Origin: Polytrichum commune
Taxonomy: Eukaryota > Streptophyta > Polytrichopsida > Polytrichales > Polytrichaceae
Assembly (NCBI GenBank): GCA_950295325.1
Contig: OX485803.1
Span: forward strand, 57,117,554-57,181,553
Direction: 5' to 3'
DNA: 64,000 bases
The position numbers were made by a program, and so were the translations under genes. Shown one piece after another: positions 1 through 64,000 of this stretch. The number at the start of each line of letters is the position of its first letter. The stretch's first letter is position 1. The notes beneath the pieces were generated by a model. That model did not search any database, was not told the DNA's origin, and worked only from the letters and a program-made list of their open reading frames with translations.

Positions 1-287
1 TGGCCCTAGTATCTTTCATATCATGAATTTATCACTATAATGCTATGTTTGGAAAATTTAGGATTCTAGATAAGGAGGTTTAGCATTTCAGCTTCATGAT
101 GGGGGTTTCAATATTAGACTCGTACCACTTAGATGAACATTGTTGTGAATTTTGATATCTTTGTGATATCTTTGTTATGATACAACATTCTCTTTTAATA
201 CAATAAATTGTTGGCTACCCTCCCCTTTTTCATTGCACATACTTCATGCCCATATAAGCATCTACATAATAGGGAGTTGATTATTTA
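1..287. other. AT-rich intergenic sequence
   Basis: No open frame with recognisable content, RNA gene or repeat was seen here. Confidence 0.5.
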
Positions 288-425
288 TGTATTAAGTAGT
301 TGACTAGAGTGTCGATTGCTTATGTAAGCAAACGACTCTCTAGTCAATTGCTCACACAAGCAATAACTTAGTGTGTTGACTCCTTACATATTAAGCACTT
401 GACTAGAGTGTCGATTGCTTATGTA
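288..425 (+). repeat. ~100-bp tandem repeat, left part (LINE target)
   Basis: One full unit starts with GACTAGAGTGTCGATTGC near 303. A second unit starts near 399 with the same words and breaks off after CTTATGTAA at about 425. The missing part of that unit, TGTAAGCAAATGATTCTC, resumes at 5758 beyond the LINE. The array was therefore split by the retrotransposon insertion. Confidence 0.75.
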
Positions 426-447
426 ATATACTAAATATACTAAAGAT

Positions 448-2543
448 TGTATTAAGAAAGCCATATCCAAATATAGAAAACTATATGAAATAAGCCCCCA
501 AAAATTAAATAGAAGAGTATTCAAAAACTTAGAGACTCCGCCACTAGATTGTATCACAGACCGAAATAATAATATACTCACTAACCCAGAAGACATAGCA
601 AATGAAATACATATACAACAATCTATCAGCAATAGACCCACAGTTCCCACATGTTACTACTTACCAGACCACCCCCTATAATGTACGTGTGCAATAAGAC
701 AATACCCATGGCACGACTTTGAAGGACTAGTTCTGGACAAACGTGGTGACCCGCACATAGCCCTATACACGTACTTTGACCTAGAAACATACAACCTATG
801 CCTTAAAAACCTAGCAAACAACAAAGCCCCAAGCCCCGATAAGATACCCAACTCCATAATCAAGAACATGCCCCAAAAATTCCAACACATATTATTCTTA
901 TTTTTTACACATTGCTACAAACACAAACAAATCCCAACATTCTGGAAAATTAGCCTTACAATATTACTGTACAAAAAAAAAGATCCATCTTTACTATCCA
1001 ACCATAGATCTATAGCACTTGCAAACACTATATACAAATTTTTTACTAGCACACTAACATCAATACTCTCGTCATATGGAGCAAAATACCAAATCCTAGG
1101 AGACAACCAATAAGGATTTAGAGCAGAAAGATGTATGTCAAGACAAATACAAACACTAATAGCCGCATTAAAAGACGCCCAATTCACCAACCAAGATATT
1201 TATCTTCTTTACATTGACTTCAAAAATGCATTTGGATCAATCGACCATGCCCAACTATTAGCCATCATGAAAGACTTAGGATACCCAGAAGACGCAGTCA
1301 AACTAATCGGAAACATATATTCACACTCCAACACTATATTCACCGGAGAATACTTTGGCCAAACAAAAGAAATATCAATTCAAAGAGGTACTATACAAGG
1401 GAACACCCTAAGCCCATACCTCTTTATTATATTCCTAGAACCACTACTAAGGTGACTACAAAAAGGCAAGTATGGATACACCTTTGGAACATCTAATTTC
1501 ACAATCAGCTCTACAGCATACGCATATGATCTAGCCACCATCACCAACAAACTCACATCAATATAACCACAACTAAACAAAATAGATAAATATTGTGAAT
1601 GGGCAGGTATGGACCTTGGAATATCAAAATGTGCAGTCACAAGATGCCCTAACAAATCCAAATTGAATCAAATAACATTCAAAAGACAAATACAAACCGC
1701 CAACATTACATACCGAAACCAGAGTATACCAGTGCTACACCAAAACGAACCATACGTATACCTAGGCATTCACCTAGTCTCTTCCCTCAAATGGAAGATA
1801 CAAACACACATCACAACCACTAAGTTAATAAGCCAATGTAGCCAATTAGCGAACTGCCCAATAACAATCAAACAAAAAATTAGCATGGTAGATATAATAA
1901 TCAGAGCTGGAATCACATACAGTTTTTATGCAGTTCCATACTCACTGCCCGGAATCATAAAATTAGATAAACAAATCATAGCAATGCAAAAGAAAATATG
2001 CGGACTCCCAAATTCACATCAAATATGGTCACTCAATTACCCCATGAGCTGTTTGGAATAGAAGCATTTTCACTAAAAAATACCTACCTTAGATGTATTG
2101 GGGAACAACTTAAAGATGCACTAAATGACAAAGGTAAACTTGGAACAATCTACAGAGGGCTTACACACTATATACTTGCCAAACATGAAGGAGCAAAAAA
2201 TATACCTAGAATCAAACACCACGATTGTAATCGATCACCCACCACTAGAACAATATACCTTATAAAAATAACAGGTGGAACCCACCTCAGAAGCCATTTA
2301 GAAACATTCTCTCTTGAAGCAACACCACTCGAAAAAGAATGGCACAAACTATCCACAACACCACCTCCACAAAAAATCTCCAATCAAAACCTAAAACACA
2401 TACACAAACTACTCTTAGAGAACATATATGACATAAAACAACTCACTTTAAGAGATGGCACACACATGATGCCCTATGCTGAATATATAAACTACTACAA
2501 AAAACCAACACATATGCTAAAACAAACACTAAAAATAGCATAA
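448..2543 (+). pseudogene. Reverse transcriptase domain of the LINE (degenerate)
   Basis: RT motif A is intact as YIDFKNAFGSID near 1213. Motif B is RGTIQGNTLSPYLF near 1385, followed by the EPLLR segment. The catalytic box that should read YADD reads YAYD near 1520, so the first aspartate is replaced by tyrosine. In-frame stops lie at 1111 (before GFR), at 1453 (after EPLLR, where Trp is usual) and at 1564. A frame change near 2000-2060 leads into the thumb-like region that runs to 2543. The enzyme would be inactive. The stop at 1453 fits TGG to TGA and that at 1564 fits CAA to TAA, both compatible with decay of methylated DNA. Confidence 0.85.
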
Positions 2544-3216
2544 CAACTATTTTGCCACCCAGGATGCAATGAAAATTGCCTAGAGTCATGCCAAAACCAT
2601 TACCCACCATGCACATTAAAACAAGAATACATTATAGCAAGACACAACATAGAACCTGTAAACAATGACACCCACACACATCCACCATTCCCAATACACC
2701 CGCCCGCACCAACACACATAATAAACAACCCAACAAAATACCCTATACACTCAATAATAGACCACTATATAGTACCAACCAAAGATAAACATAAAATCAT
2801 AAAAAAAACAATACACATATCTATGCCAATGGGTACTACCCAATGATACAACTTATAACAAAAAACTCACGCAAAGAGAATTATTCCCTTATAACATCCC
2901 AAGAGTCATACAACATAATACAAACATAATACTCACATACTTCACTAAGAAAAAACACACAATATACGAAAATATAATACGAGGAAACGATTTCTTTACC
3001 CAAAACAAAGACCAAAGACACATATCCCCACCCCTAAACATTCCCCTTGTAAATTTATCTACACAAGAATGCAACCCGGAAAAAGATATCAACACTAACA
3101 CAAATAAAATTCAAGTATAAGGTGAAAGCGCCCACATATACGACGAAACAGGAAAACACCTTATAACCATTCCACGAGATATTAGACTCACATGGCTATG
3201 GAATCAATACAACCAA

Positions 3217-4603
3217 ATGCTACATCAACCACACGACCTAATACCTCCCACCCAAACATTCGAAATAGAAATAACCTGGCTATATCAACAATACAAACAC
3301 AGAATCCCAAAGAACGACCCACTAAAAAACTCACACCACACCTTACCCAAAGTATTACTAGACTACATTACAATGTCCTTTAAGATTACCCATTCCTACT
3401 TCTCCTCACCAGTCACATGCTCCACTCAACTAACGAAATTCTGCTCACCATTTCCCAGAGATAAAATATTTGGATTCATAGGTACTGCATTCTCACATAA
3501 ATGGCACGGAATAGGTTATGCCCACCCTCACAATGAAAGAGAAGCCCAAGAAGCCATCCACTGGGCTAGGTTAGCAGCTAAACACAACCCAAACTCCATC
3601 ACAATACTCACCATCCTAGACATAAATTGGTATCAAAACCCCACCCCATACATAGGCCCCTTCCCAGACACATATGTAATCACCCACATACCAGCAGACA
3701 CCACTAAATACGAGGAACCAACAAAACCATCAGAACTCGGTGAAACACGAATAGAAACACTTGTTATAAGAATCCTATGCGTACACCACCAACTCAATAA
3801 CATAGGTACATCCGAACAAATGAACACCATAAAAAACATATGCAATAACCTTGGCATAACACTCATAACCACGCAAATAGCCCCTCCTACCCCACAAAAT
3901 ATAGAAGTTAACATAAGCAAAAAATGGAATGCCCTTACAAACTTAAGCCCAAACATACACTATCACAACACAACCCCACCAATCCCAAACTACGAAAATG
4001 AAACACCCCTTAAATTCCCACCCCAATATTGCTTCTACACGGACGGATCCTTCAACCCACCGAAAAAAGTAGGAGATACTTGGCTAAGGGAAGAAGCTGG
4101 TTATGGTATATACAATCAAGAAAAAAATATCAAACTTGCAATGAGGCTACCAGGCCTACAAAATATTTTTAGAGCGGAATTAATGGCCATACACCACGCC
4201 CTTACAATAATAAACAATGACTTCTCAAATGAACCCGCCCATATCTTCACAGATTGTCTCAATGGCCTATATGTGATAAAAAAACCAAATAAAACACCCC
4301 ACACTACATAACAACCACCCGGATAAAACCATCTTAGAAGAAATTGTTAAGTTCCTTGTCCACAGAATGCAACCCACAACACTATATAAAGTCAGAGCAC
4401 ATGCAAACATTAAGGGAAATGAAGAAGCCGACGCACTCGCCAAAGAAGGAACAACTATGGAACACCTCAACGCCTCCCAACCACATGAATTTGCCCACTC
4501 GACCCCATACTACTACCAAAGAGATGAATGGCCATCAATGGACTCAACCCCGGACAAAGGACCCATCAGATTCCTTGAAAAAACACCTTATAAAATACGA
4601 TAA
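3217..4603 (+). pseudogene. RNase H domain of the LINE (frameshifted)
   Basis: A 364-codon frame ends at 4311. It holds the RNase H start YCFYTDGSFNPP near 4029, the second acidic box FRAELMAIHHAL near 4171 and a third, IFTDCLNGLYV, near 4243. The last part of the domain, KVRAHANIKGNEEADALAK, continues in another frame from 4388. A frameshift therefore separates the catalytic core from its C-terminal helix. RNase H placed after the RT is known in several plant LINE lineages. The stretch 2544-3216 between RT and RNase H has no long frame. Confidence 0.8.
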
Positions 4604-4762
4604 AAATATAAACCTAGAATTAATCCCTACACTATATCCCAACATAGATAAATGGATAGCCAATGAAACAATAGATAATGAATTATCAAATAAATTTTGG
4701 ACAAACAAAAACATTACGGATGCTAAAAAACATGCCCTCTAAAACTAAGACATGGCCAATAC

Positions 4763-5484
4763 ATGGGGAACGCCAGAAAACAATTATTCTTCGGTAGGGA
4801 AGCCTTCCCATCAATCACATGCCCCATATGTAACTCCCTAGACCCAGACACATGGCTACACGTACTCCTAAAGTGTAAACAACACCACATACATGCCCTC
4901 AGAACCAAAAGACATAATAAGGCAGTGTGGAAATTAAGAAAACTAATAGTGGCATCAAAAAAATCAAGATGTTTTGTTCTCATGAATGCATGCACATATA
5001 ACAATAACCCACCAGACAACACAGTCCCCCCATGGCTACTACCTTGCATGTGCCGCCAACAAAGATGTCACTGCAATGCCAGATTCAAACCCGACCTCCT
5101 ATGTGTGAAAGGACTGCCATACCAATCCCCACCACTAGCATAACCAAACGAGAACCTCACAATACAATTCATAGAATTCACATATTGCAATGATAGAATA
5201 CCAGATGATACTATAATTAGGAAAACAGAAAAATATAAACCATTAATAGACAACATACTCAATAGAGGCTGGAAGATAGACCCACTATTAGTCATTACGG
5301 TTGGTGCTAGGGCAGCCACACACATCCCCTCTATGAAGAATATTGAAGGAATATTTAAAATCCCTAAGGTAAATATCAAACACACATTTGAGGAAATTAA
5401 CGTTATTGCCATACAATATGCTATGTCCATAATCCTACACAAAGGAAGAATAGAAAACAACGAACCACTACCAACAGACGCATA
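4763..5484 (+). pseudogene. Cys-rich and C-terminal domain of the LINE ORF2
   Basis: The frame from 4763 includes a zinc-binding-like box CPICNSLDPDTWLHVLLKC near 4818, then a Cys-rich patch near 5041-5075 and ends at 5143. The homologous frame appears to continue beyond that stop to about 5484 with FIEFTYCNDR, GARAATHIPSMK and IQYAMSIILHK. This arrangement marks the 3' end of the protein. The stop at 5141 and those upstream show the copy is dead. Confidence 0.7.
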
Positions 5485-5592
5485 ACCACTATTATATTTC
5501 CATATACACCAACTAGCGAACTAATAAGTAGGATGAAAAAAAATACAAAAATAAATGCCAACGAAAGCTAAGGAAGTATACCCAACTGATAA

Positions 5593-5694
5593 GTGCCCAT
5601 AGGCACCTGGCTAGTCTGGTTACTATAGTGCCCACCCCGAGAGGGGTTAGTAGTCCTACAACATTGGTATTATGTCCTGAGGGCATAATACCAA
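5593..5694 (+). other. Three hairpins in the LINE 3' UTR
   Basis: GTGCC-CATA-GGCAC lies at 5593-5606. ACCCC-GAGA-GGGGT lies at 5634-5647. An 11-bp perfect stem TTGGTATTATG / CATAATACCAA lies at 5664-5694. In LINEs of the stringent type, the RT recognises 3' stem-loops of its own RNA. That role is inferred here. Confidence 0.6.
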
Positions 5695-5757
5695 GGGTGG
5701 GTCGAACGGGCATTCCAATCACGCTGATCGTAGGGTCATCGTTTCTTGTCTTCTCTC

Positions 5758-5960
5758 TGTAAGCAAATGATTCTCTAGTCAATTGCTCACACAAGCAATC
5801 ACTTAGTGTGTTGACTCCTCACATATTTAGAAATCGGCTCCCTAATTGACTACTCACAGAGGCAGTCAACTAGGATGTCGATCGCTGATACAAGTAGCTA
5901 TCTCCCTAATCGACAACTAGCACAAATAGTCGACTAGAAGCCGACTACTACCATCAACAA
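5758..5960 (+). repeat. ~100-bp tandem repeat, right part
   Basis: TGTAAGCAAATGATTCTCTA followed by CACAAGCAATCACTTAGTG resumes the unit broken at 425. Diverged units follow (TCGGCTCCCTAATTGACTAC, GTCAACTAGGATGTCGATCG, CAACTAGCACAAATAGTCGA). The following stretch to 6100 holds only further diverged words of the same type. Confidence 0.65.
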
Positions 5961-6099
5961 TCGAATGCACAAGGTTGACTACTTATGTTAGCATGGCTAC
6001 AACGTTGATTGCCATGGTAGCAACTCGATTGCTTCAAGTAGTAGCCCACTCTGTAGTGAGGTTATAAAAACAACACCCCATGAAGAAACAAATTGTTAC

Positions 6100-6710
6100 C
6101 ATAGTGAGGTCTATTGGGCGTCACATCCAAACATGATGCAATGTGACATGACATTCAACAATTGCATCACATTCATTTGCACATCCTCGCCTATCATTGA
6201 ACCATGAGGAGTGGTTCAAGTCTTTATTGGGGCGGCAATTTTTAACTAGGATGCCATCCACATAGCCAATCATACCATCCGATCTAGGGGAGCATTTTGC
6301 CTAACATAAATCGTTCATAAGAGTCCATCCATTCAATTCCATTTGAAAGGGTATAAAATATACAAGAGCCTACAAAAATGACGTTGTCATTTACTGCACT
6401 CTTCAACTTGTTCCACTCAAAACCCTCAATCTGGAAGTGTTGGTATGCTTTTGGGATAGGAGAAATGCCAAGAAACGTTCATCTGGAGTAAGTTCATTTT
6501 GCAAATTCATCTAGTGTAAAGTGAATCAACTTTTTGACCATGAAGGCTTGCACGCATGGTAGCCAAACGATCTTTGATGCCTACATCATGATTAACAAAA
6601 GGTTGTCCTCCTTCTTCCAATGCATTTGCAATGAACAAATGGTGTACGTTATTGGTGGCAAGTGCCACCTCCAAGTTCATAAATGATTCCTCATCCAATT
6701 CTCTACAAGG
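6100..6710 (-). pseudogene. PIF/Harbinger-like transposase remnant
   Basis: On the minus strand a 63-codon frame (6698-6507) is followed, after frame changes, by IGYVDGILVKNCRPNKDL and SSWFNDRRGCANECDAIVE at about 6280-6150. The order GxxDG, then Arg/Asn-rich, then N-x-x-A-I-V resembles the DDE core of PIF/Harbinger transposases (consensus around GxxDGTHxxI and NRKG). Several stops break it. The assignment rests on motif similarity only, so another DDE superfamily is possible. Confidence 0.4.
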
Positions 6711-7125
6711 TTCATTGCTGCTACTTGAAGAATCATCTCAACTATCACTATCAGAGGTAAGTGGACTCTCCTCATTCAAATCTTGATCACCCAAGAAATC
6801 ACTATCAAATATATATATATATGTCACTGATCTTGAAAATTTTAAACAAAAGAGGAAGATGTTGGAGTAATGACAACATGGGATGGACTAGGATTAATGC
6901 AATATCATCAAAATGCAAACCAACCTTGCGCTTATTCTTTTGTATAAAAGGTGCAAGTGGAGACAGTGGTGCAATCATGTTTGGTGGCTCAAGAGATGTT
7001 GGTGTAGCATTATTTATCTTTTGTGCTTACCTCCTTTAAATGTATGTTGTGGTTTCTCTTATGGTCCTTTTTTTCCTTATGTACCTCCTTTAACAACTCA
7101 ACAAATAGCTTAAGATTTTTTTCCT

Positions 7126-7256
7126 AGGAACACAAAACCAATTGGGAACTAAGGGGAACAAGGGAACCACTGGGAACAAAAAACCAAGTGGGAACAAGGG
7201 AACATTTGGGAACACAAGACCAATTGGGAAGAACGGAACCACTGGGAACTAACTAT
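7126..7256 (+). repeat. GGGAAC-rich degenerate tandem repeat
   Basis: The word GGGAAC (also GGAACAC and GGGAACAAG) recurs about ten times in 130 bp, alternating with ACCAATT and ACCACT. No coding content was seen. Confidence 0.6.
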
Positions 7257-7259
7257 AGA

Positions 7260-8240
7260 ACAGGCGAAGGATGCACAATCTTAGGGGAAGTTCGACCCAC
7301 AAACATAGAGCTGCCACACATATACAAGGAAGACACTAAGCAATAGGGCATTTAACCTTCGGCAATAAGGTCAACAAAATTAAGGAGGAGATCTCAAGTA
7401 CATTAAATACCATCAATTGAAAAAAAATTATGAGGATAGTAAAAGCATAAGGAATAATATTAGATTTAGTGATTAATATGATACATTAAGTAGGTATTGA
7501 GAATGTTTTGTATGCACCTCAATCATTTTCTGAGCCACCTCACCCATACCTTGAGGATGGGGCGAATTTGCAATTGAGCATATTAAGTAAAGTGTATTTA
7601 CACTTGTACATATATATATAGCCACCAAATAGATAAGGGTAAAAACTTCATAATATGAACATATGAGAAACTTGAAGATTCTAACCATTTGAATAAGCTC
7701 TCATCTACAAATGTGAAAAATAGGTCAAGATTTGAATAAAAACGAAATGGTTGTTACATGAAGTGTAGATTTTAGTTTAGGAGGAAAATACTATATATAG
7801 GAAGATTTTTTGGGAGGCCTACCTCTCTCTGAAGATTGAGCATCAAACAACACTTGAGCTTACCTCTTGGTGACACTCTTTTGGAATATACTTACATTTA
7901 TTTTCTACTTAAGAGTGTGATCTCTCCTTCTCTCTCAAATCTTTGGCAAATTGTTGGATGTTGTGATAGTTGAGTGAGTTATTAATTGAAAGGAGAGCAA
8001 CATCTTTTGAACAAGCACTCAAGAGAGTAGTGTGAGGGTAAGATATAAGTGCTCAAAATTTTGAAGAATGATTGTAACTTTCAATCAACATGATGATTGA
8101 GTTAATCTCAAAAACTGATATTTATGTATATTTGGACAAACCACTTATCCTAAAAATATAAGGATGTGTACTTGTGGGGATGAAATAGAAAAATAATAAA
8201 CTTCATCTTCATAGTCCCTTCCATCGGCATTGATTTCTCA
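7260..8240. other. Intergenic, no gene seen
   Basis: AT-rich sequence with a short TA run near 7611. No frame with recognisable homology and no RNA gene were found. Confidence 0.5.
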
Positions 8241-8250
8241 TTTCATACAC

Positions 8251-8965
8251 TCGGGGGGTGCACTGTACTAAACATGTACGAGTATACGTGAGTGCACAGG
8301 AGGGGTATTGATTTGGACCTTGCCGTATTACGTATACATATGGTATACATGTTATAATTTATAATTACGTACATATATGGAAGGCCTTTAAAAAGCATAT
8401 AATAATTGTACTTGTATGGTATTGTTACTATACTACATATCATAAGTTTTCATATTGGATGTGGAGGAAGTTTTGTAATCGTTGGGTGGAGTATAGGGAT
8501 CCAATTGACTTGATGGACCGTCCATCAAACGTGGAGATTGGTTTATGTTGGTATCAAAAAGGGGCTAACAACAAGTGGACATATGATCTTACTGATCATT
8601 TGATGGTAGACTTAGAGACAATAATTGCATTGGCTACAATGACATATATTGGTGAATCAAATGTTTATGAGTTACATCCGGGAGATGAAAAAGTTTTCAA
8701 CGACTTTGCTGATGAAAGCTAGGATATTTTGTTATACATATTATAGGGGTTGATTATTGTTCAAAAATATATTTGTATACTTACGTTAATGACTATATAT
8801 GAATGGATGTTTTTTTGTGTATACATATTGTCACTTGTATATTTATTGTTGCAATTGTATGTGTATTACTTCATTTCACAAAAAATAACTTGTATATAGG
8901 GGGTTTTTAGAGTATGCAGTGAACGCACGTGATTCTAGGTTTTAATGAAAGGTGCACCCCCCGAG
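8251..8965 (+). mobile_element. Non-autonomous TIR element with 9-bp target duplication
   Basis: The ends are inverted repeats: TCGGGGGGTGCAC at 8251-8263 and GTGCACCCCCCGA at 8952-8964. The word TTCATACAC lies immediately outside at 8242-8250 and again at 8966-8974. A 9-bp duplication fits Mutator-like (MULE) elements; an 8-bp reading would fit hAT. The outer word GGGGGGTGCACT is shared with the element at 58726, so both may belong to one family. The interior is AT-rich and holds an 87-codon frame. Confidence 0.65.
8459..8722 (+). CDS. Hypothetical 87-aa frame inside the TIR element
   Basis: The frame starts at an ATG at 8459 and encodes an acidic, Trp-containing peptide (FCNRWVEYRDPIDLM, GLCWYQKGANNKWTYDL, ELHPGDEKVF). 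I do not recognise it. Its composition is more protein-like than that of neighbouring frames. It lies wholly inside the inverted repeats, so it could be a captured host gene fragment or a transposase relic. No introns or promoter could be judged, and it may not be expressed. Confidence 0.25.
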   Translation: MWRKFCNRWVEYRDPIDLMDRPSNVEIGLCWYQKGANNKWTYDLTDHLMVDLETIIALATMTYIGESNVYELHPGDEKVFNDFADES

Positions 8966-8974
8966 TTCATACAC

Positions 8975-10696
8975 GAAAACCACAACTTCAAATGTTGTAT
9001 TCCATGTTTACCAATCACCATACTTGTGTGGTTTGTAATCTAGTGTATATCCTATTAGCAGTTGGAATTGTCCAAAAGTCATGTAAAAGTCCAAATATAC
9101 ATAAATCCATGTTCAAAATATATTGAAGCTTGAGAGATTAAATGATCAAGTTTATTCTTTTTGTCTTTTGTATCAAAACTCCTTAAAAAAGAGTATTAAA
9201 CAAGTGAATATTTTAATTATAAGAACTTACTCACTCTAAGTTAGAGTGTTTTTGTGGAATTAATCACTTTAGAGACTACGAAAGTCTTGTTTCATCTTTG
9301 AGTCACACATAACGTTCTTGTGGAGTTGTAAGATTAAGTATATGTCGTTTTATATTAATTATTATGTCAATGTAGTTAAACTTGTCAAAAGTATTATCGA
9401 TATATATATATATATACACACATACAAGGATCATACATATATACTAAGCGGTAACACTTGAGCTAAACGAACAAAGACACAAGAACATGCATCTTCTACC
9501 ACTTAAGACTTCAACATTCAATAGTCACTACTTACTATAATTTATCAAGAAAGTGATTTGGTAGTATGCAAGCTAACATACTCTGATAATATAGTTAAGG
9601 ATTTGATTAGGTGAATTGATGCGAGTACCTATATGAATGAATTGACATTGAAAGGCTTACATTATTATAGAAGTTATAAAGTGAACCAAGAGCTTGACCT
9701 TCTTTGGGAAACCCAATTAAGACCTCAAAGAGTTCTTTTATCATCAACAATTAAGGATATGGATTAATGTGATTTAATTTAATATGATGTAGATGGAACT
9801 TTAGGATATTGATACACCTCCTAGAGCTCACTCCAAATTTAGTTGTTTCTTACAATCAATGAGCCTCACATTGAGAATGAAAATAATCAAGATTGAAATT
9901 CCTCAACTTCAAGTGCATTTATATCCAAATCACAAGAAGAGGAAAGGTTAATAACTTATTGAGGGCTTAACTAAGACACAGTAGTTCTCAAGCGATTATA
10001 AATTAGCATGGTGTTTCAATGTGAGTCTTCCTAGCTTATTCCAAAGGGACAACCTACAATGTTCATCAGTAACTAATATGTATTGGTCTGGATTGTTGTA
10101 ATAAAAATCAATAAACTATTAACTAGTTTTTTTTTTAAAATTCAATGGTGATAGGCCACCCTCACAGGGGGGTCACTATCCAAATTTTCTTACACCCATG
10201 TTAAAACTATCAAATAATTAGACTTGGTTCAAAGATTTTTTTTTCCCATTCACAACCTCACCAAAGTTTGGTCCCGAGTTTGATTATTCTCTCCTGGGAA
10301 CATGTGAATTGGACTTGGAAGCTAACTATGCACCGCGAGGTTTGTAGACCTGGCCCATGTATCTGGAGTTGGAACCAGTGGGTTTTTGGCTAACACACCA
10401 AAGACAAGATGCACCTCCAACCCACAGAGGTCGCTCCTTATAAAATATTAAAAACAATTATGTGCAAAAAAAATGTAGGGTGGAATGAAATCCAAAGCAA
10501 TAAAATTTATAGAAAAATCACCATAAATATTAAGCACTACTAGAGATTCATACTGAAAACATATTCGGTAAATTTCATATACATTCACCAAATATAATAT
10601 GACATATCCCATAAATATGCACATAAATTCATAGTCCCCCCCCCCTCCTAAAAATACCACCCTATGAAAAAGTTACTCCTTGGGACCAATGATCGA
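8975..10696. other. Intergenic, no gene seen
   Basis: AT-rich sequence with a TA run at about 9402-9416, a T-run near 10125 and a C-run near 10637. Nothing coding was recognised. Confidence 0.5.
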
Positions 10697-10886
10697 GGAG
10701 AACCGGCAACTAGTTCCAAATGAATCGGTTGAGTTTGAGAAATAACCGGTTGAAGTTCAAGACTGCAGGATAATTACTGTTCATTTTAGAAGAATTTATA
10801 GAATATACCCAAATTCAATAAAGGAAAACCGGAGGATGTCAACATGTAACCGGTTAGACTTGCAAACACTAGGATCTCAACCAATT
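10697..10886 (+). repeat. Dispersed repeat with AACCGGTT words, uninterrupted copy
   Basis: The order GTTGAGTTTGAGAAATAACC, AAGACTGCAGGATAATTA, ATGTAACCGGTT and ACTAGGATCTCAACC matches 58670-59313. There the same repeat is split by a TIR element. This copy therefore shows the empty target site, GAAATAACC at 10739-10747. Confidence 0.75.
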
Positions 10887-11070
10887 TTGCCCAAAAGTCA
10901 CCCAATCACTGCCTGGGACCTCCCATTGGATCTTTTCTCGCGTTCGTCAAGAAATCCATAAATTGTGAATAAAATACTCTGTGCGTAACCTTAGACCATA
11001 AGTTGCCCACGGCATTGACCGCAATCAAGTATTCAACTTCAGCTCTTGGCCTAGTCCTAGCCAATCTGCA

Positions 11071-11078
11071 CTATATAT
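11071..11078 (+). promoter_or_regulatory. Possible TATA box of the Bet v 1-like gene
   Basis: CTATATAT lies about 275 bp before the start codon at 11352, with a CCAAT word at 11060. If real, it implies a 5' leader near 250 nt. This is a sequence-only guess. Confidence 0.3.
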
Positions 11079-11351
11079 TGCACCTGCCCTCTCATTCCCA
11101 TCAACAATGCATTGCACTCCCTCAAGTTCTAGTTTCTCTTCTATATCACTCAACTAATTCATTCATATTAGCCCTTTTTGTAGCTGTGCAACTGATGAGT
11201 CTTGCAAACAACTGCATGTTTCCAAGTCCACAGTTGTGGATTCAATTGTTTCACTCGACAGTGGGTTTGATAGCTCAAGCATATTTTGTGCTCGTCTTCA
11301 CCTACTCTGCATTTGTAGGCAAAATCTAGATCACAAAGTTCAGCTGTCACT

Positions 11352-12938
11352 ATGACAACATTGCAGACCCTCTCCCACACGGAAGTACTGCAGTGCCATG
11401 CAGACACTATTTGGCAAGCTTTTCAGCAACCCGGCAGCATTCTCTGCAACCTCATTCCCGAGGTCTTCGCCAACTGTGAGTATGTCAAAGGCCATGGCGA
11501 GCCTGGCAGCATCCGCATCATCACCCTTGGCCCTGGTAAGTGGACCTTACTTAGACATAGAATACTAGTTTTTAATTTTAATTAGATTTAATTTATGGTT
11601 CAAGATGATCACCACATTATGCTAATAACAAAGGCGATTTGACCCATGTTGTCTTTTAATCATGATAATCTTAGATAATTAAATACTAGATAATGTGCAC
11701 CTGGGTTAACTGCAGTGCAGTGTGCACCATGACTGAGCATTTGTGGTCATGATGGTGTATATTAGAACATCATGCTGCATGCTTCTGTTTAGAAGTGTAA
11801 TCTTTGGAACAGAGCCTTTGATCTCTGATTGATTGTCACAGAGGGTATTGAAACAGTTTGTTCGACAAACCTCTGGATTTCAGGAAATTAAAATGACAAG
11901 ATTCTGATTTGATGAAATCATTACCGTGACAAGGATAATCACACATGCAGCGTTACGGGTGACATATTAGATTCTCACCCTTGTGATTTTGTAACATTAA
12001 AATTTGACGACAAGGGTGATGTAACTATTTGTGATCACCGTGTACACATCGTTGATGCTTTCATTCAGCAAGACTGTGAAACTGAAAAGTTGTTTACAAT
12101 GGTTAGAGAAGCCTTAATCATAAAGTCATGATGTATGATCACATTTAGAATACTCTGGTTTGCAATGGAGACTTTAATTGTTCTGAGTGAATGCCTCACA
12201 GAGAATTGAAACGACTTCATTCACCCAAAAAATAATTTAAATTTAAAAATAAAGTAATTCAAAAAATTGCAGAATAGTTATTAAGTCGAGTGAGGAATTT
12301 TGATGACTTCAATGATCTTTGGGATACTTATTGCAGCCATGAAGGCTGTGTCATCGACTGGTGGGATTATGAAAGAGCGCATTGATAAGCTGGACCACGC
12401 CACCCGCACCTTGAGCTACACGATCCTGGAAGGTGGAGATCCCCGATACAGTCACTATGAGGCGGAGTTCCGATACGATGCAGTGGGGGAGACCACCGAA
12501 GCCACTTGGACCGCGTCCTTTGAACCCATTGGTGACATGGGTCCTCCCTACCACATCAAGGCCACGGCCCCGATGGTGTTCAAGATTTTCGAGCGAGTTG
12601 CTCTGGCCATGAAGACATACACCCACTCGGAGAAGCTGGAGAGCTCCCCGGATTCCATATGGAAAGCGTACAGACATTCCATTGACAATCCACCTAAGGT
12701 TTTGCCCGAGGATAATTCTTCGATGGTCGTGTCAGAAGAGGATTCCATAGCGGCTGCGGCTATGGTTGAGAATCCGCCTAAGGTTATGCCCGAGGATAAT
12801 TCCATGGCCATGTCAGCGGAGGATTCCGTAGTGGTGGCTACGGTCAAGGGCGATGAATGTGACAAGCCTGGCAGCAACTCTGTAATGAAGATGGTTGATC
12901 CTGGTACGCCGTTAATTGATGTCTTCACACATCCTTGA
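11352..12938 (+). CDS. Bet v 1/MLP-like lipid-binding protein, long isoform
   Basis: Exon 1 is 11352-11535 and ends in phase 1 at G|GTAAGT. Exon 2a is 12337-12938, after TTGCAG. The product is 261 aa. Residues 1-61 (LSHTEVLQCHADTIWQAF and VKGHGEPGSIRIITLGP) form the first half of a START-like/Bet v 1 fold, with the Gly-rich GxGxxGS loop. Exon 2a gives the rest (DKLDHATRTLSYTILEGGD, TEATWTASFEP, then the C-terminal helix). After about residue 150 comes an extension unusual for the family. It is acidic and repeats NPPKV(L/M)PEDNS at residues 179 and 207. Family members bind small hydrophobic ligands in the cytosol; the ligand here is unknown. Exon 1 also fits the exon at 13679. Confidence 0.7.
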
Positions 12939-13962
12939 AATCATGAATAGAAAATTTTAGAGCTTTTGTTGAATGACCTCAGGATGCTGATTAAAAACGG
13001 TTGATAATGTTGATGGGTGGCTTAAACCCAAGGTCTTAAACTGGATCCCATGGGGACTCCAAGGTTTAGGCCGCCTAAGGCCGGAAAAATACTCGGAATG
13101 GTGACCTTCCTAGTACATGATTTCTGGTGCACCCGACCACCTATGATGCCCTCAATCATAGTGAGGGTGTTTGGATAAACTAGACATTTTCAACCAACCA
13201 TGTGGAAACATTCAAGACTGGCCCTTGCCTTGCGGGAGGTAGGTGTCATTCGGCTTGTCCACACCCATTGAATGTAGGCAGTAATCTAAAGCCGGGTGTT
13301 GACCGGTTTGTCAAAAGGAGGCAGTAGTCTCAGAGCCCTCTACTTCTCGTAAGTTTTGGGAATACAATTAGACTCAGACCAACTCAAAAATGAAGCAACA
13401 ACATAATTCATGCTGATGGCAACATTGGAGTCGTCTTTCTTTCTTTCACTACTGGAAAACATGGAGCACTGAGTTTTCATGTGAAACTGGATACGACTAA
13501 AACTTGTTCATTGCTGCTCGGCTATTTCTTTTGGGGTCGTTTGTCAAGCTGTATCAAGGATTCGATGAAAATAAATGCTTGCAAGAGGTTGTCATGATGT
13601 TTGTACTGTGACACTTCTCAGAATTAAGTGTGTCCGAGACTAACTTACATAATTTCATCATTGTGCTATATTTCGCAGCCATTCCCCATCTTGAAGAAGT
13701 GGCAAAGCACATGGAGAGTGTTGATGACAGCGCCAAAAAACTAAGCTACTCTCTCGTAAAAGGCGACCCAAGCTACATGTATTTCAATGCCACCGAGGAA
13801 TTCACTTCTGGACCTGAGAAAGGAACCACGACTGCCACATGGGTTGCCACGTACTCGCCGGCAGGAGACACGGGTGCCCCTGAACATATCAAGAACAATG
13901 TGGTCTCCAAGTGGAAGATGATTGAAGAGGCTGTCAAGGCCAACCCCGAGTTGTATGTTTGA
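11352..13962 (+). CDS. Bet v 1/MLP-like protein, canonical isoform (alternative terminal exon)
   Basis: The same exon 1 (11352-11535) joined to exon 2b (13679-13962, after TTTCGCAG) gives 155 aa, the usual length for Bet v 1/MLP proteins. Exon 2b encodes IPHLEEVAKHMESVDDSAKK, GTTTATWVATYSPAGDTG and a final helix ending NPELYV. Both terminal exons begin in the same phase with CC, which completes an Ala codon, and each has its own stop codon. No second copy of exon 1 was found between 12938 and 13679. Either the gene makes two isoforms by alternative splicing and polyadenylation, or a tandem duplicate has lost its first exon. The 2b model looks the more conventional one. Confidence 0.75.
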
Positions 13963-15730
13963 AGGAAGATCCCTCAAATACGTCAAAGGATGCAATGTTG
14001 GACTGCAATGTTGTACTTATAATTATGAGTAATTATGAGTTTATGGTGTTAAGTTCTCCCCACCTTAAGGTCTAACTCTGCTTTCGAAGCAAACTTGGAG
14101 GGCAGCAACTGGTATCAGTTGGACGGTCTAGTTAGATTTGTTTGCCAATAAATAAGTATACCACCTCAATGTTTCTAGTTTTGACGTGTGAGTGGGTGGC
14201 TGAATGCAACCCGAGCTCGTCTTTGGCACCTCAAGCTTGTGCTTTGAAAGTGCCTCGGAGAGCTTGGAGACCTGAGAGAGCATTCCAACCGAGAGGTCCA
14301 TTCTCTCTACTAGACATGATGTTTTACCACTGAATACAGGGAGATAACCTGCGAAGGTATGATTGCTTATAATTTATTGAACCCAATGCCTACACGGTCT
14401 CATTATACCCCCATTGTTGAAGTGCTCATTTCTAGCATCCATTTGGTTGAGTTGGAATTACGTTGCTAAAGATCGTAAGGTGCTTCACGTTGCCACCAAA
14501 ATTAATTAATATTATAATCATCCAACCACATGTTCCACATTACACTACAATGGCATTTGGGAATCATGAGTGGCCATAAGAGTTTTGAACACCAATTAAA
14601 GCTTGAAACCTACAAGTCCAGCAAGTGCAATAAGAGGGTTGGGAATACGTGGGGAATATAGTATTGGGGTAAAATGGAGAGAAGGTGTTGCCTGATTTCA
14701 TTACACGAAATGAGCAATACCTGGCATCTTAGTGACCCCGCGAAGGCTCTTGGATCCCTGTAAAACTTTTTGTAAAGTCTTTTAAATCTAGAAATAGAAT
14801 TTCAATGGATTCAATTAGGGTTGCAAACAAATTCCACTGAAACTACAACTCGGACTAATTATGGATGTATTAAGTAATGTGGTCCACACTATTTGTGAAT
14901 AATGAAAATTAGTTTGATGATTGAATAATAGCAACTTCCTGATGTATCAAAACATTAGTCAGATATTATAATTATTATTGTGTGAAAAGCCACACTAAAT
15001 AGCATAGCCCAAGCTTGGCTTGGTAAATAACACTAATTATCAACCCCTACTAACGGCGAATATCAGTGTGGCAGCTTGGAAGATTAAGGAGTCAGAGTAG
15101 CTATGTGTACATTTTGATATGCAATTAGCAGTAAGTTTCATTGCAATCTACACCTCTTTTGCTAAAATGAGATCACCCATATGAGGGTTCAAGCATAACA
15201 TAAATAATTTGGAAGATCTCTTCTCTGATGTACAACTCAATAACCTTCGATCTTGAGAGGATATGTTCTACTTCTGGTGGAGGGTTGAGAACACATGCTA
15301 GGTATGCATGACAACCAAGTGGTGTATCAAGGTCTCAAAAGATGCCGATCTGGTGTGAAGAGACACCAGTTTCAACCTTTGGCCCCCAAGTTGACAACCT
15401 TTGAATGTGACAAGGAAATTGGAATCATTATAAATGACTTCTCACAGATTCATTGATTCTCCCAGTCATGGCCCATCATTTTGCGTTTACGGAAGTTGGA
15501 AAACACATAATTTATTAAATCAACCCAATCTAGTCATTTCTTGCAGAATTCAACCCATTCTTGTTCAGAAGCTTGGTGGCTGAGGATTTTGTGATCTGAT
15601 TGCTCAGTTGAAGCATTAGAAACCCTGATATTAGGATGCACTCATATGAAATGCTCGTCTGTGAAAGGTGAATTGCTTAATTCATGTGGATTGACATCAC
15701 ATAGATTTCATTTACACAACTACACACAAT
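13963..15730. other. Intergenic, no gene seen
   Basis: Contains short frames without recognisable content. This holds the 3' flank of the Bet v 1-like gene and the 5' flank of the next gene. Confidence 0.5.
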
Positions 15731-15740
15731 TATTTATAAA
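15731..15740 (+). promoter_or_regulatory. Possible TATA box before the S1-like gene
   Basis: TATTTATAAA ends 10 nt before the first ATG (15751). A start of transcription 25-30 nt downstream would skip that ATG and favour the in-frame ATG at 15772. Confidence 0.35.
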
Positions 15741-15750
15741 GTGCTTTTAA

Positions 15751-16626
15751 ATGAGGTACCAACCTTGTGTAATGAGAGTTGCAGTTCTATGGCTTCTGTA
15801 CACCACTTTAGCAACAGGACAGAGAGCACAGAGGGGTAGAGGAAAAGGAAAGGGTCCAATGTATCCAGCAGCCATGGAATATGAAGTCTACCACAATGTC
15901 ATGGAAGACGATGTCATGGAAGACGATTATGACGAACGAAGAGGTTCAAGTAGAATTGGTGTCGTAAGCATTGAGAATGCATCTCGAAGGCCGTACTCTG
16001 TAGTATGCTGGAACCATAGAGAACGGGAAGAACGAGAACCAGAACTTTTCTCAAACCACCGTTACGAGATTAAGTTTGAAGCGCAGTCGAATGTGTATTG
16101 GGATTGCTCTGTGATGTCAATCGACGAGACAGCTAATGCAGGGCACTTGAGGGATGCAATTTCAAAAACGTTTCGAGCATGGTCAAACACAGACTATCCC
16201 TTAACAGGCACTATGCACAGTTCCCAATCAGGGCTGAGCCAACCTTCTTTAGCAGTTGGTCGTCTTTGCAACAAGTGCTATTGGATGCTCAAAGATGATG
16301 GAATCTACCACGTGTGGGGTGATCTTAGCAGAATGAATCCTCACTTTAGCCTTGTATTCCACTGGGATACACGAGGACATAAACGCACAGGGGATCCACT
16401 GGAAAGACATAGGATGAAAATGGACATTTATTATGGGACTGTTCCAGCTTGGGATGACACAAAAGTGGATGGAGATCCAAGTCTTTATTTAACCAAGCAA
16501 GGGCTAGAGGAGGTTAGGGAAGTCCAATTCAGGGATTACTGGAATAAGAAAAGTGTTGAGGAAGAATTAGAAGACGAATTAGAGCTTGATAATGGGGATG
16601 CAGAGGAGGTTGCACTATCTTATTGA
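15751..16626 (+). CDS. Secreted protein with S1/SPH-like features
   Basis: A single exon encodes 291 aa from the first ATG, or 284 aa from the ATG at 15772. The second start gives the better signal peptide, MRVAVLWLLYTTLATGQ, and agrees with the TATA position. A basic stretch (RGRGKGKG) and an acidic repeat (MEDDVMEDD) follow. The middle part, with VVSIENASRRPYSVVCWNH, a Tyr/Phe strand and YWDCS, then CNKCYWMLKDDGIYHVW, resembles the Cys and strand pattern of plant self-incompatibility S1 homologues. These are secreted beta-sandwich proteins. A usual SPH is about 130-150 aa, so this one has long extra N- and C-terminal parts, the latter very acidic (EEELEDELELD). The similarity is weak and the function unknown. 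It is convergent with the GH27 gene, 338 bp apart. Confidence 0.5.
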   Translation: MRYQPCVMRVAVLWLLYTTLATGQRAQRGRGKGKGPMYPAAMEYEVYHNVMEDDVMEDDYDERRGSSRIGVVSIENASRRPYSVVCWNHREREEREPELFSNHRYEIKFEAQSNVYWDCSVMSIDETANAGHLRDAISKTFRAWSNTDYPLTGTMHSSQSGLSQPSLAVGRLCNKCYWMLKDDGIYHVWGDLSRMNPHFSLVFHWDTRGHKRTGDPLERHRMKMDIYYGTVPAWDDTKVDGDPSLYLTKQGLEEVREVQFRDYWNKKSVEEELEDELELDNGDAEEVALSY

Positions 16627-16964
16627 AACACAAATTTTCCGAGGTACTTTTGCGATATAATCTGAAAACTGCATCAACAAGGTAGCTAAAAGGTGTGTAG
16701 TTAGAGACCGTCATGTATTGTAGGGGACCATTGGAAATTGGTCTCCGCCATGTATTTTGGGAAGCCATGAGTCAGAAATGATAACACAATTAATGAGGCG
16801 ACTGCTATGGTACAAAAGGTTGACCAAACCAGCCATTTCACTCAACCACACCCTCAAACCAAGTTTATGCTATCAGTTCGAAATGTAATCATGTTGAAGA
16901 TGAATGTTGGCCGAGAACCTACCATGATTGCAGCAAGAAAGTAGCAAACTACCAAAGAAATTCT

Positions 16965-19900
16965 TCACTTTGTGCGGAGATTTCTTTGCAATCCGGGACT
17001 TGGAGTACATACGAGAGAAAACACAGCTGCCCCATGACTCTCAACTGAAGCACCCAGACTTTCACCAACTTCACCAAGGTCGCGCTTGCTCCACACATCT
17101 AAGCCGTTGCAAATTAATGCACCAGGTACACCCACTTCATGCTTGTGGAAATATAACCATATGAATTTGGTAACATTGTTAAATGCAGCTGTGATCTTCT
17201 TGTACCAGCCACCATACTCTTCACCACTGTGATTGTCTGTAAGGCTGCGAACCACAGCATCGATACTAACAGACATATATGTGTCATTTGAAGCTAGGTT
17301 GAAGAATGCCACATAAAATACCTGACCTGTAGAAAGCTCCAAGGACAAACAAATGCACTCAATGTAAGAAACATTCAAGATTCAGAACCTACGTAGATCA
17401 CTTCCATCTGTTTAAATGGAACTTGAAGGATAAAGTAGAAATCAACAATCACGTTAAATTGCAAAGGTTAAATTGCATATTGAGTAGATGTGTCAAACCT
17501 GAAGAGCCTCTTGCAACCCATGTTCGGGTCCCTTCACTAGAAAGTGGCACAGCACAGAATCCTGAACCCTTGTGCGAAAGCTTTCCCTCCGTTGTCAATC
17601 GCCATACCTGGTATCCCAAGCATCCATAAACCTCAATTTCAATCTCCAGGACCACAAACATAATATTTATCCACCAGGAACCATGTGATGGATACTATTT
17701 TTTGTGTTCTCTATCTATTTTTAGGCTCTTCTTAAAAGAAGAACACTTGTAGACCATGACACCTCCCTCTAATCTTTGTCAATAATTAACATGGCACAAT
17801 AGCTGAAAGGTTTCATTACAGTTGCCTGACAGGCACTGATGAACTCTGGAGTGTTCTACCTCTAGGAACTATGAGAGGTGGAAACCATGTTCAAGGTTCT
17901 GTTCTTCATCCATGGTAGTTGTAGTGTCGAGCAGTCAACTATTTAGTACTGCTTTAAAGATTAAGCCCCCTGATGTTGGAAAGTTCTTGCATTCCTTTCT
18001 GCTGAATATCTAAGAGGAACAAGCTAGACAATGGGAATCTATGGGCACCAATATTGTTCAAACCAATTTCATTCGTAAGTGCATCGCTTTGGATATCTCT
18101 GATGCTGCATGTGTCATACCCAATTTGATCTTTCACTGCAACCCGCAACACCTCTCATCCTTGATTGTGTCACAGTGTCATTAACTCCTTGCACAACACC
18201 ACCAACTATACACCCATTTTGCCAATATGACTTACTAAATCCCTTGTCAGCAAACATGTCTGAATCCTGTGACACATTCGTGCTGCAATTTTACAGATCA
18301 CGTACTTTAGTAGTTGCAAAAGAAAGAACTTGGAAATGGGAGATACAGAATTGTGTTCAAGGCCACCTTTGCAGCAAGTCAGCCTCATGCACACATGTCA
18401 CTTTTAACACGCAACAACGGTTGTCTCCAATTCAACCAAATGTTTAGCATGTCACAACCAAAAGTTCTGGAAGAATAACTGATGGACAAGATCTGATACT
18501 TCGGAAAATTAACATATCTAGAAAGAGTAAGTGGCCACAGAGTGATTATTCTGCAGGAAAGTACAACAGGGTTTGTGTTGTTTTTTATTGAAGATATAAT
18601 GTTTCTGAATTATTTTAATATGCCACTCAGAGATAAAGTGGCATTAAGGAAAGCAAGGCATGGCAGAAATGACACCAAGCACAAAGATTTACATTGGCAA
18701 TGGAGATGAAGTTGCAGTTGCGGTCCAGTTCAAGCACCCACTTGGCAGTACCCCTCCCTTGCGCCAATTCCTATCACTAGGCGCCCAGCATATCCGGTCT
18801 GCGTGGGTGGAGGATGCCGACTTGAGAAACCATTTTATATGATTTACCTCCTTGCAGTTAACTAACTTGAGGGCTTCATTGCCAGTATTGCGGGATGAAG
18901 TATGCAGTAGCTGCACAAAGAATACTTATCAGAACTGAAGTTGAAACCCAGCATTTACCACCCTCCAGCTTGCAACTGGGCTTCATATTTGATGAAATTG
19001 CCACAAACTATCACTTCCATGATTGACAAGCAAAAATTATCTACATCATACAAGTAACTTTCATTACATATCAGTGTCACATGCTCATACTATCCTCTTT
19101 CAATATGAGGTTCTTCCTTGTCTGCCTCTTCCAGCTATTCATGACAATTATCAGAATACGTGTTGCATGAAAATTGTAGGGCATTAGTGAAAACTTGTAA
19201 GGATAATAGGCATCTTAATCCTAAATCTTGAGCAATTTGGAATGGTACCAAACATTCCAATGCTGTAATTGGTTTTAAAAGAGTCAAGACAGATACCTCA
19301 TGGTTGTTGATACTGTGAGCATTGATATCGAGTAACAAAGGGTTTGTGATAAGACTCAGTGTGTCGTCATCAATTGCCCGCAAATCGCCCCCATACATCA
19401 ATGGACTTTTTGCCATTGCCCACAGTGAAACCTACACTCGTCAAATACTTCAGTGAACATAATTTTCAGAAACGTACTCCTGGTTGATGATCAACTAGGT
19501 TGCACACTTGCTAACTTCATGTGGAATAGTGTGGATTACACTACTTTCTCAGTTCTGTGATTTGTAAGTAGTCATTTATGAGTACTACCAGTTTGCAGTT
19601 CGTTCAGTTGATGTTGTCTACAATCCATGAGAGATTATGTTGTCACTACACTAAAACGTCTACTAAGTGTGGACTAAAGTCTAATTGAAGTACCCACACT
19701 AATTTCCAACTACATGTGAAGAACATTCACCTTCCACGCACATGGTTTGAAGATACTCTCTGAAAAATGAACTTTGTGTGGCCGGTAACAAGACATGCCA
19801 TTTTCCAACCCAATTAGTTTCCAATCCACACCTGATAGACATTTTGGTGAAGTGAAAGCAAAATCTAACCTGCGTGCGTTCCTCAGCAGGGGAGAGATTA

Positions 19901-22900
19901 CATGAACGGTGAGGGCCAACCCGAGAACCTGCATCTCCCATTTGACAGTGCCATAGGTATCAGATTGTACAAATCCATTGGATGACTGACCACATATGGG
20001 TCAACATTCATTTGACAAGAGTAACACTTGAGAAAGCAAAGATGCAGACGTCATAACTTGTACGCACTGGTCAAGCCAAGCGATTTTGCTAACACTTTTA
20101 TTCCTGATTGGATACGAGGAGGCACAATGTCACCAGTAATTGATAACCATGTCATGGCCTGACCACTACATCCGGTAATGGACACATGCCTCCTGAGATT
20201 GGTTGTAGTAGGCACCCAATACCCACCTCGTCACTAGGTAGGCTGGGCACCCACTACACCCCATGGCCGGGCTCCTCACAATTGCTACCTAGTTCATAAA
20301 CTCACAGAGGATCAACCAGTTTCTAGCATATCCACAAGCCTTAAAAGAGAAAGCACAGCCCTGATATCACCTTCAATGTCTTACCTAGTTCTGGATATTA
20401 GAGACACAAAGGCGTACCAGGGTCAGTGAGCCATCCGAGAGGTAACATATCCAAGTCTGGCCAAGATCGGCCTTGTGCGTTTGTAGCACCCATTAGACCA
20501 GCAGCTGCAAAGTCTCTGTTGTAAAAATATGAAAGCGGAAACCCATATCTGCCATGTTAGCCCTTTCTATGCTTTCCTTAAATCTTGCTCCATAGTTGAC
20601 CCTTTATTCATGCAAATTACGTTTCCCTTATTTCTGGTTATTCTCTTCATGTGGTCATCAGATTGCTATGCACTCACAACTCTCTGTAGCGGGTAGCATG
20701 TTCATGGTCCCTTCATTGGTAAGTGATTGTAACTACCTCAACTCAGTATATTGAACATCAAATTGTGATTCTTTAGCAAAAAAATCTTGAATGCCCTACA
20801 ACAGAATATGCAGCCTGAATTCTAGGGTTGATACTTGAATTCCACAAGACTTTGAATTGCACACCTTGCAACATCGAAGTGGGTCAGCAAGTCCGACCAT
20901 GTGTCCCAGTCATCAGCTGTCACACGATACATGTTGGAGATGTTCTTGACCTTCATAGCTATGTCTGGTGTTGCACGAACACCTGGAGAAAGAGAGTAAA
21001 TAATGGGCCTACCAGTTTGTTGTATCACCTGCAGTAAAGAGGGCCAACAAGTTATAACAAAAAGAAATCACAGCCATCCAGATGCATGTCGTGTCCAAAA
21101 CACTGACTATCTTTGTGTACTTAGTGGCCATAGATTAGTCTGCATTTATATATAAGGTGTGGAATGGGTGCAATTTTTACAAAGACCTATATTTAGCCAT
21201 GGGATGTGGAAAAATTAGGATAGGCTGCTTAGAGAAACATTTGCACAGCATGCTACTTGGCCCTTCACTGCTGGATGGTCTACTTGTCCAGGAAGCCACT
21301 ATGGCGTCCTTCCCGTTAATGAAGTATTTCCAAGGTGGAATTGTATTGCAAGAAAGCATGAGCAGGGCACCTGAGATACAAGTTCAATCTCATCAATGCG
21401 TAAATCGTCCTCACCAAAGACACAATCGTGTTTAACTGCATATATCAAAACAGAATATAAACCCAGTAAGTCTTGTCTGAAGATGCATTGCTAACAAGAA
21501 GTTAATCATAAAGTTACTGAACAATCCATCATTGCAGGAGAGAGGGAAATATTGCATACGAGCATACCTCTCATCCATCCAATAACTTGACCCCCATTAA
21601 TTTGTGGCCGATTCATCTTAATTGACTTGGACTAGACTGATTTGGCGTCTTTAATTCCAATGTCAAATCAACTACAAAAAGTAACCTCTGGGATGCATAC
21701 TATTTCAGGGCTTTTATGTTGTATGATTGAGAGGTATGCTCGCATGCAATAATCCCCTCTCTCCATCATCGCATGCTAGTGAGTGGGGTGTCTAAGCAAT
21801 TTTATATGGCCAAGCAACACATTCATAGGCGAGTAGAACTCAGAGTTAGACATAAAGCTCTTATATCTAGCACAACAAAGAGGTACGTGCAGTTTAAGCA
21901 AGGGTTGTAAGACTCACTGAAATCCACACCCCAGGATGCATACTGATCGTAAAGCGATTTCATGAAAGCACGACCTCCTTCTGTGTTGGAATTCACGCCC
22001 ATAAAGCAGCACTTCATCCACTTACATTCGGTTCCTTGCACAGCAATATCAGTCGCCTGCCAAGGCCTCCCTTTTGCGCCATCTGGACTGCCCTGACCAC
22101 AGGAACACTCCCTCCTGTGAAAAACTGACACAGAGTAGCATCTCTATAGGAATCATCACCATCCGATATGTTGTTTTGGATGTGGATATTTGCACTGAAT
22201 GAGTTTCAGAAGTGAAGAACAAAGATGAAGGAGCCACCGTGCTCTAGACTTTAATCCACATTCCAACAGAATCAATTTCCTTCTGCTCATTTAGAAATCA
22301 GCTGCCATTTGGAAATCATTCACAAATCCTAAGTTTGGTCTCGAACTCTTGTGTTGAACATTCAAAGAGGAGACTTCTAGATTCCACAGCAAATGGGTTT
22401 AGGGTTATGCAAGCATGCATCCACACCACATGCCACAGATTACTAAACTCCCACATCCATGGCGAATAGGGTGTACATTGCATCATGTCGGAATACTCAA
22501 ACCCTGAGAGAGAGACCAGAGTTCAGGTCATGCACACCGTGGCACCCAAAATAGGAGAGTTGGCATTGACGGCCGCAGTGCTAATTCCTCGCATTACATG
22601 GATCCCAAATTTCAGGCCCATAGCATGCACTTGTTGTGCAACTTCAAAGAAACCACTTCCATTACGTGATGATGGCCAGCGATCCGGGTCAGGCATTGGT
22701 CGTCCCCACTCATCAATTAAATCATGGCCAGCTGACCACACTGAAGCACCTGCCTCACGCTTCCGGTACCACAGAAAGTCCACCACCACATACTGCACAG
22801 AGAAAGAAAAATTGAAGTTAGGGGCACATAAAAAATCACATCAGGACTTGCAAGGCTCAAAAGGCCATGAATCACATGTTGCATGCAGATATGAATATGC

Positions 22901-24102
22901 TGCCAATTTTAGTCAATTGTAATACTTATATCTCTGAGCCAATTCTTTCTGGCCGGGTAAGAACATTTGGCTATGGCTTTGCATTGATAATCAAATACTT
23001 TACCTCGTAGCCAAATTTGAGGAGATTCTGCGAAACAAATCTTGCATTGTCAAGGAACTCCTCCTCCGAGATGATCCATGAAAATGAGTTGTATGAGTTC
23101 CACCCTCGCGGTGGTGTCAATGCCAATCCTTGGCTCCCATTTTGCGATTCTGCATTCACCCTGTACAAAAAAATAAACAAATTCAATTACTTTCTATTCA
23201 ATACTCTTGCAAGTCGAGCACATCCATGCTCGTCCATTTGCGTACCTAATAGAATGACCATGAAGACTTGCCATTTACCAGCTGACAGCTGACACCAATG
23301 ACATCAACTCTCAAGAGGGTTTCTCAATGTAGCTGGATCAACCACATAGGTGCAACAAAGGTGCATTTCTTGAACAATCGTCGTACATAATACACATAAT
23401 AGGTTGTGGGTATTGTTTTCACAAACTCTGTAGATGTAAATAAACCATTGTTAGTTTGAAATAAACTATTACTCTACATATGGGGCATGAAGGGCTCAGC
23501 ACTAAAAAAATTCGGGAGAGATCCAAAAATCCACAAAACACACTACTTAGTATTATGTATATGTGAATTAGGGGTATGCATTATTAAAATTGCTGATGAT
23601 AACATACATACACAAGCTTACACCTGCATTTGTATGTATACTTTTACAGAAAAAATTGTAACGTATTAGGGCTATCCCCAAGCATCATAAACAGAGTGAA
23701 TAACACATAGGGGTGTGGGTATTGTTTTCACTAATTCTGTAAACTCAACTAACCATTGTGAGACTGGAATAAGCTATAACTGTACATGTAGGGCATGAAG
23801 GGCTCAGCACTATAAGAGTTGAACAGATCCAAAAATCCACAAACACACTACTTGATATTTGTATATGTAAATTTGGGATATGTATTAATTAAAATTGCTG
23901 ATGATAGTCTACATACACAAACTTAGACCTGCATTTGGATGTACACGTATTCTTTCACAGGAGAAATTGTAACGTATTAGGGCTATCCCCAAGCATCATA
24001 AACAGTGTCAATCTCACACAAGGGAGTCTGTAGAAGCACTTACTCGCGCAGAAGCAAGAGCAATACAGCTGCCAGATTCATCCACTTCACCGATTTCTCC
24101 AT
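16965..24102 (-). CDS. GH27 alpha-galactosidase / beta-L-arabinopyranosidase-like
   Basis: Thirteen exons (high to low): 24102-24044, 23160-23004, 22792-22538, 22107-21918, 21435-21371, 21028-20865, 20515-20418, 19928-19870, 19431-19297, 18910-18693, 18282-18120, 17607-17499, 17326-16965. All phases close, giving 677 aa. A signal peptide (MEKSVKWMNLAAVLLLLL, cut near VNA) sends it to the secretory path. The (beta/alpha)8 barrel shows PPRGWNSYNSFSW, GLKFGIHVMRGI, the nucleophile in DFIKHDCVFG (Asp224), the likely acid/base Asp281 in YRVTADDWDTW and MAKSPLMYGGDLR. A long beta-rich C-terminal part ends with VWSKRDLGEV and ESHGAAVFSL. This layout matches the plant melibiase group typified by Arabidopsis At3g26380, which acts on galactose and L-arabinopyranose residues of cell-wall glycans. 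Exon 4 needs an acceptor a few bases beyond the obvious CACAG to stay in frame. Confidence 0.85.
23405..24025 (+). repeat. 310-bp tandem duplication in intron 1 of the GH27 gene
   Basis: GTGGGTATTGTTTTCAC starts at 23405 and again at 23715. GGGCATGAAGGGCTCAGCAC, AAAATTGCTGATGATA and GGGCTATCCCCAAGCATCAT recur with the same spacing. The second copy ends just before exon 1. Confidence 0.85.
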
Positions 24103-25460
24103 GAGCCTGTGCTCACCATCAAGCCGTCGCATGACTTAGGCTAAGCATAAACCCGCATCAGCCCACAAACAGAAACTTCGAAGGTTGCAATCAAACTACC
24201 GGAAAGTCCCAAACTCCAAGCCAAGCGTCCGACTGAGTCACCTCTGTGGCCATCACCAGACCAACCTTTCCATTTCTTTTCTTCTCCCTGTGCATTTGAA
24301 TGTTAAGTTACAATGTGAGGCACCAATGAAGCTGCTACCAAGTGCAGGTTAAGTTACTAAACTTACATGAGCAGATGTTTTGTCCATGAGTTTGAATGTG
24401 GGAGCGTTGAGACGGCTTAACGAAGTGTGTGAGAAGTGTGACTTGATTTGGAGGCGAAGTGATGAAGAAGAGACGAGGGGGGGAGGGGGGGGGGGGTGTG
24501 TCACACTGTCATGCATGTGTCAGGTTCCTTGACGTGGCACTCACCTCCCATGTGGGTCCCACCGAGTAGCATGTATGAGTTGCTATTATAATCTGCAAAC
24601 TTGCAAACATCTATGTGGTTGGAAAAACTTCAGATCTTCATATACAGTCGCTGAAACTGAGGTCACATTTTTTAGACAAATTTGAGGGAAATTGGGCGTG
24701 GGAAGTTAGGAGTTACGACTTGTAACCTCAAGTTCCTATTATCAGTCCGGTCCTTGGTTTCTTGACATTGTGTATATTAAGTCGGTCTTTGGTTGGATCT
24801 TCTTCAAGTTGTTCACTTAAGCATGGCTTGGGTTCATTGAATTGTCTTATGAGGTGTATAGGTATCAATCTTACATTTGATTTTTGATATGTACAACCTA
24901 CACAACGAGTTGTAGCAAGGATTGACACTATCATGACATATTGTAGGGTGTTGTATGGTTCGACACAAAATAATTATTTATTAGAAGAAAATGGCCACAT
25001 GTTGTATCCACATTGACAAAGACCCGTGTTCAATCCAACGTGGAAATTAGCTTTCAACACTCGAAGTATTGAACCAGATAGCACCCTACGGTATCACTCC
25101 AAGGTTGACTACCGCGTAACCTATTTTTTCTACAAACTACAAGCCTGGGCTCTCATCAACACAACATTGTATATCCAATTTTATGGTGGTATCATAAATG
25201 CGAAAGATTTATTGTAGGCCGCAGTTATCATCAAATCTTAAGATTTAATGTGTGGTCTTGTAACAAATTTCTAGTGCTTTTTGCCTTAGTACCACCTACC
25301 ATATTGTCGATGCCACTCATCATATGTTCATGATAAATCATGTGGTCCACAATAATAAGAATTAGTGAGAAAAGGTGTTACTGGAAAAATCATGTGGCCA
25401 CAACAATCAATCTATTGTTTATTGGCTTGGGTCGATGATGAATAGTGTGGCCCTAACCAA

Positions 25461-25504
<44 letters not shown>

Positions 25505-25857
25505 AACTATATTAGCTTGTGAAAAATCCCCAGTAGAACTCCCAAATTTTTAAATTGCTTTACAAAATGCTTCCAATGAGATTAAAGTGACAAGCATTTT
25601 ATAATGGAGGTTCTTCCAATCATAATTTGCCAACAAAGAGCAGGGAGAGAGCTTTGGTTATTTCTGTTTTGATGAAGGATATAGAAATAACTTTCTCTTA
25701 CAACATAGTTATCCGAAAAGTCTTCCCAAAAGGTATGAAAACAACAATTTCATGCCTCTGCAGAAGACTTGGCTATTTGGAGCCTCATGGTTTGTCTGAT
25801 GCTAGACCCATGCTAGAGCCAATTCCATAATACATGTTGAAAGTCCCTCTCCAACAT
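24103..25857. other. Intergenic, 5' side of the GH27 gene
   Basis: Contains a G-run at 24478-24497 and a short repeat near 25020-25060 that resembles 50700-50760. A perfect (GA)19 microsatellite lies at 25463-25500. No gene was seen. Confidence 0.5.
25463..25500 (+). repeat. (GA)n microsatellite
   Basis: An uninterrupted AG/GA run of 38 bp. Confidence 0.95.
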
Positions 25858-26030
25858 AACATTATTAAGGTAGTGTGCGTTCATTCATGTGGTCCTGGGA
25901 ATATAATCATGGGATGCCCCAACCTAGTGCAAGAAGACTCAGATTAAGTCTGAATCTGCACTAGGTTGGGGCATCCCATGGTTATATTCTCAGGGCCCAC
26001 ATGAACGAACATACACTACTTAATAATGTT
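25858..26030. repeat. 173-bp inverted repeat (fold-back)
   Basis: The arms at 25858-25930 and 25958-26030 are complementary over 73 nt with about eight differences. They share an exact 22-nt block that includes GGGATGCCCCAACCTAGTGC. The 27-nt centre is partly self-complementary. It may be a fold-back MITE or a long hairpin RNA locus. Confidence 0.85.
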
Positions 26031-26698
26031 GTGAGAGTTTTGAGGGGGTGGAAGATTTTATAAACTAAACTTGGATTCCAGCTTATGTGCAACTCCAGGC
26101 CGGAACATGAAGAGTATCTTGTTTTACATGAGGTTTCTATTGACAAAGGCATGTTCTCTTCCCTTTCAAAATTTGGAGCGCTACTGTGATGGACACTTTG
26201 TGACCATAATAAGGTACATGTGTCTTAATCGGTTACATTTTTCAACTAGCCCACTCTCTTGGAATATGAAACACATACTTAGTAAGCTTATGAGATGGTT
26301 AGCAAATCCAAGTCAAGACCATAGCCACTTTCCTTATGTTTTTCAAAGCTCATATGAATAACTTATCCAACATCAAATTGAAGATTCCCGTGCTCATTAA
26401 ATGGTCATATACATCCCCCTACTATAAGCACATTTGGTCCACAAGAAAGTATAAACAGCAGCCAAGAGGTGCAAATCTTCACTTGGTCCTTACCAACTTA
26501 TGTCAGCCCCTCGCCTTATACCTTCGGCACTGCACAGCCCTATTGTAGACATTCAGCAGCTCACTTTTCTTGTGAGCTGAAGCATAGCAAGAGGGTGGAA
26601 TAATTCTGTGTAGCCATCTTCAATGATCTGTCTTCCCTCTGCAAATGCACTTTCTGATGGTCCTTGAATGTTTCACAAGTTTCTCATGCAGCCTCAGT

Positions 26699-29600
26699 TC
26701 AGTGACTGGCCAGAGCTACAGCAATTCTGGATCCAACTCGAGCATTGTTCTTGATCAATTCAATGTCTGAAGCACAAGTCAAGAATATCCACAGCAGAAT
26801 AGCAAGTTCAATGACATTGAGTCATTGAATACACCAGGGACCATGTTTGCAACCTTTTGAAAAAATATGTCAAGAAAGGAAAAGGATACTTGCAGCTAAT
26901 GAAGCTCCACCAGTGAGTTCATTTACGCGTTTTAAGACATATGGTGTTACTGCAGCCCCACTAACATTCTTCTCCCTGTCAAAGGCAATGCATGTCCATA
27001 ATATCAGTGCCAGGATGCACTTACGGTATGCAAGTGTTGAGAATTCAGAGCATTTTACATGCACAATCAAAGATCCACACAATTTTGGAACTTTCACTTT
27101 CAGTAATGGCAAATGAGAGGATGTGAATTCACATCTATCTCCACAGCTGAAAATCACTCACTTGATTTCCACAAGGGATTTTTGTATTGCAGCTTCCACA
27201 GAGCTTGCCAATGCGGCATGTTGTGTTGGAATAGGTACAGCCACAAGAATTCCACTTTGTAATCCCATTTTTAAATTTGCCTCTGCAAATGGTGAGCATC
27301 ACAATAAGGCACAACAAACACCATGTTGAGTCACATTCAGCTATAAATCTCTCCATCCCTCAGTCCAGCCAGGATGAGATCTTTGCTGCTTCGAAAATGA
27401 AAGAATATTGAAGGCATACCAAAGACTGCACTATTGTTGTGTGTCACAAGCATTCAGGATGTACCAGATATTGCAGCACATTCTTCTGGTGTATCTGCTC
27501 GACTTGGTGCCTGTATGAAAATAAATAAATGAACAAATTTAGCTTCAATAAAACCAAGGGTAGTCACTGGCATTGGCTGATGCAGAAAGGGGTGTCTATA
27601 CGTTCATTGTTTAGTGTTATACCTTGCACCCACTTCTTGGTGTAAAGAAGGCTGGAAACTCATCTGTATTGTATCCAATGACTGTCACACCGTGTGTCTC
27701 CTGATCAAAATACAAAGCAACATAAAGTCAAAACCAGATTCTCACTCTTCGTGAGGAAAATCCCTAGTATCCAAAAATTAGGTTTCGTAACAAACTTGCT
27801 TGACAAATGTTCCAATTCAGAGTAGAACTGCATACCAAGAACTGCATACCAGATATTCGAGAGTTCTAGGGATGTCAAGAATGGACTTGACACCAGCACA
27901 GACAACAGTTACTGCAGTACGGCCAAGCTCTGTCAAGTCTGAGGATACGTCCATGGCTGCCAGATATGTTCACAAGATGTCATCAATTGACAAGTTTTTG
28001 CACGCTTTAATGAATCAGCTGCGGAGAGCTTTATGACGTGGAACTGTCATGTATGGTCCAGAGGGCGGGGAAATCTCCAACCCCTACTTTTGATAACGGT
28101 TTGGTATTGTCAGATCTAATTGTAGGTGATGGTAATTTTAAGTCCAATGTATTGAGCTGGCTTCTTCAAATATGGCAAATTAAGCAGATATTGTGAAAGA
28201 TAATTGGACCAAAACAGACACATCGCCATAGTGGGAGTGATTGAGATTCCTTACTTGTTTCCCCTTCTCGGTGGACACCTCCAATTCCCCCAGTGACAAA
28301 TACGCTGATGCCCACCTGGAGTGTCATAAGACATGCAAGATTGGAGGCAGAAAGAGTTGCTTAAGATAAACCCTTGTCGTAACAACGAATGAATTGAGTA
28401 GACATACAAAAAATCTTTTCTGCTATCAGAATGGGAGACAGAAAGCAGATTATTCTGCAGACCAACAGGGTGACAGTTTATAAAAGCAGAGAAGAATATC
28501 TTCAATAAAGATACAACTGAAACATAGCCACACAATCCAAAACAGTTGACACGAAAGTTGAAAAATTTCTCAAAAAAGCCACTCACTTACTTTTGCCGCA
28601 AAAAACATGGTGGCCGAAACAGTGGTTGCTCCAGTTGCCTTTCTTGCAATCTGTTCTTCAAATAGAATCAGAATGGATTTATATCTCCAGACCAAACAAA
28701 GCCCAGATGATGAAAACTGTAGTACAATTACGAATGTCTTACCAACGTTTTGGAAAGAGCATATTTCTAAAACCCTTAAGGATCAGGCTTAACTGGATCC
28801 ACTACCCCACTGAACTCATCTTCAAAATCACCAACTATATGCCCAATTCTCATACCCATAAGCAATTATTACTTTGCCTATTCCCTAAATGTTCAACAAA
28901 GATACCACATCTTAGAATACTACTCATGGTCAACAAATATCCAGAAATCTAGCTGAGTAGATTTGATTTCCCCATCCACAAGACTAAGCAAATGTATACC
29001 AAATGATTTCTGTCAACACAGGAATTCTGCATCTTTCAACCATTTTGTAACTATGTTGCACTTCAAGTAAATGATGAAAAATTTATATATCTGTAAACAA
29101 GCATTTTGAAGCAGCAAACATAGAAAGGTCCACAACTTTAAAAAGTGGCAAGGCACGCACAACATGGGCAATATCTCTACGAGCTGTCTTCTGCGCCTTC
29201 GATCCAAGTCGAGCAAGCTCTTCCAACTCACTCTCTGTAAGACCTGCACTTGTAATAATCCACTGCAAAGTTATTCACACTCAAATGCAAAACTGAATGC
29301 AACAACCAATATAACCCTGCAAATCCACCATTTGATGAAGTGACTATGTATGTAGATGACCAACCCCATAAAAACCAAGAGAGGTCACCAATCATGTGAC
29401 CCAGAAGAAGGTAAATTTGTACCGATGCAAGGGACGCCATCAAGGATTGCTATAGTAGCTGGTGAAGCACCACTTTGTCTTACAATAGCTTCGACTTCTT
29501 TTGCTGTTTCAAAGTTTTGTGGGAAGGGCATGCCTGCATTTTTAACATTTGATGAGCAACAAGCAACACCTGGGGGTTTAAGACATCACCCGAAGCACTT

Positions 29601-30499
29601 ATTCCCCTATTTCTGTCGCAATGCTCCAGCAATAGAGGCCATGATAGAAGTTCGTCAATGAACCTAGCGCATCCATTCCGCAAAACCAAACTTCAAAGTG
29701 CAAAATCCAGCTGATGGCGTCTGTGGAGGTATTCAAGCTGAAAACTAAACCTAACATCTGATTTAGCGTGGCATCAAAATTGGTGTGCCAGGCCAATGCG
29801 AGTGGTCTTCATGACTTTGTTATATAGCACCAAGTGTCATATCACACCCTCTCTAATTGCCACCCAGTGATTTCAAGTCGAGTAATGTGGTTCGACAATG
29901 AATAGTGTGGACCACACTAAATCAGATGTTTAGTGCACCTTCCAAAACCCTACAAAAATTCCTGGCCTGTGGTGATTTCTATACAACACTTAAAGATGAT
30001 GCATCACAACAAGACATCACCCCCCAGATCTTCTTCTTACTTACCATGAGAAATGATGGTTGATTCTAGGGCAACTACTGGACGGTGATTCTCGAGGGCG
30101 TCTCTCACATCTGCTCCTATCCTAATTGTCGCCCCTGTGTGAAGTTCAGCTCTCACCGGCTGCAAGAGCCAATGCTGGTCAAAATTTAAGCTAAAATTCC
30201 AAAATCAAAGCAAGGAACGCATCGTCATACTACCACGAACCGAGAATAAAAATTCTACAAGATTCAACAAATTTTTCAGTGGAAAGTGGCGATCATCCGA
30301 ACACCCCCTTCAAATCCCACATAGCCCTAACAACAGAATATAATAAATTAAACCTCACGCTCCTTGAACCACACACTATAATTGGAGCGTAAAGAAGATT
30401 GAATGAAGCCAAGAGTTTGTCCATGTGTACCATGAATGAAAGTGAGGATGGAGTTGGCGATATGTGACGTGCAATGGTGGCAAGCCGATTAGAAGCCAT
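26699..30499 (-). CDS. Pseudouridine-5'-phosphate glycosidase (PsuG/PUMY-like)
   Basis: Twelve exons: 30499-30431, 30159-30045, 29533-29423, 29243-29161, 28650-28591, 28315-28255, 27956-27850, 27700-27623, 27510-27465, 27282-27162, 26975-26890, 26766-26699. They total 334 aa and all phases close. The enzyme splits pseudouridine 5'-phosphate into uracil and ribose 5-phosphate. Motifs in order are [17 protein letters not shown] (Glu55, acid), [58 protein letters not shown] (Asp169, metal), [20 protein letters not shown] (Lys190, Schiff base), [11 protein letters not shown] and [20 protein letters not shown]. Residue roles are taken from the E. coli PsuG family. Residues 5-13, RLATIARHI, fit the peroxisomal PTS2 pattern R-L-x5-H-I. 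This agrees with the peroxisomal plant enzyme. Confidence 0.92.
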
Positions 30500-31153
30500 C
30501 CTTGCACCACTGACCTCTATATTTTCGTATCCTCCTCAACTTGCTGCCAAATGTCTGCGCAAAATGATGACCAGATGATCATCGCTTCTATGAATCAGTC
30601 TGACAACTTGGGGCACTTAACCAACCTCTCAAACCATGAAGCACGAGGGAAGCGTCACACACATGACAAACTTACATTGTTATACTAGTGAAGGCAATGA
30701 TTTCAGAAGCTGAGCGGATGCTTGAATTCGAGGTAAAACCCAGGTAAATCCGAACTTCTCATCATTAAGTCTCAAGCATCTAACTTTCAGTCAAGCACCG
30801 ATCGATGATGAGGATTAACCCCTTCCCTCTGACGTTGAACTTAAAGGTAATTCAACCACCGGCAGTGTTTTTAGCAGAATCTACGTTGTGAGCGGAGGAA
30901 CCTAACACAGCTGATGTGTGATACAGTTTTGGAAAATCTTCAGAGATTTTCGCAGATGTTTTTAAGTTCGAGATGGCACTTTAAGATGCACCCAAATTGT
31001 AACTTATATCTGAGTTTCATTCGGCGTGCATGCATTTGAAAAATTGACGGCAATATGGATGGAATTATTATCCCAGGAGCAAGAAAACTAATTCAGGAAA
31101 ATATTTGCTATTGAAAGTGACGATGTTCCCTCCGCGGATCCGATGTGCAGTAA
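30500..31153. other. Intergenic between PsuG and tRNA-Pro
   Basis: Holds the 5' flank of the PsuG gene. No recognised regulatory site or gene. Confidence 0.5.
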
Positions 31154-31236
31154 GGGCACTTGGTCTAGAGGTATGATTCTCGCTTCGGGTCCACCGAGCC
31201 TGCGAGAGGTCGCGAGTTCGATTCTCGCAGTGCCCC
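31154..31236 (+). tRNA. tRNA-Pro(CGG) with 11-nt intron, copy 1
   Basis: Acceptor stem GGGCACT / AGTGCCC, anticodon stem CTCGC / GCGAG and T-arm GCGAG-TTCGATT-CTCGC all pair. The anticodon CGG is at 31186-31188. After G37 an extra TCCACCGAGCC (31190-31200) sits at the canonical intron site before base 38. Its CCG can pair with the anticodon, as the splicing endonuclease of eukaryotes expects. The mature length is 72 nt. A T5 run at 31288-31292 may end Pol III transcription. A C-run follows the gene. Confidence 0.93.
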
Positions 31237-32409
31237 CCCCCCCCGCCTCTCACCTTCATTCTTGTCAATGTATTCAGAATCTTTGTCTTTTTCTTTGTCT
31301 TTTGTGCACATAACATTATCTGTGTCCGAAAAGAACTTCGAGCATCATCCATGTCACCCTGGACCTATTTGCTGGAGAGTCTAATGACAGATCACTAAGT
31401 TCTCGTGCACTATTCTTGTAATGTATTTATTACAATCTTTCCTTGCAATATCACAGATAAGATTAAACCAACCCTTTAGGCAATTTAGCCTACTTTTCAT
31501 AGGCCGCATGGATAAGCGGTATGCAAAAATTCACTTGGCAATCGACTTAGACAAGATAGAAGCAAAAATAGTATAAATTGCACCATTTGTACTCCTATTT
31601 TATTTGTAATCACCCATGCCAAGGTACCTAAATCTCTCTAGATCACACTATTTCCATTGAAAACGGTCCTAGCACCATCCCAACACAAGTCCAAAAGCAT
31701 CCTTGTTTTCCACCCAAAACCAAACCCGATATGTCTTTCCAAATGAAGGTCCAAGGACCATAACATTATTCACCTAGTATTAGTTGTTCATTCTAATAAT
31801 TTTCATTGATAATGCTTCACTCGAGTTTACCATGTCCAATCTTATGGTAAGAGAATAACCATGGTATAGTTTCCGAATACTATCTGACACATTCCCGGCC
31901 CCACCCTCCATACTCAGTTGGATAATGTTCTGACCATCAGTGAGCTTGCACAAGAATAAGGTGCCATGATGAGAAGGAAAATTGTGTCATAAACTAACCT
32001 AGGACCCCTTTCACCTGGGCAGAGGAGGTTATCAAGCTCGCTATGGGATGGGTCGTCTTAATACACCTATCTATCACACGGGTGAAATTTGGGAAGAGGA
32101 TGTGATTCCCACAAGTCCCAGTTGGATGTGATGAGGTGTCACGAGTGTAAGACTCTCCGGGCACTTCTGCCCAGAAGGCCATAACATTTCCCATATGAAG
32201 GGTCATGATTGGTGCATGGCATGTTCATTTCTTCCAATAAGTGGTTGATAGGAAGGAAGGAAGGAAGGAAGGGTTGTTTAGGCCCTGAATTCAGCTTCAC
32301 CCTAAGCCATTCTTGATGCCAGCTCAGCATGTTTCCCCTCAACCGAAGAGGCTACACTAGTTTATATCTTATTAAATAATTCTCAGGTTGGGAACATGTC
32401 TTCCAAGTA
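31237..32409. other. Spacer between the two tRNA-Pro genes
   Basis: No gene seen. A (GGAA)n run lies near 32251-32271. Homology between the two tRNA copies does not clearly extend into the flanks. Confidence 0.5.
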
Positions 32410-32492
32410 GGGCACTTGGTCTAGGGGTATGATTCTCGCTTCGGGTCTTCCGAACTTGCGAGAGGTCGCGAGTTCGATTCTCGCAGTGCCCC
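32410..32492 (+). tRNA. tRNA-Pro(CGG) with 11-nt intron, copy 2
   Basis: The mature part is almost identical to the copy 1256 bp upstream (A to G in the D-loop). The intron at 32446-32456 differs in sequence (TCTTCCGAACT) but has the same length and position, and keeps CCG opposite the anticodon CGG at 32442-32444. TTTT at 32504-32507 is a good Pol III stop. Confidence 0.94.
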
Positions 32493-32734
32493 AGCTACTT
32501 GTGTTTTGTGGACTTTCGACACTGTTTTTGTAGGCCCTTACATATCTTTTGGAAACTGTGCTGTGCTGAGCTGGTTTTAGGTTTCATTTGTAGGCAACCT
32601 AAAATCAACACCCACATCAGATGTTCGAGAGGTGTACATCCTCGTAATCAACAGGCGCCTATTGTTCAAGAAGAGGTTTTAGGTCAGGTGTTGGTTCTGG
32701 TTAGTGGAACTGCTTCCTCTGATTTCTTCGTTTC

Positions 32735-33137
32735 TTTGTTGGCTTTGTCTGTAGGACAGAGACTATGCATCAACTTCTTCGTTTCAGGAGCAAATTTCCT
32801 AAGCACTTTGTGTTCACACTTGGACGTTACTTGTTCTTGTTATTTTTGGTCCACTTTATGTAATGTGGATGTTAACTATAGTTTATATATATATATATAA
32901 GTTCTCCCTAAAATGCATTGAAAGAAATCTAGTTAACTATAGTTATTGGGGCAATTCTTGATTATTTATTTTAAAATTTTCGGGTGATAAATGAGTAGCT
33001 TCAATCCTTGACCCGTATTTGAGAAGAAGGTTTGGTATAGTGGATAGCCATGGATTGGCATGAGCAAAGTAATTAGCTACAATTATAGTCTTTCGTAGCA
33101 AAGGACAGAGCCTCACAGTTCTACCGTTTTCTTGTTT
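32735..33137 (+). repeat. Dispersed repeat R1, copy A
   Basis: Starts TTGGCTTTGTCTGTAGGA and ends AGAGCCTCACAGTTCTACCG plus TTTTCTTGTTT. It matches 49180-49641 and 61106-61530 over its whole length. A (TA)n run sits inside near 32886. GGCTCTGTC near one end and GACAGAGCC near the other are inverted, suggesting a MITE, but shared sequence runs beyond them. Confidence 0.85.
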
Positions 33138-33763
33138 ACAACATTCAAGATTCCTTAGACTCACAAGTAAACCTCTATTATCATTGGATGATGAGGCTCT
33201 GCACAGCAGTCGCACGAAATTACTGCAGAAAACAAAACAAGCACTGCTGTAATATGATTCTCCAGCACAGAGGAACTCCAGGGGAGGTGAAGGGCTTGCT
33301 GATAATTTCACTTGAAGACTTTACTGAGGTATTTGTCTCATGGAACATGAGAAACGAACTCGTAAGTGACAAATACAAATGCCCAAACTATGCCGTTGTC
33401 TACCCACAACTGAATAAAAAATCTGGTATACATATCTTCTGATGCTAGTAACTTTCGTTTAGAAAGTAACCCACGACCTGCATTTCTTTTTTCAAGTTAA
33501 AACCTTGGAACTGGAGCACACTCAGCAGAATCTCCTAGCAAACTAATACTATACTTTGAATGTCAAGTAATCGGTTCAAGGAGCTGACTGTAACACTTGA
33601 AGTATATTTCCGTGTCCTTCCCTTGCAGACAGGCCAGTCAACTTCATATACAACAGAATTTCAAGTCCTTCAATCTTGGGAAACAAAAAGCATGCTAAAC
33701 TTTATGGCATGATCAGAACCTAGAGAAGAAACTAAAATTCCTGTATATTCCCTAACATTTCAC

Positions 33764-36700
33764 CTACATATCATTTGAGAACAGATGTCTCCAATTTCGA
33801 GGGTCAAAGTCATGGGAAGCCACAGGCTTCAAGACTTTTGTAAGAGCAGCTCCCTCTACCAGCACTTTATTGTCTCCAATCAACGTGTACGCAACATCTA
33901 TACCCTCCAATACCAAGTGATATACTACCTTATCATTGTTCTGGACCTTGTTAATCTCTACAACATTTGAATCCAGGCCCACCTCCACATCCTCATTCTT
34001 CTCAACCATAGTTGAAGTCTCGCTGCTAGTGGCTGGAATACTCATGATGTCTTGATCTAGTTTATGTGTGTCAAAGCTTTCAGCATTGTCCAATGCTTTT
34101 TGCAAAGGATTAGTGTCAGTTGCAATCGGGGCATTTAGATACTGTTCATTAAGAGCACTTAAGACTGCATTGCGTGGCTTTTGGCGTTGGCTTAGTGAAC
34201 GTATGTCACGTGACAAAACTTGCTTGATGAGTCCTTGAACCTCCTTCCAGCTCGAGTACAATGAAAACTTTCCCTGCAATTTTGAAATTGGATTATATCA
34301 AGTTATGCCACTCCGCAGGTAATTGCTGAACTTACCAAACTCCCCTCAGGTCAAAGCTTCAAACTTCAGTATGTCAAACACAAAGACCAGTCCAACTCAT
34401 TGATTCAGAACATAATACGAAGTCATAGCAGACCCATGCTTATGCAGTGCAAGGTAATTATTTTAATACTTGTGAAAGTTATATATTCCCTTCAATTTGT
34501 GTTCATAATAAACTTCTCAAATAAGTAAAACTATCATGCTAAGCATAATAATCCAGAAACAAGATTAAAACACAGCTTTGTATACTGGACTCACCATTGT
34601 CTCCCAACATCTCACAAGCTCAGTCAAAAATTCTTCTGTAAATTCAACTGATGACATTGCTATCACATCATCATCCCCTCCAGCCTGCCAAAATATTCAG
34701 ATGAGACCACTGTAAGTTTAATACTAAGGCTAAAAAAGTTTCTAAATATTATATATATGCAATTTGTCATATGTTCCGGTCAACGGCCTCTACCATACCA
34801 CAGAAATCACAGGAGACATGACGCTACATATAATATACTGGAAGAAGAAGAGGAAAGGAGAGAGTCACCTTAACCCAAGAGGGTGCGACTGCATCTGGAA
34901 CAGCATCACAGTAAGGCAAGTATGGCTTGATGTCCAATACCGGCTGCCAGACATATGTTCAATATCAGTAACAGCACTCCTTAGCTCCTACATGCTGTTG
35001 AAGAAGTCAGTTCAGATAAGAAACGCTACTGCACTCTGCATGCTCCAATTATACCACAAATAACCCAGAGATGCATCAAATTGAAAGACCACACCCTTTC
35101 CACAGAATTAAGCCTCCCAGAAAAGGTGATATGTAGCATACTGTGCCATCTACTAGATCAGCACCAGACAGCAGCAATGTAGCTCCTTGGATCCCTTCAA
35201 CCTGCAATAGTCAACAAGAGTATGGATTACAAATAAACAAGGATTTGCTTACTAATGTAGCACTTCCCTGTCCGGGTTTCTTGAGTTGCATGTAATAGGG
35301 AGATTAGCACACTGCAAAAATACCTTCATATAAATATCCTAACAAAAACACTTGCTCATAACACTGTCAATATTTTATTACCATCTAAGAATTTCAAGGC
35401 TGTACTCAATCTACTAAGAGAATTTTCTAACATTTGACAGTCCACACTGTAGTAGGAGTGAACTTGTTGTAACTGAGGTTTCATGCAGAGAAAATCGTTT
35501 AAGTGTTTATAAGATGACCAGGACCTTGTAAGAATATGTTTGAACCTAGAAGAGGAGACACATAACAAGAAGTATTTGATTTAAGAAGTACCTTTGCAAC
35601 AGTCAGTCCAATGGGACATGGGCGATGAGGGGTACGTGTAGCAAAGACTCCCATTTTTCCTCCCTCCAGTCGAGGCACCCGCACCTAACTATACACAAAT
35701 ATGACCATCTTCAGGGGCATCACAGTATCTAGCTACCTTCAAAAAAAGCTTTGTGGTACTCTTGGATATCTTCCAAACAGGTAAATATAAGAACATACCT
35801 CGCAGTACATAAGGTGAGATAGGATACTGGAAGTGACAGGGAACAGACATGCAAAAGGAGTGGACATCAGCATTTCTTGCAAAGGTGAAAGCCTGATGGT
35901 CATTTCAAAAAAGGAGTAGTCAGACTGGACTACAGACATTTTGCTAATAGTCAATGGCAATACACCATAATTACCTTAGCTTTGAAGTCTTTATGTGGAG
36001 GCTGCTTCCAAAGACCAGGTAAGTCAGTATTCTCATGGAACACATATATAAGCCAGCAATGTGAGTACTGTAGAAGCCCATCCAATGCCTCAGCAGCTAC
36101 ATTCTTGCTTGACAACACAAGACTTGCTCTTGCTAAAGTTACTAACATCGGTTGCCTTGGTGTACCATTCCTGCACAGACAAAGTCTCTAATAAGTTGGC
36201 TGATACATATAACTCGACTTAGTGTGAACAACTGAGTCTACAAACTTAGGTGCGGACAAGGAGCAACTTATTCACACTGTACCATCAGCACATCTAGACA
36301 TGAGGCTAAAAATACAGGAGTTATAGATGTGCCAGGTATATGCTCTTTGAAATGGCTTTGAGATCTGCAACTACTTGTGCGAAATAGATCATTAAGATGT
36401 TTAGTTTCATTCTGACTCTTAAAAATATTCTAAATACACTTAAAAGAGTGGAAGAGTGATTAGCAAACAACATTGCAACATACAGAAATTCAAATTCAAA
36501 TAGATGTATAGTTCATCTAGTTCCAAATCCAAGTTCCACCTAGCAGATGTTTTGGCCAAAAACACACAAAGTATGAAACAGGAGATTTTCAGAAGATCAA
36601 GCCCTAGTGTTACCTGGTAGAGAAACAGGATCGAATAAGGCCAATTGGTGTCATGGGATATGAAGCACTGCCTGCCTTTTCATCTTTGCTGCTAAGCAAT

Positions 36701-38095
36701 GCTTGTCGGAGCTCCTGCCCCCATAGATAACTTTTCAAGATCTCACAACTTCACTTCCAAAGTAATCCAAAAGAATGCATAATCATTTGAAACATGTAAC
36801 ATATTTATAGAAGTGCACATAGATATAGTGGAGATGACCTCCCTAAAGGACACCTTGAAAAACAAACTCACTGGAAGTAGCAAATATATCATACATATGT
36901 GGCATGAACACCTCAAGAAAGGTGAATATGGTGGGTCGCATACAAACAACAGTATACCTTTTGGCCCCTGATACGACCCATTCGTTCAGCAGCGCGCTGC
37001 TTGTGAGCAGCAACCAGTTGTGCTTCAAGCTCTGCAATCTGGCCATTCAGACGCTTTTTCCATCCCTGCACTGCTCCAGTCCCATCCCCAATCTTCTCTT
37101 AGTTCTACACCATCTCTACACTAATCATCCTGCTAATACACCTTCATGCAAGGCACCACTACCACCACATGCCTTTATCGGATTGCAACAGAAGGTACAC
37201 ATTACGATGTGTGCCCAGTATAAAACACAAATTTGATTGGAATTCCAAACTGAATCTCTTATACACATCGCACAGCAAAGGAGCTGAGCCATATTTATGG
37301 CTAGCACTATTGATGCCTGCGGAAGTGTTTTTGTCTTACAGACTCACCCTCTGCCGAGGAGGCTAAAAATGCAGAGATGTCGTTCCATTCTGTCATTATA
37401 GACTAGTATGTTGTAACTCACTCAGTTGTAAAGTGTCCATCTGAGGGTGTGCCACGTCCCTTGCCACATACTTTTAGGTTGTCTCTGTAGATTGAACCTC
37501 CTAGGGTTTAGGGTTTAGGATTTTAGATTTGGGTTTGGATTCCATTTACTTCCTGGCTATGTGTGAAGCGCATTTCCATACGATCACATAAACATCCCAA
37601 CAGAGGTTGTCATATTTGTAGTCCACGAGAGATACGTACAGAAACCAAGAAGAGGAGGAACAATTTCCCAAGGAAAAATAGGTCGTTGCGGAACTTTCTT
37701 CCATAGCAGCCAACTTAGCGTAGTTATGATCAAGTTGGCCATTCAAATATCTACAGACTCTATCGAGTAATCAGGGTCCCTTCAGGATCAACTACTTCTT
37801 GTCAAATGTCTCCCAATTTACTCGTCGATTCATATTATGGTTACACATACTTCCTGGCACTTGGTAGTAAAAACATTTACGCAGGAATGTGTTGTGTTGG
37901 TCCAAACACCAATCCCAGGCCCCTGAGTTAAGTCCCGCTCCACACGAGATCAAAATGGTTGCAAAAACTAAAGGAGCCAGAAGCTGACAAAGAGAGAGAA
38001 TTCAAAAACCAAAAGAAACCTGAGATAGCAGAGACGGCCACAGCAGCCGCAGCCGCAGCTAGAGAGAGGATCAGAGTCCATGTGGAGGCCTTCAT
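33764..38095 (-). CDS. TrmO-like tRNA (adenine-N6)-methyltransferase
   Basis: Nine exons: 38095-38020, 37073-36958, 36714-36614, 36170-35975, 35684-35592, 35201-35142, 34943-34869, 34684-34595, 34273-33764. They total 438 aa and phases close. TrmO/TsaA (UPF0066) methylates t6A37 of tRNA-Thr to m6t6A with S-adenosylmethionine. Diagnostic parts are PMTPIGLIRSCFSTRNGTPR, LLQYSHCWLIYVFHEN, VRVPRLEGGKMGVFATRTPH, RPCPIGLTVAKV, LSGADLVDGTPVLDIKPYLP and, in the long last exon, YSSWKEVQGLIKQVLSRDIR and VVYHLVLEGIDVAYTLI. A helical region (AELEAQLVAAHKQRAAER) precedes the domain. The N-terminus (MKASTWTLILSLAAAAAAVA) is hydrophobic, as a membrane anchor or targeting signal would be. Exon 1 is the least certain part, with a weak GTTTCT donor. 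Confidence 0.88.
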
Positions 38096-38639
38096 CGCTC
38101 CTTGCGACCTCCTCCCAGTGCCGCACCGCTGCTCCTCCTCCGCACCAATTTAGCTACTCATAAACCCTTCCTCCGCTTGTGCACACTTTTCCTTCGTCTT
38201 TCTCTCGAGTTTCACCTCCTTCGCCCCAAGTTCCTCTCGATACATACACAGGCTGAATTTTTTCCTGTGTGATATTAAATTCATGAATCCATGCTCATCT
38301 ACTATACACTTCAAGAAAATAAGTGTGTGTTCTAAGATGCTTGGAGAGCAATAGGGATTGCTCAATTGACAATTCAAGGGATGAAACATGTAATGGAACT
38401 TGAAGGGGCATATTTATCCTAAGAATAATATTGTTGCCACTCAAAAGGAAAGTTAATCCTTGGTCTCACAAACTCAAGTGGGGGGGGGGCTCTTTTTTTA
38501 CCTTGTGCAAACTGCATGAGTGTAAAAGAATTACCTAAGTTATTTGATGCATTAGAATACAAAATCTACATAAGGAGCCCATTTGTTGTTTTTCTTTAGT
38601 TTGTAGAAATAAAGGGCTATTGAATTTTTCATGTAGAGG

Positions 38640-39060
38640 TAGATGTATCCTTAACTGCATCTTGAATAACCATGATCATCGTAAGTAAAATGGGCTCACA
38701 TTCACATCAGTGATAAGCCACCAAGTTTCTTTTTTCTTTACTTTTGTAAAGGTAGATGTAAAAGGGGTCCTAAAGTTTAGAGAAAAAATCAACAATCAAC
38801 ATGCTAGTTTTATCATATTCATTGCCATGGCTTCAATGATGTATGATGTAGGTTCATTTTCATATGTCAAGTTACATCTCATGGATTTAAAATTCTTGGA
38901 AAATGAAAGTGGATTGTATATACAATAAAAGTTGTATTTTTCTTGGTAAGTGTTTTGTGTATATAGTTAGGACATTTATCACATTAAGTTGAAAACCTTA
39001 GCATAAATACACGAGCATATTGTGTGGCAAACCGTTAGTACATACACCTTTGCTTTCTTG
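38640..39060 (+). repeat. Dispersed repeat R4, direct copy 1
   Basis: Shares AGGGGTCCTAAAGTTTAGAG, ATGAAAGTGGATTGTATAT and CCGTTAGTACAT with the two neighbouring copies. Confidence 0.65.
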
Positions 39061-39754
39061 TATGTAATAGCATTCATTTCATGATCATCCCACACATGTC
39101 ATTTAGATTTCTAATGAAGAGTGCACCCCTTAGGCCTCAAACTTTAAGCTTTCCCTAGAATTGTGTTAGCCACCAATTTTTGTAATCTCGGGGAAAATTA
39201 CCACACACTTCCAAGTGGATGGGGGTCCAAATGTTTATAATCTTTTGTTTTTTGTTGAATTCACCAACACATGAAAGTTTGCCTTTACTACAACTATCAT
39301 TGCAAATCTAGTTGTAAACAAATTTCCATGGCAAGGTAGAAAATGTTGGAGATTGTTGATTGTAACTTTAGTTTGGATCATATTCATTTAAATGCATAGG
39401 AATTGCCTAGAGAATAGGGCTACATTGTTGACTTCCTCCATGCTTTCAACTTAGTTCCTTTGATTATGTTAAGCACAATGAATTATTGTGTGGAATTTCT
39501 GGGGTGTTATAGTTTGTTTTCTACTTATAACACTATTTATCATATTATTTTTTCTTTTCTTTTCATTAATGAGTATATTACTTATTTTATTTATTTCATG
39601 GAGCCCAAGGGGGTGGACTCTTCACACCACATACAAACTAATGTGAGTGTATAAAAGGATATTATTTGAGCAATAATGTACATAGTATAAAAGGTAGCGT
39701 TTCTTTCTATTATGTACATTCAAAAAGGTTGATATAATTTTGAAATAAAAATAG

Positions 39755-40050
39755 GGGTACAAAAAGGGCCCTAAGGTTTAGAGAAATTTTTCGACAATAA
39801 ATGTGTTATTTTCAAATAACTTATATATTTTTCATCCATTTTTGTCATATGATAATGGTCCCCAGTGATTACCGTGTCCATTATTGTAGGATTTTGTATA
39901 TGTTATAAGGGTCTCTTTATTTCATGATTTATATTTTGTGTGTATAGTGAAGGCATTTATTGCATTTAAGTCAAAGTTGAATATAATACATGAGCTTATT
40001 TTCTGGCCTACCGTTAGTACATGTATGTTTTTTTGCATGAATAAGTATGA
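39755..40050 (+). repeat. Dispersed repeat R4, direct copy 2
   Basis: Contains GGGCCCTAAGGTTTAGAGAA, AAGGCATTTATTGCATTTAA and CTACCGTTAGTACATGTATG in the same order as the copy at 38640. Confidence 0.6.
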
Positions 40051-40139
40051 TTTAAATTTTTATTGAGAAAAACAAATGTATACGTGTTAAGGATGCGCTA
40101 GGAAATGGACTCAAGCATATATATTAAGCTTTTCAAGCT

Positions 40140-40810
40140 GATTTGATAAATGCCCCCATTGCATACACAAAATATAAATCACAAAAATAAAATAGGCCTA
40201 TATAACATATACAATCCACTTTCACTTTCCAATGAGAAAGTCATTGAGAGTTTTTTTCATTCATAGGATGTAACTCATAACAATCCATCCCTAACACATG
40301 TGTCATTGAAGCTAAGGCAATAATAGCATCCAAATCATCATCATATGAATAGTTAAATCACTCTTAAATCATAAGTCCATTTCGATCCATCAAGTTTATA
40401 GGTTTCCTATATTCCAATCACCCATTACCAAAATTTTGATGCATTCTATAAAACCTTCCAATATATCAAGTCTAAGTAGTCAAAACCTTTGTAGTTTTAA
40501 ATGGTCTCCCTCTTTTGTTAACATTCTCGATAGTTGTAGTGTTTCACAAAAGACAATCACCTCTACAACAAGTTCTCCACAACTGCATCAAACAAACAAG
40601 ACAAGGTGACAACATCTTTGTCACAATCCGAAGAGCAAGATTCAAGGGAGTTGACAAGTGCTCCAAGAACATCCACTCTAGAGAAACCTAGAACCCAAAT
40701 GCAAATTCAAACAAGAATGGACAAGTTAGTCATTGGGGACTATTATTATATAAACAACAACTTACCAATTTTCCCTCTAAACCTTAGGGTCCCTTTTGCA
40801 CATCTACCTT
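40140..40810 (-). repeat. Dispersed repeat R4, inverted copy with inserted sequence
   Basis: ACAATCCACTTTCACTTTCC near 40212 and CTCTAAACCTTAGGGTCCCT near 40775 are complementary to the first copy, in reversed order. The middle is longer than in copy 1. Confidence 0.6.
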
Positions 40811-41868
40811 TGTTTTTAAATTCTTAATAGCCTTTTTGAATGTACACACTAGGAGAAAAGCATAACTCTCCCTTATGTATACTATGCATGCTAATGCCTC
40901 AATAATACCCCTTTCTACATTGATGTTACTTAAGACGAAGAAGCTCTTCATCAATACTTGTTTTCCCAAAGAGTTGACGTTCATATTAATCTATTTATGC
41001 TATGAAAGCAAAATCGATATGCTTAATAAAAGTGTAGAGCACAGCGTAGCTCCAAATAGTAACCCACACTATTTACCATATTCATTGTAGTTTGAGTTGC
41101 AATATACACAAGGAAACAATGTAAGTTGAAAACATGTGTTACTACAAAATGTTCACAGCAAAAAATATGAATTTATTATTAGTGATTTTTATTGCATATC
41201 AATTTACTATAAATTTACCATTTTGTACTACTACACTATATATTGTAATTAATGTCACCTACTATTTGGAATTACGCAATGCTATATATTTGTAAAAAAA
41301 TAAAATAGTACAATATATATAGTACATAAATATATATAGCATTGTAACTCCAAATATCAAGTGACACAAAAATAAAAATATCTAAATTAGTGAAGTGCTA
41401 GTAAATCGAGTAAGTCCATCATTACCTATAATATATACATTACTCACACACTGACAACTCAAAATGATGACCAACATGTAATTAATGTTTGTCTCTTCTT
41501 GATTTTGGCTAATGATGTCCATTTCCAATTGGTTGGCGATAAATGAGCTTCTTCAAATTTGGAAATATAAGAGAGCAAACCTCCTCCAAGAAGATTTCCC
41601 CTTTGCACTAATGCAGTCACAAAGTTTGCACATGAGCCATCAATGCGATCAATGCGATTTCATAATTTTTGTCTAAAAGCACTCTTAAAGCATGTGCTAA
41701 GCTTCCCCTCTATTCTAGCTTCAAGACTGTATTTATAATTCATGGTCCTCAATTACAAACACAAAGCCTTCTCCTATCTACCCAAGATTCAATTCAAATG
41801 TGCACCCCAAATGATTTCATTGTCATGTTATTTAGATAACCCAAGAATGAGTCCATTTGCACTAGAAC

Positions 41869-41872
<4 letters not shown>

Positions 41873-41923
<51 letters not shown>
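41873..41923 (+). repeat. (CT)n microsatellite
   Basis: A 51-bp pure CT run. The surrounding 40860-43790 is AT-rich, with a few short frames and no recognised gene. Confidence 0.95.
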
Positions 41924-41924
<1 letters not shown>

Positions 41925-42990
41925 GCATAAAAGTATCCACCCATTAACGAAACAAACTTTGAAATAAGTAAAGGGGAAACCATGAGAACCTTCTCTCAAG
42001 ATTTAAGCAACAACAATTGTTTACCTAAGTAATCCCTAAGATTAGTTAAGTAGTGAGGAGTAGTAAAGGTGAATGGAGTGTGTAACCTACCACAAAGCTC
42101 AACCTCACGAGGTTCAAATGGCTAAAGAACAAGTAGAATAATCAATGGCAATATGCGTATTCGGTGATACAAAATGTATGATTATACATGTTGTACATGA
42201 GTGTATGACTAAGATAACAATTGGGTTGTTATTTACCTTGTGTACGTTACCAACCCTCTCTATGGATTTGGTGGGTGGCATGGGCGCATGTGAGGCATAC
42301 CCTTCACAAACTTGATGGCACTCTTAAGCTTTGTATCTCATTTTCCTTCAAAAATAGTGTGTGTATGTTGCTTAGGTATCCTACAATAAAATTTGGAATA
42401 CAAGGCAGTTTGATTTGAGATGAAATTTTGAGGCTCTTTTGAGTATATCTTGCATACAATTTTGAACTTAAGAATGTACACCTTCGGATATTTAGCACAA
42501 CACTTTACTTAAGTGTACAGAGGGTAAAACCTTACTAGTTTGGTGATTAAGGTTACAACTTTTTACTTTGAGGAGGCAAACCGATATGGGAAAGTAACAA
42601 ATGAGTGGAGATAATTGAGCACAAATTTTTCTTGAGGGGTACACAAATATGTAGGAGAATGGAATGGCCTTTGAACAAGAGGATGTACTAAGAAGTGACT
42701 AAGCTTGAAAGTAAGCATAGATCTGCTCAAGAAATGCCCAACTCTCTCTTAGAGACACGTTAATTCTTGACCTTCCTTATTAAAATTAACTCATCATTTG
42801 TGGTACTTTTCAAATCGGTTGAACAAATGCTCCATCGTGATTGAACATTTGGTTTCAAATGCACAGTTTGGATGCTCTTAGATACACACACATATGTAGT
42901 GTTTTATTCAACAATGCCATAAATGTGTATAATTTTATTTCTACTTGACATAAGATAAACTATGTGTTAAATAAAGTTTCAAACCCATAC

Positions 42991-43020
42991 ATACAAATAC
43001 AAATACAAATACAAATACAA
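42991..43020 (+). repeat. (ATACAA)5 short tandem repeat
   Basis: Five perfect copies of the 6-bp unit. Confidence 0.9.
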
Positions 43021-43789
43021 ATATGTTCTTATGACTTGGCAAGGCTCGCAATATTTGCATATACAAGTCGTACATTGAACCCCTTGGGCCTTTAAGGGTC
43101 AAGTAAGTGCGATTTCACACTAACCTTTAAGCATCTTAGAGGCTCAATTTAAATGCACAAAAACATGCATTTGAACTACATACTTCAATTATTAGTTGAT
43201 TGTGTTACAAGAGATCCTATCTAAAATTAGCTCATTATTCTAATTCACTCTCCAAATTGATTGAATACCTTCATTTTATTAAAGATGTTTACATTCTTAA
43301 TTTCTCCGTGACATAAGATACTTATGCAAACACAATTTAAATCCCACGATCTGAAAAGTTGATATAAAAACTTGGTGCAGCTCGTAGAGATTGTGTACAT
43401 GGCCGTGTTTGGTCCCCTAAGGATAAACATCCATGCATGCAGTGTAAAAACTTAGCACCACAATAGAGTTATCTGTAAAATCTCTCAAAAGAGGGACAAA
43501 ACCATGGGTTCCATCTTTGGGAAAACTTTTTATTAAGAGCTCATTAGCTCGTCGTGCATTGGAGCCTATTTTGAAAGTTGGGTGGAATTTTTGGGACCTC
43601 TCTCCAACTCTCAAGCTTTGAGAGCAATTTAGGATTTAAAATAAGGTATGTGCATAAGACCTACTGTCCTAAATCCTAGATCGGCTTATGCAAGGCTAGC
43701 TTGACCCACCCATGCTACATTATTTATGGTATTAAATGTCACATGTGCAAAAGTGTCATTTACCCTATTTTGAGGCATATCCTAGCTTA

Positions 43790-44240
43790 CATTGATGATT
43801 AACAACTTCACCATAAGTGTCCCCTCATGACACTTGACATTCAAGTGCGCTTGCTAATATAATGGCATGATTATGTTCAATAATGTTATGAGGTGCATGC
43901 CTATGTTACACAATGGTCTACAAGTTGACTAGAGTGTACACAAATGACACTTTCTATTAGTATGCTCAAGAATATCTTCCTCTTGCATACTAAACTATAA
44001 ACACATGACACTTGCCATTAGTATGCTAAAAAAAACAAAAAAACTTCCCCTTGCATACTAAAATACAAGACTATCATCTAACATATCCCGATGTGCTACT
44101 CTAAATGTCTAATAAAAAAAGTTACTTATGTTGACAAATGAAATCATATTGGCAATTAGCAGACGTGACACTTTGAGACCTCTAGGCATCTAGATTAGGC
44201 TGGCCCTTCACAAATAGTGTACGTGGCACTAAATACAATA
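43790..44240 (+). repeat. Dispersed repeat R3, copy A
   Basis: GGCAATTAGCAGACGTGACA, CTTTGAGACCTCTAGGCATC and AAACACATGACACTTGCCAT recur on the other strand at 62690-63080 in matching order. Confidence 0.7.
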
Positions 44241-44872
44241 AACGGTGTAGTAGAACCAGTTTATAATAACCCAACACCACTCTTTCTATATGATAATTTA
44301 AGCATTAAGAAAACTTGAGTAATTGTGTGGGAATTCTCAAAAACTCCGGGGTTTGGGACTTAAACCTATGGTTTCGATCTGCTTTACTTTACGAATAAGT
44401 ATAATGAGTGATGAGTCCGGCAACAAGTGAGTCATGACCGCTCTTGCAAGTATGATTGACCGACCACACCTTGGAGCCACGAAAGTGCGGCCGAATGCAT
44501 TGGGATGGGTTCACGGATTCCCCTTGCAAAGCTACTCCTCAGGACTCCTGAAAGCGCCCTAGCCCAGGAGATAAGTCAGCAAAGGGGAGCGTGAGCACCA
44601 CAAGCCCCAGAGCAGGCGCAACCTGGCGCCCGGGCCAGTGCCAACTAGCGGCCTATGTGCGGATGAGGCTCCCTTCGTTGCCATTGGCTGGCAGCGGCGT
44701 CCCCTCCCGTCCCCACTGTCGCTAACTCCCCCCTCTCACTTAACTACGCGCGCCTCGCATACACAGTAGCCAGCCAGCACCGCACTCTCGCACTTCCCAC
44801 CCACCCGCAAGCTCTCATCAGCCCAGCAGAGCAGAGTCTAGTCCCGATCCGCGTCCCAGCAGCTAGCCAGCC

Positions 44873-45307
44873 ATGGCCGCCGTAGCAGCAGCCACCAGCG
44901 TGGTGCCCGCGACGGCTGTCGCCAGCATTAGCGCCAGGTCCACCGCCGCGAGCGTGAGGCCGGCGTCCCTGTCCATGGCATTCGGGCTCAAGCCCGCCAT
45001 GGGCCGCGTCACCTGCACGGCGTACACCGTGACTCTCAAGACCCCCGAGGGCGTCAAGACCATCTCCGTTGACGACGACAAGTACATCCTGGACGTAGCT
45101 GAAGCTGAGGGTATGGATCTGCCTTACTCGTGCCGCTCCGGCTCATGCTCCAGCTGCGCTGGAATCATCGAGAGCGGCAGCGTGGACCAGAGCGACGGCA
45201 ACTTCTTGGATGACGACCAGTTGGAAAGGAACTTCGTCCTCACTTGCGTCGCTTACCCCACCTCCGACTGCACCATCGCAACCCACAAGGAGGAGGATTT
45301 GGAATAG
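44873..45307 (+). CDS. Chloroplast [2Fe-2S] ferredoxin
   Basis: An intronless 144-aa precursor. Residues 1 to about 49 are a plastid transit peptide rich in Ala, Ser and Val with few acidic residues. The mature part starts near [11 protein letters not shown]. It has the plant-type cluster CRSGSCSSC (Cys87, Cys92, Cys95) and Cys125 in FVLTC, with the usual 29-residue gap, and ends THKEEDLE. The protein sits in the stroma and passes electrons from photosystem I to FNR and other enzymes. The start ATG at 44873 has a good context (CAGCCATGG). The upstream 350 bp and the gene are much richer in G+C than the surroundings, as expected of a CpG-island-like, strongly used gene. The long acidic D-D-D-Q-L-E-R-N stretch before FVLTC differs slightly from common sequences. 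Several ferredoxin types exist; the leaf type is most likely. Confidence 0.95.
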
Positions 45308-48029
45308 AGCGAGCCGGCGGGAGGAAACGAGTGGTACATAGCGGGTGTTATGATGAATGTGTGTAGGGGTGTAGAGGGAAAGGAGCGGCAAAATTCAGTT
45401 GTTTTTCTTTCATTGAGGCAAATAACGAAATGAGCTCACAATGAGAAATTCTCACTCACGAAAAGAGAGGATGCTGAGTCCTGTGTGTGTTGTGGGTGCA
45501 ATTGGGTGTTCTTGGCTGTAGATGATCTAGCTAGTTAGCTTGCTCTTGCAGCGTCTGCGAGCTACCAAGTGTAGCGGAATTAGTTCTTTTCTGTGAATCT
45601 GGCCACCAATGTGGTGTTCTGCCGGATGATGCCAATTTGACGACCTTCCATTGATCAATCTAGCTTCAACCGCCTGCATTCTCTCTAACTTTATCTTCTG
45701 AGATCATTGTGCGTTTTCTGATAGATTCAGGTGACAATTAGTCTTAAGTCCATCATGGTACATTTGTGGCATGTCCGAATTCATCTGTGAGTGCTAATTC
45801 CGGTGCAAGCAGGATTGAGTTTAAGTTTCATGAATTTGGGGGAATTCATAGGCCTAAGATGAGATGTGCAAGTCTAGTCTTCTGGAGATGCTCTGGTTCC
45901 CCGGCAATTCTTGTCCACACGCTTGTAATCCTCTCAGGTTTGTCTTCAACGTCGTGCACGTGTCCTCCGCCGTGTTCATGTTATTAGAGTAACCAGGTGA
46001 TTGGCCTGCATTTACTTCTGGTGAAACAGGGACTGACTGCGGAGTAAGTGACAGCTTTGACATGCACATGATTGCATTTCAGAGTTATGCAACTGAAATA
46101 TAGCGCACGTACTTGACAAATTGATAACCTCAAAAATGTCTAGTACAGAGCAAGGCAAGACCTTTTTGCAGGGATATGGTTTTACTAACATTGATCAGTT
46201 TTCAATACCATTGTGGCCTGTAACCTCTGTGAATGTCCTGGGTGACATGGGAGCCTCCAGAATTGAAATGTAAGCAGGCTTGCGGAATGAATGTTTGTCC
46301 ACTGCTGAGGATGTGTATGTCAATATAGGTGAAGAGTGGAAGGCTAGAGAAATAACATGTGGCCTTTTGATTATCAGTCAAACAAGTTGTGTAGATAAGA
46401 ACTCTGCGTCAGTAAACAATATAGCCATCACTCTCATAAGAGGTGACTTTATCAAAGTTCGCCATGAATAATATTGACAGTTGTCATTAAGTAGTTCAAG
46501 GCAGATTGGGCTGGATGGATGGTGTAAAGAATATGCGTTTATCTTTACATAATAGCTATCCCATTTATATTTACATCTTGGAAATAGATATATGTACAAT
46601 GGAACTTTCTTGACTGTCCATGTTGTGTAAAAATGCATGGCTATGCATTGAATAAGCCTTGGGGAAAGGTTTTTATACCGTCTACTGTATGGAACATGAT
46701 CGCGTTAACTGACATACTCCAATATTTCTTCTGCATACGTGTGCTATCATGGATACAACAAAATTCAGCTGGTACACATATTTCATCCTTTGTAGCTTTG
46801 CTTTTGATAATCAACGCTTGCCGAACGTGTAGTAGTAAAAGTTGCAGTACAACAGTGCAAATACTAAGGCCTACAGCGAGGTTATCTCTTCCGTAATGTA
46901 CTTCAAATACAACATAAATCATTAATGCTTATACATCATAATTCATTCTATTCTGCATATTCTGACAAATCATCTTCTCTTCGCTTGTGTATAGCAGAAA
47001 CTTTGTCTGCTTCGTGACTGACATTTACTGCAATCCTGTGAAATGGGGACCAAAATTCGTGAAATCCAGATACTGTTCATTACAAATTGTACCTATACGT
47101 CTTTGTAGTCGATCCTTTCAATAGTACGAACGTGGCAGCATAGGAGAAAAATGAATCTTCCATATTGCTTCAAGATAGGTCTAGATCATTCAATAGTGCC
47201 CTGATCTCGTCCAATAGATTGAGGCTTAGGAACGTGCCATGACACACATCGATTAGAAGATGATGAGACCCCTTATTATAACATAGGTCAAATTGGCTGA
47301 AGTCGAGAGATAGGACGTTTTTGATGGCAAAAAGCGATGAAACAGTCGTTCTAATTCGTATAATTTTCGTGGGCACTATGACATTAGACCTCGCCTCAGT
47401 GATTAAAATGCTAATCCCAAGCGTCTATACTCTAAACTGGTTCATAAGAGAATGTACTCACAAGTCCATTTGTCAATGCAGGAGCAAGTCTGTGAAGCAA
47501 TTCGACATTCACGCACTGAAACCTGTCTACTTCTTGGCAACTCCAGCATTTCCCAGAACTCTACATATAGGTGCCCGGCATTGTTTCAAGATTGTCAATC
47601 ACAACTTATCCTCGAAGTACTGTTCTCATCCTTACAGCAGATGCCTTCCGCTAGTGAGCACGTCTCAAGCCAAACAATAACACGTCTCAGATCCTTGCAA
47701 TGCGAATTTAGACAATGACTGATGAGCATGATACGAGGTAAAATTTAAGTTTATCTATAATGCTGTATTCTCTAAGAAAGTTGGCGCCAACCATTTCAAT
47801 CCCTCATGCACATCTGCTAACCCAGACAACGAACGGCTGCCAACATGGGATAAACCAAATTTGCACACTTTGCAGGTCTCAGAAATAGTGTTCTGTAAAA
47901 TATGTACATATCTCATACCTCAAAAATTATAACGAGCATACATCCTTTGATGTCGTGGTGATGTACACAAGAGAGCCAAAACTCGGAGACAATGGGTTCC
48001 ACGATGCTGCTCTCAGTCATTCATTCATT
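45308..48029. other. Intergenic between ferredoxin and the DUF3082 gene
   Basis: No recognisable coding frame. The first few hundred bases are the ferredoxin 3' region. Confidence 0.5.
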
Positions 48030-48872
48030 CTACTCAGAACCTCTATCCTCCTCTGCGGTGGGGGCAGAATCTAGCGGATCGTCCAGCTTCTTCTTAATAG
48101 GCTGCCCTTCTTCACCTTTTCTCGAATCCTCGTTTGAGCCGCCCAGATTGAGAGCTAACTGAATAGACAGTAATGTGAGCCCAATCGAGTTCGCGGCAAA
48201 CACAAAAGTGGCCAAGTAACACAACCCTGTCACAATGGTGCGCACCGTGATGGTCAAGTTCCGAATAGAGTAATTTGTACTCACCACTTTGTTCACGAAC
48301 CCTCCTTCGACAGTCACAGTGAACTTGTAAAGTACCAAAGCTATCCCCCCAGCGACGACAGCACCAAAAAGTGTCTGGAACGCATCTGGTGGCGGTGTCT
48401 TGACCTCAGGGGTTTTCTGGAGCAATGCGATGGCAGACTTCTTGGCGTCCTCCTTGACACTTACTTTCTCTTCCCCGGTGGACCGAAACCTATTCTCTTT
48501 CGCACGCCGCGACCGCCTTCGGATGGACCGGAAGAGAAGCACCGTGATCAACCCCGTGAGCACAATGCTTGCGGCTGTTTGCAGAGGTGTCGTCTCTGGA
48601 ATCGCAAACGGGTCGGTCAGCTCGGGAGGTAGCTCGATGGGCCCATCTGTGAACTCCTCGGAGAGAGAATAGAGGCTCCCTGCGAATTGCGAAGGGATGT
48701 CACTCAGAGCACGCAATTCACTAGAATGCGACGTGAGCTCGCGGCGGGGCAGGCGCAGCGAGAGGCTACCGAGAGGAGAGAGGCCGAGCGAGGAGGGCCT
48801 GCTAGGAGGAGTGAAGCATGGACTAGGGTTTGTTGCGGTGAAGCAGAAGGCGGATGCCATCGCCATGGCCAT
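48030..48872 (-). CDS. DUF3082-like plastid membrane protein
   Basis: A single-exon gene of 280 aa from the first ATG of a run of in-frame ATGs (MAMAMASAFCF). A longer reading would need a TTG start. The N-terminus is a likely plastid transit peptide, rich in Ser, Pro, Leu and Arg. A first membrane helix follows in TAASIVLTGLITVLLF, next to a basic stretch (RSIRRRSRRAK). Two more helices lie in LFGAVVAGGIALVLYKF and GLCYLATFVFAANSIGLTLL. Between them come FVNKVVSTNYSIRNLTITVR and the end IQLALNLG. This matches, as I recall it, the DUF3082 family of cyanobacteria and plastids, whose function is unknown. The acidic, Lys-rich C-terminal tail is probably disordered. Confidence 0.75.
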   Translation of the reverse strand: MAMAMASAFCFTATNPSPCFTPPSRPSSLGLSPLGSLSLRLPRRELTSHSSELRALSDIPSQFAGSLYSLSEEFTDGPIELPPELTDPFAIPETTPLQTAASIVLTGLITVLLFRSIRRRSRRAKENRFRSTGEEKVSVKEDAKKSAIALLQKTPEVKTPPPDAFQTLFGAVVAGGIALVLYKFTVTVEGGFVNKVVSTNYSIRNLTITVRTIVTGLCYLATFVFAANSIGLTLLSIQLALNLGGSNEDSRKGEEGQPIKKKLDDPLDSAPTAEEDRGSE

Positions 48873-49179
48873 GGCCGCAGAAGCCTTCCTCCAGGCCAAG
48901 AGTCGCTCAGGCCGCGAGGAAGCTTGAAAGCTTGAAAGTTTGCAGGACCACGTGTCGCCCTCCCAACCCCTCGGAAGTGCCAGGTGGGACCGTTTCCTGA
49001 TAAGGTTTCTTCACTCTGGGACTCACACCAAATGGTTACTAGCTACACCCATCCATAACATTAGCCGATAAAAGACGCACTAGAGGCTCAATGTATGACA
49101 TACGACATACATGTATACACACTTTCCACAAGCCTCACCAATGACTTGAAACCATTTAACTTTATAGGGGGTTTTGAAA

Positions 49180-49333
49180 GTTTATTGGCTCTGTCTGTAG
49201 GATAGAGACTATGCATCAACTTCTTCGTTTCAAGAGCAAATTTCCTAACCACTTTGCGTTCACACTTGGACGTTACTTGTTCTTGTTATTTTTGGTCCAC
49301 TTTATTTAATGTGGATGTTAAGTATAGTTTATT

Positions 49334-49398
<65 letters not shown>

Positions 49399-49641
49399 CA
49401 TTGAAAGAAATCTAATTAACTATAGTTATTTCAACAGTTCTTGATTATTTATTTTAAAAATTTCGGGTGATAAATGAGTAGCTTCAATACTTTGACCCGC
49501 ATTTGAGAAGAAGGTGCACAAAATCCAAGAGAGGTTTAGTATAGTAAATAGCCATGGGTTGACATGAGCAAAGTGGACAACTACAATTATAGTCTTTCAT
49601 AGTAAAGGTCAGAGCCTCACGGGTCTACCGTTTTCTTGTTT
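49180..49641 (+). repeat. Dispersed repeat R1, copy B
   Basis: Matches the copies at 32735 and 61106. At the place where they carry (TA)n it carries a 58-bp (GA)n run (49338-49395), so this copy is longer. Confidence 0.85.
49338..49395 (+). repeat. (GA)n microsatellite inside repeat R1
   Basis: A pure GA run replacing the TA run of the sister copies. Confidence 0.95.
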
Positions 49642-50409
49642 AGAATTTCACTTAAGGCACATTGATATTCAATCTATCATGAATATATTTGTATCCAAGC
49701 ACTCGTGTTTTGTACCTAAACGTAATTTTTTTTTATGATATTAAGTTTTTTAACCAATTCAAAAAGTGTATTTGAAGAATAGATTTATTATGAATAGATT
49801 TATTCTGACATAGTTGCCATAAATATAATTATTTAATTCAAATATATATTCTTGTGCGTGGAGAGGTGAAGTTTGGGCCTCTTGGGTGTTTACAGATTAA
49901 TCAACAAATAAGGCGAGTACTAGGCCCACGTATTGTTAGGGGATTAACCCGCACACAATGTCCCGTGGATGTCCTTACACCCAAGCCCGAACTCTAAATA
50001 TTAGGCCCAATAAGATCGTTTGGTTTCATCAAATCATGCCCAAGGGGCTTCATACTAGGGTTGGGCTTGAGCATTTACTCAATATATGTGGCATTTTTAA
50101 GTGATCAAATTTTGGAGTCAAATCTTTATGCCGGCTTGAACAAATTAGGACAAGGTTTTTTTGGCTCAAACTCTCAATACGGTCCAAATTGGGCTCATTC
50201 ATTGGATAGTGAACATCTCTACCATCGATTCGTGAAAGGTAAATTCTATTCACTAAAAGGACATTAGGACCTAAAATTGGGCCTCACCTCTTTACATGTG
50301 AGAAGTAGTGCCTAAAAAATGTTGATGAAGTTGGGCTGGAATTAGGACTCAATGCTTGAGGATTGGGCCAACCTTCCATACAGCCATAGGCCATGTATAA
50401 AGCCATCCT

Positions 50410-50775
50410 TTAGAGTAAGTTGACTTTCGATTTCTGTTTGGTTCAACATTTCAACGTGTTGACAAATAAAATCCACGTGACGTTCCATGGGTCTTGACCA
50501 ATGTGAATACAACACATGGAAATTTAAATATTTTGTGTCACATCATACAGGTTTAGACGGTTGTTTCATTTTCCCTCTGCATTTCCTTAGGATGTTGTTT
50601 GGTTCATGACTATATATATACTTTTTTTTCTTTTTTTCTTTTTTTTTGGGGGGGGGGGGCGACTTTTGGCCATTTGACATATTCACATTGGTCAAGACCA
50701 TGCTCAATCCAACATGAAAATTAGATTTCGGCACTCAAAGTGTTCAACAAGACAAACGACACTCCTGAGGTATTC
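50410..50775. repeat. Fold-back element
   Basis: GGTCTTGACCAATGTGAATA near 50491 is exactly complementary to TATTCACATTGGTCAAGACC near 50679. Similarity of the arms extends outward through GTTCAACA and TTCGATTTC. G- and T-runs lie between the arms. Confidence 0.6.
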
Positions 50776-52498
50776 ACCTTTTGTTTAATTCTTGGTTGTT
50801 GATGTATGGTTTTGTTCACATTCACATTCAATAGTGGACCCCCCCCCCCCGAATTAACAACATCTCATTAAAAATTTAGATTAAAATTAAAAAAAATTAT
50901 ACATATTTCACATCGTTGCAACATGACAATAAATAATATATAAATTATGATAACAAGTAAAATCTACCTTTCCTTCCATCCCTAGGACTTCTTTACTTCC
51001 TTGCCAATGGATCTTCCTTTGCTCCATATGCATTGTGTTCATTAGAATGATGGTAAATTTCAAGATTATCAATAATTTCAATAATAGTAAATTATTTCAA
51101 TATTTCAATAATAGTAAATCATGATAAACGCCGAAATCCACTAGTCCTTAAGTCCTTTGTCCCAAAAGTAGTACCTCAACCGTGAATGCCCCCTAGAACT
51201 ATGTGTTTTGTGAAGAAAGGAAAGGCACACAAGAAGCAAGGAATTAGTCAAGAAAAAAATAAACAAAAAGAAACAATGCAAACACTATCCAACACAAGAA
51301 TATTACACTGACAACCTTGATTGAATAATGACTAGGTATTCAATGAATCTACATATGATCTAATAGGTCCTTATCCCTATGCTTCTAACTCAAACCCTAT
51401 CTCACAAATGGGACTTTACCCGTCCTTGATTTGCTATGTTTCAATATTTTTCGTTTGTTGATTTCCCTTGATTTGTTGGAGACCATGAGCCAAATTGTTG
51501 ATTGCTTAGTGCACAATCAATATGCTCAGGTAGGTAGACGAGGCATGATGTAATTGTCATGACCTAGTTAACGATATCCAAACCCCATAAATTCGTCATT
51601 CTTCACATTCTTAGTGAAACCCACATTGGGCCCGAACTCATGCCCAATCCCAAGTCACTTGAGGTCAATCTGTACAATCTTAACCGTTAAGAGCATGAAA
51701 GTTGGGACTTACCACTTCACACAGGTCCCAAGTCCTAAGTCTTAAGTATGACATGGATATCTACGTACCTACACGACAACAATTGTTGGAGACGAGGGTT
51801 GAGACTTGTGTTGAGAGTTGGGTCAAGCAAAAAACCAGACCCAACTCTCAACACAAGTCCTGCAAATATTTTTGCACAAAATAAAATCAAGATCTGACTT
51901 CAATGATAATCAACCATACTTGATGGTTTCTTGAGGCTCAAAAGTTGGAACTTTGCCTCCATGTTGGGACTTGGGATCCCATGTGAACCGGCCCTGAGTA
52001 TAATTAGTTTCCTAAGTGAGTATTTCCACATTTCCACTCCTTCACTCTCACAAACAGGAGACTAGTCACTAGTCTCTAACCTTGGAATAATTCCTTCCTC
52101 TCTCTTCTCTGTCGCCCACGTGTATGTGCCAAATGCATGTCGGATCTCTCTCTCCCGCTCTCTCTGCATAGGTACAAACTCTCGCGCTGTGCTTCAATTC
52201 CACTCTTCGATGATTCAATCTTCTGCTCCTGCTTCTCGGCATGTGTATAGACTCTCTTTGATGTATTTGCTATGATTGTTTGGGTTGTCAGGGTATGTAG
52301 GTATACTGAGTACCTCTCCTTGAGTGTTTTCACTCTTCGGTAAATCAATCCTCTTTTACAAAGCTCCTGCTTCCCGGCATGTGTAGACTATATTTGATGT
52401 GTTTGTTATGACTGTTATGTGATTGTCGCTCCTTGTAGAGTGTTCAATCGAGTTTCTCATTTGGAAAGAGGTGGTGGGTTATCTTGGGCGTCGCAAGG
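50776..52498. other. Intergenic, 5' side of the DUF3429 gene
   Basis: AT-rich, with a C-run near 50838. GGTTGAGACTTGTGTTGAGA near 51799 and its complement near 51845 form a small inverted repeat. CTCTCTCTCCCGCTCTCTCT near 52148 may be part of the gene's leader. Confidence 0.5.
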
Positions 52499-55400
52499 AT
52501 GAGAGTGGCAATAGCAGTGCGAGCTCTTGAGGGCTGTCGATGTCTCTCCCAATTCACTTCATCCGGGACTGCGGTGGGCTCGTGGCGACGATATGCGTAT
52601 GAGGGCCTTGTTCCTGTACCCTACTCAACTTCGGTGGGCTCTAACGTCACAGGAGAACATGTGGAGAGGTTAGAGAAGTCCCAGTCTCCTCTGTGGATGT
52701 CGTCTCCAATGATACAGAGTGCGCTTACAGGAACTCCATTCAATGGGTCCAAATGTGTTGTGGGTGGCCTTGAAGGTGCCATTCTGATGGAACCTGGAAC
52801 CTGGGGTATTAGAGGATCGCACAGGGCGAGACCTCAGGTAAGAAGGCCTAACATTGCATCTTCAACAATTTTAATTGAAAATCTCATTGGAAACTCGTTT
52901 GGGTCAGTCAACCTACAACGGGGTTTTTACTTCATAGGCAGTCATGTGGAGAAGCCAATCCAATGTTGCAGCAAAATGCCTGTTCGCCAATCTATGATTG
53001 TCGTTGCAAGATAATGCGTGCTGAGAAATTGTAGCAGATTTTCAAATGGAGTTTTAGGTTTAGGTTTGGGAAGTGGATGCCCAATTCGGTAAATGAGGAT
53101 TTGGAGATGTGTTTGTGAGCTTGAGGTACTATGTTGGTTTATGGTAGAGCTTTGGATAATGTGTGCAAAATAACTGAATATGTTCAACACTGGGATAATT
53201 TTTTTTCTCCAACCTTGTATTGAAATGGAGCTTCTCTGCCTTTTCTGGATTATATTAAGATGTCATGAGGGTGAGCTTAAGCAGTCCATTATGGAGCTTT
53301 TGTTGGGGAATTTTGCAACCGAACATACACAAACCCTTCTCTTCGGTTTGCTACCCTTGAAAACGAGTCTCTTGGCTGGTTTTGATGGTGTTCTGCAACC
53401 TGCTGGTTTTTGGAGTATCAAATTGGTTTCAAATTAGCTGGTTTCAAATTGGTTTCCGATGTAAACCCTAAAATCTGTTAACATCAGTCTTTTCACTAAG
53501 AGAAACTATTTGATCTTGTGTAACGCCTCATTCATGAATGCATCTCTTTGCTGGAAATACATTTATGATACGTCCCTTGCTTACACGTGCACACTCACGA
53601 CCTTTATTTAGTTCATGAGCTGTAACTGTGATGTTTCTTATTCTCATCCAACAGGATTTTGTACGAGGTTATGCAACTTCATCACCCTCGTCTTCATCAC
53701 CCTCATCTTCATCATCCTCATCTTCATCACCCTCATCTTCATCACCTTCGTCTTCATCACCTTCACCTTCATCAACATCAACATTGAACAATTCTGTATG
53801 ACCTTTTTCTCAATCCTTGTACGCTTGCTAGTCAGAGAACATTTTGTCTCTTATTTATTGCACAATCAGGATCCTTAACCACTTTGTTTGCCAAACAACA
53901 TTGTGTAGTGTGGGATGGGATGAGTTTGAAGGATTAGCAATGCCTGCCTCAGAAGCATCGTGACACAATGAATCATTTGGTGGTTGCTTTCCTTATTATT
54001 TACATTTCATTTTCAATGTGCTGGTGTATATTATCAGCAGATTGCAGTTCTGTTGTTTTATGGGCCTTGCTCCTGATATTGCATTACAAAGTGTGTATTT
54101 TCTGATGTGATATTTACCAGGGTATTATGAACTGGCATTGAAGACCCTTGTTGCATCTCCATCTTTGATTGTTGGATACTTATGTTACTATCAGGATGAG
54201 GTATAAAGCATGAACATAATTGGTGCCATGCAGGGCAGACATGTTGATGAACCCAATTCAAGGAAGGCAGCAGTATTTAAGCAAACACTTTTGGACTTTG
54301 GAGCAGTTCCTTTTCCTGCTCTGGTGCTAGGCATAGCAGGGCTCATCCCGTTTGTTGCATTGGCCCCTCCACTTGCCTCATTCCTCCCGTTACCTGTATG
54401 TCACTCATTTTTCTTACCTTTTTAATATGCAAATCTTGGTGGTGCTATTCCAGCGAGATTTTTGGCTACAAGCATGTATCTTTTCACTTTCAATCTAATC
54501 AATATAAGTTTTTGGTTTAGTAGGTCATCATCCTGTAACAAAATGTTTTAGGCATGTAAAGTGGTTCTAGCAGGGCAGTGTGCAATAGGCTAATATGGAA
54601 GGGCAGGAGCTTTGCAGGAAATTCTGCATGTTTCGGCTGCTGATGCACAAGCAGCATATGGTGCATGCATTGTTACATTTCTTGGTGCAGTTCATTGGGG
54701 TTTGGCTATGGCTCAGTATGCAGGTTAGTTACCACAGTTAATTGCTGCCGTTAAGATCCACATATCAACCTGAAAGGAGGGTGGACTAGGTACACCATTT
54801 GTACCTTAACGGGTAGAGGTGATCCTTGTTAGGTTTTTCATACATGTAAACTGCCAATTATGTGATATTTACAAGGAGTAATATAAATTTGATTATCAGC
54901 ATTTGCTACTCAACCTCTGACTCCCTTGTGCGGTTCAGCTCCAGGCAAGGGACATGGAGTTGCTGGTGTGACATTAACGACCACACGGTAGGTGTGGGTG
55001 GCTGTCCCTATTTAATTGGATGCAACTTTTTATTATCCATTTGGCTGCAGTCAAAGTTCACATCATCTCTGACTTCACTATTCCTGGCTTTGGCCTGTAA
55101 TAAACAATCTTGAGTGCCTCTTGAACTTGTCTCAACAGCTGCATCTTTCTATATGCGATTACTGTTGCGATGTCAACAGTTTCACTAAGTTCATTGATGG
55201 TTTTGGATCACCTGTAGCATGCAGAGAAGAGAATACTGGAACCCAAACTGCCCAAGTATTCTAAACTAGTTTTATACAGATGTTTCAGTCAGGCTCTAGC
55301 TCTGAGCTTTGAAGATGCACATTAATTGCAAATTGCGTAGTGTCATGTAGGAGACATGTCATTAGTGGCAGAGGTGGAACTATCATACTCTATTTAAGAA

Positions 55401-56264
55401 ACTGGCAATGCTTAGCCAAGAAATGGTAATGGTTGCAGGTATTTGTGGAGTGTTGTGCCATCCCTTGTCGCATGGACAGCTCTGCTCCTACATCCTGCCC
55501 CCAAATTTGCTCTGCTCATGTTCTCCCTTGGGATGGTAATTGCTCATTCCTATCTTATTTCTCAAAATTCTAACCGGAATTGTCTCCTCACAAAGTCTGC
55601 ATCATTTCTAAGGTCATGAGCACTCGCCAAAGACCAATGCTGAATGCTTTATGTGTGGACACATTTGGCATTCTATGGAATGGGGTCATAGTTCTTTCTT
55701 TCATATGTTTGGAGAAATTCCCTGTATGATGTATAGATGTTATGAAGCTAAGTGGCAAACTAACTTCCTGCATTTGAGATTCTGCTAAGAGCAAAAAATC
55801 ATGTGTTCCATCAGGCTGATTATAGGATGAGTGCTACATCATTTTGTTTTCACATGGAGTTAACAGATACATTGAAGGGTTTGATTGATATGTTGGAAGG
55901 CTTCGTAACATTTGGTCTTTGGACGCGGTCTGAAATTGGGGCTTTCTTTGTTTTGCATGTGAAGGTACTTGGCGTGGATTTCCTCTTTGCAAAATTAAGA
56001 TTAGTTCCATTCTGGTAAATCCTCATCCAGATTATCTTGCCCTCATGATATCCAGAATCCTCCATCCTCTGTATGAAAGCCATCATTGGTGGCATCTATC
56101 ATATCCAACGCCTTCTTGCTGTTGCTTCTGTAATGCTGATACTTGAAATGATCCTGTTCGTTCATGCTTGCAGGTTCTTATCCCTAAGGTGGCCCCTTAC
56201 GGTCGTGGCCACATTGAGCATGATACCTTCATTTCTCGTTGCTGTGGCCTCTTATCAACTGTGA
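52499..56264 (+). CDS. DUF3429 / TMEM69-like mitochondrial membrane protein
   Basis: Eight exons: 52499-52837, 53655-53795, 54234-54395, 54618-54723, 54945-54987, 55439-55535, 55965-56014, 56174-56264. They total 342 aa and all phases close. The N-terminal exon is basic with few acids, like a mitochondrial presequence. Exon 2 begins DFVRGYATSS, which resembles a presequence cleavage region, and then runs into pure Ser/Pro sequence coded by a CATCAC-type repeat. The conserved domain starts in exon 3 (DFGAVPFPALVLGIAGLIPF). It goes on with QAAYGACIVTFLGAVHWGLA, the 43-nt exon 5, RYLWSVVPSLVAW, VPFWFLSLRWPLTVVATL and ends ASYQL. Four or more membrane helices are expected. This matches the DUF3429/TMEM69 family of bacteria and mitochondria, function unknown. 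The ATG at 52499 was chosen over a TTG at 52484. Confidence 0.85.
53673..53785 (+). repeat. CTTCATCAC-type repeat coding for a Ser/Pro tract
   Basis: Imperfect TCATCACC(C/T)TC(A/G)TCT units about 15 bp long lie in exon 2 of the DUF3429 gene. Read in the gene's frame they give SSPSSSSPSSSS-like sequence without a stop. Confidence 0.85.
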
Positions 56265-56810
56265 AAGAGGCATTCAGATCCCTTGATATAAGCCTGTGTT
56301 AAACCTGCAGTACAGGTTTGCAATAGGGGGAGGCTTGGTGTGGCAAACTTTCACATCATTGTTTGTCTTGTGTTGTCAAGTTGGGACCTCTGCAGGTAAA
56401 TACACAATGTACAAATTTCAAGGCTTCTGTCAACTTTGATACAAAGAGCTGATGTGAAATCTGAGACTGACACCTTTGTTATAATGCCATGGACTTGTGT
56501 TCAAATGTTTGGTAGCACACATTCACATTGTTTTGCTTGATTTTGAATTGCGTGACACCAAGTGATTGAAAATTTATATTCCCTCTATTGTATCACGTTA
56601 CTACGTAAATAGGAACCATATCATATTCCCGATTCAACAAAAAGCTCTCGTCAGTTACAAAATATGTTCATACTGGAAATATGAGATGTTAAGTGAGCAG
56701 TGAGCAACATTTGATGAGATAATCTACACTGGTATGTGCAATCAGGTGGACCTCATGAATGGGTTGACTCTTAACCCATGAAAATTACCATGCATTAAAA
56801 CTGGATCACA

Positions 56811-56864
56811 AAACATGTTATTAATGTGTCTCCTATACAGATGAGACACATTAATAACATGTTT
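56811..56864. other. Perfect 22-bp stem hairpin
   Basis: The arms at 56811-56832 and 56843-56864 are exact complements (AAACATGTTATTAATGTGTC and on), with a 10-nt loop. It lies 550 bp after the DUF3429 stop. It could be a tiny MITE or an RNA structure. The remaining 56265-57309 shows no gene. Confidence 0.8.
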
Positions 56865-57309
56865 CCTGTCCTTTGATACTGTGGTAATAGATATTAAAAG
56901 TAATGTGGAATGTTGATGATTAGTGTGGGTAAATGAATGAATGGGGAGAACTGGCTGCTAGGTATAGATTTATGCTCTATTCACACGCTCGGAGAAATCA
57001 CAGAAATCAACTAAAGCCCCACCGCAACAAAAAGAAGCGACCCCAGGTGAAAAACAGTAAAACCTTTGCACAAGAAGTTTTCTCCATTCTCCAAGAATGC
57101 ACCCTCCGCCATTCAAGAAGAGCGTGCCACGTCCCCGTTCTCCATTCTCCGAGAATGGGAAGAAAGAGGTGTGACAACCCCTAATATTAAGTGGTGAAAT
57201 CATATAAAAAAGGGCGTTTTATACAAGCGTTCAGAATGGTTGTTAAAACTCGAAGATTAAAGCTATGTGGAAAACTAGAAATAGACTGAAAACATAACCT
57301 ACTATGTAA

Positions 57310-57381
57310 GCGTCTGTAGTCCAACGGTTAGGATAATTGCCTTCCAAGCAATAGACCCGGGTTCGACTCCCGGCAGACGCA
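57310..57381 (+). tRNA. tRNA-Gly(TCC)
   Basis: Acceptor stem GCGTCTG / CAGACGC, anticodon stem and loop TTGCC-TTCCAAG-CAA with anticodon TCC, and T-arm CCGGG-TTCGACT-CCCGG are intact. Length is 72 nt without intron. TTTT at 57388-57391 can stop Pol III. Confidence 0.97.
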
Positions 57382-58669
57382 GGTTTGTTTTACTTTTCAT
57401 GAACAGGCTGTCCTCTTTAATTTTGTTCACAGAACATTATTTCGGACTTGTGTGATGATAAACAAGTGCCTTTTGACGGAGTTGATTTCAATCCGAAAAG
57501 TTCAACAATGTATGCTCATGTTTTCAAATTTTCCTTTCACTTTGCAGTACTCGGAAGTTTTGTTTGGAGAACAATTGGACCATAATATATTCCTTCGTTG
57601 AGTACTAAACATTTTGGAGAAGCAAGTGGAGGTGCTTTTGGAGAAAGCAAAGGAAGTCTTGGACCCCTTGGAACACTTTGGGACAATGAAATGGTACTAG
57701 CATATACTTGAGTAACTCTTTTAATATAACATTTTTTAGTAACATGAACAACGCTCATTTTCATCATAAAACATGTGCATAGACTTGTCCACTGAGTTTA
57801 TCTAGGTTCACATGTTAAATGATTTGTTGAAGTAGGGAAATATTATAATAGTTGGAAAGGTCTCTCATGCCACTTAGATTCAATGAATCTCTCAGCTTCA
57901 GAAGAGTTTGGTTCATTTTGATGCCTTATTGGCCACTTTAATTCCTCGATGTAAAAAGATCGTTGGTCCACCATTTGATGAATGTTCTATTATATGTGTT
58001 TTCATTATGATTCACTTTGTTTGAACATGAATTGGATTGCATTGACCTTTTAAACGAGTTCGTTAAATGTTTGCACAAGAATTCATTTGCAAATGGTCTT
58101 TGGTCAAACATGTATTCTTGAAGGTTTGTCGCAATGCTCAGTCGTACTTGAATCTCGAGCCCTGACAACTTTCAAGTCTTAGCATCCCGTGATTGGAGGT
58201 TGTCGGAGGTAGTTGGAAGCAATCTAAACTGTCTCTTGGATGGAGAGCTCCCATAACGACAACAACAAACATGATCTAGACGCTTCACTTGAGATCCACT
58301 AAAAGTCCCATGTACACCAAACTAAATAAAAGATTTACAATTCTAGTGACATTGACAAGCTTATGTGTCAAAAGTGTGTCAACAAACAAGATGATAAATA
58401 AGAGGTGCTATGACATCCCTCTAAACATCTAAACATCCAAACATTTCATCATATACCACAAAATGAGTGATTTTTGAAACCTTGTAAAAAACTCACTACT
58501 AGTTCTCACATCATGCAAATTCAATAATATTCAAAAATATAATCATTTTCTAGATTAACATGTAGATATGCTTACTTTCCCAAATGGGTAAAGTAGTTTC
58601 CTTACACCAAATGAGGTGGGCTTGGTACATCATTCGTGTGAAGGATGTCTTTCCTCCTAGCTTCAAGGC
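57382..58669. other. Intergenic, no gene seen
   Basis: Only short frames without recognised content. Confidence 0.5.
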
Positions 58670-59313
58670 AAGAGGGTGAACCGACTGCTAGTTACACATG
58701 AACCAGTTGAGTTTGAGAACTAACCCCGGGGGGTGCACTCCATTGTCAAGTTGAACACCACGTGCGATAAAAATATTTTTTTATATATTAAAATTTTAAA
58801 TTAAAATTTACTTTTTACATAAGGCTTCACCAAAATGGGTCAAAATTTTATCAAGGTTTTTTCATGAGTAGATACACATGGTATCTATTACATAGTAAAA
58901 AAATATAATCAAACTTGAGGATTTTCTTTTCTTTATAAAACATACCTTTTCACCCTAGAATGACGCATAATTGAACTAAAAAAACATTCTACAAAAATGA
59001 AGATGACTAAAGATTTCCAAAAAAAATATTAAAAAGATACTATCAATGGTTATCTATATGTAGGAAAAATATCATAAATTTTAAAATTATCTATGGCATA
59101 TAATATAGGGTAGCAAACTTTATCTCACGTGATTATGAAACGTAAGGGGGTGTGATCACCCTGAAGAAATAACTGGTTGATATTCAAGACTACAGGATAA
59201 TTAGTACTCATTTTAGAACAATCTAGAGAATATACCTCTAATTAATAAAGAAAAACCAAAAGATGTTAGCATATAACCGGTTGAACTTGGAAATACTAGG
59301 ATCTCGACCGATT
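58670..59313 (+). repeat. Dispersed AACCGGTT repeat, copy split by a TIR element
   Basis: Left part 58670-58725 and right part 59166-59313 together match 10697-10886. The element at 58726 lies between them. Confidence 0.75.
58726..59165 (+). mobile_element. MULE-like non-autonomous TIR element, copy 2
   Basis: Left end CCGGGGGGTGCACTCCATTG and on through TTGAACACCACGTGC. The right end is a decayed inverse (CACGTGATTATG, GGGGTGTGATCACCC). It is flanked by GAACTAACC (58717-58725) and GAAATAACT (59166-59174), two decayed copies of a 9-bp target that reads GAAATAACC in the empty site at 10739. The interior matches the element at 61605 (CACCAAAATGGGTCAAAATT, TATGTAG, TAGGG-TAGCAAACTTT). 440 bp. 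Confidence 0.8.
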
Positions 59314-61105
59314 CATGTGTTTGTTGTTAGACCCTTGGTATAATTTCTTCCCCGCTCAATGATGGCATTACCATGCAGCGACATCTATTGGCGAAATAGG
59401 AATAAAAGAAAGTGGATTTATTCATGGGCTAGATGTAAGGGCTCTTTCTCTCTCTCTCTGCGGACATCGGCTTAAACTTCATTTATTTAACATATGTTGT
59501 TTAAAGGATGTTGATGTGGGATTACATGTAGACCGGCACATGCTTTGGCCAACGTTAACTGCAAGATGACACCCTCTGAGGGGCTGATCACACCAACCAC
59601 TTCTGGCACCATCCGTGAGCATCTCCGACTGTAATAGTGTGAAAAGTGGTGGGCCAACATCTATTTCCAAACATAATCCCCATCAATTTCACAGCCAGAA
59701 CCAGACGGAAAATTCGGTGTGATCGGGACATGAGAACAAAAGTCTTGTGTCGTGGTGAATCTTATGGGTAGTATTCCAAAACAAAACAAGAAAAACGAAG
59801 TACCACTACAAGTTTACAGCCATGAGGGAGAAGAACTGGATTGTTGCAGCTCCAATCTTGTCAATTTCTCTCTTGCCAAGTTATTTAAGAAACATGCTCA
59901 CCTTAGATTTGGATTTGATGCGAAGGACCATAATTTTATTGAACCGAAGTCGTAGATGGGTTTAAAGCCTATATGAATCCTCATGATATTATTTGGAATT
60001 TGAAGACAAAATTCATTATCAACAACACATAAATGTGGAAAAAAACAACCTTCGCAACAAAAAAATTCCGCACCGTCCAGGAGAAGGTATACAAAGGCTT
60101 CGGTGAATATAACACAATAGCATTTGAATACTATTGTATTCCAAAGGCCACAAAAATTATCTCAAGGATCGTCAACAAAAAGATGGTGGTTTATGATTCC
60201 CTTTAGATTTATGCATGGTGAAGGTTATTATTGATGCGAAATGGCCTTGTAGAACGTTGGACAAACTCAAAATTTATAGTGAGATTGACCATGAACATGA
60301 TGATGAACATGTGAGGAGTGAGACAATAGCACAAACAATGAAATTGAAGAAAAAGAGTAGAAAAATAATAATAATTAAAAATTATATAATTGTAGATTTC
60401 CTAACTTCTTGTATTTTTTAAAGATTTACATATATTTATAATTGTAGATTAGGGTTCTGAATTGTGATATAATTTTTGGCTAGTACTTCAATTTTAAATT
60501 TTACTTGAATTTATTATTTAGATTGATATCCACCTTAGATTATAGTATTGACTGTAACATATTTTTGGTTAATGTCCTAACTTTAGGTTTTTTTAACATC
60601 CTAAAACCATTGATTGCTCAGTGATCATCAACAAAAGAGCTAGCAACATTCAAAGAAGCAAGAGCGTTGTCCGGAAAGACATGTCGTTCAATTCTTAAAC
60701 ATTCTTGGTTACAAATACTTCATAGGATTTTTCTTTGGCTCTTTTGGTGAGTCAACACACTTTCTATCTAATTTTTATGGGAGATATGTAAATCATAAGT
60801 CATTACTTGAATGTTATAATACTAAAATATGATGTCAAAAAAATTTAAATATCTACTTTTGACATTAAATTTATATAAATAAATGTTGAATAGTAAATAT
60901 ACAATTAAAATGCTATATTATTATCATAATCATTGTCCATCATATAATCATATCATTAGGATTCTATGCTAGGAATTTAGCGTGTTATAATTCTAAACTT
61001 GGACTTTAGTCCAATTTTACTTAAATATTGAATAAAGTGATCATATTTTTGGTGTGTTGGGAACTCATGTGAGAGTCCAATCAATGGTTGCCACTCCAAT
61101 GCAAA
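59314..61105. other. Intergenic, no gene recognised
   Basis: AT-rich. Two short plus-strand frames (59752-59955 and 60215-60421) could be relics of an old coding sequence, but no motif is recognisable. A CT run lies near 59450. Confidence 0.45.
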
Positions 61106-61530
61106 CTTTGTTGGCTCTGTCTATAGGATAGAGACTATGCATCAACTTCTTCGTTTCAAGAGCAAATTTCCTAACCACTTTGTGTTCACACTTGGACATT
61201 ACTTGTTCTTGTTATTTTTTGTCCACTTTATGTAATGTGGATGTTAACTATAGTTTATATATATATATATAAGTGCTCCCTAAAATGCATTGAAAGAAAT
61301 CTAGTTAACTATAGTTATTTTGGTAGTTCTTGATTATTTATTTTAAAAAATTTGGGTGATATATGAGTAGCTTCAATCCTTGACCTGTATTTGAGAAGAA
61401 GATGCACAAAATCCAAGAAAGGTTTGGTATAGTGAATAGCCATGATGAATTGGCATGAGCAAAGTGGACAACTACAATTGTAGTCTTTCATAATAAAGGA
61501 CAGAGCCTCACGGTTCTACCGTTTTGTTTG
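61106..61530 (+). repeat. Dispersed repeat R1, copy C
   Basis: Matches 32735 and 49180 from TTGGCTCTGTCTATAGGATA to GAGCCTCACGGTTCTACCG. It has a (TA)n run near 61256, like copy A. Confidence 0.85.
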
Positions 61531-61604
61531 TTTGAATACCCATGATGTTTATTTTGATAAATGTGAAATATGTTATAATGTTCTTGTAAATGTGGTTGTC
61601 ATGC

Positions 61605-62025
61605 ATGTGGAGGTAACTCCATTGCAACGTTGAACAACCACGTGCAAACACTTTACATGCAAAAATTCCTACTTTTTACATAAAACATCACCAAAATGGG
61701 TCAAAATTTTATCATTTTTTTTTCATGAGTAGATATACACGGTACCTATTACATAGTAAAAAATGATAACTGAATTTGATGATTTTTTTGGGGTAAAAAA
61801 AACACGCCATTTCTAACTAGAATGACGCAGAATTGGACTAAAACATTTACTACAAAAATAAAGATGACTGATTTTTTTTTTTTAAATACAAAAGATACTA
61901 TCAATGATTATGTATATGTAGAAAAAATATCATAAAATTTGAAAATGATCTATGGCATGTGATGTAGGGGTAGCAAACTTTGTTCGCACGTGGTGTTCAA
62001 CTTGATAATGGAGTGACCTCCCCGT
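61605..62025 (+). mobile_element. MULE-like non-autonomous TIR element, copy 3
   Basis: The ends are inverted over nearly 40 bp (left GGAGGTAACTCCATTGCAAC, right complement GGAGGTCACTCCATTATCAA, both going on to GTTGAACA-CCACGTGC). TTGTCATGC lies directly outside on each side (61596-61604 and 62027-62035), a 9-bp target duplication. 421 bp, no coding capacity. Confidence 0.85.
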
Positions 62026-62220
62026 GTTGTCATGCTCTTGTTAATCATTCAATTTAACTTTTTGAATTAGATTCATCGCCATTGACAAGGAAATTTCATG
62101 AGGAACACGATGATACCTATTGTGATCTTCCTAGCATCTTCCTTTTGGATGGATTTGCCATCAAAGTCATTCATTAGCTAAAATATGGCCTCTTAGGAAG
62201 GCAAGGGTTAAGTACGGAAA

Positions 62221-62252
62221 ACCACCATACCACCATACCACCATACCACCAC
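62221..62252 (+). repeat. (ACCACCAT)n-type short tandem repeat
   Basis: Four near-perfect ACCATACC units in 32 bp. Confidence 0.85.
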
Positions 62253-62689
62253 ACTTCTAACCTTTAAGTTTGCAAGATATGTGAGGTTATTTACAACTCC
62301 CCATGCATACACAAATCAGAATGCTTACCAAAACTAAATCACCGTACATAACTTTATTTAGCTACTATTAGCCGTTCCATTATGATAATATCAGTTGACA
62401 TTGATTCAACCGACTTTATCAAGTTGAATCTACTCTAGTGAGAGAATTCAAAAAGTATAATTCCAATCATAATCTAGCTTATTCATGTCCCCACCCAACG
62501 TACAAACTTATTTGAATTATGTTATGTGATTATGTAATTTTTTCAAGAAAAAAAGAGGCAATTATCACAACATAAGTAAAGAGTTTGAGTTACATGCATG
62601 CACACTTGTATGAGAAATCATGGCATTTCCCATGTTTATGTGCGTCGAGCGATATCTTTCTTGTAGTTAACTATGTATGGTATTTAGTG

Positions 62690-63080
62690 TCACATACACT
62701 ATTTGCAAACGGCCTAAACTTGAGACCTAGAGGTCTCAAAGTGTCACATCTGTTAATTGCCAATATAGTATTAATTGTCAACATAATCAACTTTTCAAAG
62801 GTGAAAACTTATTTACATAATGACGTTTAACGTAGCACATTGCGATACTTGAGAAGTTGAGATTGATAGTTTTGCTTTTTTGTATGCAAGAGGAAGATAT
62901 TTTTGAGCTACTTATGGCAAGTGTCATGTGTTTTACATTTTAATATGCAAGTGTTTAGGATATGCATACTCCTCATAACACTATTGAACATACTTGTGCC
63001 AAGTTATTAGTAAGCACACTTAAAATAACAAGTGTCATGAGATGACACTAATGGTGAAGATGTTGATCATTGGTTCAACA
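62690..63080 (-). repeat. Dispersed repeat R3, copy B (inverted)
   Basis: AGACCTAGAGGTCTCAAAGT, GTGTCACATCTGTTAATTGC and GCAAGTGTCATGTGTTTTAC are the complements of words at 43990-44190, in reversed order. Confidence 0.7.
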
Positions 63081-63399
63081 TTTGTTAAAAATTTAGAGCA
63101 AGGAAAGTAATTGCACTTATGTGGTGTTAACACTTTAATAATTATTGGGGTAGCATTGACAACTTGCAACACTTACATGAATAACACTTATGTGGCTTTG
63201 ATTTGTTTTTAAATACCACTTATATAAATAGAGGATGAACATACATAACATATGAATGTCATCATACATCTAAGCGTAATGGAAGAACAAAACTATAGTG
63301 GTTTAATGAGATTCTTGTGCATGTCAAGATCCCATTTATTTTTGAAGTGTTTGAATGCTTTGGATGAAAGGTGTAACATCAGTATGTCTTTGTTCCAAA

Positions 63400-63960
63400 A
63401 ATTGTTTCAAGGTCACTAATTCACTTTCAACATCCTTGAATCCTACTCTTTCTACCACCACATCACTAATTTGAACATTGTCAACTTCTTCAATGGGTTC
63501 ATTATCAACTGCATCACCTCCTCGGTAAGTATGTAGGGATTGTTTAGATCAAATTCTAGTTCATAATTGATGAACTCGTGTGCATTCGTAGTGGGCCCAC
63601 TTTCACTCTCTTTAGATGCCATTGCTAGTTGTTCCAGTAAGGTAGTAATTTCTTCCAACTCTTTCTTATGTATTGCTTTTCTATCTCTCATGATTTGCCT
63701 CCTTTGCTCCCATATTGTCCAAAAACCTCGAAAGAATACACGTATGTTTCCAACAATTCATGAATTGTTGATGCAATAACTCCAAGCAAATTGAGTTTCG
63801 AGCAATTTTTTTAACGTATTGTACAGTTCAAAGTGATTGTGTGCATGATATATGCATGTAACAGTAATTTGATCCGAGTAATACAATTTTGTAGCCTCAC
63901 TTTCATCCAAGTTAACACTTATTGTCATTGAAGAGGGGAGTTTTTGGAACAATTTCCCTT
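63400..63960 (-). pseudogene. Two short minus-strand frames, unknown
   Basis: Frames at 63952-63758 and 63691-63452 encode peptides with LNDES-like and acidic helical sequence (KKELEEITTLLEQLAMASKE, INYELEFDLNNPYILTEEVM). They could be two pieces of one broken gene, or exons. I recognise no family. The flanking 63100-63400 and the last 40 bases hold TTAACACTT-rich repeats only. Confidence 0.25.
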
Positions 63961-64000
63961 AACACATATGTTATTTTAACACTTGTTGGGGTAACACTTA

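Follow-up and report, generated by a model that had tools for sequence, protein, structure and literature searches.

The question raised by this locus is whether two tRNA-like segments of the window (the whole stretch of 64,000 nucleotides that was analyzed) are functional nuclear tRNA-Pro(CGG) genes interrupted by spliceable introns, or copies that carry a duplicated insertion and make no tRNA. The features concerned are listed below in window positions.

31154..31236, + strand: predicted tRNA-Pro(CGG) gene 1, 83 nt including the intron, mature body of 72 nt (ARAGORN with introns; cmscan RF00005, 50.0 bits)
31190..31200, + strand: predicted intron of gene 1, TCCACCGAGCC, 11 nt, between bases 37 and 38; bases 32-36 all paired (5 of 5) with intron positions −3 to −7, 3-nt bulge
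32404..32406, + strand: CAA motif of the kind usual at plant tRNA genes, with its first base 6 nt upstream of gene 2
32410..32492, + strand: predicted tRNA-Pro(CGG) gene 2, 83 nt including the intron, mature body of 72 nt (ARAGORN with introns; cmscan RF00005, 48.4 bits)
32446..32456, + strand: predicted intron of gene 2, TCTTCCGAACT, 11 nt, between bases 37 and 38; geometry like that of gene 1, but the 32:−3 pair is U-A, not U-G
32504..32507, + strand: possible Pol III termination signal for gene 2 (T-run, with the first T4 at +12)

Gene calls, scores, and flanking signals

With introns allowed, ARAGORN reports tRNA-Pro (cgg) i(37,11) at both loci. The covariance scores of 50.0 and 48.4 bits were obtained with permissive filters on 31100-32560 and lie above the cut-off of 29 bits; in comparison, one intronless Pro(TGG) gene has 60.4 bits, and two intronless Pro(CGG) genes, L008 and L009, have 52.8 and 56.1 bits, respectively. 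These results bear out the preliminary description, according to which both copies have intact tRNA arms plus 11 extra nucleotides at 37/38. In genes 1 and 2 cmscan also flags one non-standard D-stem pair, which is not decay of these copies, since the same bases occur in seven Pro(TGG) genes. The precise position of the cut is ambiguous by one base because intron base 1 and base 38 are both T, and 37/38 is the canonical choice for the cut site. Both introns contain a CCG able to pair with the anticodon, and their length of 11 nt is inside the range of 6-133 nt that PMC4090602 gives for eukaryotic tRNA introns at the canonical site.

The calls depend on the settings used. Without introns, ARAGORN reports the same genes (31154-31238 and 32410-32492) as tRNA-Ser(GCT). 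This identity was rejected and has a practically negligible probability, as ARAGORN gives Pro(cgg) once introns are allowed and 70 of the 72 body bases are as in the Pro(TGG) genes. Neither Pro gene was reported by the Rfam default-filter scan of the 64-kb window, in which the only listing is an ordinary intronless tRNA-Gly(TCC) at 57310-57381 (+ strand, 73 bits). Default tool settings can hide intron-bearing tRNA genes of this sort.

As for the flanking signals, gene 2 has the CAA motif and the candidate terminator given above. In gene 1, the first 15 nt upstream lack a CAA, and the earliest T-run (T5) comes about 50 nt downstream; a T-run is present within 45 nt in all 7 TGG genes and in the 15 intact-looking AGG genes that were read. 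The internal A and B boxes would presumably fall in the conserved body of both genes, judging by their consensus.

Other parts of the window contain a plant-type ferredoxin gene (Fer2) at 44867-45307 (+), with matches to both chloroplast and cyanobacterial-type chains that do not settle the group to which the host belongs, and a gene for a DUF3082 protein at 48030-49010 (−). Retroelement-like frames occupy 682-5143 (+), including an ORF at 3121-4311 that matches RNase H and, below threshold, PCIF1_WW.

Bodies, introns, and predicted splice geometry

A single D-loop position out of 72 separates the mature bodies of genes 1 and 2, as against 4 of 11 positions in the introns (Fisher two-sided p = 8e-4), in agreement with the earlier remark that the introns have diverged while the bodies remain nearly identical. 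The intron differences are located at intron positions 3 and 4 (loop), 9 (pairing kept), and 11 (bulge). Length (11 nt), site (37/38), and the anticodon-pairing CCG are retained in both copies, as also pointed out before. Both bodies match those of the seven Pro(TGG) genes, which are identical to each other, at 70 of 72 bases, the differences being confined to body positions 16 and 33, that is, one D-loop base and the first anticodon base.

The two genes have the same orientation and are 1,256 nt apart, which might suggest that the likeness of the bodies comes from recent tandem duplication or gene conversion rather than from selection on each copy. Shared flanks, a mark of recent tandem duplication, were not detected: in the repeat search the similarity between genes 1 and 2 ends at 84 nt, and their 300-nt flanks give alignment scores of 13.5 (upstream) and 20.0 (downstream), which do not exceed the 95% points of shuffled sequences (20.0 and 22.0, respectively). 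A recent copy of the whole unit would not leave the exons alone alike, with 4 of 11 intron positions changed. Gene conversion that affected the exons on either side of an 11-nt intron but spared the intron itself is a conceivable but strained alternative, and both versions have to face the 70/72 identity of the bodies with seven dispersed TGG genes. This origin of the likeness is thus regarded as very improbable.

According to unconstrained minimum-energy folding, both 83-nt precursors form the same extended anticodon arm, in which bases 32-36 are paired with intron positions −3 to −7. The predicted helix of 5 bp is accompanied by a 5-nt loop that holds the 5' site and a 3-nt bulge that holds the 3' site, and the 32:−3 pair is U-G in gene 1 and U-A in gene 2. 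The D arm is open in the minimum-energy folds of the precursors, the mature bodies, and the TGG gene alike. A random 11-mer (30% A, 30% T, 20% G, and 20% C) would permit all five pairs with a probability of 0.012. If four changes are placed at random in either intron, however, all five pairs survive in about 16% of cases, and the distribution of the observed changes is therefore suggestive but not significant by itself. Near-identical bodies, diverged introns, and retained splice geometry together support selection for a spliceable tRNA, the explanation put forward in the preliminary description.

Census of tRNA-Pro genes and comparison with other isotypes

With a gene of the window and one TGG and one AGG gene as queries, DNA searches returned 40 distinct places, 37 of which were read (including the two window genes; three short matches of 34-44 nt were left out), and the counts given here are lower bounds. 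With introns allowed, ARAGORN calls tRNA-Pro at 27 of the 37 places (7 TGG, 4 CGG, and 16 AGG, among which L034 looks degenerate) and makes no call at the remaining 10. Introns are present in 2 of the 27 called genes, both of them in the window. The genome-wide count of intron-bearing Pro(CGG) genes, a figure that the preliminary description had left to be established, is therefore 2 of 4 on these lower-bound counts (ARAGORN with introns), and a relaxed CGG pattern search returned the same four CGG genes.

The possibility that genes 1 and 2 are the sole CGG genes was rejected, as the other two, L008 and L009, are intronless. The preliminary description had named such genes, in combination with tRNA-seq showing only unspliced product or none, as what would speak against its reading; the intronless genes of that combination do exist. 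In L009, a T-to-C change in the anticodon stem is compensated by A to G in the opposite strand of the stem, a further C-to-T change turns a pair into G-U, and a T11 run is found at +38; L009 could therefore well be active. In L008, two C-to-T changes also produce G-U pairs, the nearest 15 nt upstream contain no CAA, and the 61 nt of downstream flank that were read contain no T-run. A D-loop base tells both from genes 1 and 2: it is T in L008 and L009 but A or G in the window pair. Since intronless Pro(CGG) genes exist, genes 1 and 2 may be dispensable.

These counts also bear on the reading of genes 1 and 2 as pseudogenes with a duplicated 11-nt insertion, from which no tRNA would be made. Pro-derived relics are common in this genome (10 of 37 places without a tRNA call), the intronless CGG genes could suffice, and the flanking signals of gene 1 are weak. 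The relics, however, give no tRNA call, whereas genes 1 and 2 do, and neither of the two bodies has decayed, although their flanks no longer align. In both copies, moreover, the insertion is situated at 37/38 with a predicted pairing ready for splicing. Pseudogenes are therefore considered unlikely. The best explanation, to which we assign a probability of about 85%, is that genes 1 and 2 form a diverged tandem pair of functional nuclear tRNA-Pro(CGG) genes, in which each member carries an 11-nt canonical eukaryotic tRNA intron.

A separate observation concerns L013 (G000:C7:31667082-31667118), a tRNA-Pro 5' half that is 97% identical to the TGG gene over query bases 1-37 and ends in the anticodon loop, followed by unrelated sequence. 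Four further Pro-derived relics are located on the same contig at 31.41-31.66 Mb.

The intron survey covered Pro, Tyr, Met, and Leu(CAA); a genome search with RF00005 scored 63 of 24,132 first-look candidates, and the window genes are not among the matches listed. All 12 tRNA-Tyr pattern matches (introns of 10-11 nt) and all 10 elongator tRNA-Met matches (10-12 nt) are intron-bearing, with the cut site placed from general tRNA structure. Bases 32-34 can pair with intron positions −3 to −5 in 22 of these 22 introns, as judged by position and not by folding. All five pairs of bases 32-36 are possible in 8 of 12 Tyr introns, 0 of 10 Met introns, and both Pro introns. The introns of genes 1 and 2 thus resemble those of plant nuclear tRNA-Tyr(GUA) and elongator tRNA-Met(CAU) in site (37/38), in length (10-12 nt in the 22 matches here), and in a base 32 that can pair with intron position −3, but are situated in tRNA-Pro(CGG). 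They look at least as canonical as the accepted Tyr and Met introns. Leu(CAA) introns, sought as a parallel, were not found, all 10 pattern matches being intronless.

As for the splicing endonuclease family (PF01974), the genome yields one partial match (E 1.1e-9) that covers positions 3-54 of 85 (52/85) and has a TGA inside. The presence of the enzyme is implied by the introns in 22 of 22 Tyr and Met matches.

Expected processing and standing among plant tRNA introns

That the two precursors are transcribed, cut, and ligated is inferred by analogy with the known pathway and with the Tyr and Met precursors, which can form the same pairing position by position. RNA polymerase III would produce a precursor in which the intron CCGA(G/A) pairs with bases 32-36, leaving the 5' splice site in the 5-nt loop and the 3' splice site in the 3-nt bulge. 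The splicing endonuclease would then cleave at both sites, and the plant tRNA ligase (5'-phosphate pathway, as in PMC4090602) would join the halves. The expected product is a CCG-reading tRNA-Pro whose body measures 72 nt.

A more specific role for the intron can also be considered. It might be kept as a license for modification of the CGG wobble base that takes place only in the precursor, such as m5C34 by an NSUN2/Trm4-type enzyme, so that two pools of Pro(CGG) would exist (intron-derived modified and intronless unmodified); the intron may have arisen in this lineage together with the change of a Pro(TGG) anticodon to CGG. According to PMC11408192, C34 of fission-yeast tRNA-Pro(CGG) is a target of Trm4a, Trm4b has inefficient, intron-dependent C34 activity in vitro, and Leu(CAA) is an intron-dependent C34 target in yeast and human. 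The fission-yeast tRNA is the same isoacceptor in a fungal system, and the account of C34 in PMC11408192 does not state outright that its precursor has an intron. The NSUN family has 7 matches in the present genome, all partial, which do not indicate which enzyme acts on tRNA. Because Leu(CAA) is intronless in 10 of 10 matches, it lends no support to intron-dependent m5C34, and the idea appears quite unlikely.

Comparison with published surveys depends on the host, which looks like a bryophyte, probably a moss; the angiosperm frame in which the introns had originally been placed is thus probably wrong. The genome comprises 407.8 Mb, nearly all of it in seven contigs of 42-78 Mb, and seven chromosomes would fit haircap mosses. 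Contig C8 (146,561 bases) has ycf2-, psbD-, rpoC1-, rpoC2-, rps2-, and atpI-like frames in the 20 kb that were read, and appears to be the plastome. The three best solved-structure matches of one chlorophyll-binding protein are 9vfj_2 (with no single stretch passing), 8htu_U, and 7xqp_a; we take 8htu and 7xqp to be Physcomitrium patens structures and several of the lower entries to be from flowering plants. The region G000:C5:1751760-1846160 contains 14 equally scoring chlorophyll a/b-binding matches, the six L037-L042 among them, distributed over ~95 kb on both strands.

Outside plants, an intron is also carried by yeast tRNA-Pro(UGG). According to Table 2 of PMC11700998, introns outside Met and Tyr are rare in 69 angiosperm genomes but are tabulated for most isotypes, Pro included, and tRNA-Pro introns are listed for P. 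virgatum alone (2 genes). That case shares with the present one an intron in a plant nuclear tRNA-Pro gene and differs in its host, an angiosperm there and a bryophyte-like plant here. The statement that angiosperm introns are essentially limited to Tyr and Met was therefore too strong. In 50 plant species including algae, PMC12652284 reports 1826 intron-bearing tRNA genes that represent all 20 amino acids, with a peak of intron length at 12 bp; 86.87% of these genes are Met or Tyr, and calling the present genes unusual for a land plant was thus broadly right. For Physcomitrella, PMC9126412 gives 19 to 23 intron-bearing tRNAs, depending on the database. A literature search for bryophyte tRNA-Pro introns found no report among the papers listed, with no claim of absence from print. 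Furthermore, PMC4090602 notes that splicing has not been confirmed for every predicted tRNA intron, and that yeast and Xenopus extracts did not require the anticodon loop and the intron of artificial substrates to pair.

Genes 1 and 2 are a real, well-formed, and uncommon case that calls for no new mechanism. Their interest is modest, since the design is a well-established one for tRNA introns, and rare plant tRNA-Pro introns are already on record. A diverged pair that keeps body, site, length, and splice geometry is nevertheless better evidence for a real intron than a single prediction. That the same genome has Pro(CGG) genes with and without introns also offers a natural comparison for the function of tRNA introns.
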